From: Polaribacter sp. Hel1_33_78
GTDB lineage: Bacteria > Bacteroidota > Bacteroidia > Flavobacteriales > Flavobacteriaceae
DNA length: 64,000 bases
Direction: 5' to 3'
Assembly: GCF_900106075.1 (NCBI RefSeq)
Contig: NZ_LT629794.1
Coordinates: 1,592,001-1,656,000, forward strand
Shown here in pieces: positions 1 through 64,000 of the stretch (the first letter of the stretch is position 1; each line of letters begins with the position of its first letter). The notes under the pieces were generated by a model. The model saw nothing but the letters and a program-made list of their open reading frames with translations. It had not been told where the DNA came from and ran no database searches. The position numbers and the translations under genes are program-made.

Positions 1-619
1 TCCTAAAGAGTATGCTACTTATTTTGAACAATACATACAACTGGTTTCTAAAAACGAGAAAACAATTACATAAAATTTAGTAGCTTGTCAAAAAGAATTT
101 AATTATGTATTTAGAAAATTATTCATAGCAAAAAGAATTTTTATTGTGACGATTTCAAATATAGAAATTTAATAGCAAATAATTTTCACGCCTAGGCGTG
201 AAAACTCAATAACAAATAATTTTCACGCCTAGGCGTGAAAATTATTTGCCATTTTATTTTTTTTATGCTGAAGGTAAATGGACGATGAAAGAATTGATTC
301 AGCACATTATTGATACGGAACGGGTTTTTTCTTATGTAGCTTTGTGCTTTGCTAGAAAAGATAAAACTTCTTTGCCAGGTTTTGATTAAGATCTTTTTGT
401 TGAGAACGACAATGCTAATGATAGCAGTTATTATGATTTATTGGATGAAATGGAGGTGTTAAGAAAGTCTTCAATTCAATTATTTAAAAGCTTTTCTGAT
501 GAAGCTTTGTTAAGAGTAGGAGTTTTTCAAATAATAAAATGTCTGTAAGAGCTTTAGGATATTTATTTTCAGGTCATCAAAGTCATCATTTGAATATTAT
601 AAAAGAAAGGTGTTTTTAA
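1..619 (+). pseudogene. DinB-like (YfiT/BstA fold) protein, decayed and window-truncated
   Basis: Three pieces in two frames recall a flavobacterial DinB-family protein, a four-helix metal-binding fold often annotated as a thiol transferase or damage-inducible protein. Bases 2-73 encode an N-terminal piece (PKEYATYFEQYIQLV) ending in a stop. Bases 264-386 resume at YAEGKWTMKELIQHIIDTER, then meet a TAA at 387-389 where the family usually has Glu; the same frame continues with DLFVENDNAND. Near 530 the reading shifts, and 539-619 gives MSVRALGY, GHQSHHLNIIKER and a stop. About 190 bases between the first two pieces hold a palindromic repeat instead of the expected helix. The stop, the frameshift and the insertion or replacement make it non-functional. 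The gene start lies outside the window. Family assignment is from remembered motifs. Confidence 0.75.
171..248. repeat. Tandem palindromic repeat inside the DinB remnant
   Basis: Two 34-base direct copies (171-204 and 208-241, one mismatch, offset 37) each contain the palindromic core ttcacgcctaggcgtgaa. In the second copy the palindrome extends to a perfect 36-base inverted repeat with no loop (213-248). The element lies where the DinB coding sequence is lost, so it may be a small inserted palindromic element or a hairpin-driven duplication. It has no ORF. Its GC-richer core stands out from the AT-rich surroundings. Confidence 0.8.
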
Positions 620-623
620 GAGA

Positions 624-649
624 AAAACCGAAGTTTTAGCTTCGGTTTT
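624..649. terminator. Bidirectional hairpin terminator
   Basis: A perfect 10-bp stem, aaaaccgaag paired with cttcggtttt, with a 6-base loop. It lies between the end of the DinB remnant and the convergent guanine deaminase stop. The A and T tracts at the stem ends let it work on both strands. Confidence 0.75.
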
Positions 650-658
650 AGTATGAAT

Positions 659-1132
659 TTAATATTCAGTTTTATCTTGTTTTTCTGCCCACTTGTTAAA
701 CGGTTCTAGTGCAATTTCTCTTCCAATTTGTTCAAAAGGAATACTTCTTTTTTCATAGGGTAAAGGAATTTCTTTATAGATGAATTCATCATCAAAACCA
801 ATGTTTGCGGCATCTTGCTGATTGCTTCCATAATACACTTTATCTGGTCTAGCCCAATAAATGGCTCCTAAACACATTGGGCACGGTTCGCAAGAAGTAT
901 ACACAATACACCCGTCTAATTGAAAAGAGCCAATATTTTTACAAGCATCTCTAATTGCTGTAACTTCTGCATGTGCTGTAGGATCGTTGGTAGAAGTAAC
1001 TTTATTATTTCCTCGACCAATAACTAATCCGTCTTTGACAACAACACAGCCAAAAGGTCCACCTTCGTTATTATTCATTCCTTTTAATGCTGCTTTTACA
1101 GCGCCACTCATAAATTCTTCGTGTTTGTTCAT
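659..1132 (-). CDS. guaD: Guanine deaminase (cytidine deaminase fold)
   Basis: Converts guanine to xanthine and ammonia in purine salvage; cytoplasmic, zinc dependent. The 157-residue product has the deaminase signature HAE at 54-56 (zinc ligand His54, proton-shuttle Glu56) and PCPMC at 83-87 (zinc ligands Cys84 and Cys87). Length, the NDPTAHAEVTAIRDAC stretch and a C-terminus ending in EY closely resemble Bacillus GuaD, rather than TadA, which lacks this C-terminal tail. It is a single gene between two hairpin terminators. A general nucleoside deaminase is the alternative. Confidence 0.85.
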   Translation of the reverse strand: MNKHEEFMSGAVKAALKGMNNNEGGPFGCVVVKDGLVIGRGNNKVTSTNDPTAHAEVTAIRDACKNIGSFQLDGCIVYTSCEPCPMCLGAIYWARPDKVYYGSNQQDAANIGFDDEFIYKEIPLPYEKRSIPFEQIGREIALEPFNKWAEKQDKTEY

Positions 1133-1171
1133 CTGCCTTTTCTATTATTATGATTATTTTATTGAGCTAAA

Positions 1172-1198
1172 AAAAGCTGCATGTAGTATGCAGCTTTT
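1172..1198 (-). terminator. Rho-independent terminator of fumC
   Basis: An 11-bp stem (aaaagctgcat with atgcagctttt) and a 5-base loop, followed on the minus strand by a run of seven T. It lies 23 bases after the fumC stop. Confidence 0.8.
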
Positions 1199-1221
1199 AA
1201 GAGATTTTAAAATTAATATTT

Positions 1222-2619
1222 TTATTTTAAACCACCAGTCATTTCTTCTGGTTTTACCCATTCATCATATTGTTCTGGAGTAACATATCCTAAACGCACC
1301 GCTTCTACTTTTAAAGAAGTTCCGTTTGCATGCGCAGTATTTGCAATTTCTGCAGCTTTGTAATAGCCTATTTTAGTATTTAAAGCAGTAACTAACATTA
1401 AAGAGTTATTTACTAATTCAGTAATTCTTGCATGATTTGGTTCTATACCTGAAGCACAATGTAAATCAAAAGAAACGCAGGCATCACCAATTAATTGCGC
1501 AGATTGCAGAACGTTTGCAGCCATCATAGGTTTAAAAACGTTTAGTTCATAATGCCCCTGAGTTCCGCCAACAGTAACTGCAACATCATTACCCATTACT
1601 TGCGCACAAACCATAGTCATTGCTTCTGCTTGCGTAGGATTTACTTTACCTGGCATAATTGATGAGCCTGGTTCGTTTGCAGGAATTATTAATTCTCCAA
1701 TTCCTGATCTTGGACCTGAAGCCATCATTCTAATATCATTTGCAATTTTATTTAAAGAAACGGCCACTTGTTTTAAGGCTCCGTGTGTTTCCACTAAAGC
1801 ATCATGTGCAGCCAACGCTTCAAATTTATTTTCTGCAGTAATAAAAGGCATTTCAGTAAATTGGGCAATATATTTTGCTACTAAAACATCATAACCTGCA
1901 GGTGTATTTAATCCTGTACCTACTGCAGTTCCTCCTAAAGCTAATTGAGACAAATGTTCTAATGTATTATTTAAGGCTTTTAAACCAAAGTTTAATTGTG
2001 CTACATAACCAGAAAATTCCTGACCTAATGTAAGTGGAGTCGCATCCATTAAATGTGTTCGACCTATCTTTACAACATCCTTAAACGCTTCAGATTTAGT
2101 TTTTAAGGTATCTCTTAATTGCTCAATCCCAGGAATTGTAGTTTCTACAATTTTCTTATAGGCTGCAATATGCATTCCTGTTGGAAATGTATCATTAGAA
2201 GATTGCGATTTGTTTACATCGTCATTTGGTTGAATCGTCTTTTCTCCTTCACCAATAACTTTTCCTGCAATTTCATGGGCTCTGTTCGCAATCACTTCGT
2301 TCACATTCATGTTAGATTGTGTACCTGAACCCGTTTGCCAAATTACTAAAGGAAATTGGTTATCTAGTTTTCCTGCTAAAATTTCATCACAAACTTTTGC
2401 TATTAGATCTCTCTTTTCAGTGGTTAAAACACCGAGCTCTTCGTTTGTATAAGCGGCAGCTTTTTTAAGATACGCAAAACCATATACAATTTCCATAGGC
2501 ATAGAAGCTGAAGCCCCAATTTTAAAATTATTGCGCGAACGTTCTGTTTGTGCCCCCCAGTATTTATCTGCAGGAACTTTTACGTTTCCCATGGTATCTT
2601 TTTCGATTCTATATTTCAT
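1222..2619 (-). CDS. fumC: Class II fumarate hydratase
   Basis: Hydrates fumarate to L-malate in the TCA cycle; iron-free, homotetrameric, cytoplasmic. The 465-residue length is normal. The aspartase/fumarase superfamily signature [11 protein letters not shown] is at 318-328, with the catalytic-loop Ser in its SS pair. SSNDTFPT (140-147) and [10 protein letters not shown] (187-196) form the other conserved substrate regions. It is preceded by a good -7 promoter box and followed by its own terminator, so it appears to be monocistronic. Aspartase and argininosuccinate lyase share the fold, but the overall pattern is FumC. Confidence 0.95.
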
Positions 2620-2645
2620 AATTATGATATAAATTTTGGATACAA

Positions 2646-2653
2646 CAAAATTA
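2646..2653 (-). promoter_or_regulatory. Candidate -7 box for fumC
   Basis: Minus strand TAATTTTG fits the Bacteroidota TAnnTTTG element and lies 27 bases upstream of the fumC ATG. No convincing TTG -33 element is visible, so support is moderate. Confidence 0.45.
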
Positions 2654-2721
2654 CAAAAAAGTATGATTACATAAAGTTGATAATTATCATTTTTAGATAA
2701 CTAAAAAAAATATTTTTTTGA

Positions 2722-2753
2722 TTGGTGTTTTTTGAAAATAAGTCTTATTTTTG
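2722..2753 (+). promoter_or_regulatory. Candidate promoter of the 57-residue membrane protein
   Basis: TTGG at 2722-2725 and TATTTTTG at 2746-2753 match TTG-N17-23-TAnnTTTG. Transcription would begin near 2760. That makes the ATG at 2780 the likely start and places the alternative ATG at 2732 upstream of the transcript. Confidence 0.5.
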
Positions 2754-2779
2754 CTTCATTAATTTTTCAAAATATTTCA

Positions 2780-2953
2780 ATGTTAGATTTTTCACAATTT
2801 TCAGGATTAGTTTTATTTATGTTTGTTTTTACAGCTGGTTTTTGGTTGTTAATATTCTTATTAACATTTGTTGTTCCTTATTGGATTGGCGGAACTATCT
2901 GGGAAAATATGAAATTAAAGAAAGAAGCTAAAAAGGCTGCTGAAGGCAAGTAA
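2780..2953 (+). CDS. Small single-pass membrane protein, function unknown
   Basis: A 57-residue protein with one long hydrophobic helix at about residues 7-32 (LVLFMFVFTAGFWLLIFLLT) and a basic, lysine-rich cytoplasmic tail. I do not recognise a named family. The ATG at 2780 is chosen because a promoter box overlaps the region just after the longer in-frame start at 2732. It is a monocistronic unit with its own promoter and a strong terminator, flanked by minus-strand genes. That independent arrangement is the main sign that it is a real gene. Confidence 0.7.
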   Translation: MLDFSQFSGLVLFMFVFTAGFWLLIFLLTFVVPYWIGGTIWENMKLKKEAKKAAEGK

Positions 2954-2971
2954 GCTTTAAAATAAATGATA

Positions 2972-3007
2972 AAAAAAACTCGTTCAAGAAATTGAACGAG
3001 TTTTTTT
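2972..3007 (+). terminator. Strong rho-independent terminator
   Basis: A 16-bp stem (core actcgttcaa with ttgaacgagt) capped by a GAAA tetraloop and ending in seven T. It starts 18 bases after the small membrane protein stop. Confidence 0.85.
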
Positions 3008-3172
3008 ATGAGTTTTATTGATATTTAAGTATTGAAATAAAAACCTCTTATATTCTATTTAAATAGCTTAAAAGGGAGTTAATGCAGTAATTTTTTAATT
3101 ATGATAAAGTTATTGTCTAAAACAAAAAAAGTAGTTTTGTAATAGAAGTAATAAAAAGATATTATTTCAAAC

Positions 3173-3191
3173 CCTTTTGTAATTCAAAAGG
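3173..3191 (-). terminator. Hairpin directly after the TonB receptor stop
   Basis: ccttttg and caaaagg form a perfect 7-bp stem with a 5-base loop, immediately after the stop codon on the minus strand. There is no clean T-run next to it, so it may be a weak terminator or only a 3'-end stabiliser. Confidence 0.4.
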
Positions 3192-5654
3192 TTAACCTTC
3201 AAATTCTTCTCCACCACCATTTTGTCTTCCACCTTTTTGTTTTTGATTTTTTTGTTGATTAAATCTGTAAGTAAAGTTTAAAGATATTTGACGAACGCGC
3301 CATTGAAAAGTTTGGTCAGAAATATTGGTTGGATTCTCTCTGTTTGGCGTGTAGTTGGTAGAATTTCTTTTTCTAGAATTAAAAAGATCACTTACATTTA
3401 AAATCAACGTTCCTTTTTCTTTTAACACATCTTTACTGAATGCCAAGTTGGCTGAAAAAATTCCATCACTTTCGCTTTGTGCACTTTCGCTTGGACCTCT
3501 GTAAGATAACCTTGTTTGCCATTCTATTTTATATGGTAAAGTTACTCTTGCGTTAAAACGTGCTCTCCAGCTTGAGTTACTGTTACTTAAATCCTCTGAA
3601 ATTGTATTTGTAATATTCGTAGTTGGGTCTAAAAAGTCATAGGTATAAATTCCCTCTGTTTTAGAATTGAATACATTAAAACTTCCATCAAATTTTACTG
3701 TTTTCGCTGCATTATAATTGGCAGTAAACTCAAATCCATACCTATCTTCTGAAGCTAAATTGATTGGTTCTCTAATTAAAACAGATTCGTTATTACCATT
3801 AATTTCTCTAATTTCTTGCCTTGTAACTCTACTAATATTGTTTGTTGAATATTGATAATAAATAGATGAACTTACTGTTAATTTACCAATTTTATTTAGA
3901 TAGCCTAAATCATAAGAGTTCGTAAAGGTTGGTATTAAAGCAGGATTTCCTTTAAAAATAATGTTCTGACTATTTCTTGATTCAAACGGATTTAAATACC
4001 AAAACCTTGGTCTTCTTAAGCGTCGACTATACCCTAAAGTAAAGCTTTGTTTTTCTGTTACTTCATAACCAATATTTAATGTGGGGAATAATTCTGTATA
4101 ACTAAAATCGTTATTTTCATTCGTATTTAATAATCTTACTTTTACATCTGTAGTTTCTAAACGCAACCCTAAAAGAAAAGAAAATTTGTTAAATTTATTT
4201 CCGTATTGTGAATAAAACGCATGAATATTTTGACCAAATTCTAAGTTATTTGATGGGTCAAAATTTGGATCTGTTACCGGAGTTACTAAAAAATCTGAAG
4301 TTAAATCTTGAAAATCACCACGGTATCCCGCTTCAAACTGAGTGTTTTCGCCAATTGGTAGTACATAATCTGCTTGTAATAAAGTGTTTTTAGATGATTC
4401 GTTTGTAATGTTTGTTTCGTTTGTAAAACCAGTTTCGATATTGACAGCTTCTTCATTCTCTTTACTATCACTATACTGAAAATCTAAAGTTAATTTATGA
4501 CCTTTTTTATTAAAATTGTTTGAGTAGTTTAACGAATATTGTATCGTTTCATCATCAGAATTTTCATCCTGTATTCTTATAATATTATCTGTTAATGCAT
4601 TATTTTGGTCAAATTCTTTAATATCATTTGTAGAAAAATTCCCACCTTTTGTATTTCGGTAAAAAATGTTACCAGTTAAAGAGCTTTTTTTAGTTAAAAA
4701 ATATTCTAAGCCAACATTTGCGTTAAAACTATTTCTATTTCTTGACCAATCTCTATCTTCAATTCTAGAACTTGTAACAGCACCATTTGTAAGATTTTTT
4801 AAATTTGTAAAAAAGTTTCCAGGACCTTTTCTATAGCTATATCCGAAATTAGAAAATAAGTTCGTTTTCTTTCCTCTTTGGTTTAAATTGGTTGCTAATT
4901 GAAACTGATCTGGTGTTCCAACTGTTGTGTTTACAGAACCATTAAAACCTAAAGCTTTTCCTTTTCTAAGAATAATATTTAAAATCCCGGCGGTTCCTTC
5001 TGCATCATACCTTGCAGACGGAGAGGTTATTACTTCAACTCTTTCTATAGCATCTGCAGGTAATTGTCTTAATGCATCTGTACCACTTAAGCCTACAAGA
5101 GCAGATGGTTTTCCGTCAATTAAAATCCGCACATTTTCATTTCCTCTTAAACTTACATTTCCTTCTACATCTACACTTACAGAGGGCACATTATCTAGAA
5201 CATCAGATGCTGTTCCTCCTTTTAACGTCATGTCTTTTCCAACATTATAAATACGTTTGTCTAAACGAATATCTACTGTAGATTTTTCTGCAATAATTAT
5301 TACTTCACCCAAACTACTTGCGTCTTCAGAAAGTTTTATGATTCCAAAATCTTTATTTGTGTTTAAGGTTTGCTTTGGTAGTTTTATACTTTTAAAAGAA
5401 ATATATTCAATACTAATATCATAATTTCCTTTGGGAGTTATGATACTAAAAATTCCTTTTTCATTAGTAATTCCACCAGAAACTTTTTTTGTTTCAGTCT
5501 CTTTTAAAACGATGGTAGCATATTCTAACGGTTCTTTAGTATCTGCATCAATAACTTTACCGATTAAGGTAATACTGTTAGTGCTAGACGGCTTTTGTGC
5601 GATTAGAAATAGTGAAGTGAATAAACAGAATACTAGTAGTGTAATTTTTTTCAT
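3192..5654 (-). CDS. TonB-dependent outer membrane receptor with CarboxypepD_reg-like domain
   Basis: An 820-residue outer membrane protein. It has a signal peptide (residues 1-19, MKKITLLVFCLFTSLFLIAQ), then a carboxypeptidase-regulatory-like beta-sandwich (about 28-110, GKVIDADTKEPLEYATIVL), a TonB plug (about 125-230, with LDNVPSVSVDVEGNVSLRGN) and a C-terminal beta-barrel of the outer membrane beta-barrel family type. The tail is unusual, rich in Q, K and G. There is no SusD partner, so a polysaccharide-uptake role is not supported; substrates may be peptides, metals or surface components. A hairpin follows the stop. Substrate is unknown. Confidence 0.85.
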   Translation of the reverse strand: MKKITLLVFCLFTSLFLIAQKPSSTNSITLIGKVIDADTKEPLEYATIVLKETETKKVSGGITNEKGIFSIITPKGNYDISIEYISFKSIKLPKQTLNTNKDFGIIKLSEDASSLGEVIIIAEKSTVDIRLDKRIYNVGKDMTLKGGTASDVLDNVPSVSVDVEGNVSLRGNENVRILIDGKPSALVGLSGTDALRQLPADAIERVEVITSPSARYDAEGTAGILNIILRKGKALGFNGSVNTTVGTPDQFQLATNLNQRGKKTNLFSNFGYSYRKGPGNFFTNLKNLTNGAVTSSRIEDRDWSRNRNSFNANVGLEYFLTKKSSLTGNIFYRNTKGGNFSTNDIKEFDQNNALTDNIIRIQDENSDDETIQYSLNYSNNFNKKGHKLTLDFQYSDSKENEEAVNIETGFTNETNITNESSKNTLLQADYVLPIGENTQFEAGYRGDFQDLTSDFLVTPVTDPNFDPSNNLEFGQNIHAFYSQYGNKFNKFSFLLGLRLETTDVKVRLLNTNENNDFSYTELFPTLNIGYEVTEKQSFTLGYSRRLRRPRFWYLNPFESRNSQNIIFKGNPALIPTFTNSYDLGYLNKIGKLTVSSSIYYQYSTNNISRVTRQEIREINGNNESVLIREPINLASEDRYGFEFTANYNAAKTVKFDGSFNVFNSKTEGIYTYDFLDPTTNITNTISEDLSNSNSSWRARFNARVTLPYKIEWQTRLSYRGPSESAQSESDGIFSANLAFSKDVLKEKGTLILNVSDLFNSRKRNSTNYTPNRENPTNISDQTFQWRVRQISLNFTYRFNQQKNQKQKGGRQNGGGEEFEG

Positions 5655-5753
5655 TAGTTAGTTGGATATTTATTCATTTTAAAACAACAAAGAACTAATT
5701 AAGTTTGAGAGTTAATAGTTAAAAAAAAGTTAAAGAAATTATATGAATAGAAT

Positions 5754-6095
5754 TTAAATAATAGCTGCTATTTTTTCTGGTGGTCTACCAATAACTGCTT
5801 TGTTATTATTGATTACAATTGGTCTTTCAATCAATTTAGGGTTTTCTACCATTGCAATAATAATTTCTTTATCAGAGAGTTCTTTTCCTTTGTAATTCTC
5901 TTTCCATATTTTTTCATTTTTACGAACTAAATCAATAGGAGAGATGTTTAAAAATTTTATTAACTCGTTTAATTCTTCTTCGGATAAAGTATGATCTAAA
6001 TATTTTATAACTTCAAACTCTTTTTTAGAATCTTCTAAAATCGCTAAACCTTGTCTAGATTTTGAACAACGTGGATTGTGGTATATTTTTATCAT
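5754..6095 (-). CDS. arsC: ArsC/Spx-family arsenate reductase-like protein
   Basis: A thioredoxin-fold protein of 113 residues resembling glutaredoxin-dependent arsenate reductase. The redox Cys10 sits in HNPRCSKSR, and the three oxyanion-binding arginines of the family appear as Arg58 (LVRKNE), Arg91 (ERPIV) and Arg104 (GRPPE). It lacks the second cysteine found in Spx-type regulators. It lies 20 bases downstream of prfB on the same strand and is probably cotranscribed. No ars efflux genes are nearby, so a housekeeping reductase role is as likely as arsenic resistance. Confidence 0.8.
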   Translation of the reverse strand: MIKIYHNPRCSKSRQGLAILEDSKKEFEVIKYLDHTLSEEELNELIKFLNISPIDLVRKNEKIWKENYKGKELSDKEIIIAMVENPKLIERPIVINNNKAVIGRPPEKIAAII

Positions 6096-6115
6096 TTTTA
6101 TTTAAGTTTTAAATA

Positions 6116-7213
6116 TTACGAACTCTTTTTCTGCCCATTTAACATTAAGTAAGACTTTAAAAACGGATTTATATCTCCATTCATTACATTATCTATATTC
6201 CCTGTTTCGTAACCTGTTCTTACATCTTTCACCAATTTGTAAGGATGCATTACATAATTTCTTATCTGGCTTCCCCATTCGTTTTTCATTTTATTGGCCT
6301 CAATATCATCTCTAGCTGCTTGTTGTTTTTGCAATTCAATCTCGTATAATTGAGATTTTAACATTTTCATTGCAGTTGCTCTATTATCATGCTGAGAGCG
6401 AGAATTAGAACAGGAAATTTGAATTCCAGTAGGTTTATGCGTTAGTTGAACTTTTGTTTCAACTTTGTTTACATTTTGGCCTCCAGCTCCGCTAGATCTT
6501 GCAGTTACAATTTCTATATCAGCTGGGTTTACATCTATTTCTATAGAATCATCTGCCACAGGAAAAACGTATACAGATCCAAAAGTTGTATGTCGCTTTC
6601 CATTAGAGTCAAAAGGTGAAATTCGTACCAATCTATGAACACCATTTTCTCCTTTTAACCACCCAAAAGCATAATCGCCTTCAATTTCTATCGTAATCGT
6701 TTTTATTCCTACAACATCTCCCGCTTGATAATTTAATGTTTTTAGTTTAAAACCTTGCTTTTCTGCCCACATCGTGTACATTCTAGATAACATTTCTACC
6801 CAATCACAACTTTCTGTTCCTCCAGCACCTGCTGTAATTTGTATAGTTGCAGATAAAGAATCTCCTTCTTCAGAAAGCATATTCTTAAACTCTAAATCTT
6901 CTAAAAAAGAACTTGTCTTTTCAAACTGTTCTATAACTTCATCTTCTTCAACTTCACCTTCTTTGTAAAATTCATATAACACATTTACATCTTCATTTAA
7001 ACTGATTGTTTTCTTGTAATCTTCAACCCATTTTTTCTTAAAACGAAGTTCTTTCATTATAATTTCTGCTTGTTTTGGATTGTTCCAAAAATCTGGATTT
7101 ACAGTTTTTTCTTCTTCGTTCGAAATTTCAATCAGCTTTTTATCAATCTCTAAATAAGATTTTAATTTTTCAATTCTTGAAGCAATATCTTTAAGTTGGT
7201 CTTGTGTAATCAT
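6116..7213 (-). CDS. prfB: Peptide chain release factor 2
   Basis: Recognises UGA and UAA stop codons and triggers peptide release. The anticodon-like SPF tripeptide is at 199-201 and the catalytic GGQ at 244-246, within [15 protein letters not shown]. The 365-residue length is normal. The gene reads in one frame: the region encoding [10 protein letters not shown], where many prfB genes carry an in-frame UGA and a +1 frameshift, has TAT TTA GAG instead. Autoregulation by programmed frameshifting is therefore absent. The ArsC-like gene follows 20 bases downstream. Confidence 0.95.
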
Positions 7214-7221
7214 AAGTCAAA

Positions 7222-7229
7222 CAAAAATA
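7222..7229 (-). promoter_or_regulatory. Candidate -7 box for prfB
   Basis: Minus-strand TATTTTTG matches TAnnTTTG and lies just upstream of the prfB ATG (start at 7213), implying a very short leader. The -33 element is not clear. Confidence 0.4.
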
Positions 7230-7299
7230 AATTAATTTTTAAGATTTCTTGTTTTAAAACTGATCCTTATTTTATAGATTTATACAAAATATATCAAAC

Positions 7300-9720
7300 A
7301 TGAAAAAATTACTACTTATCCTTTTTTTTATAGCTGTCTCTTTTGATGGATTTTCTCAATTTTTTACAGAGAAAACAGCAAATAAATTGCAAAAAGGAAT
7401 TACAAAATATGAAGGCTATTTTACATTTTATTATGATGAAAATTCTGATAAAATATTTCTTCAAATTGACCAATTAGATACTGACTTTCTTTATTTTCGT
7501 TCGCTTTCAGAAGGAATTGGTTCTAATGATATTGGTTTAGATAGAGGTCAGTTAGGAGCAGGTGTTGTAGTTCATTTTAAAAAAGCAGGTAATAAATTAA
7601 TGCTGATTCAACCGAATCAAGATTATAGGGCAATTACAGATAATGTAGAAGAAAAAAAATCAGTACGAGAAGCGTTTGCAAAATCTGTTTTGCATGGTTT
7701 TGTGATCAAAAAAGAAAGAAAAGGCATCTATTTAGTGGATGCAACTGATTTTTTTATGAGAGATGCTCATGGAGTAAGTAGCACTTTAGCAAGAAATAAG
7801 GAAGGAACTTACAGTTTAGACGAAAGTAAATCTGCTTTTCATTTGGATAGAACAAAAGCATTTCCAAAAAACGTTGAGTTTGATTTGATGCTGACGTTTA
7901 AAGGTTCTCCGAAAGGATCAAATCTTAGAAGCGTGTCTCCCAATGGGTTTTTGGTTACCGTCCATCAGCATCATTCTTTTGTAGAATTACCAGATAATAA
8001 TTACAAACCAAGAAAGTTTGATCCACGTTCAGGAGGTTACCCAATGTCATATTTAGATTACGCAACGCCGGTTAATCAATCAATAAAAAAGAGATTTATT
8101 TATAGACATCGATTAGAAAAGAAAAATCCAGAGGCAGAAATTTCTGAAGCTAAAGAACCAATTATTTATTATTTAGATAGAGGAACTCCAGAACCAGTGC
8201 GTTCTGCTTTATTAGAAGGTGGAAGTTGGTGGAATCAAGCTTTTGAGGCTATTGGTTACAAAGAAGCCTTTCAAATGAAAATGTTACCGGTAGGCGCAGA
8301 TCCTTTAGATGTTCGTTATAATATGGTGCAGTGGGTGCACAGATCTACAAGAGGTTGGAGTTACGGCAGCAGTATTTCTGACCCAAGGACAGGAGAAATT
8401 ATAAAAGGTCATGTTAGTTTAGGGAGTTTACGTATTCGTCAAGATTTTTTAATTGCTCAGGCTTTGCAAGCTCCTTACAAAAAGGATGCTGTAGACGATG
8501 ATTTTGCTTTGCAAATGGCAATTGCAAGAATTAGACAATTATCTGCACACGAAATTGGACATACGTTAGGTTTTGCGCACAATTTTGCTGCAAGTACAAA
8601 CGGAAGGGCTTCTGTGATGGATTATCCGCATCCAAAATTTAGTTTAAAAGAGAATAAAATTGATTTTTCTAATGCTTACGATACTAAAATTGGAGTATGG
8701 GATAAAGTTACTGTCGCTTATTTTTATCAAGAATTTGAGAAAGATGAAGAGAATGAGTTGCATAAAATTTTAGAAGATGCATTTGCAAGTGGATTAAAAT
8801 ATTTGTCCGATGCTGATGCAAGGTCTCAAGGAAGTGCAAGTAGTTCTGCGCATCTGTGGGATAATGGTTCAAATATTCATGATGAGTTGTATAATATTCT
8901 TAAAATTAGAAGAACTGCTATCGAAAATTTTTCAAAAGATAATATTAAAACTAAGCAGCCTTATTCTGCTTTAGAAGATGTGTTTGTTCCCTTGTATTTT
9001 TTTCATAGATTTCAAACGGAAGCTGCGGTCAAATTAATTGGCGGTTTGGAATATAGTTACGCCGTAAAAGGAGGTAATCAAACGATCGTAAAAAGAGTTT
9101 CAGGAACAACTGAAAGAATTGCTTTACAAGCAGTTTTAAAAACGATTGCTGTAGATGAAATTGCAATCCCGAAAGAAAAGTTAGCACTATTTCCGCCAAG
9201 GGCCATGGGGTTTGGAAGAACAAGAGAATCTTTTAAAAGTGATTTAGGAGTAGAGTTTGATGCATTTGGAGCTGTAGAAACAGCTAGTGAAATGACATTA
9301 AATTTATTATTAAACCCACAAAGGGCATCGAGGTTAATTGCGCATAAAAGTTTAAATAAAAGACAGCTAGGTTTAGTCGAGTTACTCGATGAGTTGATAA
9401 CAAAAACTATAAAAAAAACACATAAAGATTCTTATTATCAAGAACTACAAAGTGTCATAAATACAGCGGTATTAGAACAACTATTTTATCTAGCAGCATA
9501 TAAAAATCAGTACAAACAAGTAAATGCAATTGTGATGCATAAATTATCTGAAATCAAAACAATTTTACAAAATAAAAAACTAGAAGGAATTCAGAAAATA
9601 TATAATTTAGCAATGATAAAAATGATTGAAGATTTTGTTAAAAATCCTACATCATTTAAAAAATCAAACGCCCCTAAAATTCCAGATGGATCGCCAATTG
9701 GAAATGATTATAAATATTAA
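7300..9720 (+). CDS. Secreted zinc-dependent metalloprotease (DUF5117/DUF4953 type)
   Basis: An 806-residue exported protein with signal peptide MKKLLLILFFIAVSFDGFSQ. The metzincin-like zinc motif HEIGHTLGFAH at 417-427 supplies three His ligands and the catalytic Glu418. The N-terminal half (about 30-280) matches the DUF5117 pattern, with FDPRSGGYPMSYLDYATP near 240. The C-terminal half, containing the motif, matches the DUF4953 pattern. A methionine (SVMDYPHP) follows the motif as in a Met-turn. Members are common in Bacteroidota; substrates are mostly unknown. Threonine aldolase follows 47 bases downstream. Confidence 0.85.
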   Translation: MKKLLLILFFIAVSFDGFSQFFTEKTANKLQKGITKYEGYFTFYYDENSDKIFLQIDQLDTDFLYFRSLSEGIGSNDIGLDRGQLGAGVVVHFKKAGNKLMLIQPNQDYRAITDNVEEKKSVREAFAKSVLHGFVIKKERKGIYLVDATDFFMRDAHGVSSTLARNKEGTYSLDESKSAFHLDRTKAFPKNVEFDLMLTFKGSPKGSNLRSVSPNGFLVTVHQHHSFVELPDNNYKPRKFDPRSGGYPMSYLDYATPVNQSIKKRFIYRHRLEKKNPEAEISEAKEPIIYYLDRGTPEPVRSALLEGGSWWNQAFEAIGYKEAFQMKMLPVGADPLDVRYNMVQWVHRSTRGWSYGSSISDPRTGEIIKGHVSLGSLRIRQDFLIAQALQAPYKKDAVDDDFALQMAIARIRQLSAHEIGHTLGFAHNFAASTNGRASVMDYPHPKFSLKENKIDFSNAYDTKIGVWDKVTVAYFYQEFEKDEENELHKILEDAFASGLKYLSDADARSQGSASSSAHLWDNGSNIHDELYNILKIRRTAIENFSKDNIKTKQPYSALEDVFVPLYFFHRFQTEAAVKLIGGLEYSYAVKGGNQTIVKRVSGTTERIALQAVLKTIAVDEIAIPKEKLALFPPRAMGFGRTRESFKSDLGVEFDAFGAVETASEMTLNLLLNPQRASRLIAHKSLNKRQLGLVELLDELITKTIKKTHKDSYYQELQSVINTAVLEQLFYLAAYKNQYKQVNAIVMHKLSEIKTILQNKKLEGIQKIYNLAMIKMIEDFVKNPTSFKKSNAPKIPDGSPIGNDYKY

Positions 9721-9767
9721 TTTATAAAATATAGTGTTTACCAAAATCGTGACATAAAAACCTAAAT

Positions 9768-10793
9768 ATGATAATAGACCTAATATCAGATACAGTAACT
9801 AGGCCTACAACTGGAATGTTGGAGGCGATAATGCATGCAAAAGTTGGTGACGATGTTTTTAAAATGGATCCAACAGTCAATGCTCTGCAAGAAAAAGCGG
9901 CTGCTATGTTTGGAATGGAGGATGCATTATTTTTTCCTTCAGGAACGATGGCAAACCAAACAGCGATAAAATTGCACACGCAACCTGGAGATAAATTAAT
10001 TTGTGATAAATATGCACATGTTTATAATTATGAAGGTGGAGGAGCTGCATTTAATTCTGGGGTAACCTGCAAATTAATTGATGGAAATAGAGGTATGTTT
10101 ACCGCCGAGCAATTGCAAGAAGCGGTTGCTGGTAGATCAGATATTCATGTTCCGTATTCTAGATTAGTTTGTATTGAGAATACAACAAATAAAGGTGGAG
10201 GAGCTTGTTGGGATTTTTCTGAACTAAAAAAGCTTCAAAAAATTTCTACAGACAATAATTTGGCTTTTCATTTAGATGGAGCACGTTTATTTAATGCTTT
10301 GGTAGCAAAAAACGAAACTCCGCAACAATATGGACATTTATTTGATACTATTTCTATATGTTTATCAAAAGGTTTGGCGGCTCCCGTTGGTTCAATTTTA
10401 CTAGGCTCTAAAGAGCATATAGCAAAAGCTTTAAGAATTAGAAAACTTTTAGGTGGAGCTATGAGACAAGTTGGTCTTTTAGCAGCAGCAGGTATTTATG
10501 CATTGGATAATCACATAGAAAGATTAGCTGAAGATCATCAAAAAGCAAAAGAAATTGGAGAAGTTCTAGAGTCTGTTGCTTATGCAACAAAAGTAGAAAC
10601 GATAGAGACCAATATCATTATTTTTTATGTTGACGAAAAAATAGGCGCAGATAATTTTATTCAGAAAATGAAAACTAAAAATATTCTTTTAACCCCAATG
10701 GGTGAAGGTAGAATTAGAATTGTTACCCATTTAGATTACACGAATGAAATGCATGAAATTTTAATAAAAGAGCTAAAAGAGTTTTTAAAATAA
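9768..10793 (+). CDS. ltaE: Low-specificity L-threonine aldolase
   Basis: A PLP fold-type I enzyme that cleaves L-threonine or L-allo-threonine to glycine and acetaldehyde; cytoplasmic. The 341-residue length is typical. The PLP lysine is Lys201 (CLSKGLAAPVGS), and HLDGARLFNA at 168-177 carries the Asp that contacts the PLP ring nitrogen and the following Arg. FFPSGTMANQTA (55-66) is the phosphate-binding loop. It lies just after the metalloprotease on the same strand and may be cotranscribed, with no clear functional link. Related beta-eliminating lyases are less likely. Confidence 0.9.
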   Translation: MIIDLISDTVTRPTTGMLEAIMHAKVGDDVFKMDPTVNALQEKAAAMFGMEDALFFPSGTMANQTAIKLHTQPGDKLICDKYAHVYNYEGGGAAFNSGVTCKLIDGNRGMFTAEQLQEAVAGRSDIHVPYSRLVCIENTTNKGGGACWDFSELKKLQKISTDNNLAFHLDGARLFNALVAKNETPQQYGHLFDTISICLSKGLAAPVGSILLGSKEHIAKALRIRKLLGGAMRQVGLLAAAGIYALDNHIERLAEDHQKAKEIGEVLESVAYATKVETIETNIIIFYVDEKIGADNFIQKMKTKNILLTPMGEGRIRIVTHLDYTNEMHEILIKELKEFLK

Positions 10794-10929
10794 AACCGTA
10801 GAACTGGAAAAAAAACAAGAAATAAAATGATTTCTAAATCTTTTATTATTCCAAAAGATTCTGAATTTACTGAGAAACAATTTTAACACAAATACTTTAA
10901 AATAAAAGGAGTTTTTTTATGAAAATATC

Positions 10930-11544
10930 TTAATTGGAGTCATTTACTTTAGCTAATTCTTTATAATTTCTATTTAATTTTCTTAATAAAATGCCATATA
11001 ATAATTGATAGAAAAGCCATAAAACCCCTAGAATTAATAATGTAGCAATTAGAGTAGCGATTATTATTAAAATAATTTGCTTGTTGTTTAAATCCTTAAA
11101 ATTAGTATTTATGGATGCTATGGTAACAGCAATCATAACTAATGCCATATAACTTAAATTAAACAACACATAATTACGAACTGTTTTCCTAGTTTTTATT
11201 ATTTTTTTCATCAATGTTTTTGTTGAATCTGTAGTAGAAATTCTTTTGTAATTTAAATAGAACATTACTAAAAAATAAAACAATATCACATAAGCTACAA
11301 TTTGCGAATAGAAAATAAAGTTTTTTAAACCCATTTTTTCGTATTCAGTATAAACCTCCTCCATGTCGAATACAAAGTATAGTGAGTTTAAAATCACAAA
11401 TTCTAAAACACCAATAATAAAAATCCACTTTACAATTGATGATGATTTGGAGTGCGCTAACTTATAAATTTCTAAGGCAGAAAACTGTTTAGTCTCGTCA
11501 GGTTGATTATCCCAGGTTTTTTTATATTTCTCTAATAAATCCAT
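10930..11544 (-). CDS. Four-helix membrane protein, putative sigma factor partner
   Basis: A 204-residue protein with a short soluble N-terminus and four predicted helices at about 40-59, 76-97, 125-145 and 156-185. It starts 2 bases after the ECF sigma factor stop, so the two are translationally linked. That position, and the soluble N-terminal segment (DLLEKYKKTWDNQPDE), suggest an anti-sigma role. I see no standard zinc-binding anti-sigma motif (HxxxCxxC), so the function is inferred from context only. Confidence 0.65.
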   Translation of the reverse strand: MDLLEKYKKTWDNQPDETKQFSALEIYKLAHSKSSSIVKWIFIIGVLEFVILNSLYFVFDMEEVYTEYEKMGLKNFIFYSQIVAYVILFYFLVMFYLNYKRISTTDSTKTLMKKIIKTRKTVRNYVLFNLSYMALVMIAVTIASINTNFKDLNNKQIILIIIATLIATLLILGVLWLFYQLLYGILLRKLNRNYKELAKVNDSN

Positions 11545-11546
11545 AA

Positions 11547-12041
11547 TTATGGGTTTAATATATTTTTTAATTTCTCTTTTGCTCTGCTCATTTTTACTCT
11601 TGCATTCACAGAAGATATTCCTAATGTTTCAGAAATCTCACGGTAAGGTTTGTCTTCTAGATATAAAAATATTAAAGCTTTATCAATATCATTTAATTTA
11701 TGAATTGCTGTATACAAAGCTTTTAATTGTAATTCTTCTGTATTATCATAATCTGTGGCTTTAATTTTGTAGGTAAAATCACTAATGTCTTGTGTTTTTA
11801 TGGTTCTGGTTGATTTTCTATATAAGGAAATTGCAGTATTTAAAGCAACTCTATACATCCAAGTACTAAATTTAGAGTCTCCTCTAAACTTTGAGTAATT
11901 TTTCCATAGTTGTATCGTTATTTCTTGAAATAAATCATTGTGAGCATCTTGATTTGTTGTGTAAATTCTACAAATTTTATGTGCTATATTTTGATTGCTT
12001 TCAAAGTCTGATAAAAATTTAGTTTCTAAATCTTTTTGCAC
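11547..12041 (-). CDS. ECF-type RNA polymerase sigma factor
   Basis: A 164-residue sigma-70 family protein. Region 2 spans about 20-85 (DAHNDLFQEITIQLWKNYSKF and STWMYRVALNTAISLYRK), and region 4, a helix-turn-helix, spans about 105-160 (ALIFLYLEDKPYREISETLG, then NARVKMSRAKEKL). The start is GTG at 12041; no ATG lies upstream within the conserved region. It is divergent from the carotenoid regulator, with about 120 bases between the starts. The downstream membrane protein is the probable regulator. Target promoters cannot be deduced here. Confidence 0.9.
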   Translation of the reverse strand: MQKDLETKFLSDFESNQNIAHKICRIYTTNQDAHNDLFQEITIQLWKNYSKFRGDSKFSTWMYRVALNTAISLYRKSTRTIKTQDISDFTYKIKATDYDNTEELQLKALYTAIHKLNDIDKALIFLYLEDKPYREISETLGISSVNARVKMSRAKEKLKNILNP

Positions 12042-12121
12042 CCGATAATAAGTTAGTTTGGTTATAAGTAGTGTAAAAGTATAAAATGTTACAATTTTCT
12101 AAAAAAATATTTACAGTTAAT

Positions 12122-12142
12122 TATTTTTGTTAAATTTGTTCA
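12122..12142 (+). promoter_or_regulatory. Promoter and possible operator of the carotenoid regulator
   Basis: TATTTTTG at 12122-12129 matches TAnnTTTG. It runs into TTGTTAA (12127-12133) and TTGTTCA (12136-12142), two similar heptamers spaced by 9 bases. The same two heptamers occur at the crtI promoter, which suggests autoregulation by the MerR-like protein. The box overlaps the more upstream TTG start, so translation probably begins further downstream, at 12160. Confidence 0.4.
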
Positions 12143-12159
12143 CCGCAAAATGTATAAAA

Positions 12160-13053
12160 TTGAACAATATTAAACAAGATTTTACAATTAAAGACCTTGA
12201 GAATATTTCAGGAATTAAAGCACATACCATTAGAATATGGGAAAAACGTTATAATTTATTAAAACCTAAAAGAACAGAAACAAATATTAGGTTGTACACT
12301 CCGGGGGACTTAACTAAACTTTTAAATATTGTTCTATTAAACAATAATAATTTTAAGATTTCTAAAATAGCAGAACTCTCCGATGAAGAGATCACCCTTC
12401 AATCAAGAGAATTAGCTTTTAATACTGCAATTAATGATGAGGCTATAAATACTTTTAAGTTAGCCATGTTTCAATTTGATAAAGTTCTTTTTAATAACGC
12501 TTATAATACTTTACTGCATAAAAAAACATTTAGAGAGGTATTTAAAGATGTTTTTATTCCTTTTTTAGAAAATATAGGGTTACTATGGCAGACCGAAACT
12601 TTACTGCCTGCCCACGAGCATTTCATTTCGAATCTAATTGCTCAAAAGATTCAATCTAACACCGAAAAATTACAATATAATATTAATGATACCAGTAAAA
12701 CATATGTATTGTTTTTGCCTGAAAATGAAATTCACGAACTAGGACTTTTATACTTGAACTATGAATTAGTTCTTAGAGGATTTCACACCATATATTTAGG
12801 ACAAAGTTTACCTTTAAATAATTTAAATTATTTTTTGGAAAGTGAAAGAGAAATATGTTTTATAACCTCTTTAACTATTCAGCCCTATGATGATAAAATT
12901 GTAGATTATTTTAATGAGATTAATGCAGTTATGGGTATTACTAAAAATGAGTTTATAGCAACAGGGAGGAAAGTGAATAAAGTAAAGCATCTCAAATTGA
13001 ATCCAAATATTCAATTATATGATTCTATTCCAGATTTGTTAAAAGTACTATAA
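12160..13053 (+). CDS. MerR-family regulator with B12-binding domain (CarH/LitR-like)
   Basis: A likely light- or cobalamin-responsive repressor of the carotenoid genes. An N-terminal MerR winged helix (about residues 7-75, with AHTIRIWEKRYNLLKP) is followed by a helical bundle and a Rossmann-type cobalamin domain. The Wx9EH motif of CarH is present (Trp143, Glu153, His154), as is EIHELG, an ExHxxG motif whose His192 would be the lower axial cobalt ligand. Gln follows the Trp where Thermus CarH, from memory, has His132. The start is taken as TTG 12160 (LNNIKQDFTIKDLENIS), because the upstream TTG at 12127 lies within the promoter box. It sits 62 bases before crtI. Binding of B12 is inferred from motifs. 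Confidence 0.8.
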   Translation: MNNIKQDFTIKDLENISGIKAHTIRIWEKRYNLLKPKRTETNIRLYTPGDLTKLLNIVLLNNNNFKISKIAELSDEEITLQSRELAFNTAINDEAINTFKLAMFQFDKVLFNNAYNTLLHKKTFREVFKDVFIPFLENIGLLWQTETLLPAHEHFISNLIAQKIQSNTEKLQYNINDTSKTYVLFLPENEIHELGLLYLNYELVLRGFHTIYLGQSLPLNNLNYFLESEREICFITSLTIQPYDDKIVDYFNEINAVMGITKNEFIATGRKVNKVKHLKLNPNIQLYDSIPDLLKVL

Positions 13054-13064
13054 AATTGCATTCT

Positions 13065-13103
13065 TTTGCACTTAATTGTTCAATTAATAAATATATTTGT
13101 TAA
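13065..13103 (+). promoter_or_regulatory. Candidate crtI operon promoter with heptamer pair
   Basis: TTTG at 13065-13068 and TATATTTG at 13092-13099 fit the Bacteroidota consensus with a 23-base spacer. TTGTTCA (13076-13082) and TTGTTAA (13097-13103) repeat the heptamers seen upstream of the regulator, here 21 bases apart, about two helical turns. Binding here would cover the -7 box. Confidence 0.5.
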
Positions 13104-13115
13104 ACAAAATAAATA

Positions 13116-14582
13116 ATGAATAAGAATATACATATTATAGGTTCAGGTTTTTCGGCTTTAGCATCTTCTTGTTATCTTGCAAAACAAGGATATAGTGTTA
13201 CTGTTTTAGAAAAAAATGATACATTAGGTGGCAGAGCAAGACAGTTTAAAAAGGATGGTTTTACGTTCGATATCGGACCTTCTTGGTATTGGATGCCAGA
13301 CGTTTTTGAGCGTTTTTTCGCTGATTTCGGTAAAAAACCTTCGGATTATTACACGTTGGATAAATTGAGTCCGGGTTATGAAGTTTACTTTGGTGAAAAA
13401 TCTTCTTTAAAGATCTCTGAAAATCTAGAAGATATTTATAAAATGTTTGAAGAAGAAGAGAAAGGAAGTGCAAAACATTTAAAATCGTTTTTAGATTCTG
13501 CAAAATCTAATTATGATACCGCTATAAAAGATTTAGTCTATAAACCTGGGGTTTCGCCGTTAGAGTTGGTAAATACAACAACGATAGCAAGAGTTACACA
13601 GTTTTTTTCTACGATAAGAAAACATGTTAGAAAAAATATAAAGAATCCTAAATTAATAAAGATTTTAGAATTTCCTGTATTATTTTTAGGAGCAAAACCC
13701 AGTAATACACCTGCATTTTACAATTTTATGAATTATGCAGATTTTGGTCTAGGAACATGGCATCCAAGAGGAGGTATGTATACCGTTATAGAAGGTATGG
13801 TTTCTTTAGCCCAAAGTTTAGGCGTAAATTTTAAAACCAATTCTAACGTTGAAAAAATTATTACAGATACATCAAAAAATGTTGTTGGATTATTGGTGAA
13901 TGGCGAGAAAATCGAGACAACTTTAGTTTTAAGTGGTGCAGATTATCATCATACAGAAACTTTATTAGATAAAAATCTAAGACAATATTCAGAAAATTAT
14001 TGGGACAAAAAAACGTTTGCACCTTCATCACTTTTATTCTATGTTGGTTTTAATAAAAAGATAGAAAACGTAAGTCATCATACCTTGTTTTTTGATACCG
14101 ATTTTGATGCTCATGCAAAAGAAATATATGATAATCCGCAATGGCCGTCAGATCCTCTTTTCTATGCAAATTTTACTTCAATAACAGATAAAACATCTGC
14201 ACCTGAAGGCAAAGAAGCAGGATTTTTCTTAATTCCATTAGCACCAGGAATTGAAGATACCTCAGAGCTAAGAGAAGAATATTTTCATAAAATAATGGAT
14301 AGATTTGAAAAATTAACAAATCAAAAAGTTAAAAAACATGTGTTGTTTAACAGATCTTTTTGTGTAAATGATTTTAAAGAAGAATACAATTCTTATAAAG
14401 GAAATGCTTACGGTATGGCAAATACACTTTTACAAACTGCTTTTTTAAGGCCAAAAATAAAGAGTAGTAAAGTAAATAATTTGTATTTTACGGGCCAATT
14501 AACAGTTCCTGGTCCAGGTGTTCCACCTGCATTGATTTCAGGAAAGATAGCATCAGAATTAATCTGTAAAAATCAATTATAA
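13116..14582 (+). CDS. crtI: Phytoene desaturase
   Basis: Introduces double bonds into phytoene to give lycopene; an FAD-dependent, membrane-associated amine-oxidase-fold enzyme of 488 residues. The N-terminal dinucleotide-binding motif IGSGFSALASSCYLAKQG (4-21) is followed by GGRARQ. The CrtI substrate region starts at FDIGPSWYWMPDVFERFF. The C-terminal PGPGVPPALISGKIASEL is the family signature that closes the FAD site. It leads a crtI-crtB-crtZ run; crtB starts 1 base after its stop, indicating one transcript. Confidence 0.95.
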   Translation: MNKNIHIIGSGFSALASSCYLAKQGYSVTVLEKNDTLGGRARQFKKDGFTFDIGPSWYWMPDVFERFFADFGKKPSDYYTLDKLSPGYEVYFGEKSSLKISENLEDIYKMFEEEEKGSAKHLKSFLDSAKSNYDTAIKDLVYKPGVSPLELVNTTTIARVTQFFSTIRKHVRKNIKNPKLIKILEFPVLFLGAKPSNTPAFYNFMNYADFGLGTWHPRGGMYTVIEGMVSLAQSLGVNFKTNSNVEKIITDTSKNVVGLLVNGEKIETTLVLSGADYHHTETLLDKNLRQYSENYWDKKTFAPSSLLFYVGFNKKIENVSHHTLFFDTDFDAHAKEIYDNPQWPSDPLFYANFTSITDKTSAPEGKEAGFFLIPLAPGIEDTSELREEYFHKIMDRFEKLTNQKVKKHVLFNRSFCVNDFKEEYNSYKGNAYGMANTLLQTAFLRPKIKSSKVNNLYFTGQLTVPGPGVPPALISGKIASELICKNQL

Positions 14583-14583
14583 A

Positions 14584-15429
14584 ATGAAAGACTTATTTGA
14601 TCGAGTTTCTAATGATTGTAGTAAACTAGTTACAAAAAGTTATAGTACATCTTTTTCTTTAGCTGTAAATATGTTGTCTCCAATTATTAGATCAGATATT
14701 TATAATATTTATGGTTTTGTCCGTTTTGCTGATGAGATTGTAGATACTTTTCATGATTACGACAAAGAAAAATTAATGGAGCATTTTGAAAGAGATTATT
14801 ACCTTTCAAAAGAGTTTGGTATTAGTTTAAACCCAATTTTAAATTCATTTCAGCAAACGGTGAATAAGTATAAGATTCCTGATGAAATGGTGCAGGCTTT
14901 TTTAAAAAGTATGAAAGCTGATTTATTTAAAACTGAATATCAAACAAAAGCGGAATATGACGAATATATTTATGGTTCTGCAGATGTTGTAGGATTAATG
15001 TGTTTAAAAGTATTCGTAAACGGAAATGACGAAATGTATGAAGCATTAAAAGATGCGGCAATGCGTTTAGGTTCTGCATTTCAAAAAGTGAATTTTTTAC
15101 GTGATCTCAAAGATGATTATGAGGTTTTAAATCGTTCCTACTTTCCAAATATAAATTTGGGAGAACTAAATGCAGCTTCAAAACAAATTATTATTGATGA
15201 AATTGAAGATGATTTTGATTTTGCTTACAAAAATGGGATTCTAAAATTACCTGTTGAAGCAAAATTTGGAGTGTATATGGCGTATAGATATTACAGACGA
15301 TTGTTAAAAAAATTAAAAGCAGTGCCCTCAGAAAAAATCATGGATACTCGTATTCGTATTTCAGATCCAATGAAAATAAACTTATTGGCAAGAAGTTATG
15401 TGAAATATAAATTAAATATCATAAAATAA
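14584..15429 (+). CDS. crtB: Phytoene synthase
   Basis: Condenses two geranylgeranyl diphosphates to phytoene, the first committed carotenoid step. The 281-residue trans-isoprenyl-diphosphate synthase has both Mg-binding aspartate-rich motifs: DEIVD at 50-54 and RDLKDDY at 173-179, the latter in the classic QKVNFLRDLKDDY context. KSYSTSFSLAVNML (18-31) is the start of the active-site helix. The gene begins 1 base after crtI and its stop overlaps the crtZ start (TAATG). Confidence 0.95.
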   Translation: MKDLFDRVSNDCSKLVTKSYSTSFSLAVNMLSPIIRSDIYNIYGFVRFADEIVDTFHDYDKEKLMEHFERDYYLSKEFGISLNPILNSFQQTVNKYKIPDEMVQAFLKSMKADLFKTEYQTKAEYDEYIYGSADVVGLMCLKVFVNGNDEMYEALKDAAMRLGSAFQKVNFLRDLKDDYEVLNRSYFPNINLGELNAASKQIIIDEIEDDFDFAYKNGILKLPVEAKFGVYMAYRYYRRLLKKLKAVPSEKIMDTRIRISDPMKINLLARSYVKYKLNIIK

Positions 15430-15872
15430 TGTTCGGACTAATTACTCTTGTTGTTTTTTTATTGATGGAAGGCATCACTTGGTGTACACATAAATTTGTA
15501 ATGCATGGTTTTGGATGGTATTTGCATGAAGATCATCATAAACCAAAATATCAAGGTTTTGAGAAAAATGATGCTTTTTTTGTTGTTTTTGCCATCCCTA
15601 GTATTGCTTTATTCTATTATGGTACATATACAGAACATACCTATTTATTTTTTATAGGATTAGGTATTTTATGCTATGGATTGGCCTACTTTTTGGTACA
15701 TGATGTATTAATTCATCAACGTTTTAAATGGTTTAAAAACACCAACAACTTTTATTTGAGAGGATTAAGAAAGGCGCACAAGATTCATCACAAAAATATG
15801 AGAAAAGAAGATAGCCAATGTTTTGGAATGTTATTTGTACCCTTTAAATATTTTCAAAAACCTAAAATTTAA
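15429..15872 (+). CDS. crtZ: Beta-carotene hydroxylase
   Basis: Hydroxylates both beta-ionone rings of beta-carotene to zeaxanthin; a non-heme diiron membrane enzyme of the fatty acid hydroxylase superfamily. The 147-residue product carries the His boxes: His21 with His26, HEDHH at 33-37, His91 with His96, and HKIHH at 117-121. Hydrophobic segments lie at about 1-18, 50-66 and 72-92. It overlaps the crtB stop by 1 base, so translation is coupled. A weak hairpin follows, before crtY. Confidence 0.9.
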   Translation: MFGLITLVVFLLMEGITWCTHKFVMHGFGWYLHEDHHKPKYQGFEKNDAFFVVFAIPSIALFYYGTYTEHTYLFFIGLGILCYGLAYFLVHDVLIHQRFKWFKNTNNFYLRGLRKAHKIHHKNMRKEDSQCFGMLFVPFKYFQKPKI

Positions 15873-15884
15873 ACATTAAATTTA

Positions 15885-15906
15885 AAGGATACTTTACTAT
15901 ATCCTT
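15885..15906 (+). terminator. Weak hairpin between crtZ and crtY
   Basis: aaggata and tatcctt form a 7-bp stem with an 8-base loop, 12 bases after the crtZ stop. Only a loose T-rich stretch follows. It may reduce read-through into crtY or be incidental. Confidence 0.35.
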
Positions 15907-15942
15907 AACTCTTTATTTAAATATTAAGCTCATTTAACCCAA

Positions 15943-17082
15943 ATGAATTATTACGATTACATAATTGTTGGTGGAGGTGCTTCTGGCTTAATGATGGCGT
16001 ACAGAATGTCTAAAGATGCTTTTTTTGATGATAAATCAATCCTAATTTTAGATAGAGAAAAGAAAAATGCAAACGATAGAACTTGGTGTTATTGGGAAAC
16101 TGATAATGATGAGTGGAATGGAATTGTAAGTGCATCTTGGAAAAATATTATTTTTAAAAGTAAATTGTATGCTACGAAAGAAAATATTGCTCCTTATCAA
16201 TATAAAATGATTCGTAGTAAAGATTTTTATTCAAAAATCTGGTCTCATTTAGAAACAAAATCAAATATTACTTTTCAAACAGCAAATGTTGTAAGCCTTC
16301 ATCAGGGAGTTGAGGAAGCAGAAGTAATTACTGCTGGTACAATTTTTAAAACAAAGACAATTTTAAACAGTATTTTGTTTACTGATGCGTATAAGAAACA
16401 AACCAAATTTCCTGTTTTGCAGCAGCATTTTGTTGGTTTTTTTATACAAACGAAGAAAGATTTTTTTGATGATAGTGCTGCCACTTTTATGGATTTTACA
16501 GTGGCTCAAAAAGAAAATACCCGTTTTATGTATATTTTGCCTTATGCTAAAAATGAAGCTTTATTTGAATATACCTTGTTTTCAAAAGATATACTGCCTT
16601 ATGAAGACTACAAATTAGAAATTGAAAAATATTTAGAGGAGAGAAATATTACAGATTATGAAATTGTAGAAAAGGAGCAAGGTTCCATACCTATGACATG
16701 TTATAAATTTTGGAAACACAATTCTAAAAACATCATCAATATTGGTACAGCAGGAGGTTGGTCTAAAGCAAGTACGGGTTTTACCTTTAAAAATACCACT
16801 AGAAAAACGGCAAAACTCATTACGCATATAAAACAGGATAAACCATTAACAGAATTTCATAAAATTGATAAATTTTGGTTTTACGACCTATTGTTGTTAG
16901 ATATTCTCTCTAAAAAAAACCATTTAGGAGCTTCCATTTTTGCGAAAATGTTTCAAAAAAATCATCCAAAAAAAATATTAAAGTTTTTAGATGAAGAGAC
17001 TTCTTTATTGGAAGATTTACAAATTGAATTAAAAATGCCTCCAATTAATTTTATCAAAGCACTTTTTCAGAGAGTTTTTTAG
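15943..17082 (+). CDS. crtY: Lycopene beta-cyclase
   Basis: Cyclises both ends of lycopene to beta-carotene; an FAD- and NADPH-dependent, membrane-associated enzyme. The 379-residue protein begins with the dinucleotide-binding motif DYIIVGGGASGLMMAYRMS. It has the CrtY-type DRTWCYWE motif near residue 46 and GTAGGWSKASTGFTFKNTTR around 269-288. It is separated from crtZ by 70 bases, so it may be cotranscribed or have its own promoter. With crtI, crtB and crtZ the expected end product is zeaxanthin; no ketolase is seen. Confidence 0.9.
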   Translation: MNYYDYIIVGGGASGLMMAYRMSKDAFFDDKSILILDREKKNANDRTWCYWETDNDEWNGIVSASWKNIIFKSKLYATKENIAPYQYKMIRSKDFYSKIWSHLETKSNITFQTANVVSLHQGVEEAEVITAGTIFKTKTILNSILFTDAYKKQTKFPVLQQHFVGFFIQTKKDFFDDSAATFMDFTVAQKENTRFMYILPYAKNEALFEYTLFSKDILPYEDYKLEIEKYLEERNITDYEIVEKEQGSIPMTCYKFWKHNSKNIINIGTAGGWSKASTGFTFKNTTRKTAKLITHIKQDKPLTEFHKIDKFWFYDLLLLDILSKKNHLGASIFAKMFQKNHPKKILKFLDEETSLLEDLQIELKMPPINFIKALFQRVF

Positions 17083-17109
17083 GCTTCTCTATAGATTGGA
17101 TAAAAGGAT

Positions 17110-18315
17110 TTAAAATACAGTTTTTTTTATAAAATGAAACAAAACAGACCAAACACTCAATTTAGGATTTGGCAAATTACCTTTACCCATCATTTTCATT
17201 TGATGAGAGAAATAAGAAATATCCAAGAAACCCATTTTATCAATAAATTTTAAACCTGTCTTCACAGGTGGAATATGTACTTCTGTTCTTGTTCCTTCAA
17301 AAAATTCTTTAGAAAGGTAAGGGAATACAGCAAAAGGACGCGCTAAACCAACAAAATCCAATTCGTTATTCTCTATAGCTTTAGCCATTACATCTAAGGT
17401 TCTAAAACCTCCAGTTAATAATAAAGGCGCTTTTGTTTTTGCTCTCGCTTTCTGAATAAAATCTGCAAAATAAGCTTCTCTCTTTTTTGTGCTTTCTTTT
17501 ACTTTTTTACCTGCACCCATCATTGCAGCTTTTTCGTAAGTACCGCCAGAAACTTCAATCATGTCCATACCTTCAGCAGAAAGCATATCTATTACTTCTA
17601 GAGATTCTTCTTCTGTAAATGCGCCTCGTTGAAAATCTGCAGAGTTAATTTTAATTCCAATAGGAAAACCAGCGCCAACTTTCTTTCTCATATTTCTGTA
17701 AATCTCCAAAGCAAAACGAGCTCTATTTTCTAAAGAACCTCCCCATTGATCTGTTCGTAAATTGGTCAGTGCAGAAAGAAACTGACTTACTAAATATCCA
17801 TGAGCTCCATGTATTTGTACACCTTTCCAACCTGCTTTTTTAGCAATTAAAGCACAATCTCCAAAACCATCTATTGTTTTCCAAATTTCCTCTTCTGTCA
17901 TTGGGCGAGGTTTTGGAAATATTGATTTCATAGGCAGTTGAACATCAGAAGCACTTACTACATCTTTGTTAAATTTGGGTGATTGTCTTCCAGGGTGATT
18001 AATTTGCATCCAAAGATGGCTTCCATGCTTTTGTGAAACATCAGCCCATTCTTTTAGTTCAGCCATATATTTCTCATCTTCTACAACAACATTTCTTGGT
18101 TCATTTAAAGCTTTACTATCCATCATTACATTTCCAGAAATCAAAATTCCTGTACCACCTTCTCCCCAAGTTTTATACAATTTTATAATTCGCTCAGAAG
18201 GTTTTCCACCTTTATCAGCATTGTTTTCACTCATGGCAGATTTTACCATTCTATTCGGTAAAATAACTCCACAAGGTAAAGTAAAGGCTTGTTGTAAGAT
18301 ATTTGCTGATTTCAT
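17110..18315 (-). CDS. NADH:flavin oxidoreductase (old yellow enzyme family)
   Basis: A 401-residue FMN-dependent TIM-barrel ene-reductase. Typical features are LPNRMVKSAMSEN near residue 20 (FMN-binding strand), the WMQINHPGRQSP segment near 102-113, and GVQIHGAHGYLVSQFLSAL at about 164-182, which carries the active-site HGAH motif. LLLTGGFRT near 300 is the FMN phosphate site. There is no second C-terminal reductase module, so it is the short single-domain class. It is convergent with crtY, 27 bases apart. The physiological substrate is unknown; a link to carotenoids is not supported. Confidence 0.85.
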   Translation of the reverse strand: MKSANILQQAFTLPCGVILPNRMVKSAMSENNADKGGKPSERIIKLYKTWGEGGTGILISGNVMMDSKALNEPRNVVVEDEKYMAELKEWADVSQKHGSHLWMQINHPGRQSPKFNKDVVSASDVQLPMKSIFPKPRPMTEEEIWKTIDGFGDCALIAKKAGWKGVQIHGAHGYLVSQFLSALTNLRTDQWGGSLENRARFALEIYRNMRKKVGAGFPIGIKINSADFQRGAFTEEESLEVIDMLSAEGMDMIEVSGGTYEKAAMMGAGKKVKESTKKREAYFADFIQKARAKTKAPLLLTGGFRTLDVMAKAIENNELDFVGLARPFAVFPYLSKEFFEGTRTEVHIPPVKTGLKFIDKMGFLDISYFSHQMKMMGKGNLPNPKLSVWSVLFHFIKKTVF

Positions 18316-18514
18316 TATGAATATGGATTTTTTGTGAAAGTAAATTTTGAAAGTGCAAATTAACTTTTATTAATGGATATTTAAAGCTTAATTGTTACAT
18401 ATAGTAAATATATAAAATGGGTATTTTCCCTATAAATTTTAACTTGATTTTCTTATACAAAAACACTAAATTCGTTAAAGACTGATATGAGCGTACGTTA
18501 TCTTTAATCTAAAA

Positions 18515-19117
18515 ATGAAAAAATTCTTAATTAAGAAGTTGATCGATTTTACTAGTTGGGAGAAAGTTACAAAATTAGATGACTTTTCTTATCCATGGCA
18601 AAGCGAAAAATCCCCTGTTACTAGTTTTAGTGCATATTATGATGAAAATCATATCTATTTTCGTTTTGTTGCTTACGGTTCTAAACCTCTGGTTTATATA
18701 GAGGATAATAGCAAACTGGAAGTAATGCACTCTGAACGCGTAGAAATATTCTTTCGTAGTAATCAAAAAATGAGCCCTTATTACTGCTTAGAAATGGATC
18801 CGCATGGTCGTGTGCTTGATTACAGAGCTAATTTATATCGAAAATTTGACAGAGATTGGCAATGGCCTGAATCTTTATCGATTAAATCAAAAATTAATGA
18901 AGAAAACTATACAGTGGAAGGTAAAATAAGCTTGTCTATTCTTAATGAATTAGGTCTTATAAATAATAATAATATACAAATAGGATTATTTAGAGGTCAT
19001 TGTACCAACTTGGTGGGCAAGGTCGCATTATTGAAATGGATTAGCTGGGTAGATTTTAAAACACAAGATGCAGATTTTCATGTACCGTCTGCATTTGGAA
19101 TTCTTAAACTTTGTTAG
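18515..19117 (+). CDS. CBM9-like carbohydrate-binding protein
   Basis: A 200-residue protein that looks like a stand-alone carbohydrate-binding family 9-like beta-sandwich. AYYDENHIYFRFVAYG (about 40-55), then ERVEIFFRSNQKMSPYYCLEMDPHGRVLDYRA, are typical of the family, which accompanies sugar-active enzymes in Bacteroidota. I see no signal peptide or lipobox, so it is predicted cytoplasmic, which is odd for a glycan-binding module. No glycoside hydrolase or Sus genes lie nearby. The binding role is inferred from the fold alone. Confidence 0.65.
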   Translation: MKKFLIKKLIDFTSWEKVTKLDDFSYPWQSEKSPVTSFSAYYDENHIYFRFVAYGSKPLVYIEDNSKLEVMHSERVEIFFRSNQKMSPYYCLEMDPHGRVLDYRANLYRKFDRDWQWPESLSIKSKINEENYTVEGKISLSILNELGLINNNNIQIGLFRGHCTNLVGKVALLKWISWVDFKTQDADFHVPSAFGILKLC

Positions 19118-19296
19118 TTTGGAAACTGAAGATAACTATGGCTATAAGTAATTGCTAATTATGGCCCACTACTGAAATTTCCTAAAGGTTTTCTGATAGG
19201 TGTGTTCTTGTAAATTTAATTACTAAAGTGCACAACTACTTATAGTCGAAACCGTCAATGAATCTTCAATTTTCATTAATTTTTTTCTTAAATGCA

Positions 19297-19694
19297 CTAT
19301 TCATATAGAAACCTATCTTTAGTATTTGTAGATAAATATTCTACTAATTCCCATTTAAAACCAGCACTATCATAATAATAAATTCTTTTTCTAAAAGTTC
19401 TTTTGAAGTGTCAATTCCTTTCTTATAACCAGCTTCTTTTAATTGTTTTTCAATGTTATCAATAGTATTCGCAATTAAACCAATATGGTTAAATCCATAA
19501 TTTATATAGGTTTGATTTAGTTTTTTCGGTTCAGTTTCTAATGGAGATTCTTGTAAAGTAAAATAGAATTCTTTATTGCCATTGTGCATCTATCTTTTAT
19601 CATTTATAGATTTTTGTTCATTTCTAATTTTAAAATCTGGAGGAACAATTTTACAGAAGTTTACAGCTGCATTAATGTATTGAACTGTAATATT
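19297..19694 (-). pseudogene. VOC (glyoxalase-like) protein, broken
   Basis: A minus-strand vicinal-oxygen-chelate gene with two lesions. An upstream open stretch (19593-19694) ends in TAG at 19590-19592, where Trp is expected before MHNGNKEFYFTLQES. The frame then continues through INYGFNHIGLIANTIDNIE. Near 19391-19400 a one-base change shifts the reading: the correct ending, KRIYYYDSAGFKWELVEYL, is in another frame and stops at 19297. No start codon is evident, so the N-terminus is also lost. The flanks (19118-19296 and 19695-19876) contain no gene that I recognise. Confidence 0.7.
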
Positions 19695-19876
19695 TTAGTG
19701 TTCAATTTTTGTCATCATCATTTATCTTTTCAATTAATAGATACAATATGATTTGATGCAAACAGTGATTGTGATTTCTGCTATTTCTATTTGTCAATAC
19801 TTTTTTTGTCATTCCTACTTTCGAAGGAATTGCGAACTGATAAAGATTAGTGAAAATTAGTGGAATTCGTGTTTTA

Positions 19877-21154
19877 TTAGTTTTTAGGATATTTTGCTGC
19901 AATCTTATCTAAACTTAAATTATGAATACTACCAACATGTGAATGTTGTTTTCCTAAATCGGGTTTATACGTCCCTTCTTGAACCTGGCCTCCAATTTTT
20001 TGATATGCTTCTCGAAAAGACATGCCTCCAACCACTAAATTATTGATGCTATCGACTGTAAATAAGTATTGATATTTTTCATCATTCAAATCGATATCTT
20101 TTACAATGACTTGTTGAATAGCATAATTTAAAATGTCTAAAATATCTTTTACATCTTCAAAAGCACTGATAATATTTTCTTTTAATAATTGAAAATCTCT
20201 ATGGTAACCTGATGGCAAATTATTGGTGATCATGACCATTTCTGTATGTAAAGCCTGAATTTTATTGCATTTTCCGCGAATCAATTCAAAAACATCAGGA
20301 TTTTTCTTGTGTGGCATAATGCTACTTCCAGTAGTTAACGCATCAGGAAAAGAAATAAAATTAAAATTTTGACTCATATATAAACAAACGTCCATTGCAA
20401 ATCGAGACATTGTATTACACAATCCGCCTAAAGCTGAAGCAATAGAACGCTCACTTTTTCCTCTACTTAATTGAGCTGCAACAACATTATATTTTAAAGT
20501 AGCAAAATCTAATTCTTTCGTCGTTAATTCTCTGTCGATAGGGAAGGAACTTCCATAACCGGCAGCAGAGCCTAAGGGATTTTGATCTACAATTTTAGAG
20601 ACTGCATTTAGCATATATACGTCATCAATTAGTAATTCTGCATACGCAGAAAACCACAATCCAAAGGAGGATGGCATTGCTACTTGCAAATGGGTATAAC
20701 CAGGTAATAAACTTTCTTTGTGTATTTCTGCTAAACCTATAAGTGTATTAAAAAGTGTTTTTGTTTTATCATTTATAATCGCTAAATTTTCTTTATAGTA
20801 CAGTTGCAACGACACTAAAACTTGATCGTTTCTTGAACGAGCAGTGTGAATTTTCTTACCAACCTCACCTAATTTATCGGTCAGTTCCCATTCAATTTTA
20901 GAATGTACATCTTCAAAAGAAGGTTCAATTACAAATGTTCCGTTTTCTATATCTGAAGCTAATTTTTGCAAACCTCTTTTAAGATCTGATAACTCATTTG
21001 CAGTAATTATTCCAATAGATTCTAACATTATTGCATGTGCTAAAGAAGCTTGTACGTCATATTTTGCAATATGAATGTCAATTTCTCTATCATTGCCAAC
21101 TGTAAAATTTTCTATTTGTTTGTCTATTGAAAATCCTTTATCCCAAAGTTTCAT
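19877..21154 (-). CDS. argH: Argininosuccinate lyase
   Basis: Splits argininosuccinate into arginine and fumarate, the last step of arginine synthesis. The 425-residue protein has the superfamily signature GSSIMPHKKNP at 276-286 and the conserved TARSRNDQV (104-112) and GYTHLQVAMPSSF (152-164) regions, including the catalytic His155. It is the last gene of the eleven-gene arg/pro operon, starting 16 bases after argE. No terminator is obvious after its stop. Confidence 0.95.
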   Translation of the reverse strand: MKLWDKGFSIDKQIENFTVGNDREIDIHIAKYDVQASLAHAIMLESIGIITANELSDLKRGLQKLASDIENGTFVIEPSFEDVHSKIEWELTDKLGEVGKKIHTARSRNDQVLVSLQLYYKENLAIINDKTKTLFNTLIGLAEIHKESLLPGYTHLQVAMPSSFGLWFSAYAELLIDDVYMLNAVSKIVDQNPLGSAAGYGSSFPIDRELTTKELDFATLKYNVVAAQLSRGKSERSIASALGGLCNTMSRFAMDVCLYMSQNFNFISFPDALTTGSSIMPHKKNPDVFELIRGKCNKIQALHTEMVMITNNLPSGYHRDFQLLKENIISAFEDVKDILDILNYAIQQVIVKDIDLNDEKYQYLFTVDSINNLVVGGMSFREAYQKIGGQVQEGTYKPDLGKQHSHVGSIHNLSLDKIAAKYPKN

Positions 21155-21170
21155 ATTTCTTTTTTTGTAA

Positions 21171-22238
21171 TTAAACGATTACTTTATTTAATAATTCTAC
21201 GTAAATCTGTATTCCTTCTTGAATTTCAGCTAAGTAGATAAATTCATTGGCAGAATGAGAACGAGTGCTATCTCCAGGTCCTAATTTTAAAGATTGGCAA
21301 CTTAAAGCAGATTGATCTGATAAAGTTGGTGATCCATAAGTTTCTCTACCCATTGCAATTCCTGCTTTCACCAAATTATGATTTAAAGAAATAGAGGAGG
21401 AGTTTAATCGTAAACTTCTTGGAGCTATTTTACTGCAAGGAGATTGTTCTTGTAAAATATTATCAATTTCTTGATTAGAATAGGCATCATTTACGCGAAC
21501 ATCAATCACTAAATCTACGTGACCAGGAACTACATTATGTTGTGAACCAGCATTTATTTGAGTTACTGTCATTTTTACATCACCTAAAGCATCTGAAGAT
21601 TTATCAAACTTAAAATCTTTAAACCATTGCAAAACTTCAATGGTATTATAAATTGAATTATTATCATTTGGATGAGCTGCATGACTTGGAGTACCGTCTA
21701 TAACTGCATCAAAAACAACTAAACCTTTTTCTGCAACTGCAAGATTCATTAAAGTTGGCTCACCAATAATAGCCACATCTATATGTGGAATGATTGGTAA
21801 CATAGAGTTTAAACCATTTTGTCCACTGTTTTCTTCTTCAGCTGATGCTACAATTACCAAATTGTATTTTAGATTTTCAACATCATAAAATTTTGTAAAA
21901 GTTGCCATTAAAGAAACCAAACAACCACCTGCATCATTACTTCCTAAACCAAATAATTTTCCATCTTTTACAAAGGCCTCAAAAGGATCGTTTGTGTATT
22001 TTGAATTTGGACGAACAGTATCATGATGAGAGTTTAATAATAATGTTGGTTTACTTTCATCAAAATATTTATTTGTCGCCCAAATATTATTTTTTGTTCT
22101 TTTAAATGATATTTGATATTCACTGAACCATCCTTCAATTAATAGAGCAGTATTTTCTTCTTCTTCAGAAAAAGATTGGGTTTCAATCAATTTTTTTAAA
22201 AGTGAAATTGCATTTTCTGTTAATTTTTCAATACCCAT
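21171..22238 (-). CDS. argE: M20 deacylase of arginine synthesis (N-acyl-citrulline/ornithine)
   Basis: A zinc-dependent M20-family amidohydrolase of 355 residues. Metal-site motifs are LNSHHDTV (about 67-74), GSNDAGGC (about 98-105) and SAEEENSGQNG (about 131-141), with GEPT at about 157-160. Because the operon contains a SOTCase-type argF', the likely substrate is N-succinyl- (or N-acetyl-) L-citrulline rather than acetylornithine. It starts 1 base after argB. The substrate assignment is inference from the pathway. Confidence 0.85.
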   Translation of the reverse strand: MGIEKLTENAISLLKKLIETQSFSEEEENTALLIEGWFSEYQISFKRTKNNIWATNKYFDESKPTLLLNSHHDTVRPNSKYTNDPFEAFVKDGKLFGLGSNDAGGCLVSLMATFTKFYDVENLKYNLVIVASAEEENSGQNGLNSMLPIIPHIDVAIIGEPTLMNLAVAEKGLVVFDAVIDGTPSHAAHPNDNNSIYNTIEVLQWFKDFKFDKSSDALGDVKMTVTQINAGSQHNVVPGHVDLVIDVRVNDAYSNQEIDNILQEQSPCSKIAPRSLRLNSSSISLNHNLVKAGIAMGRETYGSPTLSDQSALSCQSLKLGPGDSTRSHSANEFIYLAEIQEGIQIYVELLNKVIV

Positions 22239-22239
22239 C

Positions 22240-23016
22240 TTATAATGTAATTGTAGTAAAAATGTTATTTTCTTTAGTTAACATGCTTGTGTTTCCAATG
22301 TGTACTTTTTGAACACCATTATTTAGTGCATCAAAACAATTATCCAATTTAGGAATCATGCCATCAGAAATAATCCCTTCTTTTAATAATTTTTGATAGT
22401 TTTCTGAATTGATCTTTTTAATTATTGATTCTTTATCATTAAAATCTTCTAAAACACCATTAAATTCAAAACAATAGTATATTGATGTATCATAAATCTC
22501 ACTCATTCCAACTGCAATTTTACTAGCAATAGTATCTGCATTTGTGTTTAATAATTGTCCATTACCATCGTGCGTTATGGCACAAAAAACAGGTGTAAAA
22601 TCAGCTTTCAATAATTTATTAATTGATTTGGATGCTACTTTTTTCACATCACCAACAAAGCCAAAGTCAATATCTTTAACAGGTCTTTTATCAGATTGAA
22701 TGCTGTTGATGTCTGCACCCGTTAAACCAATGGCATCAGTACCTAAAGCTTGTAATTTAGCCACAACATTTTTGTTTACTAAACCACCATAAACCATAGT
22801 AATAACTTCCAAAGTTTCAGGATCAGTTACGCGTCTTCCCTTTACCATTTTAGATTCAATACCTAATTTTGATGCAATATGAGTAGCTCTTTTTCCTCCT
22901 CCATGAACCAAAATCTTATTTCCTTCTAAATTTGAAAATAATTTTAAAAATTTGTTTAGAGAAATTTCATCTTCTATGATGTTACCGCCTATTTTTATAA
23001 TTGAAAGTTTTTCCAT
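22240..23016 (-). CDS. argB: N-acylglutamate kinase
   Basis: Phosphorylates the gamma-carboxyl of N-acetyl- or N-succinylglutamate; amino acid kinase family, 258 residues. IKIGGNII (7-14) and VHGGGKRAT (38-46) form the nucleotide and acyl-glutamate binding loops. Further features are GLTGADINSIQS (near 97-108) and LNTNADTIASKIA (near 156-168). The arginine-feedback N-terminal helix of some ArgB proteins is absent, so control may be elsewhere, for example at the leader. It is 24 bases downstream of argF'. Confidence 0.9.
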   Translation of the reverse strand: MEKLSIIKIGGNIIEDEISLNKFLKLFSNLEGNKILVHGGGKRATHIASKLGIESKMVKGRRVTDPETLEVITMVYGGLVNKNVVAKLQALGTDAIGLTGADINSIQSDKRPVKDIDFGFVGDVKKVASKSINKLLKADFTPVFCAITHDGNGQLLNTNADTIASKIAVGMSEIYDTSIYYCFEFNGVLEDFNDKESIIKKINSENYQKLLKEGIISDGMIPKLDNCFDALNNGVQKVHIGNTSMLTKENNIFTTITL

Positions 23017-23040
23017 TTTAATTAATAACTAAAAGTTATT

Positions 23041-23979
23041 TTACAAGTCTTCTAATATTTTTTTCAATACTAATTGCGCTGCATATGTTCTATTATTGGC
23101 TTGTTCAATAACTAAAGAGTTATTCGAATCTAAAACAGCATCTGCTACCACAACATTTCTTCTTACAGGCAAACAATGCATAAATTTTGCATTTTTTAGT
23201 TTTTCTTCTGTGATCATCCATTGTTCATTACCACCTAAATTTTGGCCATAATTATCGTAAGAACTCCAGTTTTTAGTGTAGACAAAATCTGCATCTTTAA
23301 ATGCTGCTGCTTGATTATTATAAATAGGGGTGTCTTTTGTGATTTCTGGACTTAAATTATATCCTTCTGGGTTTGTAATTACAAAATCAACATCCATTTT
23401 TTGCATAGCTTGTACAAAACTATTTCCAACTGCATGAGGTAAAGATTTTAAATGGGGCGCCCAACTTAAAACTACTTTTGGTTTCTTTTTTGTGGAGTTT
23501 TCAGAAATGGTTATTGCATCTGTTAAACCTTGTAAAGGATGACCAGTGGCGCTTTCCATACTTACAATGGGTGTTGAAGCAAATTTAACAAAGGACTCTA
23601 GAACGTGTTCAGATTCGTCTTTTTCTTTGTCTGTTAATGTTGGAAATGCTCTTACAGCAATTATATCACAATATTGAGAAACAACAGCAGCAGCTTCTTT
23701 AATATGTTCTGCGGTGTTTCCATTCATAATCGTTCCATCTCCAAATTCAATTCCCCAAGCATCGTCAGAAACATTCATAACAATAGGGTTCATGCCTAAA
23801 TTTAAAGCTGCTTTTTGAGTGCTTAAACGTGTACGTAAACTTGAATTAAAAAACAGTAACCCTAATGTTTTGTTTTTTCCTAATTCAATATTTGCAAGTG
23901 GATTTGCTTTAATTTCTTTCGCCTCTTTGATCCAAGTAGCAATATTATCAATGTCGTTTATGGAGGTGTAATTCTTCAT
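23041..23979 (-). CDS. argF': N-succinylornithine carbamoyltransferase (ArgF')
   Basis: Transfers carbamoyl from carbamoyl phosphate to N-acylornithine. The 312-residue protein has the carbamoyl-phosphate motif SSLRTRLSTQKAALNLGMN (46-64), the HPLQGLTDA loop and the FMHCLPVRRNV ending found in AOTCase/SOTCase rather than normal OTCase. At the position that sets the acyl group (Pro90 in Bacteroides fragilis SOTCase, Glu92 in Xanthomonas AOTCase) it has Ala90, in NTAEHIKE. Absence of Glu favours succinylornithine. Family identity is clear; the acyl preference is inference. Confidence 0.85.
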   Translation of the reverse strand: MKNYTSINDIDNIATWIKEAKEIKANPLANIELGKNKTLGLLFFNSSLRTRLSTQKAALNLGMNPIVMNVSDDAWGIEFGDGTIMNGNTAEHIKEAAAVVSQYCDIIAVRAFPTLTDKEKDESEHVLESFVKFASTPIVSMESATGHPLQGLTDAITISENSTKKKPKVVLSWAPHLKSLPHAVGNSFVQAMQKMDVDFVITNPEGYNLSPEITKDTPIYNNQAAAFKDADFVYTKNWSSYDNYGQNLGGNEQWMITEEKLKNAKFMHCLPVRRNVVVADAVLDSNNSLVIEQANNRTYAAQLVLKKILEDL

Positions 23980-23985
23980 AGTCTG

Positions 23986-24750
23986 TTATTTAATTTTCGT
24001 AAAAGGAACTTTATTGTCAAACGCATTGCAGATAAAATTATCTACTAAGCCATTGACAATCCATGTTTCTATATTAGCTTTTTTGGCAACTTCAGCAGCT
24101 TCAATTTTAGATTGCATTCCTCCACTTCCATGACTAGATTTGGAGTTCACAATTTCATTCTTTAAATCATCAAAATTGATAACTTCTTCAATGGTTTTTG
24201 GAACTTTATTTTGGATGGATTCTTTAGTGTAAATACCATTAGTATTAGTTGCTATTATCAATAAATCAACTTCTAATAATGATGCTGTTAGCGCTGCTAA
24301 TTTATCATTATCACCAAATTTTATTTCATCTGTGGCAACTGTATCATTCTCATTTATGATTGGAATATAATTGTTATTTACCAACACTTTTATAGTATTG
24401 GTAATATTGGTTTTACTTTCGTCTTTTTCAAAATCAGAATAGGAGAGAAGGCATTGAGAACTTAATAAACCATATTCTCTAAAAATCTCTTGATAAATTC
24501 TAATTAAATGAGGCTGACCAATTGAAGCTAATGCTTGTTTTACAAATACATCTTTTTGCTTACTTTCTAGTTTTACAAATTGTTTTGCAACGGCAATTGC
24601 GCCAGAACTAACAATTATAAATTCATAAGTTTCCTTGAGTTTTGCAATTTGACTTGCAATATCTTCAATTTTTCCTCTTGAAATATTATCTGTTTCTTTG
24701 GTAAGTGTATTCGAACCAATTTTTAGTAAAATGCGTTTCTTTTTTTGCAT
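23986..24750 (-). CDS. proB: Glutamate 5-kinase, short form without PUA domain
   Basis: Phosphorylates glutamate in the first step of proline synthesis; amino acid kinase fold. At 254 residues it ends after the kinase domain and lacks the C-terminal PUA domain of longer ProB. Motifs include LLKIGSNTLT (8-17), IIVSSGAIAVAKQ (45-57), IINENDTVATDEIKFGDND (132-150) and SHGSGGMQSKIEAA (205-218). It begins 1 base after proA and is followed 6 bases later by argF', so proline and arginine genes are physically mixed in one transcript. Confidence 0.9.
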   Translation of the reverse strand: MQKKKRILLKIGSNTLTKETDNISRGKIEDIASQIAKLKETYEFIIVSSGAIAVAKQFVKLESKQKDVFVKQALASIGQPHLIRIYQEIFREYGLLSSQCLLSYSDFEKDESKTNITNTIKVLVNNNYIPIINENDTVATDEIKFGDNDKLAALTASLLEVDLLIIATNTNGIYTKESIQNKVPKTIEEVINFDDLKNEIVNSKSSHGSGGMQSKIEAAEVAKKANIETWIVNGLVDNFICNAFDNKVPFTKIK

Positions 24751-24751
24751 A

Positions 24752-25945
24752 TTATCTTATTTGTCCGTTTCCGTGAACATACCATTTGTTTGTTACCAAA
24801 TGTTGTAACCCTATAGGTCCACGTTGATGTAATTTATCTGTACTTATAGCTAATTCTCCACCCAATCCTAATTGACCTCCATCTGTAAAACGTGTAGATG
24901 CATTATGATATACGGCAGCTGTATCAACATTTGCCATAAATAATTTAGCTTCCGCTGTATTCTTGGTAATAATTGCTGAGGAGTGGCCGCCAGAATAGTT
25001 ATTAATCATTGCAATCGCGTCTTTATTCGATGGAATTTCTCCAATTACAATTTTGTAATCTAAAAATTCTTTGTACCAAACATCATTTGATGAAATTTCT
25101 TCAACTTTATCAAATTTTGAAATTATTGTATCCCCTAAAACATCAATTTTAAACTCTTTTAACTTTGATAATAAACGATTAATAAAAGCTGTTTTATTTG
25201 GAAGGTTTTTGTCAATTAAAACTTTATCGACCGCATTACAAGCAGAAATTTTGGATTTTCCATTTAAAATAATCTCAATTGCAATAGCTGTATCTGCTTC
25301 TTTATGAACAAAAACAAAGTTATTACCACGTCCGCTAATAATTATAGGACACGTAGCGTGTTTTTTTACAAACGCAATCAAACGTTCACCGCCTCTTGGA
25401 ATAATTAAATCGACTTTTTGGGATGGTCTTTCTAAAAAAGCTTGCGTTTCAGTTCTATCAAATTGTAGGTAGGCAATCCAATCATTAGAAGCATAGTGCT
25501 GGTTTAAAGCTTGATGCCATAAGTCCACAATTTTTAAGTTCGATTGTAAAGATTCTTTACCTCCTTTTAAAAGTATTTTATTTCCAGATTTAAATGCAAT
25601 TCCAGCAGCTTCAACCGTTACATCTGGTCTAGATTCATAAATGATTAATATTGTGCCAAAAGAAGCGGTTTTATTATAAACCTGCATTCCGTTATCATGT
25701 CTAAAGCTAAATCGTTCTAAACCAACAGGATCTTCTTGAGTTGCCAAGTGTAAACAAGCTGCAATCATTTCATGAACTTTTGCTTCATCAACTTTTAATC
25801 GATCGAACATAGAAATATCATCACCCTTGTAAGCTTCTAAATCTTTTTTGTTTATGCTAATAATAGCTTCTTTTTCTCGATCAAGAAGTGAGGCCATTGT
25901 GCGTAAAACATTATTTCTAGTTTTTATGGATAATAACGTATTCAT
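24752..25945 (-). CDS. proA: Glutamate-5-semialdehyde dehydrogenase (gamma-glutamyl phosphate reductase)
   Basis: Reduces gamma-glutamyl phosphate to glutamate-5-semialdehyde with NADPH. The aldehyde dehydrogenase-fold protein has 397 residues. YESRPDVTVEAAGIAFKSGNK (near 103) is the ProA signature, split here as YESRPDVT then AGIAFKSGN. The catalytic cysteine lies in KISACNAVDKVL, after GRGNNFVFVHK. The C-terminal TRFTDGGQLGLGGELAIST is conserved. It lies between argD (18 bases upstream) and proB (1 base downstream). Confidence 0.93.
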   Translation of the reverse strand: MNTLLSIKTRNNVLRTMASLLDREKEAIISINKKDLEAYKGDDISMFDRLKVDEAKVHEMIAACLHLATQEDPVGLERFSFRHDNGMQVYNKTASFGTILIIYESRPDVTVEAAGIAFKSGNKILLKGGKESLQSNLKIVDLWHQALNQHYASNDWIAYLQFDRTETQAFLERPSQKVDLIIPRGGERLIAFVKKHATCPIIISGRGNNFVFVHKEADTAIAIEIILNGKSKISACNAVDKVLIDKNLPNKTAFINRLLSKLKEFKIDVLGDTIISKFDKVEEISSNDVWYKEFLDYKIVIGEIPSNKDAIAMINNYSGGHSSAIITKNTAEAKLFMANVDTAAVYHNASTRFTDGGQLGLGGELAISTDKLHQRGPIGLQHLVTNKWYVHGNGQIR

Positions 25946-25963
25946 TTATTTTCTTATTTTTTT

Positions 25964-27094
25964 CTAGGAATCTAAAGCATTAACCAAAGCTTTAAAAAAC
26001 TGATTTATATGCTCTTTTTTCACGTTTAATGAGGGTAAAATTCTTAATAGTTTTTTATTAGCCGCTCCACCTGTAAAAATATGATACTCGTAGATTAATT
26101 TTTTTCTTAAATCGCTTACTTCATAATCGAATTCTAGACCTAGCATTAAGCCTCTTCCTTTAATGTTTTTTATCTGGGGAATTGTTCTAGCAATTTTAAT
26201 AAAGTATTGAGATATTTCATTGACATTGTGCATTAAATTATCTTCTTCAATTACGTTTAAAACCGATAAACCTGCAACACAAGCTAAATGATTTCCGCCA
26301 AAAGTAGTGCCTAACATTCCGAACTTTGCTTCAATGGAGGGGTGAATAAAAATTCCTCCAATAGGAAAACCATTTCCCATTCCTTTTGCGATAGAAATAA
26401 TATCTGGAGTAACCTTATAATGTTGAAATGCAAAAAACTTTCCTGATCGGCCATATCCAGACTGCACTTCATCGGCAATAAAAAAGGTATTGTTCGCTTT
26501 ACAAAGTACATCGACTTTTTCAAAAAATTTAGCAGTGGCCTGATCTAATCCTCCAACACCCTGAATAAATTCTATAATTATAGCACAAACATCTCCCTTT
26601 TCGAGTTCTCTTTGAACTCTTTCAATATCATTTAGCTCTAATATTGTAACCTTTTGTTGTGCGTTTATTGGCGCAATAATACTGGTATTATCCGTGGCAG
26701 CAACAGCCGCAGACGTACGACCATGAAAACCATTTTTAAAAGCGATTACTCTGGATTTACCTGTTTTAAAAGAAGCTAGTTTTAAGGCATTTTCATTCGC
26801 TTCTGCGCCCGAATTACATAAAAACAATTGGTACTCTTTACAGCCAGAAAGAGTTTCTAATTTGTCAGTTAATTCTTTTTGTAATGGATTTTGAATTGCA
26901 TTTGAATAAAAACCTAATTTAGCAACTTGATTTGTAATTGCTTCTACATATTTTGGATGTCCATGCCCAATAGAAATTACTGCATGACCTCCATACAAAT
27001 CTAAATATGCAGTATTATTTTCATCATATACATACATGCCTTTTGCTGAAACTGGAGTAACATCATATAAAGGATAAACATTAAATAAAGGCAT
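25964..27094 (-). CDS. argD: N-acylornithine aminotransferase
   Basis: A class III PLP aminotransferase (376 residues) that converts N-acyl-glutamate semialdehyde and glutamate to N-acylornithine. The phosphate loop is NSGAEANENALKLA, the cofactor Asp is in ADEVQSGYGRSG, and the PLP lysine is in SIAKGMGNGFPIG. The C-terminal LLRILPSLNVKKE is typical of ArgD-like enzymes. The acyl group is probably succinyl, given the SOTCase-like partner. proC lies 1 base upstream. Confidence 0.92.
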   Translation of the reverse strand: MPLFNVYPLYDVTPVSAKGMYVYDENNTAYLDLYGGHAVISIGHGHPKYVEAITNQVAKLGFYSNAIQNPLQKELTDKLETLSGCKEYQLFLCNSGAEANENALKLASFKTGKSRVIAFKNGFHGRTSAAVAATDNTSIIAPINAQQKVTILELNDIERVQRELEKGDVCAIIIEFIQGVGGLDQATAKFFEKVDVLCKANNTFFIADEVQSGYGRSGKFFAFQHYKVTPDIISIAKGMGNGFPIGGIFIHPSIEAKFGMLGTTFGGNHLACVAGLSVLNVIEEDNLMHNVNEISQYFIKIARTIPQIKNIKGRGLMLGLEFDYEVSDLRKKLIYEYHIFTGGAANKKLLRILPSLNVKKEHINQFFKALVNALDS

Positions 27095-27095
27095 T

Positions 27096-27890
27096 TTAAT
27101 TTGTTTTAATTTGGTTTATTTTTTCAAAAGAAGCGTTAATTCCTTTTATCAAAGAAGAGCTTAATCCTTGATGTTCCATTTCATTTAATCCCTCAATGGT
27201 GCATCCTCCAGGAGTGGTTACCCTATCTATTTCTTCCTCGGGATGATTGCCAGATTCTTTTAATAGGGTTGCAGCTCCAAAGCAAGTTTGCATTGCTAAT
27301 TCGTGTGCTTCGTGCGCTTCGAAACCTAATTGAATAGCCCCTTGGGTTGTCGCTCGAATTAAACGCATCCAAAAAGCAATTCCGCTTGCACAAATAACTG
27401 TTGCTGCTTGCAGTTGATCTTCAGGAATTACCATAGAACGTCCTAAGCTATTAAAAATAGTCTTTGCTAATTCAACTTTTTCCTTTCCTTTTGCATTTGT
27501 AGAGAGGCATGTCATAGATTGTCCTACAGATGCGGCTGTATTTGGCATTGCACGAATTATATAATGCTTTCCACCAATTACATTTTCAATTTTTCCTAAC
27601 GAAAAACCGGTAATCGCAGAAATTAGTATTTGCTCTTTACTGAGTTTGTATTTTAAATTTTCTAAAATATCTCTTAGATGTCTTGGTTGTACTGCAAATA
27701 TTATAATATCAGAATTTTTAACTGCTTCTTCATTATTAGTAGTTAAGGTTACTGCCTTGTATCTATTAAATTCCTTTATAGAATCTGTGTTTCTTTTTGT
27801 AAGATATAAAGAACTTACAACTTTATTTTTCAACAATCCTTTTGCAATCGATTGCCCTAAACTTCCTGCTCCAATTATTGCTACTTTCAT
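27096..27890 (-). CDS. proC: Pyrroline-5-carboxylate reductase
   Basis: Reduces pyrroline-5-carboxylate to proline with NAD(P)H. The 264-residue protein starts with the Rossmann motif AIIGAGSLGQSIAKGLL (4-20). It has IIRAMPNTAASVGQSMT near 122-138, and the C-terminal signature TPGGCTIEGLNEMEHQGL near 231-248. It lies within the arg operon, downstream of argC. The 106-base gap from argC is the only long gap in the operon and holds a repeat. Confidence 0.93.
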   Translation of the reverse strand: MKVAIIGAGSLGQSIAKGLLKNKVVSSLYLTKRNTDSIKEFNRYKAVTLTTNNEEAVKNSDIIIFAVQPRHLRDILENLKYKLSKEQILISAITGFSLGKIENVIGGKHYIIRAMPNTAASVGQSMTCLSTNAKGKEKVELAKTIFNSLGRSMVIPEDQLQAATVICASGIAFWMRLIRATTQGAIQLGFEAHEAHELAMQTCFGAATLLKESGNHPEEEIDRVTTPGGCTIEGLNEMEHQGLSSSLIKGINASFEKINQIKTN

Positions 27891-27905
27891 ACTTTATTAT
27901 TTTTT

Positions 27906-27984
27906 GGGCGTTACCTGCAGGTCACGCTTTACACTATATCTTTTTTTCGTTCCTCAAAAAGGATGTCATTTCACTCGTTAACGC
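27906..27984. repeat. Intergenic repeat with terminal inverted repeats
   Basis: A GC-richer 79-base segment between argC and proC. Its ends are GCGTTA (27908-27913) and TAACGC (27979-27984), and an internal palindrome ACCTGCAGGT lies at 27913-27922. From memory, it resembles an intergenic repeat common in flavobacterial genomes (GGGCGTTACC... CTATATCTTTTT... AAAAAGGATG... TAACGC). It is transcribed in this operon. It is not coding. Confidence 0.6.
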
Positions 27985-27996
27985 AGCTAATTGCTA

Positions 27997-28974
27997 CTAA
28001 AAATAATTTGCTTTTAAATTTAAACCTAAAGTTTCTTCAAATCCGTACATTAAATTCATATTCTGAATTGCTTGACCAGAGGCTCCTTTTAATAAATTGT
28101 CTATTACGCTTGTTATTAGTAATTTATTGTCATGTTTTGCTATATGGATTAAACATTTATTTGTGTTTACAACTTGTTTTAAATGTATATCGGTATCAGA
28201 AATAAATATAAATGCTGCATCTTTATAAAATACTTGATACATTTCTTTTGCTTCTGCTATACTGCCTTTAAATTTTGTGTAAGTGGTAGCAAAAATTCCT
28301 CTTGAAAAGTTTCCTCTATTTGGCATAAAGTTTATTTCAGAATCAAAATTAGGCTGTAACTGATTTACAGTTTGATGTATTTCTCCTAAATGTTGATGAT
28401 TAAAAGCTTTATAATGCGAAAAATTATTATCTCTCCAAGTAAAATGTGTGGTTGTAGACAAAGAAGTTCCTGCTCCAGTTGCACCAGTAACGGCATTAAT
28501 ATGAATATCGTTCTGCAGTAATCCTTTTGCAGCCAGTGGTAGAATAGCCAATTGTAAAGCAGTTGCAAAACAACCAGGATTTGCAATACATTTTGCTTCT
28601 TTTATAGCATCTCTTTGTAATTCTGGTAAACCATAGACAAATTCTTTTTCTTCGAAATTTTTATCCTTGAATAGTCTAAAATCATTACTTAAATCAATAA
28701 TTTTCATGTGATCAGAAAAACTATTGTTTTCTAAAAAAGTAGTTGAATTGCCATGACCCAAGCACAAAAATAATACATCAATTTCTGTATTAATTTTATT
28801 AGTAAAACTTATTTCAGTCGAACCAATTAAATCTTGATGCACTTGATACAATTTGTTGCCAGCATTAGAAGTGCTGTAAACAAAATTGATATTTGTTTTA
28901 GGGTGATTCAGCAACAATCTTATTAATTCCCCCGCGGTATAACCTGCACCACCTATAATTCCTACTTCTAACAT
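27997..28974 (-). CDS. argC: N-acyl-gamma-glutamyl-phosphate reductase
   Basis: Reduces N-acylglutamyl phosphate to the semialdehyde with NADPH. The 325-residue protein opens with the Rossmann motif VGIIGGAGYTAGELIRLLL (4-22). The catalytic cysteine is in NPGCFATALQLAILPL (near 132-147), and GATGAGTSLS follows. This is the shorter type of ArgC. argG lies 2 bases upstream; downstream the repeat-bearing gap leads to proC. Confidence 0.93.
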   Translation of the reverse strand: MLEVGIIGGAGYTAGELIRLLLNHPKTNINFVYSTSNAGNKLYQVHQDLIGSTEISFTNKINTEIDVLFLCLGHGNSTTFLENNSFSDHMKIIDLSNDFRLFKDKNFEEKEFVYGLPELQRDAIKEAKCIANPGCFATALQLAILPLAAKGLLQNDIHINAVTGATGAGTSLSTTTHFTWRDNNFSHYKAFNHQHLGEIHQTVNQLQPNFDSEINFMPNRGNFSRGIFATTYTKFKGSIAEAKEMYQVFYKDAAFIFISDTDIHLKQVVNTNKCLIHIAKHDNKLLITSVIDNLLKGASGQAIQNMNLMYGFEETLGLNLKANYF

Positions 28975-28976
28975 CC

Positions 28977-30152
28977 TTAAGAATTTACTTGTTGATATAT
29001 TTTATTCTGATTCCCTAAAATTTTAATAAAACCTTTTGCATCGTCTGCTGACCATGCTTTATTTTCTTCACCATACGTACTAAATTTACTAGACATTAAA
29101 TCGTGATCAGAAATAATTCCATCTAAAGAAAAATGATACGGTTTTAAAGAAACCACAACATTACCAGAAACCATTTTTTGAGAACTTTGTAAAAAAGCTT
29201 CCGTATCTCGCATTACAGGATCTAAATATTGCCCTTCATGCAAATGCATTCCATAGAAACTAGCTAAATATTCTTTATGTTGTAATTGCCATTTTGTCAA
29301 GGTATGTTTCTCTAATAAGTGATGTGCCTTTATTGTTATTAAAGCAGCTGCTGCTTCGAATCCAACTCTTCCTTTCGTACCAACTATGGTATCACCAACA
29401 TGAATATCTCTTCCAATGGCGTATGCAGCAGCAATGTCATTTAATTTTTCAATATTTATTTCTGGCAAATTTTCTTTTCCATTTAAACCAATAAATTCGC
29501 CCTTTTTAAAAGTTAGTGTAACTTTTTGTTCTACTTCTTTTTCTAATTGAGAAGGATACGCTTCACTAGGTAATGGTTTTTCAGAATTTAAAGTTTCTAC
29601 ACCTCCAACACTTGTTCCCCAAAGGCCCTTATTAACGGAGTATTTTGATTTTTCCCAAGACATATCAATTCCCTCGGATTTTAAATAATCTATTTCTTCC
29701 TGTCTTGTTAATTTTTTATCTCTAATTGGAGTTATAATATTGATTCCTGGAGCCAACGTTTGAAAAATCATATCAAAACGTACTTGATCATTTCCTGCAC
29801 CTGTGCTTCCGTGTGCAATATATTCAGCTCCAATACTTTTTGCGTACTCAACAATTTCTATCGCTTGTATAATTCTTTCTGCACTTACAGAGAGTGGATA
29901 GGTACTGTTTTTTAAGACATTTCCAAAAATTAAATACTTTACTACTTTATTGTAAAAAGTAGCAACTGCATCAATATTTTTATATGTAGCAACGCCCATT
30001 TTATAGGCGTTATTTTCTATATGTTTGATTTCTTCTTTTGTAAATCCACCAGTATTAACACTTACCGCATGAACATCATATTTTTTTGATAAACTTACAG
30101 CACAATAAGAGGTGTCTAAACCGCCACTATATGCAATTACTAATTTTTTCAT
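28977..30152 (-). CDS. argG: Argininosuccinate synthase
   Basis: Joins citrulline and aspartate using ATP to give argininosuccinate. The 391-residue protein carries the ATP pyrophosphatase P-loop AYSGGLDTSYC (8-18), AHGSTGAGNDQVRFD near 113-127, and the C-terminal GNVVVSLKPYHFSLDGI region. Its start overlaps the stop of the upstream GNAT gene by 4 bases, so the two are coupled. Placed second in the operon, it appears before the pathway steps that make its substrate. Confidence 0.93.
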   Translation of the reverse strand: MKKLVIAYSGGLDTSYCAVSLSKKYDVHAVSVNTGGFTKEEIKHIENNAYKMGVATYKNIDAVATFYNKVVKYLIFGNVLKNSTYPLSVSAERIIQAIEIVEYAKSIGAEYIAHGSTGAGNDQVRFDMIFQTLAPGINIITPIRDKKLTRQEEIDYLKSEGIDMSWEKSKYSVNKGLWGTSVGGVETLNSEKPLPSEAYPSQLEKEVEQKVTLTFKKGEFIGLNGKENLPEINIEKLNDIAAAYAIGRDIHVGDTIVGTKGRVGFEAAAALITIKAHHLLEKHTLTKWQLQHKEYLASFYGMHLHEGQYLDPVMRDTEAFLQSSQKMVSGNVVVSLKPYHFSLDGIISDHDLMSSKFSTYGEENKAWSADDAKGFIKILGNQNKIYQQVNS

Positions 30153-30766
30153 TTTTTATCTTTTTTTAGAAACAAGTTCTGTTTAATATTTTTTAATTTT
30201 TTGAAAACGCTTTCTTTCACTTCTTCAGAGGCTTCTTTATTATTGTTTTTTGGATCGAATAACATACCAGTACACAAGCACATTTTTCTATCTGTTCTTG
30301 TCAAAACATCAAAGTTTCTGCAAGTTTGACAACCATCCCAAAAGCTTTGGTCGTCGGTTAGCTCCGAGAAAGTAACAGGTTTATAACCTAAATCGCTATT
30401 TAGTTTCATAACAGGTAACCCAGTTGTAATACTAAATACTTTTGCCTCTGGAAATTTAGTTCTTGAGTGCTTGAAAATAACTTGTTTAATTTGTTTAGCT
30501 AACCCTATATTTCTATAATTTGGATGTACAATTAACCCTGAATTAGCAACAAATTTCCCATGTCCCCATTTTTCTATATAGCAGAATCCAGCAAATTTTC
30601 CATCATCTAAAGCAATTACGGCATTACCATTCTCCATCTTAGTGGCAATGTATGCTGGTTTTCTTTTTGCAATACCCGTTCCCCTAACTTTTGCAGCTTC
30701 AGCAATAGTATTACAGATAATGTCAGCGTAAACGATATGAGATTTATTAGCAATTACAATTTCCAT
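30149..30766 (-). CDS. GNAT acyltransferase, probable N-acylglutamate synthase
   Basis: A 205-residue GNAT-fold protein, first gene of the arginine operon. The acyl-CoA loop is YRNIGLAKQIKQ (84-95), after GLIVHP. The C-terminal part has four cysteines (146, 149, 163, 165: CQTC and CLC) that could bind a metal. No argA or argJ is present, so this gene is the best candidate for the first step, acylation of glutamate. I recall a homologous operon gene in Bacteroides thetaiotaomicron being proposed as N-succinylglutamate synthase from mutant fitness data. Function is therefore likely but inferred. Confidence 0.7.
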   Translation of the reverse strand: MEIVIANKSHIVYADIICNTIAEAAKVRGTGIAKRKPAYIATKMENGNAVIALDDGKFAGFCYIEKWGHGKFVANSGLIVHPNYRNIGLAKQIKQVIFKHSRTKFPEAKVFSITTGLPVMKLNSDLGYKPVTFSELTDDQSFWDGCQTCRNFDVLTRTDRKMCLCTGMLFDPKNNNKEASEEVKESVFKKLKNIKQNLFLKKDKK

Positions 30767-30838
30767 TGCATTGTATTTTTATTTGATAAAACTTGTTGTT
30801 TGTTGTTTTCTGAATGTAGAACTGGACTCACCTAAATT

Positions 30839-30897
30839 CCATAAATAAATTTTACCCCAAAGGGCGAAACTCGAAACTGCGGCAAAAATTTATTTGG
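30839..30897. repeat. Imperfect inverted repeat in the arg operon leader
   Basis: Arms 30839-30858 (CCATAAATAAATTTTACCCC) and 30881-30897 (GGCAAAAATTTATTTGG) can pair almost fully around a 22-base loop containing a doubled CGAAACT. It lies between the arginine leader ORF and the first operon gene, on the transcribed minus strand. No T-run follows, so it is not a classic terminator. It may be an alternative mRNA structure or an inserted repeat. Confidence 0.5.
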
Positions 30898-31002
30898 CTA
30901 TCGTTTAAAATAACTAAAATTTGTAAGTATGTTTTGTAAGAAAGGTTCACGATAAAAAAATAAATAATTAAAAACTATAAGAGTGTGATAAGAGGATTAA
31001 TT

Positions 31003-31021
31003 GCTAATAAAAAATACTAGC
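31003..31021 (-). promoter_or_regulatory. Hairpin spanning the arginine leader stop codon
   Basis: On the minus strand GCTAGTA pairs with TATTAGC (one G-T wobble) around a 5-base T loop. The left arm begins in the last Arg codon and includes the leader stop, so a ribosome held at the Arg codons would prevent its folding. It is a candidate regulatory switch; no T-run directly follows. Confidence 0.4.
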
Positions 31022-31091
31022 GACGACGATTGCGCAGGCGCAAACTGGGAGCTATTGTAGTACATAATTTATTGTTTCTAATAGTAATCAT
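31017..31091 (-). CDS. Arginine-rich leader peptide of the arg/pro operon
   Basis: A 24-codon ORF on the minus strand, ATG at 31091 and TAG at 31017-31019, about 250 bases upstream of the first operon gene. The product starts MITIRNNKLC and ends SLRLRNRRR, with five of its last seven residues arginine. These codons are CGC, CGC, CGT, CGT, CGC, although AGA is the common Arg codon in the surrounding genes. This is what a ribosome-mediated attenuator would look like: low Arg-tRNA stalls the ribosome in the leader. A hairpin overlaps the stop. The peptide has no other expected function. Existence of the ORF is seen; its regulatory role is inference. Confidence 0.7.
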   Translation of the reverse strand: MITIRNNKLCTTIAPSLRLRNRRR

Positions 31092-31390
31092 GATGCTAAT
31101 GTATATGTTTTTTGAAAGCAATCATTAAAAATGAATCGCTTTTTTATCAGTTTTATGAAATTTAAACAAAATTGGATTTTGAGTTATAAATTCATTAAAA
31201 TAATACTTAAATATTCCCTTTTTGACAATTCTTTAATTGACATTTCAAGTAAAATCTTATTAAATCTAATATTATTCTTAATGAATAATACAGTTCATCC
31301 TTAAATTAATACAACTCAGTATTTTTTAATTTAATAAACTTTAAATCTATTTCATATTTGTAGCATAATAAACAATTAAAACTTAAAATT

Positions 31391-31804
31391 ATGAAACTTA
31401 TCGTAGCCTTTTTAACAACACTAATATTATTAATTACAAGTACAATAGCTGCACAAAATCACACAATTACAGCAACAGTTGTAAATGTAACCTCGGATTC
31501 AGGAAAAGTAGGATTTGCTCTATATAACAAAACTAATTTTAGAATGCAACCAATTAAAGGGTTAGAATCTAAAATTTTAGACGGAAAAAGTATTGCCATA
31601 TTTGAAAACATCTCAGCAGGAGAATATGCAATCATTTGTTATCACGACAAAAATGATAATAATAAAATGGATTTTCAATCTAATGGAATGCCCAAAGAGG
31701 ATTATGGATCATCTAACAATGTAATGAATTTTGGACCTCCAAAATTTGAAGATGCAAAATTTGTTGTTATTGATAAAAATGTATCTTTAGATATTAAATT
31801 TTAA
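31391..31804 (+). CDS. DUF2141 exported protein
   Basis: A 137-residue protein with a signal peptide (about 1-21, ending STIAAQ) and a single DUF2141 beta-sandwich domain. The motif YHDKNDNNKMDFQSNGMPKE (about 84-103) looks like a calcium-binding-type loop and is characteristic of the family. Function is unknown; likely periplasmic. It starts 22 bases before the histidine kinase gene on the same strand, so it may be the leading gene of the LytS/2TM/LytTR operon. Its role there is not known. Confidence 0.8.
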   Translation: MKLIVAFLTTLILLITSTIAAQNHTITATVVNVTSDSGKVGFALYNKTNFRMQPIKGLESKILDGKSIAIFENISAGEYAIICYHDKNDNNKMDFQSNGMPKEDYGSSNNVMNFGPPKFEDAKFVVIDKNVSLDIKF

Positions 31805-31826
31805 TAATTTAAGCATAGAAGTAGAA

Positions 31827-33188
31827 ATGAAAAAAATAACAACGTTTTCTGTAGTAAAACTAAAAAAAAGTATTTTTCTTACTTTAAAAATTGCACTAAT
31901 TTTTACCCTGATTTTTGTAGTTTTTAAACAGCAATTTAATTTAAAAGGAATCGCCTATATTTTTTTGATTTCTTGCTTGTATTCTTTTGGACTCGGTTTT
32001 GGAAACGCTCTTATAAACGATTTTCTTAATAAAAAGTGGAGTTGGATAGCAGAAACAAATCAGAGAGTTTGGGCGGGAGTTGTTACAACTGTAGTGTATA
32101 CAATTATAGCAGTATTAGTAATTAATTATATACAATTTATAGTTTTACAAGGCTTGAAGGTGGAAAGTTTTTTTACTGGCTTTCTACTTTATGTACACAT
32201 TTTTACTGTTATTATTTCCTTAGGAGTTGCTACTTTTTTTCATGCACGTGGTTTTATGATTAATTGGAAAGCATCTGTAAGTCAAGAAACTACAAGACAA
32301 GAGATTGTTGCAAAAACAGAAACGGCAAAATTCGAGTCTTTAAAAAATCAACTAGATCCACATTTTTTATTTAATAGTTTAAATGTGTTAACGAGTTTAA
32401 TTGGCGAAAATCCATATCAGGCAGAGAAATTTACCACAAAATTATCTAAAGTATATCGATACGTTTTAGAGCAACGAAATAAAGATTTAGTACCAATTGA
32501 AGAAGAATTAAAGTTTGCAAAAACGTATATGCAATTATTAGAAATGCGTTTTGAAGATGCAGTAAAATTTAATATTCCAGATTCTATAAGTAATAATGAG
32601 TTAAAAATTGTGCCACTTTCTTTACAACTCTTATTAGAAAATGCAGTAAAACATAATGTGGTTTCTCCTTCTAAACCTTTAATAGTAAGTATTTATCAAG
32701 AAGATAATTATTTAATTATAGAAAACAATATCAACCCGAAAGAAACAATAGGAAAAAGTACTAAAGTTGGTTTACAAAACATCGCGGATAGATATGGGTT
32801 AATTACACAAAAGGGTGTTAAAATAGAAAATAATAACAAAACTTTTAAGGTGAGTTTACCTCTCCTTTATAAAATGGATAACAGTATGTACACAGAAGAT
32901 ATAGAAAACAGTAAATACGTAAAAGCAGTTGAAAGAGTAGAGAAATTAAAAGAGTTTTATCAAAATTTAGTTTCGTATTGCTTAGTAATTCCCTTTTTAA
33001 TTTTTATCAATTTAAGATTTTCACCAGGTTTTCACTGGTTTTGGTTTCCAATATTTGGATGGGGTTTAGGATTAACTTTTCACTTTTTAGAAGTGAATAA
33101 TTACAATATTTTCTTGGGCAAAAACTGGGAAGATAAAAAGATTAAAGAAATGATGAATAAAGAGAGACAACATAAAAGAACAAGATAA
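31827..33188 (+). CDS. LytS-type sensor histidine kinase fused to a 2TM domain
   Basis: A 453-residue membrane kinase. Four N-terminal helices lie at about 14-33, 42-62, 83-105 and 117-137. The His_kinase domain follows, with phospho-accepting His179 in LDPHFLFNSLN, an N-box LLENAVKHN (near 268-276) and G-box GLQNIADRYG (near 312-321). The C-terminal 90 residues form a separate 2TM domain: YVKAVERVEKLKEFYQNL, two helices and a KNWEDKKIKEMM tail, the same layout as the stand-alone proteins that follow. The next gene's ATG overlaps its stop by 1 base (TAATG). Confidence 0.9.
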   Translation: MKKITTFSVVKLKKSIFLTLKIALIFTLIFVVFKQQFNLKGIAYIFLISCLYSFGLGFGNALINDFLNKKWSWIAETNQRVWAGVVTTVVYTIIAVLVINYIQFIVLQGLKVESFFTGFLLYVHIFTVIISLGVATFFHARGFMINWKASVSQETTRQEIVAKTETAKFESLKNQLDPHFLFNSLNVLTSLIGENPYQAEKFTTKLSKVYRYVLEQRNKDLVPIEEELKFAKTYMQLLEMRFEDAVKFNIPDSISNNELKIVPLSLQLLLENAVKHNVVSPSKPLIVSIYQEDNYLIIENNINPKETIGKSTKVGLQNIADRYGLITQKGVKIENNNKTFKVSLPLLYKMDNSMYTEDIENSKYVKAVERVEKLKEFYQNLVSYCLVIPFLIFINLRFSPGFHWFWFPIFGWGLGLTFHFLEVNNYNIFLGKNWEDKKIKEMMNKERQHKRTR

Positions 33189-33511
33189 TGGAAAAGAGAA
33201 ATACACAAGAACAAAAATATATTTTAGCTCGTAAAAAAGTAGAAAGGATAGGTAAGTTTTATAAACATTTAGTGTCTTATGTTGTTGTAAATATATTTCT
33301 AACGGCTATTTTTATAGCGGGTGACATGAATGATGGAGATACTCTTAAGGAAGCTTTTTTGGATTATCATAATTATAAAATTTGGTTGTATTGGGGAATA
33401 GGAATTGTTTTTCAAGCATTAAATATTTTTGGTTTGAATCTGTTTATGAGCAAAGACTGGGAAGAGAAAAAGATTAAAAAATATATGGATCAACAAGATA
33501 ATAGAAGGTAA
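33188..33511 (+). CDS. 2TM domain protein (copy 1)
   Basis: A 107-residue protein of the 2TM family. An amphipathic start (ARKKVERIGKFYKHLVSY) leads to two transmembrane helices (about 28-45 and 74-92) and the conserved acidic-basic tail SKDWEEKKIKKYM. It overlaps the kinase stop by 1 base. It has an NIFLTAIF type first helix, like copies 4 and 5. No catalytic residues are visible; it may assemble with the kinase 2TM domain, which is inference. Confidence 0.85.
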   Translation: MEKRNTQEQKYILARKKVERIGKFYKHLVSYVVVNIFLTAIFIAGDMNDGDTLKEAFLDYHNYKIWLYWGIGIVFQALNIFGLNLFMSKDWEEKKIKKYMDQQDNRR

Positions 33512-33513
33512 TA

Positions 33514-33801
33514 ATGGAATCTGATCAGACACTACGACAGCGTTATTATAAAGCGCAAAAAAGAGTAAAAGACATTAAAGGATTTTACACACATTTAACA
33601 ATTTATTGTTTAGTGATACCCATAATTATTTTTGTAAACCTAAAATTTGAACCCCAATTTCATTGGTTTTGGTTTTCTGCTTTAGGCTGGGGAACAGGAC
33701 TTTTCATGCATTGGTTATCAGTTTTCGGATTTAGGTTATTAGGTTTGGGAAAAAACTGGGAAGAGAAAAAGATTAAAGAATTTATGAATGAGAATAATTA
33801 G
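33514..33801 (+). CDS. 2TM domain protein (copy 2)
   Basis: A 95-residue 2TM protein beginning 2 bases after copy 1. Its layout is AQKRVKDIKGFYTHLTIY, helix one (LVIPIIIFVNLKF), the aromatic loop QFHWFWFSALGWG, helix two, then LGKNWEEKKIKEFM. The HWFWF loop is shared with the kinase fusion and the broken copy 3, so these three form one subgroup distinct from copies 1, 4 and 5. Confidence 0.85.
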   Translation: MESDQTLRQRYYKAQKRVKDIKGFYTHLTIYCLVIPIIIFVNLKFEPQFHWFWFSALGWGTGLFMHWLSVFGFRLLGLGKNWEEKKIKEFMNENN

Positions 33802-33806
33802 ATAAT

Positions 33807-34118
33807 ATGGTGTCAAATTTTATAAAAGAACAAGAATATATTAAAGCTAAAAAGAAAGTAAAAGAGATTAAAGGATTTTACATTCATTTATTTCTTTACA
33901 TCGCTACAATGCCTATAATAGTTGGTGTTAATTTAGTATTTGTTCCCGGTTTTCATTGGTTTTGATTTTCGTTACTTGGCTGGGGAATTGGTATTTTCTT
34001 TCATTGGTTAGCCGTTTTTGGATTTAATAAAATAGGTTTTGGAAAAGATTGGGAAGAAAAGAAGATTAAAGAGTTAATGAATGAGCAAAATATTAAATAC
34101 AAGAATCATGGAAAATAA
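33807..34118 (+). pseudogene. 2TM domain protein (copy 3), interrupted by TGA
   Basis: An otherwise intact 2TM gene. ATG at 33807 opens MVSNFIKEQEYIKAKKKVKE; the frame meets TGA at 33963-33965 in GFHWF-stop-FSLLGWG, exactly where copy 2 and the kinase have Trp. Beyond it the frame stays open through FHWLAVFGFN and KDWEEKKIKELM to a stop at 34116. A single TGG to TGA change explains it. It overlaps the start of copy 4 by 11 bases. Confidence 0.85.
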
Positions 34119-34443
34119 TTTTATATCAGAGAATCGTTTTATTAGAGCAAAAAAGAGAGTGAAAGAGATAAAAGGATTTTATATCCATTTAATAGTGTAC
34201 GTATTGGTAAATCTTTTTCTTAGTGGCATTATTATTTTTGGATTAACACAAAGTGGTGATAGTTTTGATGAAATTCTTTCGAACTTTGGTGTTTATTCTA
34301 CTTGGATTTTTTGGGGAATAGGAATATTTTTTCATTGGTTAGGAGTTTTTGGTTTTAAATCTTTAGGATTTGGAAGCGATTGGGAAGAGAAGAAAATTAA
34401 AGAATTGATGGATAAAGAAGAAGAAAATAGTAAGAAATTTTAA
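34108..34443 (+). CDS. 2TM domain protein (copy 4)
   Basis: A 111-residue 2TM protein from ATG 34108 (MENNFISENRFIRAKKRVKE). An upstream ATG at 34081 would add 9 residues with no homology to the other copies and is less likely. Helices are at about 28-48 and 70-90; the tail is GSDWEEKKIKELMDKEEE. It is 4 bases upstream of copy 5, in the same operon. Confidence 0.8.
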   Translation: MENNFISENRFIRAKKRVKEIKGFYIHLIVYVLVNLFLSGIIIFGLTQSGDSFDEILSNFGVYSTWIFWGIGIFFHWLGVFGFKSLGFGSDWEEKKIKELMDKEEENSKKF

Positions 34444-34447
34444 AGAG

Positions 34448-34759
34448 ATGGAAAACTTAAATGAGAAAAAATTATTAAAAGCAAAATTAAGAATAGCAGA
34501 AATTAAAAAGTTCTATGAACATGTTGTAATTTATATTTTGGTAAATTTGTTTTTAACATTTATTTGGAGTTTTTCTTTTAAACTTATAGGAAATTTTATA
34601 GCAAGTAATCAGTTTGATGTTGGTGATTTTACGCATATACCTATTTGGTTAATTTGGGGAATATTTTTAGGACTTCATGCTTTAAAGACTTTTGGTTTTT
34701 CTCATATACTTGGTAAAGATTGGGAAGAAAGAAAGATTGATGAATTTATGAAAAAGTGA
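34448..34759 (+). CDS. 2TM domain protein (copy 5)
   Basis: A 103-residue, most divergent member of the array. It keeps the pattern AKLRIAEIKKFYEHVVIY, helix, WLIWGIFLGLHALKTFGF, helix and KDWEERKIDEFM. It is the last 2TM gene, 74 bases before the LytTR regulator. Confidence 0.8.
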   Translation: MENLNEKKLLKAKLRIAEIKKFYEHVVIYILVNLFLTFIWSFSFKLIGNFIASNQFDVGDFTHIPIWLIWGIFLGLHALKTFGFSHILGKDWEERKIDEFMKK

Positions 34760-34833
34760 AATTAATTTCAAGTTTGTAAAGTTTCTTTTATTATTATCAC
34801 TTTATAAAGAGAAATCTAAAAACCTATCAGAAA

Positions 34834-35589
34834 ATGAATGTATTAATTATAGAGGACGAAAAGCCAGCAGCAAGGAGGTTAAATAGAATGTTAGCTTTGC
34901 TTAATATAGATGTTCAGCAAATGTTACATTCTGTAGAAGAGTCTTTAAATTGGTTGCAAAACAATGAACATCCAGAGTTAATATTTTTAGATATTCAACT
35001 TTCTGATGGATTGTCTTTTGAGATTTTTGAAGAAATTGAAGTAAAATCTGCTATTATTTTTACCACTGCGTATGATGAATATGCATTAAAAGCATTTAAA
35101 CTCAATAGCATAGATTATTTGTTAAAACCTTTAGATGAAGATGAGTTAAAAGTAGCTGTAGATAAGTTTAAGGAGAATCGACCAAAACAAACAGATGTTC
35201 AGGTAAATATTGATGACATTCGTAAATTATTGATAAATCCGGTTGATCGTAAATTCAAAAAAAGGCTGACAATTAAAGTTGGGCAACATATCAAAATTAT
35301 TCATATCGATGAAGTAGAATGTTTTTACAGTGAAAATAAATCAACGTACATTCATACAAAAGTAAATAGAAATTATCTCTTGGATAGTTCTCTAGAACAT
35401 TGGCAAGAACAATTAGATCCAGAAGATTTTTTTAGAGTGAACCGAACGTTTATAGTTCACATAAATGCGATAAAAGACATTATTTCATATTCTAATTCAC
35501 GTTTAAAATTAGTTTTACATTCGCATAACGAATCAGAAATTATTGTGAGTAGAGAGCGCGTAAAAGATTTTAAAAATTGGATTGATTGA
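34834..35589 (+). CDS. LytTR-family response regulator
   Basis: A 251-residue two-domain regulator. The receiver domain (1-120) has the acidic pocket IIEDEKPAARR (5-15), phospho-acceptor Asp53 in LIFLDIQLSDG, and the TTAYDEYALKAF switch region. The C-terminal LytTR DNA-binding domain (about 145-250) has FYSENKSTYIHT and FFRVNRTFIVHINAI. It is the natural partner of the LytS-type kinase at the head of the locus. Targets are unknown. Confidence 0.93.
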   Translation: MNVLIIEDEKPAARRLNRMLALLNIDVQQMLHSVEESLNWLQNNEHPELIFLDIQLSDGLSFEIFEEIEVKSAIIFTTAYDEYALKAFKLNSIDYLLKPLDEDELKVAVDKFKENRPKQTDVQVNIDDIRKLLINPVDRKFKKRLTIKVGQHIKIIHIDEVECFYSENKSTYIHTKVNRNYLLDSSLEHWQEQLDPEDFFRVNRTFIVHINAIKDIISYSNSRLKLVLHSHNESEIIVSRERVKDFKNWID

Positions 35590-35728
35590 TGAGCCAGATT
35601 TATAATTTAGTTTGTTTTTAAAAGAGTAAAATTTGAACTTCGCTAAGTACGAATATAAAAGATCGAAATACTTTATACTCTTAGTAACGGTGTAATTAAT
35701 TAAACTCAACAAAACAATAACTTAAAAT

Positions 35729-36157
35729 TTGAATTTATCTGATTATATAAAAAAAAGAAACGGTGTTCCGCTAGGAGCAAGTAATTCACTTCGCAATATG
35801 ATGATTCGTTCTTTGGGAGCTGGAAAATTTTCAAAATTTTGGAAATATTGGAATCCTATTTGGAGTTATTATTTGGGAAAATATATTTTTAAACCGCTTA
35901 AAATCATCTTTCCTCCGGCTTTGTCTCTTTTAGTCACATTTGCATTCTGTGGTTTTTTACATGATTTAGTAATAATGATAGTAAGATGGGATTTTGCATT
36001 AGTATTAACTCCTTGGTTTTTATTAATGGGTTTTTGTGTGATCATAGGTGATTATGCAAAAATTGACTATTCAAAATTCACTTGGACAATTCGAGCTCTT
36101 ATAAACATATTAATCATTTCAAGCTGTTTACTTGTAACGTATCAAGTGCAAATCTGA
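35729..36157 (+). CDS. Small multi-pass membrane protein, MBOAT-like fragment family
   Basis: A 142-residue membrane protein with about four hydrophobic segments. It resembles short flavobacterial proteins annotated as acyltransferases: the start NLSDYIKKRNGVPLGASNSL, then FWKYWNPIWSYYLGKYIF and CGFLHDLV, whose His is reminiscent of the MBOAT catalytic histidine. The start appears to be TTG at 35729, since homology as I remember it begins at this point and no ATG is near. Much shorter than full MBOAT enzymes. Function is uncertain. Confidence 0.55.
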   Translation: MNLSDYIKKRNGVPLGASNSLRNMMIRSLGAGKFSKFWKYWNPIWSYYLGKYIFKPLKIIFPPALSLLVTFAFCGFLHDLVIMIVRWDFALVLTPWFLLMGFCVIIGDYAKIDYSKFTWTIRALINILIISSCLLVTYQVQI

Positions 36158-36481
36158 TTGTAAACAAGAATTATTGAATTGAATGAAACAAATTACAATA
36201 ATGGCTAAAAAAAATTGCTAAACGATGCTAAATGCGAAAATTCGATTAAGTTTATATGGCAAAACTAACAGCGGAAAATTACAGTTTACCAACCGCAACA
36301 TTTCTTAGCCTAAACGTAGCGAAGTATCTAAATTTTTTTCTCAAAAAAAAATCTTTAAATAATTTCACCTTCATTAAACTTCAATTACTTCTTATCATTA
36401 CCCAATAATAAACCTAACTTTACATCCTTTTAAAAAAAGATAGAATTGTCAGTTTATTGGCAATTGTCCAAAATACAATCC
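36158..36481. other. 324-base AT-rich intergenic region
   Basis: No ORF, RNA or convincing hairpin is visible. TAACTTTA at 36415-36422, one base from TAnnTTTG, could be the promoter of the following nrnA gene. Confidence 0.4.
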
Positions 36482-37483
36482 ATGAATATTTACAAACAAA
36501 TTGAAGCAGAAATTCAAGAGGCTTCTCATATTGTTATTACAGCGCACAAATCTGCAGATGGAGATTCCATTGGTTCTTCATTAGGTTTGCTTCATTTTAT
36601 AGAAAAACTAGGTAAAAAAGCAGTTGTTTGTCATCCAGACAAAGCTCCAGGTTTTTTATATTGGTTAGATACTTCGTCTATTATTTTGATGGAAGAAAAT
36701 CCTGAACAAGTAACATTAGAAATGCAAAAAGCAGATTTAATTTTTTGTTTAGATTACAATGCTACGAATCGTGTAGGGCCAGAAATGCAAGCCTTATTAG
36801 AAGAAGCAACTTGTAAGAAAGTTATGATAGATCATCATTTGAATCCTGAAGAATTTCCTACAATAACAGTTTCTGAAACAACGGCATCTTCTACGTCTCA
36901 ATTAATTGTAGATTTAATAGAGCAATCTGGACATTTAGAGTTAATAGATGAAAAAATTGGTACACCTTTATACTTAGGTATTTTAACAGATACTGGTAGT
37001 TTTAGATTCAACTCTGTGAAACCACACACACATGAAGTTTTAGCTAAAATTCTAGCTGCAGGAGTGCAACATCATTTAATTCATGAAAAGTTAAGTGATA
37101 ATAATACAGAAAACCGTTTGCGTTTGCAAGGCTATGCAATGAGTGAAAAACTAGAAATTTTACACGATAATAATGTTGGTATTATTTCTTTATCAAAAGA
37201 AGAACTGGCGAAGTACAAGTATAAAAAAGGAGATACAGATAGTTTAGCGAATTTGGTTTTATCTATAAAAGGAATGAAAGCTGCTATTGTTTTTACAGAA
37301 CGAGATGGAATTATGAAAATTTCTTTCCGTTCTAAAGGTGCAGAAAACCCGGTAAATGTTTTGGCAAAAGAGCACTTTAATGGAGGTGGACATGCAAACG
37401 CTTCTGGTGGCATGAGTGATTTAACGGTCTCTGAAACATTAGAGAAATTAAAAGAATTGATTCCTAAGTATTTTCAAAAATAA
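36482..37483 (+). CDS. nrnA: DHH-family bifunctional oligoribonuclease/pAp phosphatase (NrnA-like)
   Basis: Degrades nano-RNA and dephosphorylates pAp; cytoplasmic, Mn dependent. From ATG 36482 the 333-residue protein has DHH motifs: HKSADGDSIGSSLG near 23-36, FCLDYN, and the namesake MIDHHLNP near 119-126. The DHHA1 C-terminal glycine-rich motif GGGHANASGG is near 302-311. A TTG 36 bases upstream would add 12 residues without conservation, so it is rejected. Confidence 0.9.
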   Translation: MNIYKQIEAEIQEASHIVITAHKSADGDSIGSSLGLLHFIEKLGKKAVVCHPDKAPGFLYWLDTSSIILMEENPEQVTLEMQKADLIFCLDYNATNRVGPEMQALLEEATCKKVMIDHHLNPEEFPTITVSETTASSTSQLIVDLIEQSGHLELIDEKIGTPLYLGILTDTGSFRFNSVKPHTHEVLAKILAAGVQHHLIHEKLSDNNTENRLRLQGYAMSEKLEILHDNNVGIISLSKEELAKYKYKKGDTDSLANLVLSIKGMKAAIVFTERDGIMKISFRSKGAENPVNVLAKEHFNGGGHANASGGMSDLTVSETLEKLKELIPKYFQK

Positions 37484-37571
37484 ATAGAATTATTTTAAAT
37501 AATAACGTATTCACATCAGGAGGTTTTGAGTTTAAGTAAAAGTTATGGCCTCTTTTTTATTTGGCTAAATT

Positions 37572-37736
37572 TTACTCATCCTTATTTTTAGGCTCTCTTT
37601 TAGCCTCTTTTAATGCTTGCATTAGCATCCATTCAATTTGACCATTTGTGGATCGAAATTCATCCGCAGCCCATTTTTCAATGGATTTCATCATATCTTC
37701 ATTTAAGCGTAACGCAAAAGCTTTTTTCTTTGCCAT
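37572..37736 (-). CDS. Arc-type ribbon-helix-helix protein
   Basis: A 54-residue protein with the Arc-like layout: AKKKAFALRLNEDMMKSIEKW forms the beta strand and first helix (given in parts: KAFALRLN, EDMMKSIEKW), then ADEFRSTNGQIEWMLMQALKEA. Arc-family members bind DNA as dimers through the strand (KAFALRLN). It is the last gene of the minus-strand set behind the SPFH gene; its ATG lies 1 base after the stop of the 26-residue peptide. It is probably a small DNA-binding protein, but a target is not known. Confidence 0.75.
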   Translation of the reverse strand: MAKKKAFALRLNEDMMKSIEKWAADEFRSTNGQIEWMLMQALKEAKREPKNKDE

Positions 37737-37737
37737 G

Positions 37738-37818
37738 TTATTTTTTTACAATTGCTTGAGCAAAAGAGATTACAATTCCAAAAACAGAAGCCATTAAATA
37801 AGAGATAATTCGTATCAT
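37738..37818 (-). CDS. 26-residue hydrophobic peptide
   Basis: A tiny ORF starting MIRIISYLMAS and ending AQAIVKK, with one hydrophobic helix over about residues 4-23. Its ATG overlaps the stop of the upstream 166-residue gene (ATGA), and its stop lies 1 base before the Arc-type gene. This close coupling on both sides suggests it is translated. Function is unknown; a small membrane subunit is plausible. Confidence 0.5.
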   Translation of the reverse strand: MIRIISYLMASVFGIVISFAQAIVKK

Positions 37819-38315
37819 ATAATTTTATTTTTATATGTGCCTAGAACTCTTTTCGCTTCAGATTCTTTCTGAGTTCCTATCAATAATTTTTTACCGTTTT
37901 TTAGTGTTAATTGAATACCAATATCACCAGAAATATTGATGGCTTTCCCTTTAGATTTATTCCAAAAAGAACCACCTTTTAGACCCCAGCCTCCATATTC
38001 ACCAATAGGATCATAAGTTCTAACCTTTGCAGAATTGATTTCTAACCAATTAATAGTTCTTAAAGAAAAATGAAATGGAAAAAATTGATAATGAATTCCT
38101 TTTTCGTCAATTCTAGTGGTTAGTTTAAAAAAGAAAATAAATAAGACTGAAACTAAAACACCTACTAAAGTCAGTACAAATTCATTGGTGGTCATTTTAG
38201 TATTTTCTTTCGCATATTCTTGTATTGTAATTCCAATGGGAACTATGATACTCATGGCTAAAAGAACTATTAACCAAGTTTGCGTAAAACGTTGCTCCTC
38301 TTTAAAAATTTTCAT
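37815..38315 (-). CDS. Membrane protein with PH-like C-terminal domain, unknown
   Basis: A 166-residue protein with two helices (about 13-31 and 46-63) and a beta-rich soluble domain: RIDEKGIHYQFFPFHF, WLEINSAKVRTYDP, GGWGLKG, then IQLTLKNGKKLLIGTQKESE. The second half looks like a bacterial PH-like fold of the type found in small membrane proteins. Its start overlaps the DUF4177-like gene stop by 1 base (TAATG). I cannot name the family. Context points to an accessory role with the SPFH protein. Confidence 0.65.
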   Translation of the reverse strand: MKIFKEEQRFTQTWLIVLLAMSIIVPIGITIQEYAKENTKMTTNEFVLTLVGVLVSVLFIFFFKLTTRIDEKGIHYQFFPFHFSLRTINWLEINSAKVRTYDPIGEYGGWGLKGGSFWNKSKGKAINISGDIGIQLTLKNGKKLLIGTQKESEAKRVLGTYKNKII

Positions 38316-38473
38316 TATCTATTTTTATCTCTTTCTAAAATAATACTAGACCAATGTTCACCGATATTCTTAACAATCCAACCCTCTCTTGCATGTTGAT
38401 TTAATAAAACTTCCATTTTTTCAAATCTGTTTCTTATTCCTAGCTTTGGTTGTATAACTTTATATTCTTTCAT
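38315..38473 (-). CDS. Small DUF4177-like protein
   Basis: A 52-residue protein starting MKEYKVIQPKLG and containing FEKMEVLLNQHAREGWIVKN followed by a beta strand ending in ILERD. The pattern EYKVI, helix, GWxV, strand, ILER is that of DUF4177 small proteins. Its stop overlaps the start of the next gene by 1 base. It lies 43 bases downstream of the broken SPFH gene, all in one direction. Confidence 0.7.
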   Translation of the reverse strand: MKEYKVIQPKLGIRNRFEKMEVLLNQHAREGWIVKNIGEHWSSIILERDKNR

Positions 38474-38516
38474 TTTTTATTATTATTCGTTTTTATTTAC
38501 TCAGAGCTAATAAAAA

Positions 38517-39377
38517 TTAATGACTTAAAGTACCTGTATTTACGACTGGTGAAGCTTCTTTGTCTCCACATAAAATAACCAATAAATTACTAACCATTGC
38601 GGCTTTTCGTTCATCGTCTAACTCAACTATTTTCTTTTCACTTAACTCATGTAAAGCCATTTCTACCATTTCAACAGCACCTTGTACAATTTTATGTCTA
38701 GCAGCTACAATTGCTGTTGCTTGTTGTCTTTTTAACATAGCACTTGCAATTTCTTGTGCATAGGCTAGATAACCAATTCTTGCTTCTAAAACTTCAATTC
38801 CTGCTATAGATAAACGCTCGTCTATTTCTTTCTCTAAAGCTTCAGAAACTTCATTTACACTAGACCGTAATGTAATGTCTTCGTCAGAACCTTCATCTGC
38901 AAAATTATCATATGGATACATACTAGCTAATTTTCTAACCGCAGCATCTGTTTGAACGCGTACAAAGTTTTCGTAATTATCCACATCAAAAGCAGCTTTG
39001 TACGTATTTGTAACTCTCCAAACCAAAATGGTAGAAATCATTATTGGGTTTCCAAGTTTATCATTTACTTTTAAACGTTCACTATCAAAGTTACTAGCTC
39101 TTAAGGATATTTTCTTTTTTGTAAAAAAAGGATTTGCCTAATACAAACCATTTTCTTTGATCGTACCAACATATTTACCAAAAAGTAAAATAACCTTTGA
39201 TGTATTTGGATTCACTAAAATAAATCCAAAAAAGCCTATAAAACCAAACAATGTAGGTATTAAATACATAGAACTTTCTTGCATAATTACTAAAACTATG
39301 CCTCCAAAAAATAATAATAAAACGACTAATAACATTAAATAACCATTTGCTGGTTTAATTATTTTTTCCACTTTCAT
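38517..39377 (-). pseudogene. SPFH-domain membrane protein, interrupted by amber codon
   Basis: A band-7/SPFH gene of 286 codons reading in one frame apart from TAG at 39138-39140 (codon 80), where the family has Trp: KENGLY-stop-ANPFFTKKKISLRASN. The N-terminal part (39377 to 39141) holds two hydrophobic helices (about 12-32 and 37-53). The remainder contains NPIMISTILVWRV, DAAVRKLASMYPYD, AYAQEIASAMLKRQQATAIV and a conserved VVNTGTL tail. A single G to A change explains the break. Internal initiation could make a truncated product from ATG 39041. The downstream small genes are intact. Confidence 0.85.
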
Positions 39378-39498
39378 AAGATAAATTTATATTGATATTA
39401 ATTTGATATCATAAAGGTATGGTTATTTTTTCTAATTTAACAAATAATTCAGTAATTATTTTTATACTTTAGCTGCAAATTAAATTCAAACGATTCAA

Positions 39499-40281
39499 AT
39501 GAAAATTAAGTTATTAGTATTAATTCCTTTTCTTTTTTTTATGAAAAATTCTTCTGATGAAGCAGTTTTTTGGGGAAAAAATGGACATAGAGTAACGGGT
39601 AAAATAGCAGAAAAACATCTTACTAGAAAAGCTAAAAGAAGTATAGATAAATTATTGAAAGGACAAAGTTTAGCATTTGTTTCCACCTATGCAGATGAGA
39701 TAAAATCAGACAAGAAGTATAATAAGTATTATTCTTGGCATTACGTAAATATGAATTTGGATCAGAATTATGAAGAAGCAGAGAAAAATCCAAAAGGAGA
39801 TTTAGTTACAGGAATTGATGCTTGCATAGGTGTTTTAAAAAATAAAATGAGTTCTGAAGAAGAGAAAGTGTTTCATTTAAAAATGTTAGTTCATTTGATT
39901 GGAGATTTACATCAACCAATGCATATTGGAAGAAAAGAAGATAAAGGAGGAAATAACATACAAGTTGAGTGGTTTGGAAGAGGAACAAATTTACACAGAG
40001 TTTGGGACACAAACATGATCGATGATTGGGAGATGAGTTATATTGAATTGGCTGATAACGCAGATGATTTATCAAAAAGACAAAAAGAATCTATAGAAAA
40101 AGGAACCGTTATTGATTGGGTCAATGAAGTACATGAAGTAACAAATGAAGTTTATAATTCAGTGAAAAAAGGAGAGAATTTACGCTACAGATATTCTTAC
40201 AATCATTTTGGAACCGTAAGAACGCAATTACAAAAAGGTGGAATTCGTTTGGCAAAAGTGTTGAATGATATTTTTGATTAA
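39499..40281 (+). CDS. S1/P1-type nuclease
   Basis: A secreted single-strand nuclease/3'-nucleotidase with a trinuclear zinc site. The 260-residue precursor has a hydrophobic start (1-15), with processing expected just before Trp25, because mature S1/P1 enzymes begin with a zinc-ligating Trp (here WGKNGHRV). Other ligands are in YSWHYVN, IGDLHQPMHIG and NLHRVWDTNM. GGNNIQVEWFG is the usual interior motif. It probably supports use of extracellular nucleic acids. The signal peptide is atypical (FFMKNSSDEAVF), so export is inferred. Confidence 0.85.
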   Translation: MKIKLLVLIPFLFFMKNSSDEAVFWGKNGHRVTGKIAEKHLTRKAKRSIDKLLKGQSLAFVSTYADEIKSDKKYNKYYSWHYVNMNLDQNYEEAEKNPKGDLVTGIDACIGVLKNKMSSEEEKVFHLKMLVHLIGDLHQPMHIGRKEDKGGNNIQVEWFGRGTNLHRVWDTNMIDDWEMSYIELADNADDLSKRQKESIEKGTVIDWVNEVHEVTNEVYNSVKKGENLRYRYSYNHFGTVRTQLQKGGIRLAKVLNDIFD

Positions 40282-40391
40282 CGAGCTGTAAAAGATAATT
40301 CGAAAACCTCATAAACTCCTTTTTTGAAGTTTTTTTGTTAACAATCAAATAATTATCTTCTATTAAAATTTAAAATAGGTATTTTTATAAA

Positions 40392-40913
40392 ATGATTAAA
40401 AAATTACTCGTTATATTATTGATTTCTTTAGGATTTATTTCTTGCAAAAAAGAGGTTGTTAAAGAAACTTCTAAAGAAAAAAACCTTCAAGTATCATCCG
40501 TTAAAACATATACTTATAGTGAGTTAAAACCATTATTAGAGAAGAATGATGGTAAGACTTATATTGTTAATTTTTGGGCAACTTGGTGTGCACCTTGTGT
40601 AAAAGAGTTACCCTATTTCGAAAAAATAAAAAAAGAGTATGATGATAAAAATGTAGAAGTTTTGTTGGTGAGTTTAGATTTTCCGAAACAAGTTGAAAAG
40701 AAATTAATACCTTTTATTAATAAGCGTAAATTAAATTCCAAAGTAGTTTTATTAGATGATATTAATGAAGATGTTTGGATTAAAGCGATTGATGAAAATT
40801 GGAGTGGGGCTATCCCTGCAACATTGATTTACAATAAAAATAAACGTAAGTTTTATGAGCATTCCTTTGATTATGAAACATTAGAAAAAGAGTTACAAAC
40901 TTTTATTAATTAG
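40392..40913 (+). CDS. TlpA/ResA-like thioredoxin lipoprotein
   Basis: A 173-residue protein with a lipoprotein signal (lipid-modified Cys18 in GFISCKK) and a thioredoxin fold with the redox pair WCAPC (Cys66, Cys69) in NFWATWCAPCVKELP. The cis-Pro is in WSGAIPATLIYNK. It is probably a periplasmic or surface thiol-disulfide reductase. The next thioredoxin-fold gene starts 6 bases downstream, so the two form an operon. Confidence 0.85.
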   Translation: MIKKLLVILLISLGFISCKKEVVKETSKEKNLQVSSVKTYTYSELKPLLEKNDGKTYIVNFWATWCAPCVKELPYFEKIKKEYDDKNVEVLLVSLDFPKQVEKKLIPFINKRKLNSKVVLLDDINEDVWIKAIDENWSGAIPATLIYNKNKRKFYEHSFDYETLEKELQTFIN

Positions 40914-40919
40914 CATATT

Positions 40920-41534
40920 ATGAAAACAATTAAAATAGTATTATTGATAGCAGTTGTTACTTTTTCAGCAGTTTCCTTTACTTTAAAAACTGAAAAAGGT
41001 TATAGAATAGGAGATATCATCGAAGATTTTACTTTGAAAAATATTGATGATACCATGGTTTCTTTGTCTGATTATAAAGAGGCAAAAGGATTTATTATCA
41101 TTTTTACGTGTAATATGTGTCCTTATTCAGTAGCGAATGAAGATAGAATTATAGCTTTGGATGCAAAATATAAATCAAAAGGATATCCTATTATTGCCAT
41201 AAACCCTAATGACCCGAAGGCTTCTAAAGGAGATAGTTTTGATGACATGAAAGTTAGAGCAGCAGAAAAAGGATTTACGTTTCCATATTTGTTTGATGCT
41301 GGTCAAAAAGTATATCCAAAATTTGGAGCATCAAAAACACCACATGTTTATATTGTGAACAAAAAGAATATGAAAGTTGAATATATTGGCGCTATTGATA
41401 ACAGCTCTCGAAACCCTGATGCAGTAACAGAAAAGTATGTTGAAAATGCTGTGGATTCTTTACTAACTGGCGATAAAGTTGAAAAGACAGAAACTAGAGC
41501 AATTGGTTGTTCTATAAAGGTTGATAGAAATTAA
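40920..41534 (+). CDS. Exported thioredoxin-fold peroxiredoxin-like protein
   Basis: A 204-residue protein with a signal peptide or anchor (about 1-20) and an AhpC/TSA-like domain: GYRIGDIIEDFTLKNIDD, then FTCNMCPYS with Cys64 and Cys67 in a CxxC, and GASKTPHVYIVNKKN with the cis-Pro. Another cysteine is in the tail (IGCSIK). It follows the TlpA-like lipoprotein by 6 bases and may use it as a redox partner. The exact substrate is unknown. Confidence 0.8.
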   Translation: MKTIKIVLLIAVVTFSAVSFTLKTEKGYRIGDIIEDFTLKNIDDTMVSLSDYKEAKGFIIIFTCNMCPYSVANEDRIIALDAKYKSKGYPIIAINPNDPKASKGDSFDDMKVRAAEKGFTFPYLFDAGQKVYPKFGASKTPHVYIVNKKNMKVEYIGAIDNSSRNPDAVTEKYVENAVDSLLTGDKVEKTETRAIGCSIKVDRN

Positions 41535-41713
41535 ACTTGTTAAAAAAATAAACTTCTTCAAGATAATTTCTTCATTTTTACGATTAGGAGAACTTAAATT
41601 TATTTAATTTTCACTAATGACACTTTGATAACTAGCTTTTTATATGTTACATAAAAAGCAATGACAATTTAAAGAGTTTTATTAATTCAGCTTAAAAGTT
41701 ACTGTCTTAAGAG

Positions 41714-41721
41714 TATATTTG
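41714..41721 (+). promoter_or_regulatory. Candidate -7 box for the radical SAM gene
   Basis: TATATTTG, a perfect TAnnTTTG, lies 17 bases upstream of the ATG at 41739. A -33 TTG at the right distance is not obvious. Confidence 0.45.
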
Positions 41722-41738
41722 CTGTCTATTTATTACAT

Positions 41739-43598
41739 ATGTCTATCCATACTCTTTTAATTACTCCACCTTTTACCCAGTTTAATACGGCTTATCCGGC
41801 AACTGCATATATCAAAGGGTTTTTAGAGTCTAAGCAGGTAAAAGCAACGCAAATGGATTTAAGTATCGAGCTTTTTACAGCAGTCTTTACCAAAGAGTTT
41901 ATACATGCTATTTTTAAACAAGCAGATATGTTGGGTAACAAAGACTTTCCTTTGGTGTATCAGCAAAAGCAACAGTATATAAATAAAGTAGACTCTGTAA
42001 TGAATTATTTACGAGCACAAGAAGTTACCGCTGCTTATCAAATAGTGCATAAAGATTACTTGCCTCATGGTCATAGGCGTATTAAATTAGATAACGATTT
42101 AACCACTGAGTTTGGCAAATTAGGAATTTTAGATAAAGCCAAGCATATAGCGACCTTGTTTGTTGAAGAATTAGGAGATTTTATTAATGCGAATGTGGAT
42201 GAATTTTTTTCCTTTACACGCTATGCCGAACAAATAGCAAGAACAGCCTCTAGTTTTGATACTATTGATAGCTATTTGCAATACGAAACTACTTTAATAG
42301 AGGATGAAATGTTGTATTTGTTAGATGAAAAATTACAACAACACACCTATGATTTAGTTTGTTTTACAGTTCCTTTTCCAGGTAATTTATTTTCGGCTTT
42401 ACGATGCGCTCAATTTATAAAAAAACAATATCCAGGACTTAAAATAGCCATGGGAGGTGGATACTGTAATACCGAGTTAAGACGATTATCTGACCCCCGA
42501 ATTTTTAATTTTGTTGATTTTATTTCTTTAGATGATGGAGAAGGACCTTTATTAAAAATAACCGAATTTTTAGCGGGTAAAATAGCGGAAGATTTACTTG
42601 AAAGAACTTATCTCCTATTAAATAATAAAGTTGTGTACGCTAATAAAATACCGAATACTATATTCCATCACAAAAATTTACCTGCTCCGAGTTATGCTGG
42701 ACTTCCAACAAATAAATATTTATCTTTTTTAGATGTTATGAATCCGATGCACAGAATGTGGTCTGATGGAAAATGGAATAAATTAACAATTTCTCGGGGA
42801 TGCTACTGGAAACAATGTTCTTTCTGTGATGTTACTTTGGACTATATTGGTAACTACGAAAATACTACAGCGACCGATTTGGTTAATAAAATTGAAAAAA
42901 TAATATCAGAAACAGGTATTACTGGTTTTCATTTTGTTGATGAAGCTGCTCCACCTAAAATGCTAAGAGCTTTAGCAAATACCTTAATTGAAAGAGAGGT
43001 GTATATTACCTGGTGGACCAACATTAGATTTGAAAAAACTTTTACAGCTGAGCTTTGTTCTTTATTGTCAAAATCAGGATGTATTGCTGTAACCGGTGGT
43101 TTAGAAGTTGCTTCAGATAGATTATTGGCTAAAATGAAAAAGGGGGTAGATATAGCACAAGTAGCGAGAGTAACCAAAGCTTTTTCTGATGAAAATATTA
43201 TGGTACATGCGTATTTAATGTTTGGTTTTCCTACAGAAACAGAACAAGAAACAATTGATTCTTTAGAGGTTGTTAGACAATTATTTCAACACAATTGTAT
43301 CCAATCCGCTTTTTGGCATCAGTTTGCTTGCACTAGTCATAGTCCTGTGGGTAAAAACCCTGAAGAATTTCAGATTAAGATTACAGGACCAAAATTTGAC
43401 GGCTTTGCTGAGAATGATTTGTACCATGAAGATCTAAAAGGAGCAAAGCACCACTTATATAGCCAAGGATTAAATACTGCCTTAAATAATTATTTAAATT
43501 ACAAAGGATTTGATATTCCTTTGCAGAAATACTTCGACTTTAAAGTACCCAGTACAAAGCAACAAAGTGGTTTGATAAAGAGTTACCTAAAAACATAA
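41739..43598 (+). CDS. B12-binding-type radical SAM protein
   Basis: A 619-residue protein with an N-terminal Rossmann-like domain of the cobalamin-binding type (1-250, with FTVPFPGNLFSALRCAQFI and MGGGYCNTELRRL). The radical SAM domain follows (about 340-560). The cluster cysteines are Cys355, Cys360 and Cys363 in RGCYWKQCSFCDV, a CX4CX2C spacing instead of the common CX3CX2C. GFHFVDEAAPP and GGLEVASDRLLAKMKKG are later barrel strands. No DxHxxG is seen, so B12 binding would be base-off without that His. No precursor peptide is evident nearby. Product unknown. Confidence 0.8.
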   Translation: MSIHTLLITPPFTQFNTAYPATAYIKGFLESKQVKATQMDLSIELFTAVFTKEFIHAIFKQADMLGNKDFPLVYQQKQQYINKVDSVMNYLRAQEVTAAYQIVHKDYLPHGHRRIKLDNDLTTEFGKLGILDKAKHIATLFVEELGDFINANVDEFFSFTRYAEQIARTASSFDTIDSYLQYETTLIEDEMLYLLDEKLQQHTYDLVCFTVPFPGNLFSALRCAQFIKKQYPGLKIAMGGGYCNTELRRLSDPRIFNFVDFISLDDGEGPLLKITEFLAGKIAEDLLERTYLLLNNKVVYANKIPNTIFHHKNLPAPSYAGLPTNKYLSFLDVMNPMHRMWSDGKWNKLTISRGCYWKQCSFCDVTLDYIGNYENTTATDLVNKIEKIISETGITGFHFVDEAAPPKMLRALANTLIEREVYITWWTNIRFEKTFTAELCSLLSKSGCIAVTGGLEVASDRLLAKMKKGVDIAQVARVTKAFSDENIMVHAYLMFGFPTETEQETIDSLEVVRQLFQHNCIQSAFWHQFACTSHSPVGKNPEEFQIKITGPKFDGFAENDLYHEDLKGAKHHLYSQGLNTALNNYLNYKGFDIPLQKYFDFKVPSTKQQSGLIKSYLKT

Positions 43599-43601
43599 AT
43601 A

Positions 43602-45458
43602 TTATTTCCTTTGTAAAAAATCCTCATACGAGTTTTGGGTAATAGCTTTTCCCAGAGAATCTAGTTTTTTTGAATTCTCACCGGTTTCTAAAATTGATTT
43701 TTTACTCACATAATCATACAGAAAAAGACTATTCTTTGTGAGTGTGCCAAAGCCTTTATTAAAAGTATAATGAGCAAACTGTGCATCGGAAGTATTAAAG
43801 ATGTTTTTTCCGAAAATAAAATCTTTGTTGTCTTCTTTTAATAAGTCTAACAGGGTGTAAGAAAAGTCCACTTGACTGGCAATTGTATGTATCTCTTTAT
43901 GCTGCTTATTGATTGCACCACCTAGCCATAACATCGGAATTCTAAATTTTTTAGGAGAAAAATAAGGACCTACATGTTTTGGAGAACTGTGTCCATGATC
44001 AGACATAATAACGATTAATGTGTTTTTATACCAATCTTGTTTTTTTGCAAACTTTATGAAATCACCAATTACTTGATCGGTATAATGATGTGCACTTCTA
44101 AATTTATTATCTTCCGTGTCTTTCCCGAATTTGTACTTGCCTTTAATTTCATAAGGTTCATGACTCGTTAAAGTAAGAGCTATTTTAAAAAAAGGTGTTG
44201 CTTGTTTGGTTGATAAATCTTTTGCAAATCGTTTCATGAAAACATGGTCATACGCTCCCCATTTTGAGTTCCAATCTTTTTTATCAAATTCATTTCCGTC
44301 AACAAAATCGGTAATTCCTGCATTTCTTAAATATGTGTTCATATTGCCGAAATTTAAATCTCCTCCATAATAAAAAGAGGTTTTATACCCTAAATCTATC
44401 ATCTTCTTCGGTAACATTGGCAAGCTTCTAGTTTTATTAGGCATGCGCATAATTCTTCTTACCGGTGGTGGATAGTAACCACTTAAAACAGCAGGAATTC
44501 CTTTATCGGTTCTATCTCCATTTGCATAAAAATTAGTAAATAAAATTCCTTCTTTGGAGAATTTATTTAAATTAGGAGTTACATCCGGTTCCCCGCCTAA
44601 AGCGCCAACAATTTTTGCAGGTAAACTTTCCCAAAGAATTAAAATGACATTAGGTCTAGAGGTATTTAAAATTGAATCTGTATTTGCTGTTAAGAGCTGA
44701 TTTTTTGTTTTGTTGATAATGTTAATCGCAGTGTCATCATCAAAATATTTATAAAGATTTGTGCCGTCAGATTTGTGCGTAAGTGTGTTAAAAAAGTTCC
44801 AAATAAAATTTACTGAAGCATGATTTGCAAACATTTTATTAGAAAAATATACATTACTTTGATTTACAGGGATGGTTTGAAACCCGCCTCTCAAGGGAAT
44901 AATTAAAGCTGCTGTGATTAGCAAAAAAAGTGGAATTTCTAACCAACTTCCAAAGTTGATTTTTTTACTATTTTTATTTTGTATTTTTTCAAATAATTTG
45001 ATAAAAGTATAGGATATCAAAATCCAAGAAAGTCCGCCAGAAATCAACTGAAAAGTTGATGCTGAAGAAATCATTAATTGAGGTGTATTTAAATAGGGTA
45101 AAAGTGATGTGTCGACACGAACGCCCCATGCCTGATATAATCCAGCATCAATTAATAACATTAAATTAATGAATAATAGGACGAGAATGGTGTACCACTT
45201 TATAATTTTGAAGATAATTTTGGCTTCAATAATTATTGAGGAGCATATTAGTAAAAAAGGAACAAAAGAGATATAAGCTGCAAATGAAGCGTCTAATTGT
45301 AAACCATAAAAGAAGGTTTTTATAGTTGTTGTTAAACCAAGATCTTGTGATTTTTCAAAATAATAAACTAGAAAAAATAATCTTGCAAAAATAAAATATA
45401 CGATCCAAAAAAGAAAGTAATATAAGTTAGATAATAGTCTGTTCTGTAAATTTCTCAT
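43602..45458 (-). CDS. LtaS-like sulfatase-fold membrane phosphotransferase
   Basis: A 618-residue protein with five N-terminal transmembrane helices (within residues 1-200) and an extracytoplasmic sulfatase-fold domain (about 265-560). The nucleophile is probably Thr317 in NGDRTDKGIPAVLSGY; metal ligands include ILWESLP (Glu) and IVIMSDHGHSSP. This is the LTA synthase/phosphoglycerol transferase family, which in Gram-negative bacteria modifies glycans or lipids with phosphoglycerol or phosphoethanolamine. It faces the radical SAM gene tail-to-tail, only 3 bases apart. Confidence 0.85.
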   Translation of the reverse strand: MRNLQNRLLSNLYYFLFWIVYFIFARLFFLVYYFEKSQDLGLTTTIKTFFYGLQLDASFAAYISFVPFLLICSSIIIEAKIIFKIIKWYTILVLLFINLMLLIDAGLYQAWGVRVDTSLLPYLNTPQLMISSASTFQLISGGLSWILISYTFIKLFEKIQNKNSKKINFGSWLEIPLFLLITAALIIPLRGGFQTIPVNQSNVYFSNKMFANHASVNFIWNFFNTLTHKSDGTNLYKYFDDDTAINIINKTKNQLLTANTDSILNTSRPNVILILWESLPAKIVGALGGEPDVTPNLNKFSKEGILFTNFYANGDRTDKGIPAVLSGYYPPPVRRIMRMPNKTRSLPMLPKKMIDLGYKTSFYYGGDLNFGNMNTYLRNAGITDFVDGNEFDKKDWNSKWGAYDHVFMKRFAKDLSTKQATPFFKIALTLTSHEPYEIKGKYKFGKDTEDNKFRSAHHYTDQVIGDFIKFAKKQDWYKNTLIVIMSDHGHSSPKHVGPYFSPKKFRIPMLWLGGAINKQHKEIHTIASQVDFSYTLLDLLKEDNKDFIFGKNIFNTSDAQFAHYTFNKGFGTLTKNSLFLYDYVSKKSILETGENSKKLDSLGKAITQNSYEDFLQRK

Positions 45459-45461
45459 AAA

Positions 45462-46487
45462 TTACTCTGTAACTTTTAAACGTGCTTTTGCAGTTACAGA
45501 AACATCAGCATAATTTTGATTTAAATATTTTAAATATCCAGTAATAGCAATCATTGCAGCATTGTCTGTTGTGAATTCAAATTTAGGGATATAGGTTGTC
45601 CATCCAAAATGTTTTTCGGCTAATTTTAGTCTGCTTCTAATTTCTGAATTTGCCGAAACACCGCCAGCTATAGCAATCTGTTTTATACCTGTATGTTTTA
45701 CCGCATTTTTTAATTTATCCATCAAAATTTCTACAATTGTATCTTGGATAGAAGCACAAATATCGCCCAAGTTTTCTTCAATAAATTTCGGATTTATTCT
45801 TTGTTGTTTTTGTATAAAATAGAGAATTCCTGTTTTTAAACCACTAAAACTAAAATCTAAATCGCCTACTTTGGGCTTGGTAAATTTATATGCTTTCGAG
45901 TTTCCTAATTTCGCATATTTATCTATTAAAGGACCTCCAGGATAGGGTAGTCCTAAAATTTTTGCTGATTTATCAAAAGCTTCACCAACGGCATCATCAA
46001 TAGTTTCTCCTAAAATTTCCATTTTAAAATGATCAGAAACTTTTACAATTTGTGTATGCCCTCCGCTAATGGTTAAACATATAAAAGGAAAAACAGGAAT
46101 TTTATTTTGCTCGTCATTTATAAAATGTGCTAAAATGTGAGCTTGCATATGATTTACGTCTATGAGAGGAATTTTTAAACCTAATGCTAAAGATTTTGCA
46201 AAGGATGTACCAACCAGCAAAGACCCCATTAAACCTGGGCCTTTCGTAAATGCAATCGCAGATAATTTTTCTTTCTTAATATTAGCTTGTTCTAAAGCTT
46301 GTTGTACAACGGGGACAATATTTTGTTGATGGGCTCTAGAGGCTAATTCTGGGACTACTCCTCCATATTTAGAGTGCACTTCTTGATTTGCAACAACATT
46401 GCTTAATACTTTTCCATTGTAAATTACCGAAGCGCTTGTGTCATCACAAGAAGATTCTATTCCTAAAATATAAACTGATTTTTCCAT
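45462..46487 (-). CDS. tsaD: tRNA N6-adenosine threonylcarbamoyltransferase
   Basis: Transfers the threonylcarbamoyl group to A37 of ANN-decoding tRNAs, with TsaB and TsaE. The 341-residue protein starts at ATG 46487 (MEKSVYILGIESSCDDT); a start 45 bases upstream adds residues without conservation. It has the ASKHA fold, the metal-binding HMQAHILAHF (HxxxH) and SGGHTQIV. The ATG lies about 80 bases from the tamB promoter region. The LtaS-like gene follows 3 bases after its stop. Confidence 0.95.
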   Translation of the reverse strand: MEKSVYILGIESSCDDTSASVIYNGKVLSNVVANQEVHSKYGGVVPELASRAHQQNIVPVVQQALEQANIKKEKLSAIAFTKGPGLMGSLLVGTSFAKSLALGLKIPLIDVNHMQAHILAHFINDEQNKIPVFPFICLTISGGHTQIVKVSDHFKMEILGETIDDAVGEAFDKSAKILGLPYPGGPLIDKYAKLGNSKAYKFTKPKVGDLDFSFSGLKTGILYFIQKQQRINPKFIEENLGDICASIQDTIVEILMDKLKNAVKHTGIKQIAIAGGVSANSEIRSRLKLAEKHFGWTTYIPKFEFTTDNAAMIAITGYLKYLNQNYADVSVTAKARLKVTE

Positions 46488-46569
46488 TAAAGAGCTATAG
46501 ATGATCGCGAAATTAAGTATAATTTTATCCACGTTCCATTTTTTTAAGATTAGAAATTTAAATATTTAT

Positions 46570-46577
46570 TAAATTTG
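46570..46577 (+). promoter_or_regulatory. Candidate -7 box for tamB
   Basis: TAAATTTG, a perfect TAnnTTTG. Transcription would start near 46584, well before the recognised tamB reading frame, in keeping with the TamB start lying upstream of 46713. Confidence 0.45.
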
Positions 46578-46712
46578 CACGTTCTTTGTAATGAATGGTA
46601 ACATTTTTGATTATCATAGAATATGTTTTGCATCTATTTTAAATAAAAAATCATCAAAAAAGCAGGAAAAAAAATACTAACGTGGCTAGGGTACATTGCA
46701 CTCTTCTTACTG

Positions 46713-49700
46713 TTGATTAGTATTTTACTTTCCATACCTGCAGTGCAAACTAAAATAGGAAATTATGTAACCAAAAGAATCAACAAAAATTTGGGTACAA
46801 ATCTCAATATTGAAAAAATAGATTTATCTTTTTTGGGAAGTGTGCAATTAAAAGGCGTTGAAATAAGAGATCATCATAAGGACACTTTGATTTTTGTAAA
46901 AAGATTAAGTACTTCACTTTTAAACGCAAAAAAAATTATAGAAAATGAAGTAAACTTAGAAAGTGTTTCTCTAGATGGTGCAAATTACCATATGAAAACC
47001 TACAAGGGTGAAGAAGACGATAATATGTCAATATTTATTGCTTCTTTTGACGATGGTACCCTGAAAGACTCTTTAAGTAACCCCTTTATTTTAAGGGCAT
47101 CAAATGTGTATGTGAATGAATTAAATTTCAAAATAATTAATGCGAATAATAAAGATTCTATAAATTATGCTGTTAAAAATATTGGAGGAAATTTACAAAA
47201 TTTAGCAATTGTTGGACCTAGTGTTGCAATAGATATTCGAGGTTTATATTTTTCTGATTTATTCGGGTTAGAAGTTACTAATTTAACTACAAACTTCTCT
47301 TATTCCCCTAATGCAATGCATTTTAAAAATACGAGACTTCAAACAAAAAAAACAAATATTAAGGGAAATATTGATTTCATTTACAAAAGAGAAGATTTAA
47401 AATACTTTAATGATAAAGTAAAGATTAAAGCTCGTTTTGGTAAAAGTAAAATTGCAATAGAAGACATTCAGAAATTTTACAAAGAACTAAGTGGAAATGA
47501 TATTTTAGATTTTCAAGGAAATGTTACTGGTCAGCTAAATAATTTTGACTTAACAAAGCTTAACATCTCTTCTAGAAGTGGAATAAAAGTTCAAGGAAAG
47601 TTATCATTTGTAAATTCGATAGCAAATGAAAGAGGTTTTGTTTTTGATGGGGATTTAACCAATTTAACAGCAACTTATAAAGAGTTGAAAAATATTTTAC
47701 CAAACGTTTTAGGTCAAAATTTACCAACAGAATTTGATAAATTTGGTAAATTTACCTTAAAAGGAAAAGTAAGAGTTACCCCAGATAAAATGCAGGCAAC
47801 TGTAAATGTAAGTTCAGAAATTGGCGCTGCCATTGCTGATTTACAAATTTCCAATGTTGGAGATATAGATTATGCAAAATATAATGGTGAAATAGAATTA
47901 AATAATTTTGATCTTGGATACTTTTTTAATGATCCGTTGTTTGGCACTATTTCTTTAAAAGGTGATGTAATTGGGAGTGGTTTTAAGATAGATAATATCA
48001 TGACTTCGTTTATTGGTGAAGTTTCTGAATTTCAATTTAAAAATTATACTTACAAGAATATTGCGGCTAATGGGCAGTATCAAAACAATAAATTTGATGG
48101 AGACTTAATTATTGCAGATGACAATTTTAAAATGAATTTTAAAGGGTTAGCAGATTTGTCCTCTGCAATTCATAAATTCGATTTTAGGTCGGATATTGAA
48201 TATTTAAACCTTAGAGAAACAAATCTTTTTATTAGAGATAGTATTGCTGAATTAAAAGGTAAAATTGAGCTGGATATAGAAGGTAATACTTTTGATGACA
48301 TTATTGGAAATGCTATTTTTAAAAATGTTTTTTATACGAATCAAAAAAAAGAATTTAGTTTTAAAGAATTTAAAGTTTCCTCTTCTCTAAAAGATAGTAT
48401 AAAAAGAATTGATGTTGAATCGAAAGATATTGCAAATGGATACATAACAGGTAAGTTTACCTTTTCGGAATTACCAAAAGTTGCACAAAATGCTTTGGGT
48501 AGTATTTATTCGAATTATCAAAGTTTTGAGGTTGCTCCAAATCAGTTTTTAGATTTTAATTTTACAGTTTACAATCAAATCGTAAATGTGTTTTTTCCAG
48601 AAATTTATATCGATGATAAAACTAAAATTAAAGGAAAAGTTAAATCGAATAAAAATCAATTAAAACTAACATTTTTATCACCTAGAATAGATTTATATGG
48701 TAATGAATTGAAAGATGTTTTATTAAGGACAGACAATCAAAATCCTCTCTATAATTCGCATTTAACAGCATCAGAGTTTAATACTAAATATTATAATGTA
48801 TCTAAGTTAAATTTATTAAATTTAACTCAAAATGATACCTTATTTTTTAAATCTGTATTTACTGGAGGAAAAACGAAAAATGAAAACTTTAACTTGGATT
48901 TTTTCTATACGATCAATCCAGAAGCAAAATCCGTAATTGGGTTTCAAAAATCAACTTTTGTTTTTAAAAATAATGCTTGGGAAATTAATCCCAATAAAGA
49001 AAATCCGGATAAAATTATTTTTGATTTAAAAAAGAATGAATTTAATTTCAGCAAATTTAAATTAGTTTCAGGAGAGCAAAAAGTCGAATTTACAGGAAAG
49101 TTGAAAGGGGATTCAGAAAAGATGTTATTAGCCGATTTTACAAAAGTAAAATTACAAAGCTTTTTGCCAGAAATTGATAGTTTGTCTTTAAAAGGAAAAG
49201 TTTCTGGGAACATAGATTTTGTTCAAAAAGATAAGGTCTATAATCCTGAAGCAGTTTTAGTTATAAAGGATTTTGAGGTAAATGATTTTAAACAAGGAGA
49301 ATTAGCAATCAATATTAAAGGAGATAATTCTTTTGAGGAGTACAATGTAGATTTATTTATTAATAATGATAAAGTAAAAAGTATTGCAGCTACTGGAGCT
49401 ATAGATTTCTCTAATTCAAGACCGCTAATAGATTTAGATGTTTATTTAGAAGAATATGCTTTAGAAGCCTTTAGTCCTTTAGGAAAAGATGTAATTTCAT
49501 CTATAAGAGGAAGTGTTTCAGGGAATTTTAATCTAAAAGGGTTTTTAAGAAACCCGGATATGGAAGGAACTTTACGTCTTAAAAATGCAGGTTTAAAATT
49601 TCCTTATTTAAATATAGATTATGATTTTGAAGGTGAATCCATTATTTCTTTGATGCAGCAATCTTTTATTTTAGAAGACATAAAATTACAAGATATAAAG

Positions 49701-51113
49701 CATAAAACTAAAGGTAGATTATTGGGTAGTATTTCTCATCAAAATTTTGAAAAGTGGTTTTTAGATTTAGAAATTGATACGAATAATTTATTGGTTTTGG
49801 ATACACAAGACAAAGAAGAAGCTAGCTATTTTGGGACAGCTTTTATGAATGGAACGGCAAGTATTTCTGGCTTAACAGATCAATTAACTATAGATATAAA
49901 TGCGAAAACTAATCCAGGAACTAAGTTTGTAGTGCCTTTAAAAGATATTGAGACAGTAAATAGTTACAAGTTAATTTATTTTAAGTCCAATAAAATATTA
50001 GTTGAAGATAAGCAAAGAGAGATAGCTCAAGAAGCCTTAAAAGGCTTGTCTTTAAATATTGATATAGAAGTAACAAAGGATGCGGAAGCACAAGTTGTAA
50101 TTGATGAGATTAATGGAAGCCAGTTAACGGGAAGAGGCTCTGGTAATTTACAAATAAGAATTAATACTAGAGGGAAGTTTAATATGTTTGGAGACTATAC
50201 TATAAATAGTGGTGTATATGATTTTAAATATGGAGGTATCATTAATAAGCCTTTTGTAATTCAAAAAGGAGGAACAGTCTCTTGGAACGGAGATCCTTAT
50301 GAAGCTAATTTGGATGTTACAGCAATTTATAAGGCCAAAGCAAACCCTGCAATCTTATTAGAAAATTTTAGCTCAAATAGAAAGGAAGAAATAGATTTAG
50401 TAACTAAAATTACGGGAGGTTTATTTAGTTCTAAACAAGAATTAGATATCGAATTAACAAATGTAGATCCAACAATTGCAAGTGAATTAGAGTTTATTTT
50501 AAATGATAATGATGTAAATGAAAAAACTACTCAATTTATTTCGTTATTAGCTTTTGGAACATTTAGAAATCCTGATGTAGTCAATTTTGATGTAAATAAC
50601 ACCTTAACAAGCACAGCCTCAAGTGCAATTGCTGCAGCATTTTCTAGTTTATTAAATAGTCCAGATAGTAAATTTCAACTAGGGGTGGATTATCAGCAAG
50701 GAGAAAGAGGAAATGATGTTGATCGTTTAAATATAGACAATCAAGTAGATGTGTCTGTAAGTACTCAAGTTAGTGATAGGGTAATTATTAATGGTAAAGT
50801 TGGAGTGCCCGTTGGAGCACAAACACAGTCTAGTGTTGTAGGTGAAGTAAAAGTTGAAGTATTACTAAATAAAGAAGGTAATTTTAGAGGAACCATTTTT
50901 AATCGTCAGAATGAAATACAATACTCGGCAGAAGAAGAGGGTTACACACAAGGTGTTGGTTTATCTTATCAAGTAAATTTCAATAATTTATCTGGATTAT
51001 TTACTAAAATTGGTTTGAGGAATAAATCAAAGAATAAAAAGATTAAAAAATTAAAAAAAGATTCCTTAAACCTCAAAGCAAATAAGTTAATTAATTTAAA
51101 CAAAAATAATTAA
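46713..51113 (+). CDS. tamB: TamB-like translocation/assembly module protein
   Basis: A 1466-residue AsmA/TamB-family inner-membrane-anchored protein, thought to move phospholipids or assist outer membrane protein assembly. The start given is TTG 46713, the first available; the same frame is open upstream to 46647 and encodes more of a membrane anchor (KKAGKKILTWLGYIALFLLL). The body is long beta-helix repeats. The DUF490/TamB C-terminal domain (about 1060-1430) has the ITGGLFSSKQELDIEL and FLSLLAFGTFRNPD-type motif (ISLLAFGTFRNPDVVNF), near 1285. The true N-terminus is uncertain, with an in-frame TAA at 46644-46646. Confidence 0.85.
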   Translation: MISILLSIPAVQTKIGNYVTKRINKNLGTNLNIEKIDLSFLGSVQLKGVEIRDHHKDTLIFVKRLSTSLLNAKKIIENEVNLESVSLDGANYHMKTYKGEEDDNMSIFIASFDDGTLKDSLSNPFILRASNVYVNELNFKIINANNKDSINYAVKNIGGNLQNLAIVGPSVAIDIRGLYFSDLFGLEVTNLTTNFSYSPNAMHFKNTRLQTKKTNIKGNIDFIYKREDLKYFNDKVKIKARFGKSKIAIEDIQKFYKELSGNDILDFQGNVTGQLNNFDLTKLNISSRSGIKVQGKLSFVNSIANERGFVFDGDLTNLTATYKELKNILPNVLGQNLPTEFDKFGKFTLKGKVRVTPDKMQATVNVSSEIGAAIADLQISNVGDIDYAKYNGEIELNNFDLGYFFNDPLFGTISLKGDVIGSGFKIDNIMTSFIGEVSEFQFKNYTYKNIAANGQYQNNKFDGDLIIADDNFKMNFKGLADLSSAIHKFDFRSDIEYLNLRETNLFIRDSIAELKGKIELDIEGNTFDDIIGNAIFKNVFYTNQKKEFSFKEFKVSSSLKDSIKRIDVESKDIANGYITGKFTFSELPKVAQNALGSIYSNYQSFEVAPNQFLDFNFTVYNQIVNVFFPEIYIDDKTKIKGKVKSNKNQLKLTFLSPRIDLYGNELKDVLLRTDNQNPLYNSHLTASEFNTKYYNVSKLNLLNLTQNDTLFFKSVFTGGKTKNENFNLDFFYTINPEAKSVIGFQKSTFVFKNNAWEINPNKENPDKIIFDLKKNEFNFSKFKLVSGEQKVEFTGKLKGDSEKMLLADFTKVKLQSFLPEIDSLSLKGKVSGNIDFVQKDKVYNPEAVLVIKDFEVNDFKQGELAINIKGDNSFEEYNVDLFINNDKVKSIAATGAIDFSNSRPLIDLDVYLEEYALEAFSPLGKDVISSIRGSVSGNFNLKGFLRNPDMEGTLRLKNAGLKFPYLNIDYDFEGESIISLMQQSFILEDIKLQDIKHKTKGRLLGSISHQNFEKWFLDLEIDTNNLLVLDTQDKEEASYFGTAFMNGTASISGLTDQLTIDINAKTNPGTKFVVPLKDIETVNSYKLIYFKSNKILVEDKQREIAQEALKGLSLNIDIEVTKDAEAQVVIDEINGSQLTGRGSGNLQIRINTRGKFNMFGDYTINSGVYDFKYGGIINKPFVIQKGGTVSWNGDPYEANLDVTAIYKAKANPAILLENFSSNRKEEIDLVTKITGGLFSSKQELDIELTNVDPTIASELEFILNDNDVNEKTTQFISLLAFGTFRNPDVVNFDVNNTLTSTASSAIAAAFSSLLNSPDSKFQLGVDYQQGERGNDVDRLNIDNQVDVSVSTQVSDRVIINGKVGVPVGAQTQSSVVGEVKVEVLLNKEGNFRGTIFNRQNEIQYSAEEEGYTQGVGLSYQVNFNNLSGLFTKIGLRNKSKNKKIKKLKKDSLNLKANKLINLNKNN

Positions 51114-51267
51114 CTTATTTTCCTTTTAATTTTTATTTGAAAGAAACGAAAACCTTGTCGATTTAATAACTCTATTTCCCTTTTAAATTGAGGGTTTAAG
51201 GCTAAAACGATTTCGTAGTTTTATTATTTTAAATCACTAAAAAGAGTTAATTTTACACCGTTAAATT

Positions 51268-53273
<2,006 letters not shown>

Positions 53274-53297
53274 TAAAAAAAGTAATTCGAATGAATA

Positions 53298-53331
53298 AAA
53301 AACCTGATAGCATCAAAGTTATCAGGTTTTT
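53298..53331. terminator. Bidirectional terminator between gapA and ridA
   Basis: A 12-bp stem, aaaaacctgata with tatcaggttttt, and a 10-base loop, 24 bases after the gapA stop. A and T tracts on the two sides serve both convergent genes. Confidence 0.85.
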
Positions 53332-53354
53332 ACTTTTGTATTAAATTCATAAGC

Positions 53355-53735
53355 CTACTTAATTGCTATAGCGCTAATTTCTACATTTACAAATTTAGGT
53401 AAGTTTGCTACTTCTACGGTTTCTCTTGCAGGCGCTGTTTCTTCATTAAAATAACTTCCATAGACAGCATTTATCTCTGAAAAATTATTCATATCTGAAA
53501 TAAAGATAGAGGTTTTTATAACATTTTCAAAAGTCATTTCTGCAGCCGCTAAAACTTCTTTCATATTTTCCATCACTTGTTTTGTTTCAACTTTAATAGA
53601 ATCTAAAACCAACTCTCCATTTTCAGGGTTAATTGCAATTTGTCCAGAAGTGTATAAAGTATTTCCGCTTAAAACTGCTTGATTATAAGGTCCAATTGGG
53701 GCCGGTGCCTTTGCCGTTGTTATTATTTTTTTCAT
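53355..53735 (-). CDS. ridA: RidA-family enamine/imine deaminase
   Basis: Hydrolyses reactive 2-aminoacrylate and related enamines; a homotrimeric cytoplasmic YjgF/UK114 protein of 126 residues. Motifs are APAPIGPYNQAV (9-20), LYTSGQIAINPENGEL near 27-42, and the C-terminal RETVEVANLPKFVNVEISAIA. The Arg of RETVEV is the usual carboxylate-binding residue. It lies 61 bases after lptD on the same strand, and both run toward the gapA terminator. Confidence 0.93.
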   Translation of the reverse strand: MKKIITTAKAPAPIGPYNQAVLSGNTLYTSGQIAINPENGELVLDSIKVETKQVMENMKEVLAAAEMTFENVIKTSIFISDMNNFSEINAVYGSYFNEETAPARETVEVANLPKFVNVEISAIAIK

Positions 53736-53796
53736 GTAATTTCAAAGTTTCAGAGTTATTATTTTTTCATTCTATTAATAGTCAATAGTTATAGAG

Positions 53797-56484
53797 TTAA
53801 AACAGCCTTCTATCTGGTGGTTTATTTTTGTCCCACTTTAAATCAGCTAAAGTTGAAGATTTAACACCTATAAAGAATGTGTAAGAGGAGTTTCTACCAA
53901 AAGGAACCCAATTAAAATTGAATTGCCAGCTATCCAAATCCCTTGTAAAGTTAAATCTTGAGAAGGAAAAAGCTCCGGATTTAACATCATAGCCTGAAGA
54001 ATAACCAACTTTCCATTTAGGAGATAACTCAATATTTCCGCTAAAGCCCAAGGTATGCACTCCAATTTCTCCAGGTTCAACTCCATTATTCCTATAATTT
54101 GCAGAATATACTAAATTTACAGACCATGGTATTTTAGCTTTATATAAATCGGTTTTTGAAGTTTTACTTTTAGTCTGGGTGTTTTGTACTCCTCGTCTAT
54201 TTGTAGGATCAATATTGGCACCCATTACATCTGGAGGATTATTAGCACCATTTCCATTTTGTCTATCATCGTTATCTTTCCCGTCTTCTTTGTTTTTATC
54301 AAAATCGGTACTAGAAATAGAATAGTTTGCAGTTAGGTTTGCATTGGTTAGCCTAAAAATATTAGGATTAAATTTATCAATTCTTCTTCCTTCATCATTA
54401 ACTTGATAAGGATCTAAAGACCCATTAAAATTTAATGCTAATTTGTCATTAAGTAATCTTGTCCCAGCTGAAAAACTTACATTAGACCAACGTAAACTAT
54501 CTGCAGCAATGTTGTAGGAAGAATTAAAATTTAAGTTGTTTAAAAGCATTATTTTTTCATCTTCTTCATCACTATCAGGATCTTTAGGTGCAACTTTAGC
54601 TTCTAGAACATTGTTTAAAGAAATACCTATAGAATTGCTTAACCCAGCTGACGGAGAACCATAAATTCCTTGATCAAAAATAGTATATTGTTTTAGGTCC
54701 GAAGCAAGGGCGCTTTGCTGCACCTCTTTAATATATTTATCTTTAAAATCTGGTCTATAAGAATAAGATACAGTTGGTCTAAAAGTATGTCTTATGGCTT
54801 TTAATCTTCCTTTGTTAAAGTTAAAAGTACCGTAAATATTTGTTGATAAACTTACACCCATATTATACTCTCTGTAGGTTTTAAATCCTCTTAAAGTATC
54901 CGTTACAATAACATTATCAGTAATATCATATTCTTTATTGATGTAATCAAATTGCCAAGTTTCTTCATAATTGGCAGTTGGTGATAATGTAAAATATTTA
55001 AAAGCTTTTATATTTGTACTTGTACTTGTTCTATGTTGCATTCCAGATCTTGCAGTTTCAAACATTTTACTTGTAAAGAACTCGTCATCCGTAGTATTAA
55101 TCAAATACTGACCTTGCATGTTGTAATTGAATCCTAACTTTTGAATTGGATTCTTTTTAACACCACCTTTACCTGCAAAAGGATAAACTCTATTCATATT
55201 TAAGGTTAATGAAGGCAAGGTCATTGTAATAGTTTCTGTATTTGTGTTTTGCTGATGAGATGCCGTTACAGCCATGTTAAAGGGAGTGTCAACAAAAGTT
55301 TTACTGTAATTTATGGATGAGTTAAAGGTGTTATTTTGTGTTTGTGCAACATTAAATTGATTGAGTGACTCTCTAAAGAAGCTACTACTACCTAAATTAA
55401 CAGAAGCTGTAAACCTTGAGTTCGGACTTGCTTTTGAATCTTGACTATGAGACCATCTAATATTAAAATTATTTGCTTTACTGTAATTGTCAAAACCTCT
55501 AATACCTTTAATAATGTTTTCAAAATTAAAACTAAAAGCACCATTAAAATGGTAGCGTTTTTTATAATTTGATGATATTCTTGAACCCCAGCTACCATTG
55601 GAATATACATCACCTAAAACAGTTAAATCTGCATAATCACTTAAGGCAAAATAATATCCTCCATTTTGAAAACCAATTCCTCTACTACTACTTCCCGTAT
55701 CAAAAGATGGAATTAAAAATCCAGAAACACTCGTTTCTGTCATTGGAAAATAAGCAAAAGGCAAAAATAATGGCGTGGGAACATCTGCTAAAACTAAATT
55801 ACTGATACCAACAATAATTTTTTTACCGGGCACTAATTTTGCTTTGTCTGTTGATATATAATAATCAGGATTTTTTTTATCGGAAGTTGTAAATCTTATT
55901 TTTCTAATATAGACGGTTGAATCATTTACACGTTTTGTTTTTTTACCGTATGTATACATTTCGCCTTGTTTGGTTTTTAAACCGTAAATTATAGCACGTT
56001 TACTTTTGAAGTTATAAATCATTGAATCTTGTTCAGATTCTTCATTTCCTTGCTTAAATATAGGTCTTTGAGCATAGCCTGTACTATCTTTAATTCCTTT
56101 GGCAAAAAGTGTATTTTTCTTGTAATCAATAATTATAATTCCTGCTTTTAAATCAATATCTGTATATTTTATATTTGCTTCATTATACAGGGTAACAGTC
56201 TTATCTCTTGCGTTTTGTATTTTATAGTCTTTGGCAACATGGGTTATAATGTCTTCAACACTCTCTTTAGGTTTTATGGAATCAATAGAAACTGTATCCT
56301 TGTTTCTAAGAAGTAAGCTGTCTTTTTTAGAACTATATAAAGAATCCTTTTTCTTTAAAAATATAGTGTCTTTTTTTGGTAATGCTATAATAGTTTTTTC
56401 TTTAGACTTTATATCCTGGGAAAAACTTGTCTTTATAAAAAAGAAACTGCAAAATAAAAGTATGTATGATAGGTTTGTTTGCAA
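53797..56484 (-). CDS. lptD: LptD-like LPS-assembly outer membrane protein
   Basis: An 895-residue outer membrane protein with signal peptide 1-22 (ending KTSFSQ). A lysine/aspartate-rich linker (about 24-75) is followed by an OstA/LptA-like beta-jellyroll (about 95-230, TLYNEANIKYTDIDLKAGIIIIDY in parts), then a large LptD-type beta-barrel beginning at ADVPTPLFLPFAYFPMTETS. The FPMTETSVSGFLIPSF motif is typical of flavobacterial LptD. An Asn/Asp-rich insert lies near 745-790 (DKNKEDGKDNDDRQNGN). It diverges from the amidase gene. Role in LPS export is from the family. Confidence 0.85.
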   Translation of the reverse strand: MQTNLSYILLFCSFFFIKTSFSQDIKSKEKTIIALPKKDTIFLKKKDSLYSSKKDSLLLRNKDTVSIDSIKPKESVEDIITHVAKDYKIQNARDKTVTLYNEANIKYTDIDLKAGIIIIDYKKNTLFAKGIKDSTGYAQRPIFKQGNEESEQDSMIYNFKSKRAIIYGLKTKQGEMYTYGKKTKRVNDSTVYIRKIRFTTSDKKNPDYYISTDKAKLVPGKKIIVGISNLVLADVPTPLFLPFAYFPMTETSVSGFLIPSFDTGSSSRGIGFQNGGYYFALSDYADLTVLGDVYSNGSWGSRISSNYKKRYHFNGAFSFNFENIIKGIRGFDNYSKANNFNIRWSHSQDSKASPNSRFTASVNLGSSSFFRESLNQFNVAQTQNNTFNSSINYSKTFVDTPFNMAVTASHQQNTNTETITMTLPSLTLNMNRVYPFAGKGGVKKNPIQKLGFNYNMQGQYLINTTDDEFFTSKMFETARSGMQHRTSTSTNIKAFKYFTLSPTANYEETWQFDYINKEYDITDNVIVTDTLRGFKTYREYNMGVSLSTNIYGTFNFNKGRLKAIRHTFRPTVSYSYRPDFKDKYIKEVQQSALASDLKQYTIFDQGIYGSPSAGLSNSIGISLNNVLEAKVAPKDPDSDEEDEKIMLLNNLNFNSSYNIAADSLRWSNVSFSAGTRLLNDKLALNFNGSLDPYQVNDEGRRIDKFNPNIFRLTNANLTANYSISSTDFDKNKEDGKDNDDRQNGNGANNPPDVMGANIDPTNRRGVQNTQTKSKTSKTDLYKAKIPWSVNLVYSANYRNNGVEPGEIGVHTLGFSGNIELSPKWKVGYSSGYDVKSGAFSFSRFNFTRDLDSWQFNFNWVPFGRNSSYTFFIGVKSSTLADLKWDKNKPPDRRLF

Positions 56485-56576
56485 TGCTATAAATACTATT
56501 TTTGTAATAAAGTAAAAGTATGGCTCAATATTTGGCCTACCAAATTAAAGTTGCCAAAATTAGTTAAATTTTATTG

Positions 56577-57674
56577 ATGAATTTTCTACAAATGGATAAA
56601 TTTGATACCAAAGTGAAAAACTTGTTTTTTTTAATATTTTTTATATCATTTTTCTTTTTTTCATCAACATTTGTTTATGCGCAAAAAAGTTACACAATTG
56701 TTTTGGATGCGGGTCATGGTGGCAAAGACCCAGGCAATGAAGGGAATGGTTACAAAGAAAAAAATATTGCTCTAAAAGTAGCTTTAATTGTTGGTGATGA
56801 ATTAAAAAATGATAAAGCTATTAATGTAATTTATACCAGAAGTAAAGATCTTTTTATTGATTTATGGAAAAGAGGAGATATTGCGAATACGGCAAAAGCA
56901 GATTTGTTTGTATCCATTCATTGTGATTCTCATACATCTAATGCCTATGGAGCAGGAACTTTTGTTCTGGGTTTAAGAGGAAATAAAAAGAATTTAGAAA
57001 TTGCGAAAAGAGAAAATGCTGTAATACTTTTAGAAGATAATTATAAAGAAAAATATAAAGGATTTGATCCAAATTCTGCAGAATCTGTGATCGGTTTATC
57101 ATTGCTGCAAGAAGAAAATTTAGATAAAAGTTTAGAAATTGCAAGTTTAATTCAAACAAATTTCACTAAGAGTTTAAAAAGGTTAGATAGAAAAGTGAAG
57201 CAAGATAATTTTCAAGTTTTACGAGAAACTATCATGCCAAGTGTTTTGATAGAATTAGGTTTTTTAACAAATAAAAACGAAGGTAGATATCTTAACTCTA
57301 AGGCAGGACAGCAAAAAATGGGGAAAGCTATTACGAATGCGATTAAAAATTATGTAAACCATTTAAAATTAAACACGGTTGTTGAAGTTTTAAAGGATGA
57401 AGAAAATTTTAAAAATAATGTTGAGTATAAAATTCAAATTGCATCTGGAAAAAATAAAATTTCAACAAAACCATATAATTTTAAAAATCTTAAACAAGTT
57501 CAAGTAGTTAAAGTTGGTTCATATTATAAATATTATTACGGTAATGCCTATGAATATAAAGAAGTTTTAAAAGCTTTAAAAATTGCCAAAGAAAAAGGGT
57601 ATTCATCCGCATTTATTGTTGCTTTTAAAAGCGGAGAAAAAATCTCTGTTAAAGAAGCAAAGAAAATGCAGTAG
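56577..57674 (+). CDS. N-acetylmuramoyl-L-alanine amidase (Amidase_3)
   Basis: Cleaves peptidoglycan between MurNAc and L-Ala; periplasmic. From ATG 56577 the 365-residue protein has an N-terminal hydrophobic stretch (about 16-35) as signal or anchor. The catalytic domain (about 39-260) has the zinc His in VLDAGHGGKDPGN, another in SIHCDSHT and the general base Glu in LIELGFLTNKNEG. A C-terminal basic SPOR-like tail (about 285-365) ends the protein. It is followed 54 bases later by the MCE gene; divergent from lptD. Confidence 0.88.
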   Translation: MNFLQMDKFDTKVKNLFFLIFFISFFFFSSTFVYAQKSYTIVLDAGHGGKDPGNEGNGYKEKNIALKVALIVGDELKNDKAINVIYTRSKDLFIDLWKRGDIANTAKADLFVSIHCDSHTSNAYGAGTFVLGLRGNKKNLEIAKRENAVILLEDNYKEKYKGFDPNSAESVIGLSLLQEENLDKSLEIASLIQTNFTKSLKRLDRKVKQDNFQVLRETIMPSVLIELGFLTNKNEGRYLNSKAGQQKMGKAITNAIKNYVNHLKLNTVVEVLKDEENFKNNVEYKIQIASGKNKISTKPYNFKNLKQVQVVKVGSYYKYYYGNAYEYKEVLKALKIAKEKGYSSAFIVAFKSGEKISVKEAKKMQ

Positions 57675-57703
57675 TTTTGGTAGCCTCAACCAAAAATTAT
57701 TAG

Positions 57704-57711
57704 TAATTTTG
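57704..57711 (+). promoter_or_regulatory. Candidate -7 box for the MCE gene
   Basis: TAATTTTG matches TAnnTTTG, with TTTTGG (57675-57680) about 24 bases upstream as a possible -33 element. The MCE ATG is at 57729. Confidence 0.4.
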
Positions 57712-57728
57712 TTGTAAAATCTCTCTAA

Positions 57729-58694
57729 ATGTCTAAAGAATTAAAAACAGGAATTGTTCTAATTATTATTATTGTTGGTTTTATATGGGGATTTAATTTT
57801 CTTAAAGGACAAGATTTTTTCAAACCGAATAAGAGGTTCTATAATGTAGAATACACGAATGTTGGTGGTTTAACAGAGGCTAGTTTAGTTACTATAAATG
57901 GATTAAAAGTAGGTAAAGTTGAAGATATAGATTTTAACGACAAGATAGAAAAAAGAGGTCATTTAGTTGTTCGGTTTTCGTTAGAAAATGATTTTGAGTT
58001 TTCTCAAAATAGTGTCGTAAAAATTTATTCTCCTAATCCATTATCCGGTTCTAATTTAGCTATTATTCCTAATTTTACCGGTGAACCAGCAGTTTCTGGT
58101 GATTTTTTAAAGGGAGAAATAGAATCAAGTTTATTTACTTCTATTGGAGAAAAATTAGATCCTATTCAAGCAAAATTAGAAAATGTAATTGTAAGTGCAG
58201 ACACACTTTTTAAAAGAATTAATAGTGTTTTAGATAAGAGAACATCAGAAAGCATTAAAAGATCTGTAAAAGGTTTAGAGTTTACAATTGTTGATATTAG
58301 AAAAACACTCAGTTCTGTAAATTCAATGATAGATTCATCTTCTGTTAGTTTTAAAGAAACTTTGGTTAACACAAAAAATATAACTGAAAATTTATTAAAA
58401 GTAACAGATACTTTAGCGAACTCAAATATTGGAGAAATTATAAGGAAAGCAGAAATTTCACTGACATCTGTAAATTCTTTATTAAAAGGTATGGATGAAG
58501 GAAAAGGTACTTTGGGTAAACTGATTAATGATGATGCTATGTACAACAACCTAACAAATGTTTCTAAAGAATTGGAATATTTGCTAAGAGAAATAAAGCT
58601 GAATCCAAAGAGGTTTGTGCATTTTTCTTTATTTGGTAAAAGAGCAAAATCTTTTAACGAAGAGAATAATAAAAATAACAAAACCAATCAATAA
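57729..58694 (+). CDS. mlaD: MlaD-family MCE protein
   Basis: A 321-residue periplasmic substrate-binding component of a lipid-transport ABC system. One N-terminal helix (about 7-24, IVLIIIIVGFIWGFNFL) is followed by an MCE domain (about 36-115, YTNVGGLTEASLVTINGLKVGKV) and a long coiled-coil region (about 145-300). The MlaE permease and MlaF ATPase are not adjacent. It links to outer membrane lipid asymmetry, which fits the LptD neighbour. Confidence 0.85.
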   Translation: MSKELKTGIVLIIIIVGFIWGFNFLKGQDFFKPNKRFYNVEYTNVGGLTEASLVTINGLKVGKVEDIDFNDKIEKRGHLVVRFSLENDFEFSQNSVVKIYSPNPLSGSNLAIIPNFTGEPAVSGDFLKGEIESSLFTSIGEKLDPIQAKLENVIVSADTLFKRINSVLDKRTSESIKRSVKGLEFTIVDIRKTLSSVNSMIDSSSVSFKETLVNTKNITENLLKVTDTLANSNIGEIIRKAEISLTSVNSLLKGMDEGKGTLGKLINDDAMYNNLTNVSKELEYLLREIKLNPKRFVHFSLFGKRAKSFNEENNKNNKTNQ

Positions 58695-58725
58695 GATTCG
58701 TTTCAAAAAATATATTTAAAACATT

Positions 58726-60042
58726 ATGCAATATTTACCAAACATTCTCTTTGCAATCGCATTAACCGCTGGTATCAGTTTTTTTGTGATGAATATTCGT
58801 AAAATTTTTAGAAATATAAAGCTAGGAAAAGATATAGATAGGACAAATAATAAGTCAGAACGTTTAAAAAACATGATGAGGATTGCTCTTGGGCAATCTA
58901 AAATGGTGAAAAGACCAGTTTCGGGATTTCTCCATATTATAGTGTATGTTGGTTTTGTCATCATTAATATTGAAGTTTTAGAAATTATTATTGATGGTTT
59001 ATTTGGAACGCATAGGATTTTTAAAGATATTTTAGGTGATGGATTTTATGGGTTTTTAATAAGTTTTTTTGAGATATTAGCAGCTTTAGTCTTTGTAGCT
59101 GTTGTAATTTTTTGGTTGCGTAGAAATCTCGCAAACATTAAAAGATTTTTGAGCAAAGAAATGAAAGGTTGGCCTAAAATGGATGGAAATATAATTTTAT
59201 ATTTCGAAATGGTTTTAATGACACTTTTTTTAGTGATGAATACTACTGACACTCCATTTCAAGAGGCAGGAGTGGGAAATGTTATAAGTCAATTTATTGT
59301 CCCATTATTTGATGGGTTTTCTCCGGAAACATTGCATGCAATAGAAAGAACTTCTTGGTGGATTCACATTTTAGGCATTCTAGTTTTCTTAAACTACTTA
59401 TTTTATTCAAAACATTTGCACATTTTGTTAGCATTCCCAAACACATTTTTTGCAAACTTAAATCCAAAAGGACAATTCACAAATTTAGAATCTGTTACCA
59501 ATGAGGTAAAATTAATGATGGATCCAGATGCAGATCCTTATGCAATGCCAGAAGAAGGAACAGAAGAAACTGTGACCGAAAAATTTGGTGCAAGTGACGT
59601 TGCTGATTTAAATTGGGTTCAATTATTAAATGCATATACGTGTACAGAGTGTGGAAGGTGCACATCAGCTTGTCCTGCAAACTTAACGGGTAAAGAGCTT
59701 TCTCCAAGAAAAATCATGATGGATACACGGGATAGATTGGAGGAAGTTGGTAGAAATATCGATGCAAATAAAGGGACTTATGTTGATGATGGAAAGCAAT
59801 TATTAAACGATTATATTTCACCAGAGGAATTATGGGCATGTACAAGTTGTAATGCTTGTGTAGAAGAATGTCCGGTAAATATAGATCCATTATCCATAAT
59901 CATGGATATGAGAAGGTATTTAGTGATGGAAGAAAGTGCCGCACCCCAAGAATTAAATATGATGATGACCAACATCGAAAATAATGGTGCTCCATGGCCA
60001 TACAATCAGCAAGATAGATTGAATTGGGCAAATGAAGAGTAG
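58726..60042 (+). CDS. Membrane-bound Hdr-like iron-sulfur protein (HdrC-like)
   Basis: A 438-residue redox protein with five predicted helices (about 3-22, 67-88, 108-130, 155-172, 211-228), like the heme-b membrane subunits of respiratory enzymes, followed by a 4Fe-4S dicluster domain. Cluster ligands are Cys306, 309, 312, 316 (CTECGRCTSACP) and Cys372, 375, 378, 382 (CTSCNACVEECP). The partner HdrB-like gene follows 119 bases later. Electrons could move between the membrane quinone pool and a cytoplasmic donor, but the physiological partner is not known. Confidence 0.85.
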   Translation: MQYLPNILFAIALTAGISFFVMNIRKIFRNIKLGKDIDRTNNKSERLKNMMRIALGQSKMVKRPVSGFLHIIVYVGFVIINIEVLEIIIDGLFGTHRIFKDILGDGFYGFLISFFEILAALVFVAVVIFWLRRNLANIKRFLSKEMKGWPKMDGNIILYFEMVLMTLFLVMNTTDTPFQEAGVGNVISQFIVPLFDGFSPETLHAIERTSWWIHILGILVFLNYLFYSKHLHILLAFPNTFFANLNPKGQFTNLESVTNEVKLMMDPDADPYAMPEEGTEETVTEKFGASDVADLNWVQLLNAYTCTECGRCTSACPANLTGKELSPRKIMMDTRDRLEEVGRNIDANKGTYVDDGKQLLNDYISPEELWACTSCNACVEECPVNIDPLSIIMDMRRYLVMEESAAPQELNMMMTNIENNGAPWPYNQQDRLNWANEE

Positions 60043-60161
60043 TAGTATATATTGCAGCTTTTAAAGCTGTATTTATCATGCAGTAACTGATTTAAAAATA
60101 AGATAAATTAGAGTCAAAAGAAGTATAACATCAACATATAAACAATTTAAACATCAAAATT

Positions 60162-60941
60162 ATGAACGTACCAACAATGGCAGACATGATGGGGAAAGGT
60201 AAACAACCAGAAGTGTTGTTTTGGGTTGGCGCAGCTGGAAGTTATGATGATAGAGCAAAAAAAATATCGAGAGCATTCGTAAAGATATTGAATCAAGCAA
60301 ATGTAGATTTTGCAGTTTTGGGAACTGAAGAATCATCTACAGGTGATGCGGCAAAAAGAGCAGGAAACGAATTTTTGTTTCAGATGCAAGCAATGATGAA
60401 TATTGAAGTTTTAAATGGGTATGAAGTTAAGAAAATTGTTACTTGCGATCCTCACTCATTTAATACCTTAAAAAACGAATATCCAAGTTTAGGAGGTAAG
60501 TATGAAGTTTTTCATCATACGCAGTTTATACAAAATTTAATTTCTGAAGGTCGTATAAAAATTGATGACGATACTCTCAAGGGAAAAAGAGTGACTTTTC
60601 ATGATCCTTGTTATTTAGGAAGAGCCAATGAGGTATATGAGTCTCCAAGAGAGTTAATAAAAAGGTTGGGTGTGAATCTTACAGAGATGAAACGGAATAA
60701 AGCGACAGCTTTATGCTGCGGTGCAGGAGGTGCTCAAATGTTTAAAGACGCGGAGAAAGGTGATAAAGAAATTAATGTTTTAAGAACAGAAGATGCTCTA
60801 AAAACCAAACCAAACATTATTGTAACCGGCTGTCCTTACTGCAATACAATGATGACCGACGGAATTAAATTTAAAGAAAAGGAAGCTGAAGTTTTAGTAA
60901 AAGATATTGCAGAGTTAATAGCTGAAGCTAATAAATTGTAA
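60162..60941 (+). CDS. HdrB-like CCG-domain iron-sulfur protein
   Basis: A 259-residue soluble protein with a CCG (cysteine-rich) domain. HDPCYLGRANE (Cys150), ALCCGAGG (Cys185, Cys186) and GCPYCNTM (Cys224, Cys227) form the cluster site. The first CCG half is partly degenerate (WVGAAGSYDD, where a Cys is often present). It follows the HdrC-like gene, and together they form a heterodisulfide-reductase-like pair found in many Flavobacteriia with unknown substrate. The neighbouring downstream PH-domain gene starts 5 bases on. Confidence 0.85.
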   Translation: MNVPTMADMMGKGKQPEVLFWVGAAGSYDDRAKKISRAFVKILNQANVDFAVLGTEESSTGDAAKRAGNEFLFQMQAMMNIEVLNGYEVKKIVTCDPHSFNTLKNEYPSLGGKYEVFHHTQFIQNLISEGRIKIDDDTLKGKRVTFHDPCYLGRANEVYESPRELIKRLGVNLTEMKRNKATALCCGAGGAQMFKDAEKGDKEINVLRTEDALKTKPNIIVTGCPYCNTMMTDGIKFKEKEAEVLVKDIAELIAEANKL

Positions 60942-60946
60942 ATACA

Positions 60947-61456
60947 ATGGCAGCTTTTTTTAACAATATAGTTTTAGAATTACCTGACATTACTAAAATT
61001 GAGTTTAAAAAGATCGATAGAAAATATTTTAAGGTAATCCTTGTTGTTTATTTTCTATTTTTCATATCACTTTTTATAGGTTTAGTTTTACTGCATCAAT
61101 TTTTGTTTTTGGATGAGTTGAAAGCATACACAATTCTTTTGTATACATTTTTTATAATTATTTTTGGATTTATTTTTTTGTATTTAAAGCTAGGTTTTCC
61201 AATGAAAAAATATGCATTAAGAGAAAGAGATATTTCTTATAAATCAGGATTGTTAATTAAGAAAATAACAACAGTACCTTTTTCAAGAATACAACATGTA
61301 GAAATTGATGAAAAACCTATTTCACGTCTCTTTGGATTAGCATCTTTAAGTGTTTACACTGCTGGAGATAGTAGTGATGATTTAGTTGTTAAAGGACTAA
61401 AAAAAGAGGTTGCAATTCAGCTTAAAGAATTCATTATTACAAAAATTGATGAATAA
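60947..61456 (+). CDS. PH-domain membrane protein (YdbS-like)
   Basis: A 169-residue protein with two helices (about 28-50 and 61-82) and a bacterial PH domain of the bPH2 type: YALRERDISYKSGLLIKKI, VPFSRIQHVEIDEKPISRLFG, LSVYTAGDSSDDLVVKG. These pairs (YdbS/YdbT) are poorly characterised membrane proteins. It starts 5 bases after the HdrB-like gene and overlaps the next start by 8 bases. Confidence 0.8.
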   Translation: MAAFFNNIVLELPDITKIEFKKIDRKYFKVILVVYFLFFISLFIGLVLLHQFLFLDELKAYTILLYTFFIIIFGFIFLYLKLGFPMKKYALRERDISYKSGLLIKKITTVPFSRIQHVEIDEKPISRLFGLASLSVYTAGDSSDDLVVKGLKKEVAIQLKEFIITKIDE

Positions 61457-62948
61457 TTCCTTTGATTTTTCTAGCTTTTCAAAACAATCTCCTAAAGGAA
61501 TTTTTGTTATTTACATTAATTCAATTATAAAATGTATAAAGGTAACTTGGATTCTCTTATTTCTTATTTTAAAAGATTTTTCAGAAATTTCTGATGGTAG
61601 ATTAAATTATATGTATGCTGGTGTAGTACTCATTTTAGTTTTTCTTTTAATAAGAGCTTATTTGGTTTTTAAAAACTTTCAATTTAAAATTGCAGAAGAA
61701 CATTTTATCTTGAAGCAAGGAATTCTAAAAAAAACCAATACGTCTATTCCTTTAGAAAGAATACAGAATGTAAATTTTAAACAGAATATTATTCAGCAAG
61801 TTATTGATGTTTTTGAAGTAAGTTTAGAAACAGCAGGTTCTAGTAAGACAGAGATTGCAATCAGAGCAGTATCTCTGGAAAAGGCAAAGGCATTGAAAGA
61901 AATTATAACAGAAGTTTCTAAAAAAAATGAAGAGATAGATTGTACAAAAGAGTCAAAACCTTTAATTCATGTCAGTTTTTTAGCGCTTTTAAAAGTGAGT
62001 TTAACTCAAAATCACTTGCAAAGTTTATTTTTATTTTTAGCGATTGTTTTAGGTTTTTTTCAACAAATTCAGCAAATTTTTGATAGTTTAGGTAATAGGG
62101 ATTTATTGGACGGATTTATAGATAAAAATACAAATACTATTTCTAGCAGTATTTTAATTATTATAATTTGTATAATTATTTTAACTATAAGTGCATTAAT
62201 AAGTTCTTTTGTTCGAGTATTTCTTATTCATTTTAATTTAGTTGCATATCTAAAAAAGGATGCTTTCGAAATTAATCAAGGTTTATTAACAAAGAAATCT
62301 ATAGTTTTAAAAAAACAGAAAGTACAAAGTATTACCATTTCTACAAATCCTATTAAAAGACTTTTTGGCATTTCGTTTATTACTTTCAAACAAGCTGTTA
62401 GTGGTAAAATAAATGTTAAAAAAAATAAACTCATTAGAATTGTGGGTTGCAAACGAAATCAAGTAGAAACTGTTAAATCAAGCTTATTTAACACAGCTCA
62501 GCTTGAAAATTCTGAAAAGAAACGAACAGATAACTATTATAAAAAACGATTGTTTTTTATACTTTCATTTTTTACAATCACTTTATATACAGTTTTAGTC
62601 TATGTTGTTGATTCTTTAGAAGTTTTGTATTCTGTAGTTGTGATCGCACCTCTAATTATATTTTTGATACTTAAAAAAGTGGAAAAGCGTTATTATAAAA
62701 TTTCGGAATCAATGCTCCTCGTGGGAAGTGGTCTATTAGAAACTCATTTAACTTATTTAGAAATTTTTAAGGTTCAGAATATTAAGATGAAACAAAATAT
62801 TTTTCAAGAAAGAAGTAATGTTGCAGATCTTATTCTACAGACTGCTTCAGGGAAAATTAAAATTCCTTGTATTCATTTTAACGATGCAATACAAATTTAT
62901 AATCATACTTTATTTAAAGTTGAAACAAGCAAAAGTTTATGGATGTAA
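61449..62948 (+). CDS. Large PH-domain membrane protein (YdbT-like)
   Basis: A 499-residue protein with several helix pairs and three bPH2-type repeats: FKIAEEHFILKQGILKKTNT with SIPLERIQNVNFKQN, AFEINQGLLTKKSIVLKKQKV (given in parts: FEINQGLLTKK, IVLKKQKV), and ISESMLLVGSGLLETHLTYL. ATG 61449 overlaps the upstream gene by 8 bases; an earlier ATG at 61410 lies inside that gene. It overlaps menA by 10 bases. Function unknown; typical partner of the YdbS-like gene. Confidence 0.8.
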   Translation: MNNSFDFSSFSKQSPKGIFVIYINSIIKCIKVTWILLFLILKDFSEISDGRLNYMYAGVVLILVFLLIRAYLVFKNFQFKIAEEHFILKQGILKKTNTSIPLERIQNVNFKQNIIQQVIDVFEVSLETAGSSKTEIAIRAVSLEKAKALKEIITEVSKKNEEIDCTKESKPLIHVSFLALLKVSLTQNHLQSLFLFLAIVLGFFQQIQQIFDSLGNRDLLDGFIDKNTNTISSSILIIIICIIILTISALISSFVRVFLIHFNLVAYLKKDAFEINQGLLTKKSIVLKKQKVQSITISTNPIKRLFGISFITFKQAVSGKINVKKNKLIRIVGCKRNQVETVKSSLFNTAQLENSEKKRTDNYYKKRLFFILSFFTITLYTVLVYVVDSLEVLYSVVVIAPLIIFLILKKVEKRYYKISESMLLVGSGLLETHLTYLEIFKVQNIKMKQNIFQERSNVADLILQTASGKIKIPCIHFNDAIQIYNHTLFKVETSKSLWM

Positions 62949-63868
62949 AAAGTTTTATAAAAGCAGCACGTTTAAGAACTTTGCCTTTATCTGTTTCTGG
63001 AATTATTGTTGGAAGTATTCTTGGCAATCAATTAAGTCATAATCATTCAGTATTAAATGATGCACCTTCTGTCTTATTATCTAGCACTTTCTGGTTGGCC
63101 ATTTTAACAACAATGGGTTTTCAAATATTATCAAATTTTGCCAACGATTATGGAGATGGAATAAAAGGTTCGGATAAAAATAGAACTGGAGAAGCAAGAA
63201 TGGTGGCATCAGGAGCAATTGCACCAATGCAAATGAAAACTGCGATGATACTGACTACAATTATTACTTTAATAATGGCATTATTACTTATTTATGTAGC
63301 TTTAGGAAAAGAAAATTTCGGATATTCCATTTTGTTTTTCGGCTTAGGAATTATATCAATTACAGCAGCTATAAAGTATACAGTTGGTAATTCAGCTTAT
63401 GGTTACAGTGGTTTTGGAGATGTCTTTGTGTTTCTATTTTTTGGATTATTAAGTGTTGTAGGAAGCTATTTTCTATTCACAAAACATATTAATATAGCCA
63501 TATTTTTGCCTGGAATTTCAATAGGAATGTTAAGTACTGCGGTGTTAAATTTAAACAACTTAAGAGATAGAGAAGAAGATAAAAAGAATAACAAAAATAC
63601 GTTAGTTGTTAAATTTGGAAGTGACAAGGCAAAAAAATATCATTATTTTTTAATAATAGGAGCTTTAGCATCAGCTTTACTGTATGTCTTTTTAGATTTT
63701 AAATCGTTGTATCAACTAATTTTTTTGGTTTCTTTTGTTCCTTTAATTAAAAATATTAAGACAGTGGCACAAAATAAAGTTCCTGCGAAATTAGATAGTG
63801 AACTTAAAAAAGTAGCATTAAGTACATTTTTATTTGCTGTTCTTTTTGGAATTGGCCAAATTTTTTAA
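62939..63868 (+). CDS. menA: 1,4-dihydroxy-2-naphthoate polyprenyltransferase
   Basis: Attaches the isoprenoid tail to DHNA in menaquinone synthesis; a UbiA-family inner membrane enzyme of 309 residues with about eight helices. The prenyl-diphosphate-binding motif is NDYGDGIKGSDKNRTG (near 64-79); the second Asp motif is DREEDKKNNKNT (near 214-225). ARLRTLPLSVSGI near 9-21 is the usual MenA start. It overlaps the upstream PH-domain gene by 10 bases. Confidence 0.92.
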   Translation: MDVKSFIKAARLRTLPLSVSGIIVGSILGNQLSHNHSVLNDAPSVLLSSTFWLAILTTMGFQILSNFANDYGDGIKGSDKNRTGEARMVASGAIAPMQMKTAMILTTIITLIMALLLIYVALGKENFGYSILFFGLGIISITAAIKYTVGNSAYGYSGFGDVFVFLFFGLLSVVGSYFLFTKHINIAIFLPGISIGMLSTAVLNLNNLRDREEDKKNNKNTLVVKFGSDKAKKYHYFLIIGALASALLYVFLDFKSLYQLIFLVSFVPLIKNIKTVAQNKVPAKLDSELKKVALSTFLFAVLFGIGQIF

Positions 63869-63877
63869 TCCATAATT

Positions 63878-64000
63878 ATGAAAACAATAAAAATAATTTT
63901 AGGTATAATTACAGCGGTAATTGTTGTTTTTCTTGCGACAGGTCTGTTCATAAAAGAAACAACTTACACAACTCAAGTTACTGTAAATAAATCTATTGAA
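63878..64000 (+). CDS. SRPBCC-like protein, N-terminal fragment cut by window end
   Basis: The first 41 codons of a gene starting at ATG 63878. A hydrophobic helix (about 4-23) is followed by ETTYTTQVTVNKSIE, which resembles the start of a polyketide-cyclase/SRPBCC-domain protein. The rest lies outside the window. It begins 9 bases after menA, so probably in the same operon. Family assignment is weak. Confidence 0.5.
   Translation, partial: MKTIKIILGIITAVIVVFLATGLFIKETTYTTQVTVNKSIE

Follow-up and report, generated by a model that had tools for sequence, protein, structure and literature searches.

An Arg-rich leader ORF upstream of the arginine/proline operon of a Polaribacter strain: a candidate ribosome-mediated attenuator with relatives throughout Flavobacteriaceae

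The arginine/proline operon of Polaribacter sp. Hel1_33_78 is preceded by a short ORF that ends in a run of Arg codons (31017-31091, minus strand; all positions refer to the window, which denotes the whole 64,000-nt stretch of DNA that was analysed). Our computations show that Arg-ending ORFs recur at this place in related genomes, that the class to which the ORF of the window belongs carries a coding signature, that two conserved hairpins, A and B, follow it, that these are linked to the operon, and that the arginine repressor ArgR was not found in the family. We interpret the ORF as probably the first of two leader peptides, acting in cis as an arginine-specific ribosome sensor that would switch hairpin A. 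The features of the region, all on the minus strand, are given here from upstream to downstream.

31096-31103, minus strand: predicted sigma-A -7 box TACATTAG, agreeing with TAnnTTTG at five of six fixed positions and ending 4 nt before the ATG
31017-31091, minus strand: distal leader ORF, 24 codons plus the stop codon TAG, peptide MITIRNNKLCTTIAPSLRLRNRRR, ending in SLRLRNRRR
31020-31040, minus strand: Arg run RLRNRRR (CGC CTG CGC AAT CGT CGT CGC), the putative sensing codons
30954-30964, minus strand: U-rich tract directly before the proximal GTG, recurring in two-ORF genomes (34 aligned regions, by eye)
30852-30950, minus strand: proximal leader ORF with GTG start, peptide VNLSYKTYLQILVILNDSQINFCRSFEFRPLG, containing two Arg in this genome
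30897-30914, minus strand: hairpin P1 (GUUAUU-UUAAAC-GAUAGC) within the proximal ORF, mean z of -1.17 over 159 relatives
30811-30875, minus strand: whole conserved RNA element, found by covariance model R1 with 37.4 bits and an E value of 1.2e-8
30854-30865, minus strand: hairpin A (GCCC-UUUG-GGGU), its 5′ arm formed by the last Arg/Pro codons of the proximal ORF, with a U-rich stretch after it
30817-30841, minus strand: hairpin B, consisting of a stem, a bulged UA, GG/CC pairs and the pentaloop UGAGU; core GGTGAGTCC at 30824-30832
30149-30766, minus strand: GNAT-family acetyltransferase, first gene of the operon, assigned by family models
19877-30152, minus strand: argG, argC, proC, argD, proA, proB, an argF-like carbamoyltransferase gene, argB, an argE/dapE-like gene and argH, assigned by family models

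The initial annotation had described a 24-codon minus-strand ORF with the end SLRLRNRRR about 250 bases ahead of an arginine/proline operon (GNAT/argG), five of its last seven codons being Arg codons of the CGC or CGT type, in a genome whose genes prefer AGA. Each of these statements agrees with what we found: the ORF lies at 31017-31091 with the codons listed above, the distance to the first gene, whose start is 30766, is 250 nt, and AGA accounts for 346 of the 540 Arg codons in the 46 ORFs of the window that are 150 aa or longer, in which CGT occurs 82 times and CGC 17 times. The N-terminal part of the distal leader contains one Arg, which is encoded by AGA. When the 420-nt leader region of the window was shuffled 20,000 times with dinucleotides preserved, a single shuffle yielded an ORF whose last nine codons include five or more Arg, and it is thus very unlikely that the ORF is there by chance. 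In 82 distal leaders from the family (see below), the final ten codons include 331 Arg codons altogether, 238 of them CGC, as against 17 of 540 in the genes of the window, and this enrichment is compatible with the idea that the leader is tuned to one tRNA-Arg isoacceptor. The initial annotation did not include some further parts of the leader, namely an Arg-poorer second ORF, a predicted promoter box and a pair of conserved hairpins. The complete leader of the window folds no better than shuffled sequences (z 0.32), no structure was found between the distal stop and the proximal start (mean z 0.63), and a hairpin within the distal ORF, visible in some relatives, is unsupported over all 81 distal ORFs (mean z -0.01).

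The operon itself, named correctly in the initial annotation, comprises eleven closely packed minus-strand genes with GNAT at the head. Several of the matches to gene models, including those for argG and argD, score below the curated cut-offs. For the argF-like product the model names an N-acetylornithine-type carbamoyltransferase, and the ArgE/DapE product is a deacylase of that family. The divergent neighbour of the leader (31391-31804) encodes a DUF2141 protein (PF09912).

An alignment of the region upstream of GNAT/argG across Flavobacteriaceae, in search of a conserved short ORF ending in Arg codons, had been proposed as a check, and its outcome is strongly positive. GNAT is present in 131 of 199 Flavobacteriaceae genomes, and upstream regions were taken for 110, of which 109 were used; the pooled upstream regions numbered 189, which left 177 distinct regions after removal of 12 duplicates, and all but one of these (176) had the length required by the ORF scan. 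One more family region (L280) has a leader and the RNA core and stands outside all counts. In 172 of the 176 regions there is an ORF whose last nine codons include three or more Arg, compared to 8.6 expected from shuffles, and in 124 of 176 there is one with four or more, compared to 0.9. With the threshold of three Arg, the search was positive for 14 of 176 regions on the reverse strand and for 11 of 172 in DNA farther upstream. Two leader positions recur, termed distal and proximal here, and the ORF of the window is of the distal class. Distal ORFs have their stop about 157-187 nt ahead of the hairpin B core and were assigned by script in 82 of 177 regions, so that about half of the family regions carry the pair of leaders, and in most of the others the proximal one alone was detected; one of the 82 (L072) was judged by eye to be the end of an upstream gene, and 81 distal ORFs were kept thereafter.

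The distal ORFs have mainly Arg in common, which is the residue dominating their ends. Among 80 named loci, the nearest relatives of the window are three Polaribacter with 86-89% protein identity, and the closest leader is that of Polaribacter sp. Hel1_85 (L170), whose distal peptide is MITSRRNKLCTTISPSLRLRNRRR. The last nine codons of the two distal ORFs differ at four codons, all of them synonymous, and the first fifteen codons contain three non-synonymous differences. We extended the comparison to the distal ORFs of 33 closest pairs chosen without overlap. Of the 178 codon differences involving a single base, 67 were synonymous, compared to 25% expected (p 2e-4), and differences were enriched at the third codon position (p 1.6e-4). 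This pattern indicates that the distal ORF evolves as coding sequence; the signal is modest, since over all 612 pairs the synonymous share is about 30% (1119 of 3790).

A promoter is predicted immediately upstream of the distal ORF. A -7 box matching five or six of the six fixed positions is found exactly 4 nt ahead of the start in 62 of 81 distal ORFs, and the background frequency of such a box is 1.5% of positions. In Flavobacterium psychrophilum, the -7 box is placed at -12 to -5 in passages of PMC9723704. Since the box ends 4 nt before the ATG, this spacing would make the A of the ATG the first transcribed base, and the mRNA of the distal leader is hence predicted to be leaderless. In regions without a distal ORF, the box lies 7 nt before an ATG in 44 of 87 cases, from which a 5′ end of about three bases is predicted.

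The RNA element downstream is shared by nearly all of these regions. Its core is present in 171 of the 177 regions and absent from six; counted over 109 regions, the exact core is found in 98, and in 106 once variants are added. Hairpin A has the form CGCCC-GUAA-GGGUG in most relatives, with a loop that usually contains the stop codon of the proximal ORF, and hairpin B is built in the family from a stem of about six pairs, a bulge consisting of A, UA or a longer stretch, two GG/CC pairs and a UGNGU loop. The two are held at a nearly constant distance, the spacing from hairpin A to the core being 21.9 nt (sd 1.1) in 157 regions. We analyzed covariation in an alignment of 43 of 106 sequences, picked for a one-base bulge in hairpin B. 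In this set, 97.5% of the alignment cells pair, six pairs of hairpin B change on both sides, and the covariation of A plus B amounts to 0.230 compared to 0.077 in shuffles. One of the five covariation measures, that of further pair types, overlaps the shuffles (39 of 500). In the same alignment none of the pairs of hairpin A shows a double-sided change, and 10 of the 43 sequences do not form its outermost pair; among all 106 sequences, one pair is kept with both letters changed in two (L053 and L057). As judged from these alignments, covariation is clear for hairpin B and weak for hairpin A, which shows little of it because it is nearly invariant. No Rfam family matched the window at the gathering score, and a search of 14 loci with E values up to 5 returned solely two weak matches far under the cut-offs; the T-box and Bacteroid-trp (RF01692) models did not match the arginine leader either in the window or at the 14 loci. 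We also considered by eye, and dropped, the possibilities that hairpin B pairs with the Arg codons and that it resembles a tRNA arm or an anti-Shine-Dalgarno sequence.

The proximal ORF runs directly into hairpin A. An ORF in frame with the last Arg codons is present in 159 of the 171 core-bearing regions, and in 131 of these 159 relatives it ends in RRP; the one of Hel1_85 ends in VRRSFPFRPLGV. Of the proximal ORFs ending in Pro, 104 of 138 have the end CCG TAA. In three Polaribacter relatives the ends are RPLGV or RPLGVQ, not RRP, and the peptide ahead of the Arg run is little conserved throughout. Since the proximal ORF of the window has two Arg codons, the Arg run of this genome resides mainly in the distal ORF, and for the same reason the window fits a model centred on hairpin A less well than its relatives do. 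Hairpin P1, supported over the relatives as listed above, lies before the proximal Arg codons; the window taken alone gives it no support (z 0.25). The U-rich tract ahead of the proximal ORF is possibly a translation start signal. In two-ORF genomes this tract is often preceded by ACGTMATTTT.

We then compared the occurrence of the element with that of the operon. In the genome of the window, the element at 30811-30875 is the sole match to R1 at E values up to 0.01, and R1 matches once per genome in 40 of 40 chosen GNAT-bearing genomes, a rate that is biased because this hand-chosen set leaves out three genomes lacking the upstream core (G127, G140 and G180), so that the wider figures of 98/109, 106/109 and 171/177 given above are to be preferred. 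Among 40 GNAT-less genomes, in three of which argG scores above the family cut-off, we found one strong match (G084), which precedes a different first gene followed by argG and is accompanied by an Arg ORF, and one weak match (E 0.006) with no arginine gene seen beside it. Two genomes with argG behind another first gene (G017 and G051) have neither the core nor an ORF ending with at least four Arg at this place. A different protein of about 194 aa precedes argG in three family genomes (L276, L278 and L279), one of which keeps leader and element, and in the other two neither turned up; the one of these proteins that was tested had no NCBIfam match. In 395 genomes of the class searched with stricter filters, matches better than an E value of 1e-4 are confined to Flavobacteriaceae, where R1 was found in 9 of 14 genomes, the five misses being of one genus; the best E value among the 381 other genomes is 9e-4. 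By these matches, the conserved RNA element is tied to the arginine/proline operon and present in one copy per genome in the genomes searched.

To cover other families of the class, we collected 50 upstream regions, leaving four weak or secondary GNAT matches (L166-L168 and L275) unused. ORFs with at least three Arg in their last twelve codons are present in 31 of the 50 regions compared to 6.9 expected from shuffles, and ORFs with at least four in 17 compared to 1.2. Since some of these leaders use AGG and AGA (L142), it is the amino acid and not the codon that is kept. A hairpin of the form CC-UAYGY-GG occurs in eight of the 50 regions (L142, L143, L150, L154, L160, L255, L259 and L265) compared to 0.02 in shuffles, a figure that is post hoc because the pattern was first noticed in the same sequences; an Arg ORF accompanies the hairpin in seven of these eight regions. 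This count nevertheless makes it likely that a B-type hairpin exists outside the family, and the loop UAYGY and the family loop UGNGU share the pattern U-R-N-G-Y. In five of the 50 regions (L161, L163, L263, L272 and L273), belonging to two other families, an ArgR gene lies directly upstream of GNAT. It occupies the place where others carry the Arg leader. Four of these five have no Arg ORF and the fifth has a 13-codon candidate that we judged unconvincing; by the same threshold, 15 of the 45 regions without an adjacent ArgR gene also lack an Arg ORF. Across genomes, ArgR (PF02863) was absent from all 36 Flavobacteriaceae tested, including the genome of the window, and was detected in 2 of 64 genomes overall; of the control genomes, 8 of 14 were positive.

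We infer from this arrangement how the leader may work. Ribosomes would translate both leader ORFs. When charged arginyl-tRNA is scarce, a ribosome would stall in the Arg runs, and when it is plentiful, the ribosome would finish and leave. Its position would set whether hairpin A folds, whose 5′ arm is at the same time the last Arg codons of the proximal ORF: a ribosome stalled over these codons would keep hairpin A open and the operon on, and folded hairpin A with its U-rich tail, helped by hairpin B and perhaps by Rho, would stop or weaken operon expression. Stalling, the switch at hairpin A, the direction of control and the roles of hairpin B and of the distal ORF are in this scheme suggested by the layout of the leader. 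The initial proposal of a ribosome-mediated attenuator is supported by the conserved Arg ORFs, the coding signature, the RNA element tied to the operon and the fact that ArgR was not found; as to the output step, it remains a candidate. No canonical intrinsic terminator was found in the window by a terminator scan, the tail of hairpin A is 51% U with the U-rich stretch displaced, and competing terminator and antiterminator stems were not found in the aligned leader regions.

Other readings differ in what they make of these features. Termination might be due to Rho, which in a starvation-sensing leader would load behind the released ribosome on the G-poor stretch ahead of the first gene, with hairpin B as a pause or recognition hairpin and hairpin A as no terminator at all. 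This fits with the missing canonical terminator and with the low G content after hairpin B (7%), and passages of PMC1262725 propose the same for terminator-less cysteine leaders of Mycobacterium; however, terminator-like sites are called in 92 of 176 regions compared to 21 in shuffles, and in 66 of those 92 the site ends where hairpin A lies. We regard this reading as rather unlikely, although it overlaps with the preferred one and the two estimates are not exclusive. If instead free arginine were to arrest the ribosome at the proximal RRP-stop and turn the operon off, as in the case of the fungal arginine attenuator peptide or TnaC, the RRP ends (131 of 159) and the CCG TAA ends (104 of 138) would find an explanation, all the more as Pro-stop ends are slow in known arrest peptides. 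Yet the peptide ahead of the Arg run is little conserved, three Polaribacter relatives end in RPLGV or RPLGVQ, and the distal ORFs share mainly Arg; since the RRP and stop codons also form hairpin A, their conservation may moreover be conservation of the RNA. An arrest peptide therefore seems unlikely to us.

Slightly less probable again is that hairpins A and B constitute the binding site of a regulatory protein or ligand and that the ORFs matter little. Hairpin B, with its UGNGU pentaloop, bulged A and covarying stem, is indeed the best conserved part of the leader, and a similar hairpin exists outside the family, but this explanation leaves unaccounted for the Arg-ending ORFs with their coding signature as well as the Arg leaders outside the family that have no such element. 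The ORF is short and might in principle be an accident of AT-rich intergenic DNA or encode a small protein unrelated to the operon. Its rarity in shuffles (1 of 20,000) and its recurrence in 172 of 176 regions speak against an accident, and conservation mainly at the Arg end is ill-suited to a folded protein, which makes both variants exceedingly improbable.

An Arg-codon sensor switching hairpin A, the reading that we prefer, can be set beside several known systems. The classical attenuators of enterobacteria control trp, his, leu, ilv, thr and phe. They resemble the arginine leader in having cognate codons near the end of a short leader ORF and RNA structure directly downstream; they differ in that arginine would be sensed here, competing stems were not found and the proximal ORF runs into the hairpin itself. 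A case closer by is a Trp leader in the genome of the window, MKKQHNIWWWSSLRK, which lies before a trpE-like gene near position 781041, has three Trp codons in a short ORF and scores 48.6 bits against the Bacteroid-trp model (RF01692; cut-off 49). By eye it shows a strong GC stem followed by a long U run, and the arginine leader is thus built differently from the classical case represented in the same genome. Bacteroid-trp, tabulated in PMC2864571 and known from the same phylum, shares with the arginine leader a short ORF that lies close behind a promoter box, carries its cognate codons in a run and precedes a biosynthetic gene, whereas the arginine leader lacks such a terminator, has two ORFs and contains hairpins A and B, for which Rfam has no matching family. 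A short leader peptide is likewise tied to an amino acid in TnaC, SpeFL and the fungal arginine attenuator peptide, the amino acid being arginine in the last of these. In these systems the ligand is sensed in its free form by way of a conserved nascent peptide, in contrast to the leaders described here, in which mainly Arg is conserved. ArgR-repressed arginine operons have the same target pathway, and ArgR adjoins the same operon in some relatives within the class; unlike in ArgR control, however, the repressor was not found in the 36 Flavobacteriaceae genomes.

Sensing of arginine limitation by slow Arg codons has been described, in passages of PMC13009471, for the Staphylococcus aureus leader peptide rbfL, which differs in that it controls a biofilm regulator via a blocked ribosome binding site, has two Arg codons and precedes no biosynthetic operon. 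For Flavobacterium psychrophilum, passages of PMC9723704 present strong clues of leader-peptide attenuation before amino-acid operons and do not name the arginine operon. On the arginine operons of Actinobacteria, passages of PMC1262725 state that no RNA element was found upstream and mention arginine T-boxes elsewhere. Among the literature matches listed, none describes, for Bacteroidota, an arginine operon preceded by an arginine leader peptide; subscription papers could contain such a description.

Tentatively, and with less confidence than for the leader of the window, we consider it possible that those Bacteroidota which have no ArgR control their arginine operon more generally through a family of leader RNAs that sense arginine and whose design has not been reported so far. 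In such a design, a leaderless first ORF would carry a run of Arg codons, the sensing Arg codons of a second ORF would double as the 5′ arm of the hairpin that switches, and the place of the classical pair of terminator and antiterminator would be taken by a downstream hairpin whose pentaloop is URNGY. If the proposed function of the leader is correct, arginine would join those amino acids whose biosynthetic operon is controlled by a leader peptide that senses the amino acid itself. The leader would further exemplify a design that does without a classical terminator, within a phylum with unusual translation start signals, and would explain how arginine/proline synthesis is controlled in a large family whose tested genomes yielded no ArgR.
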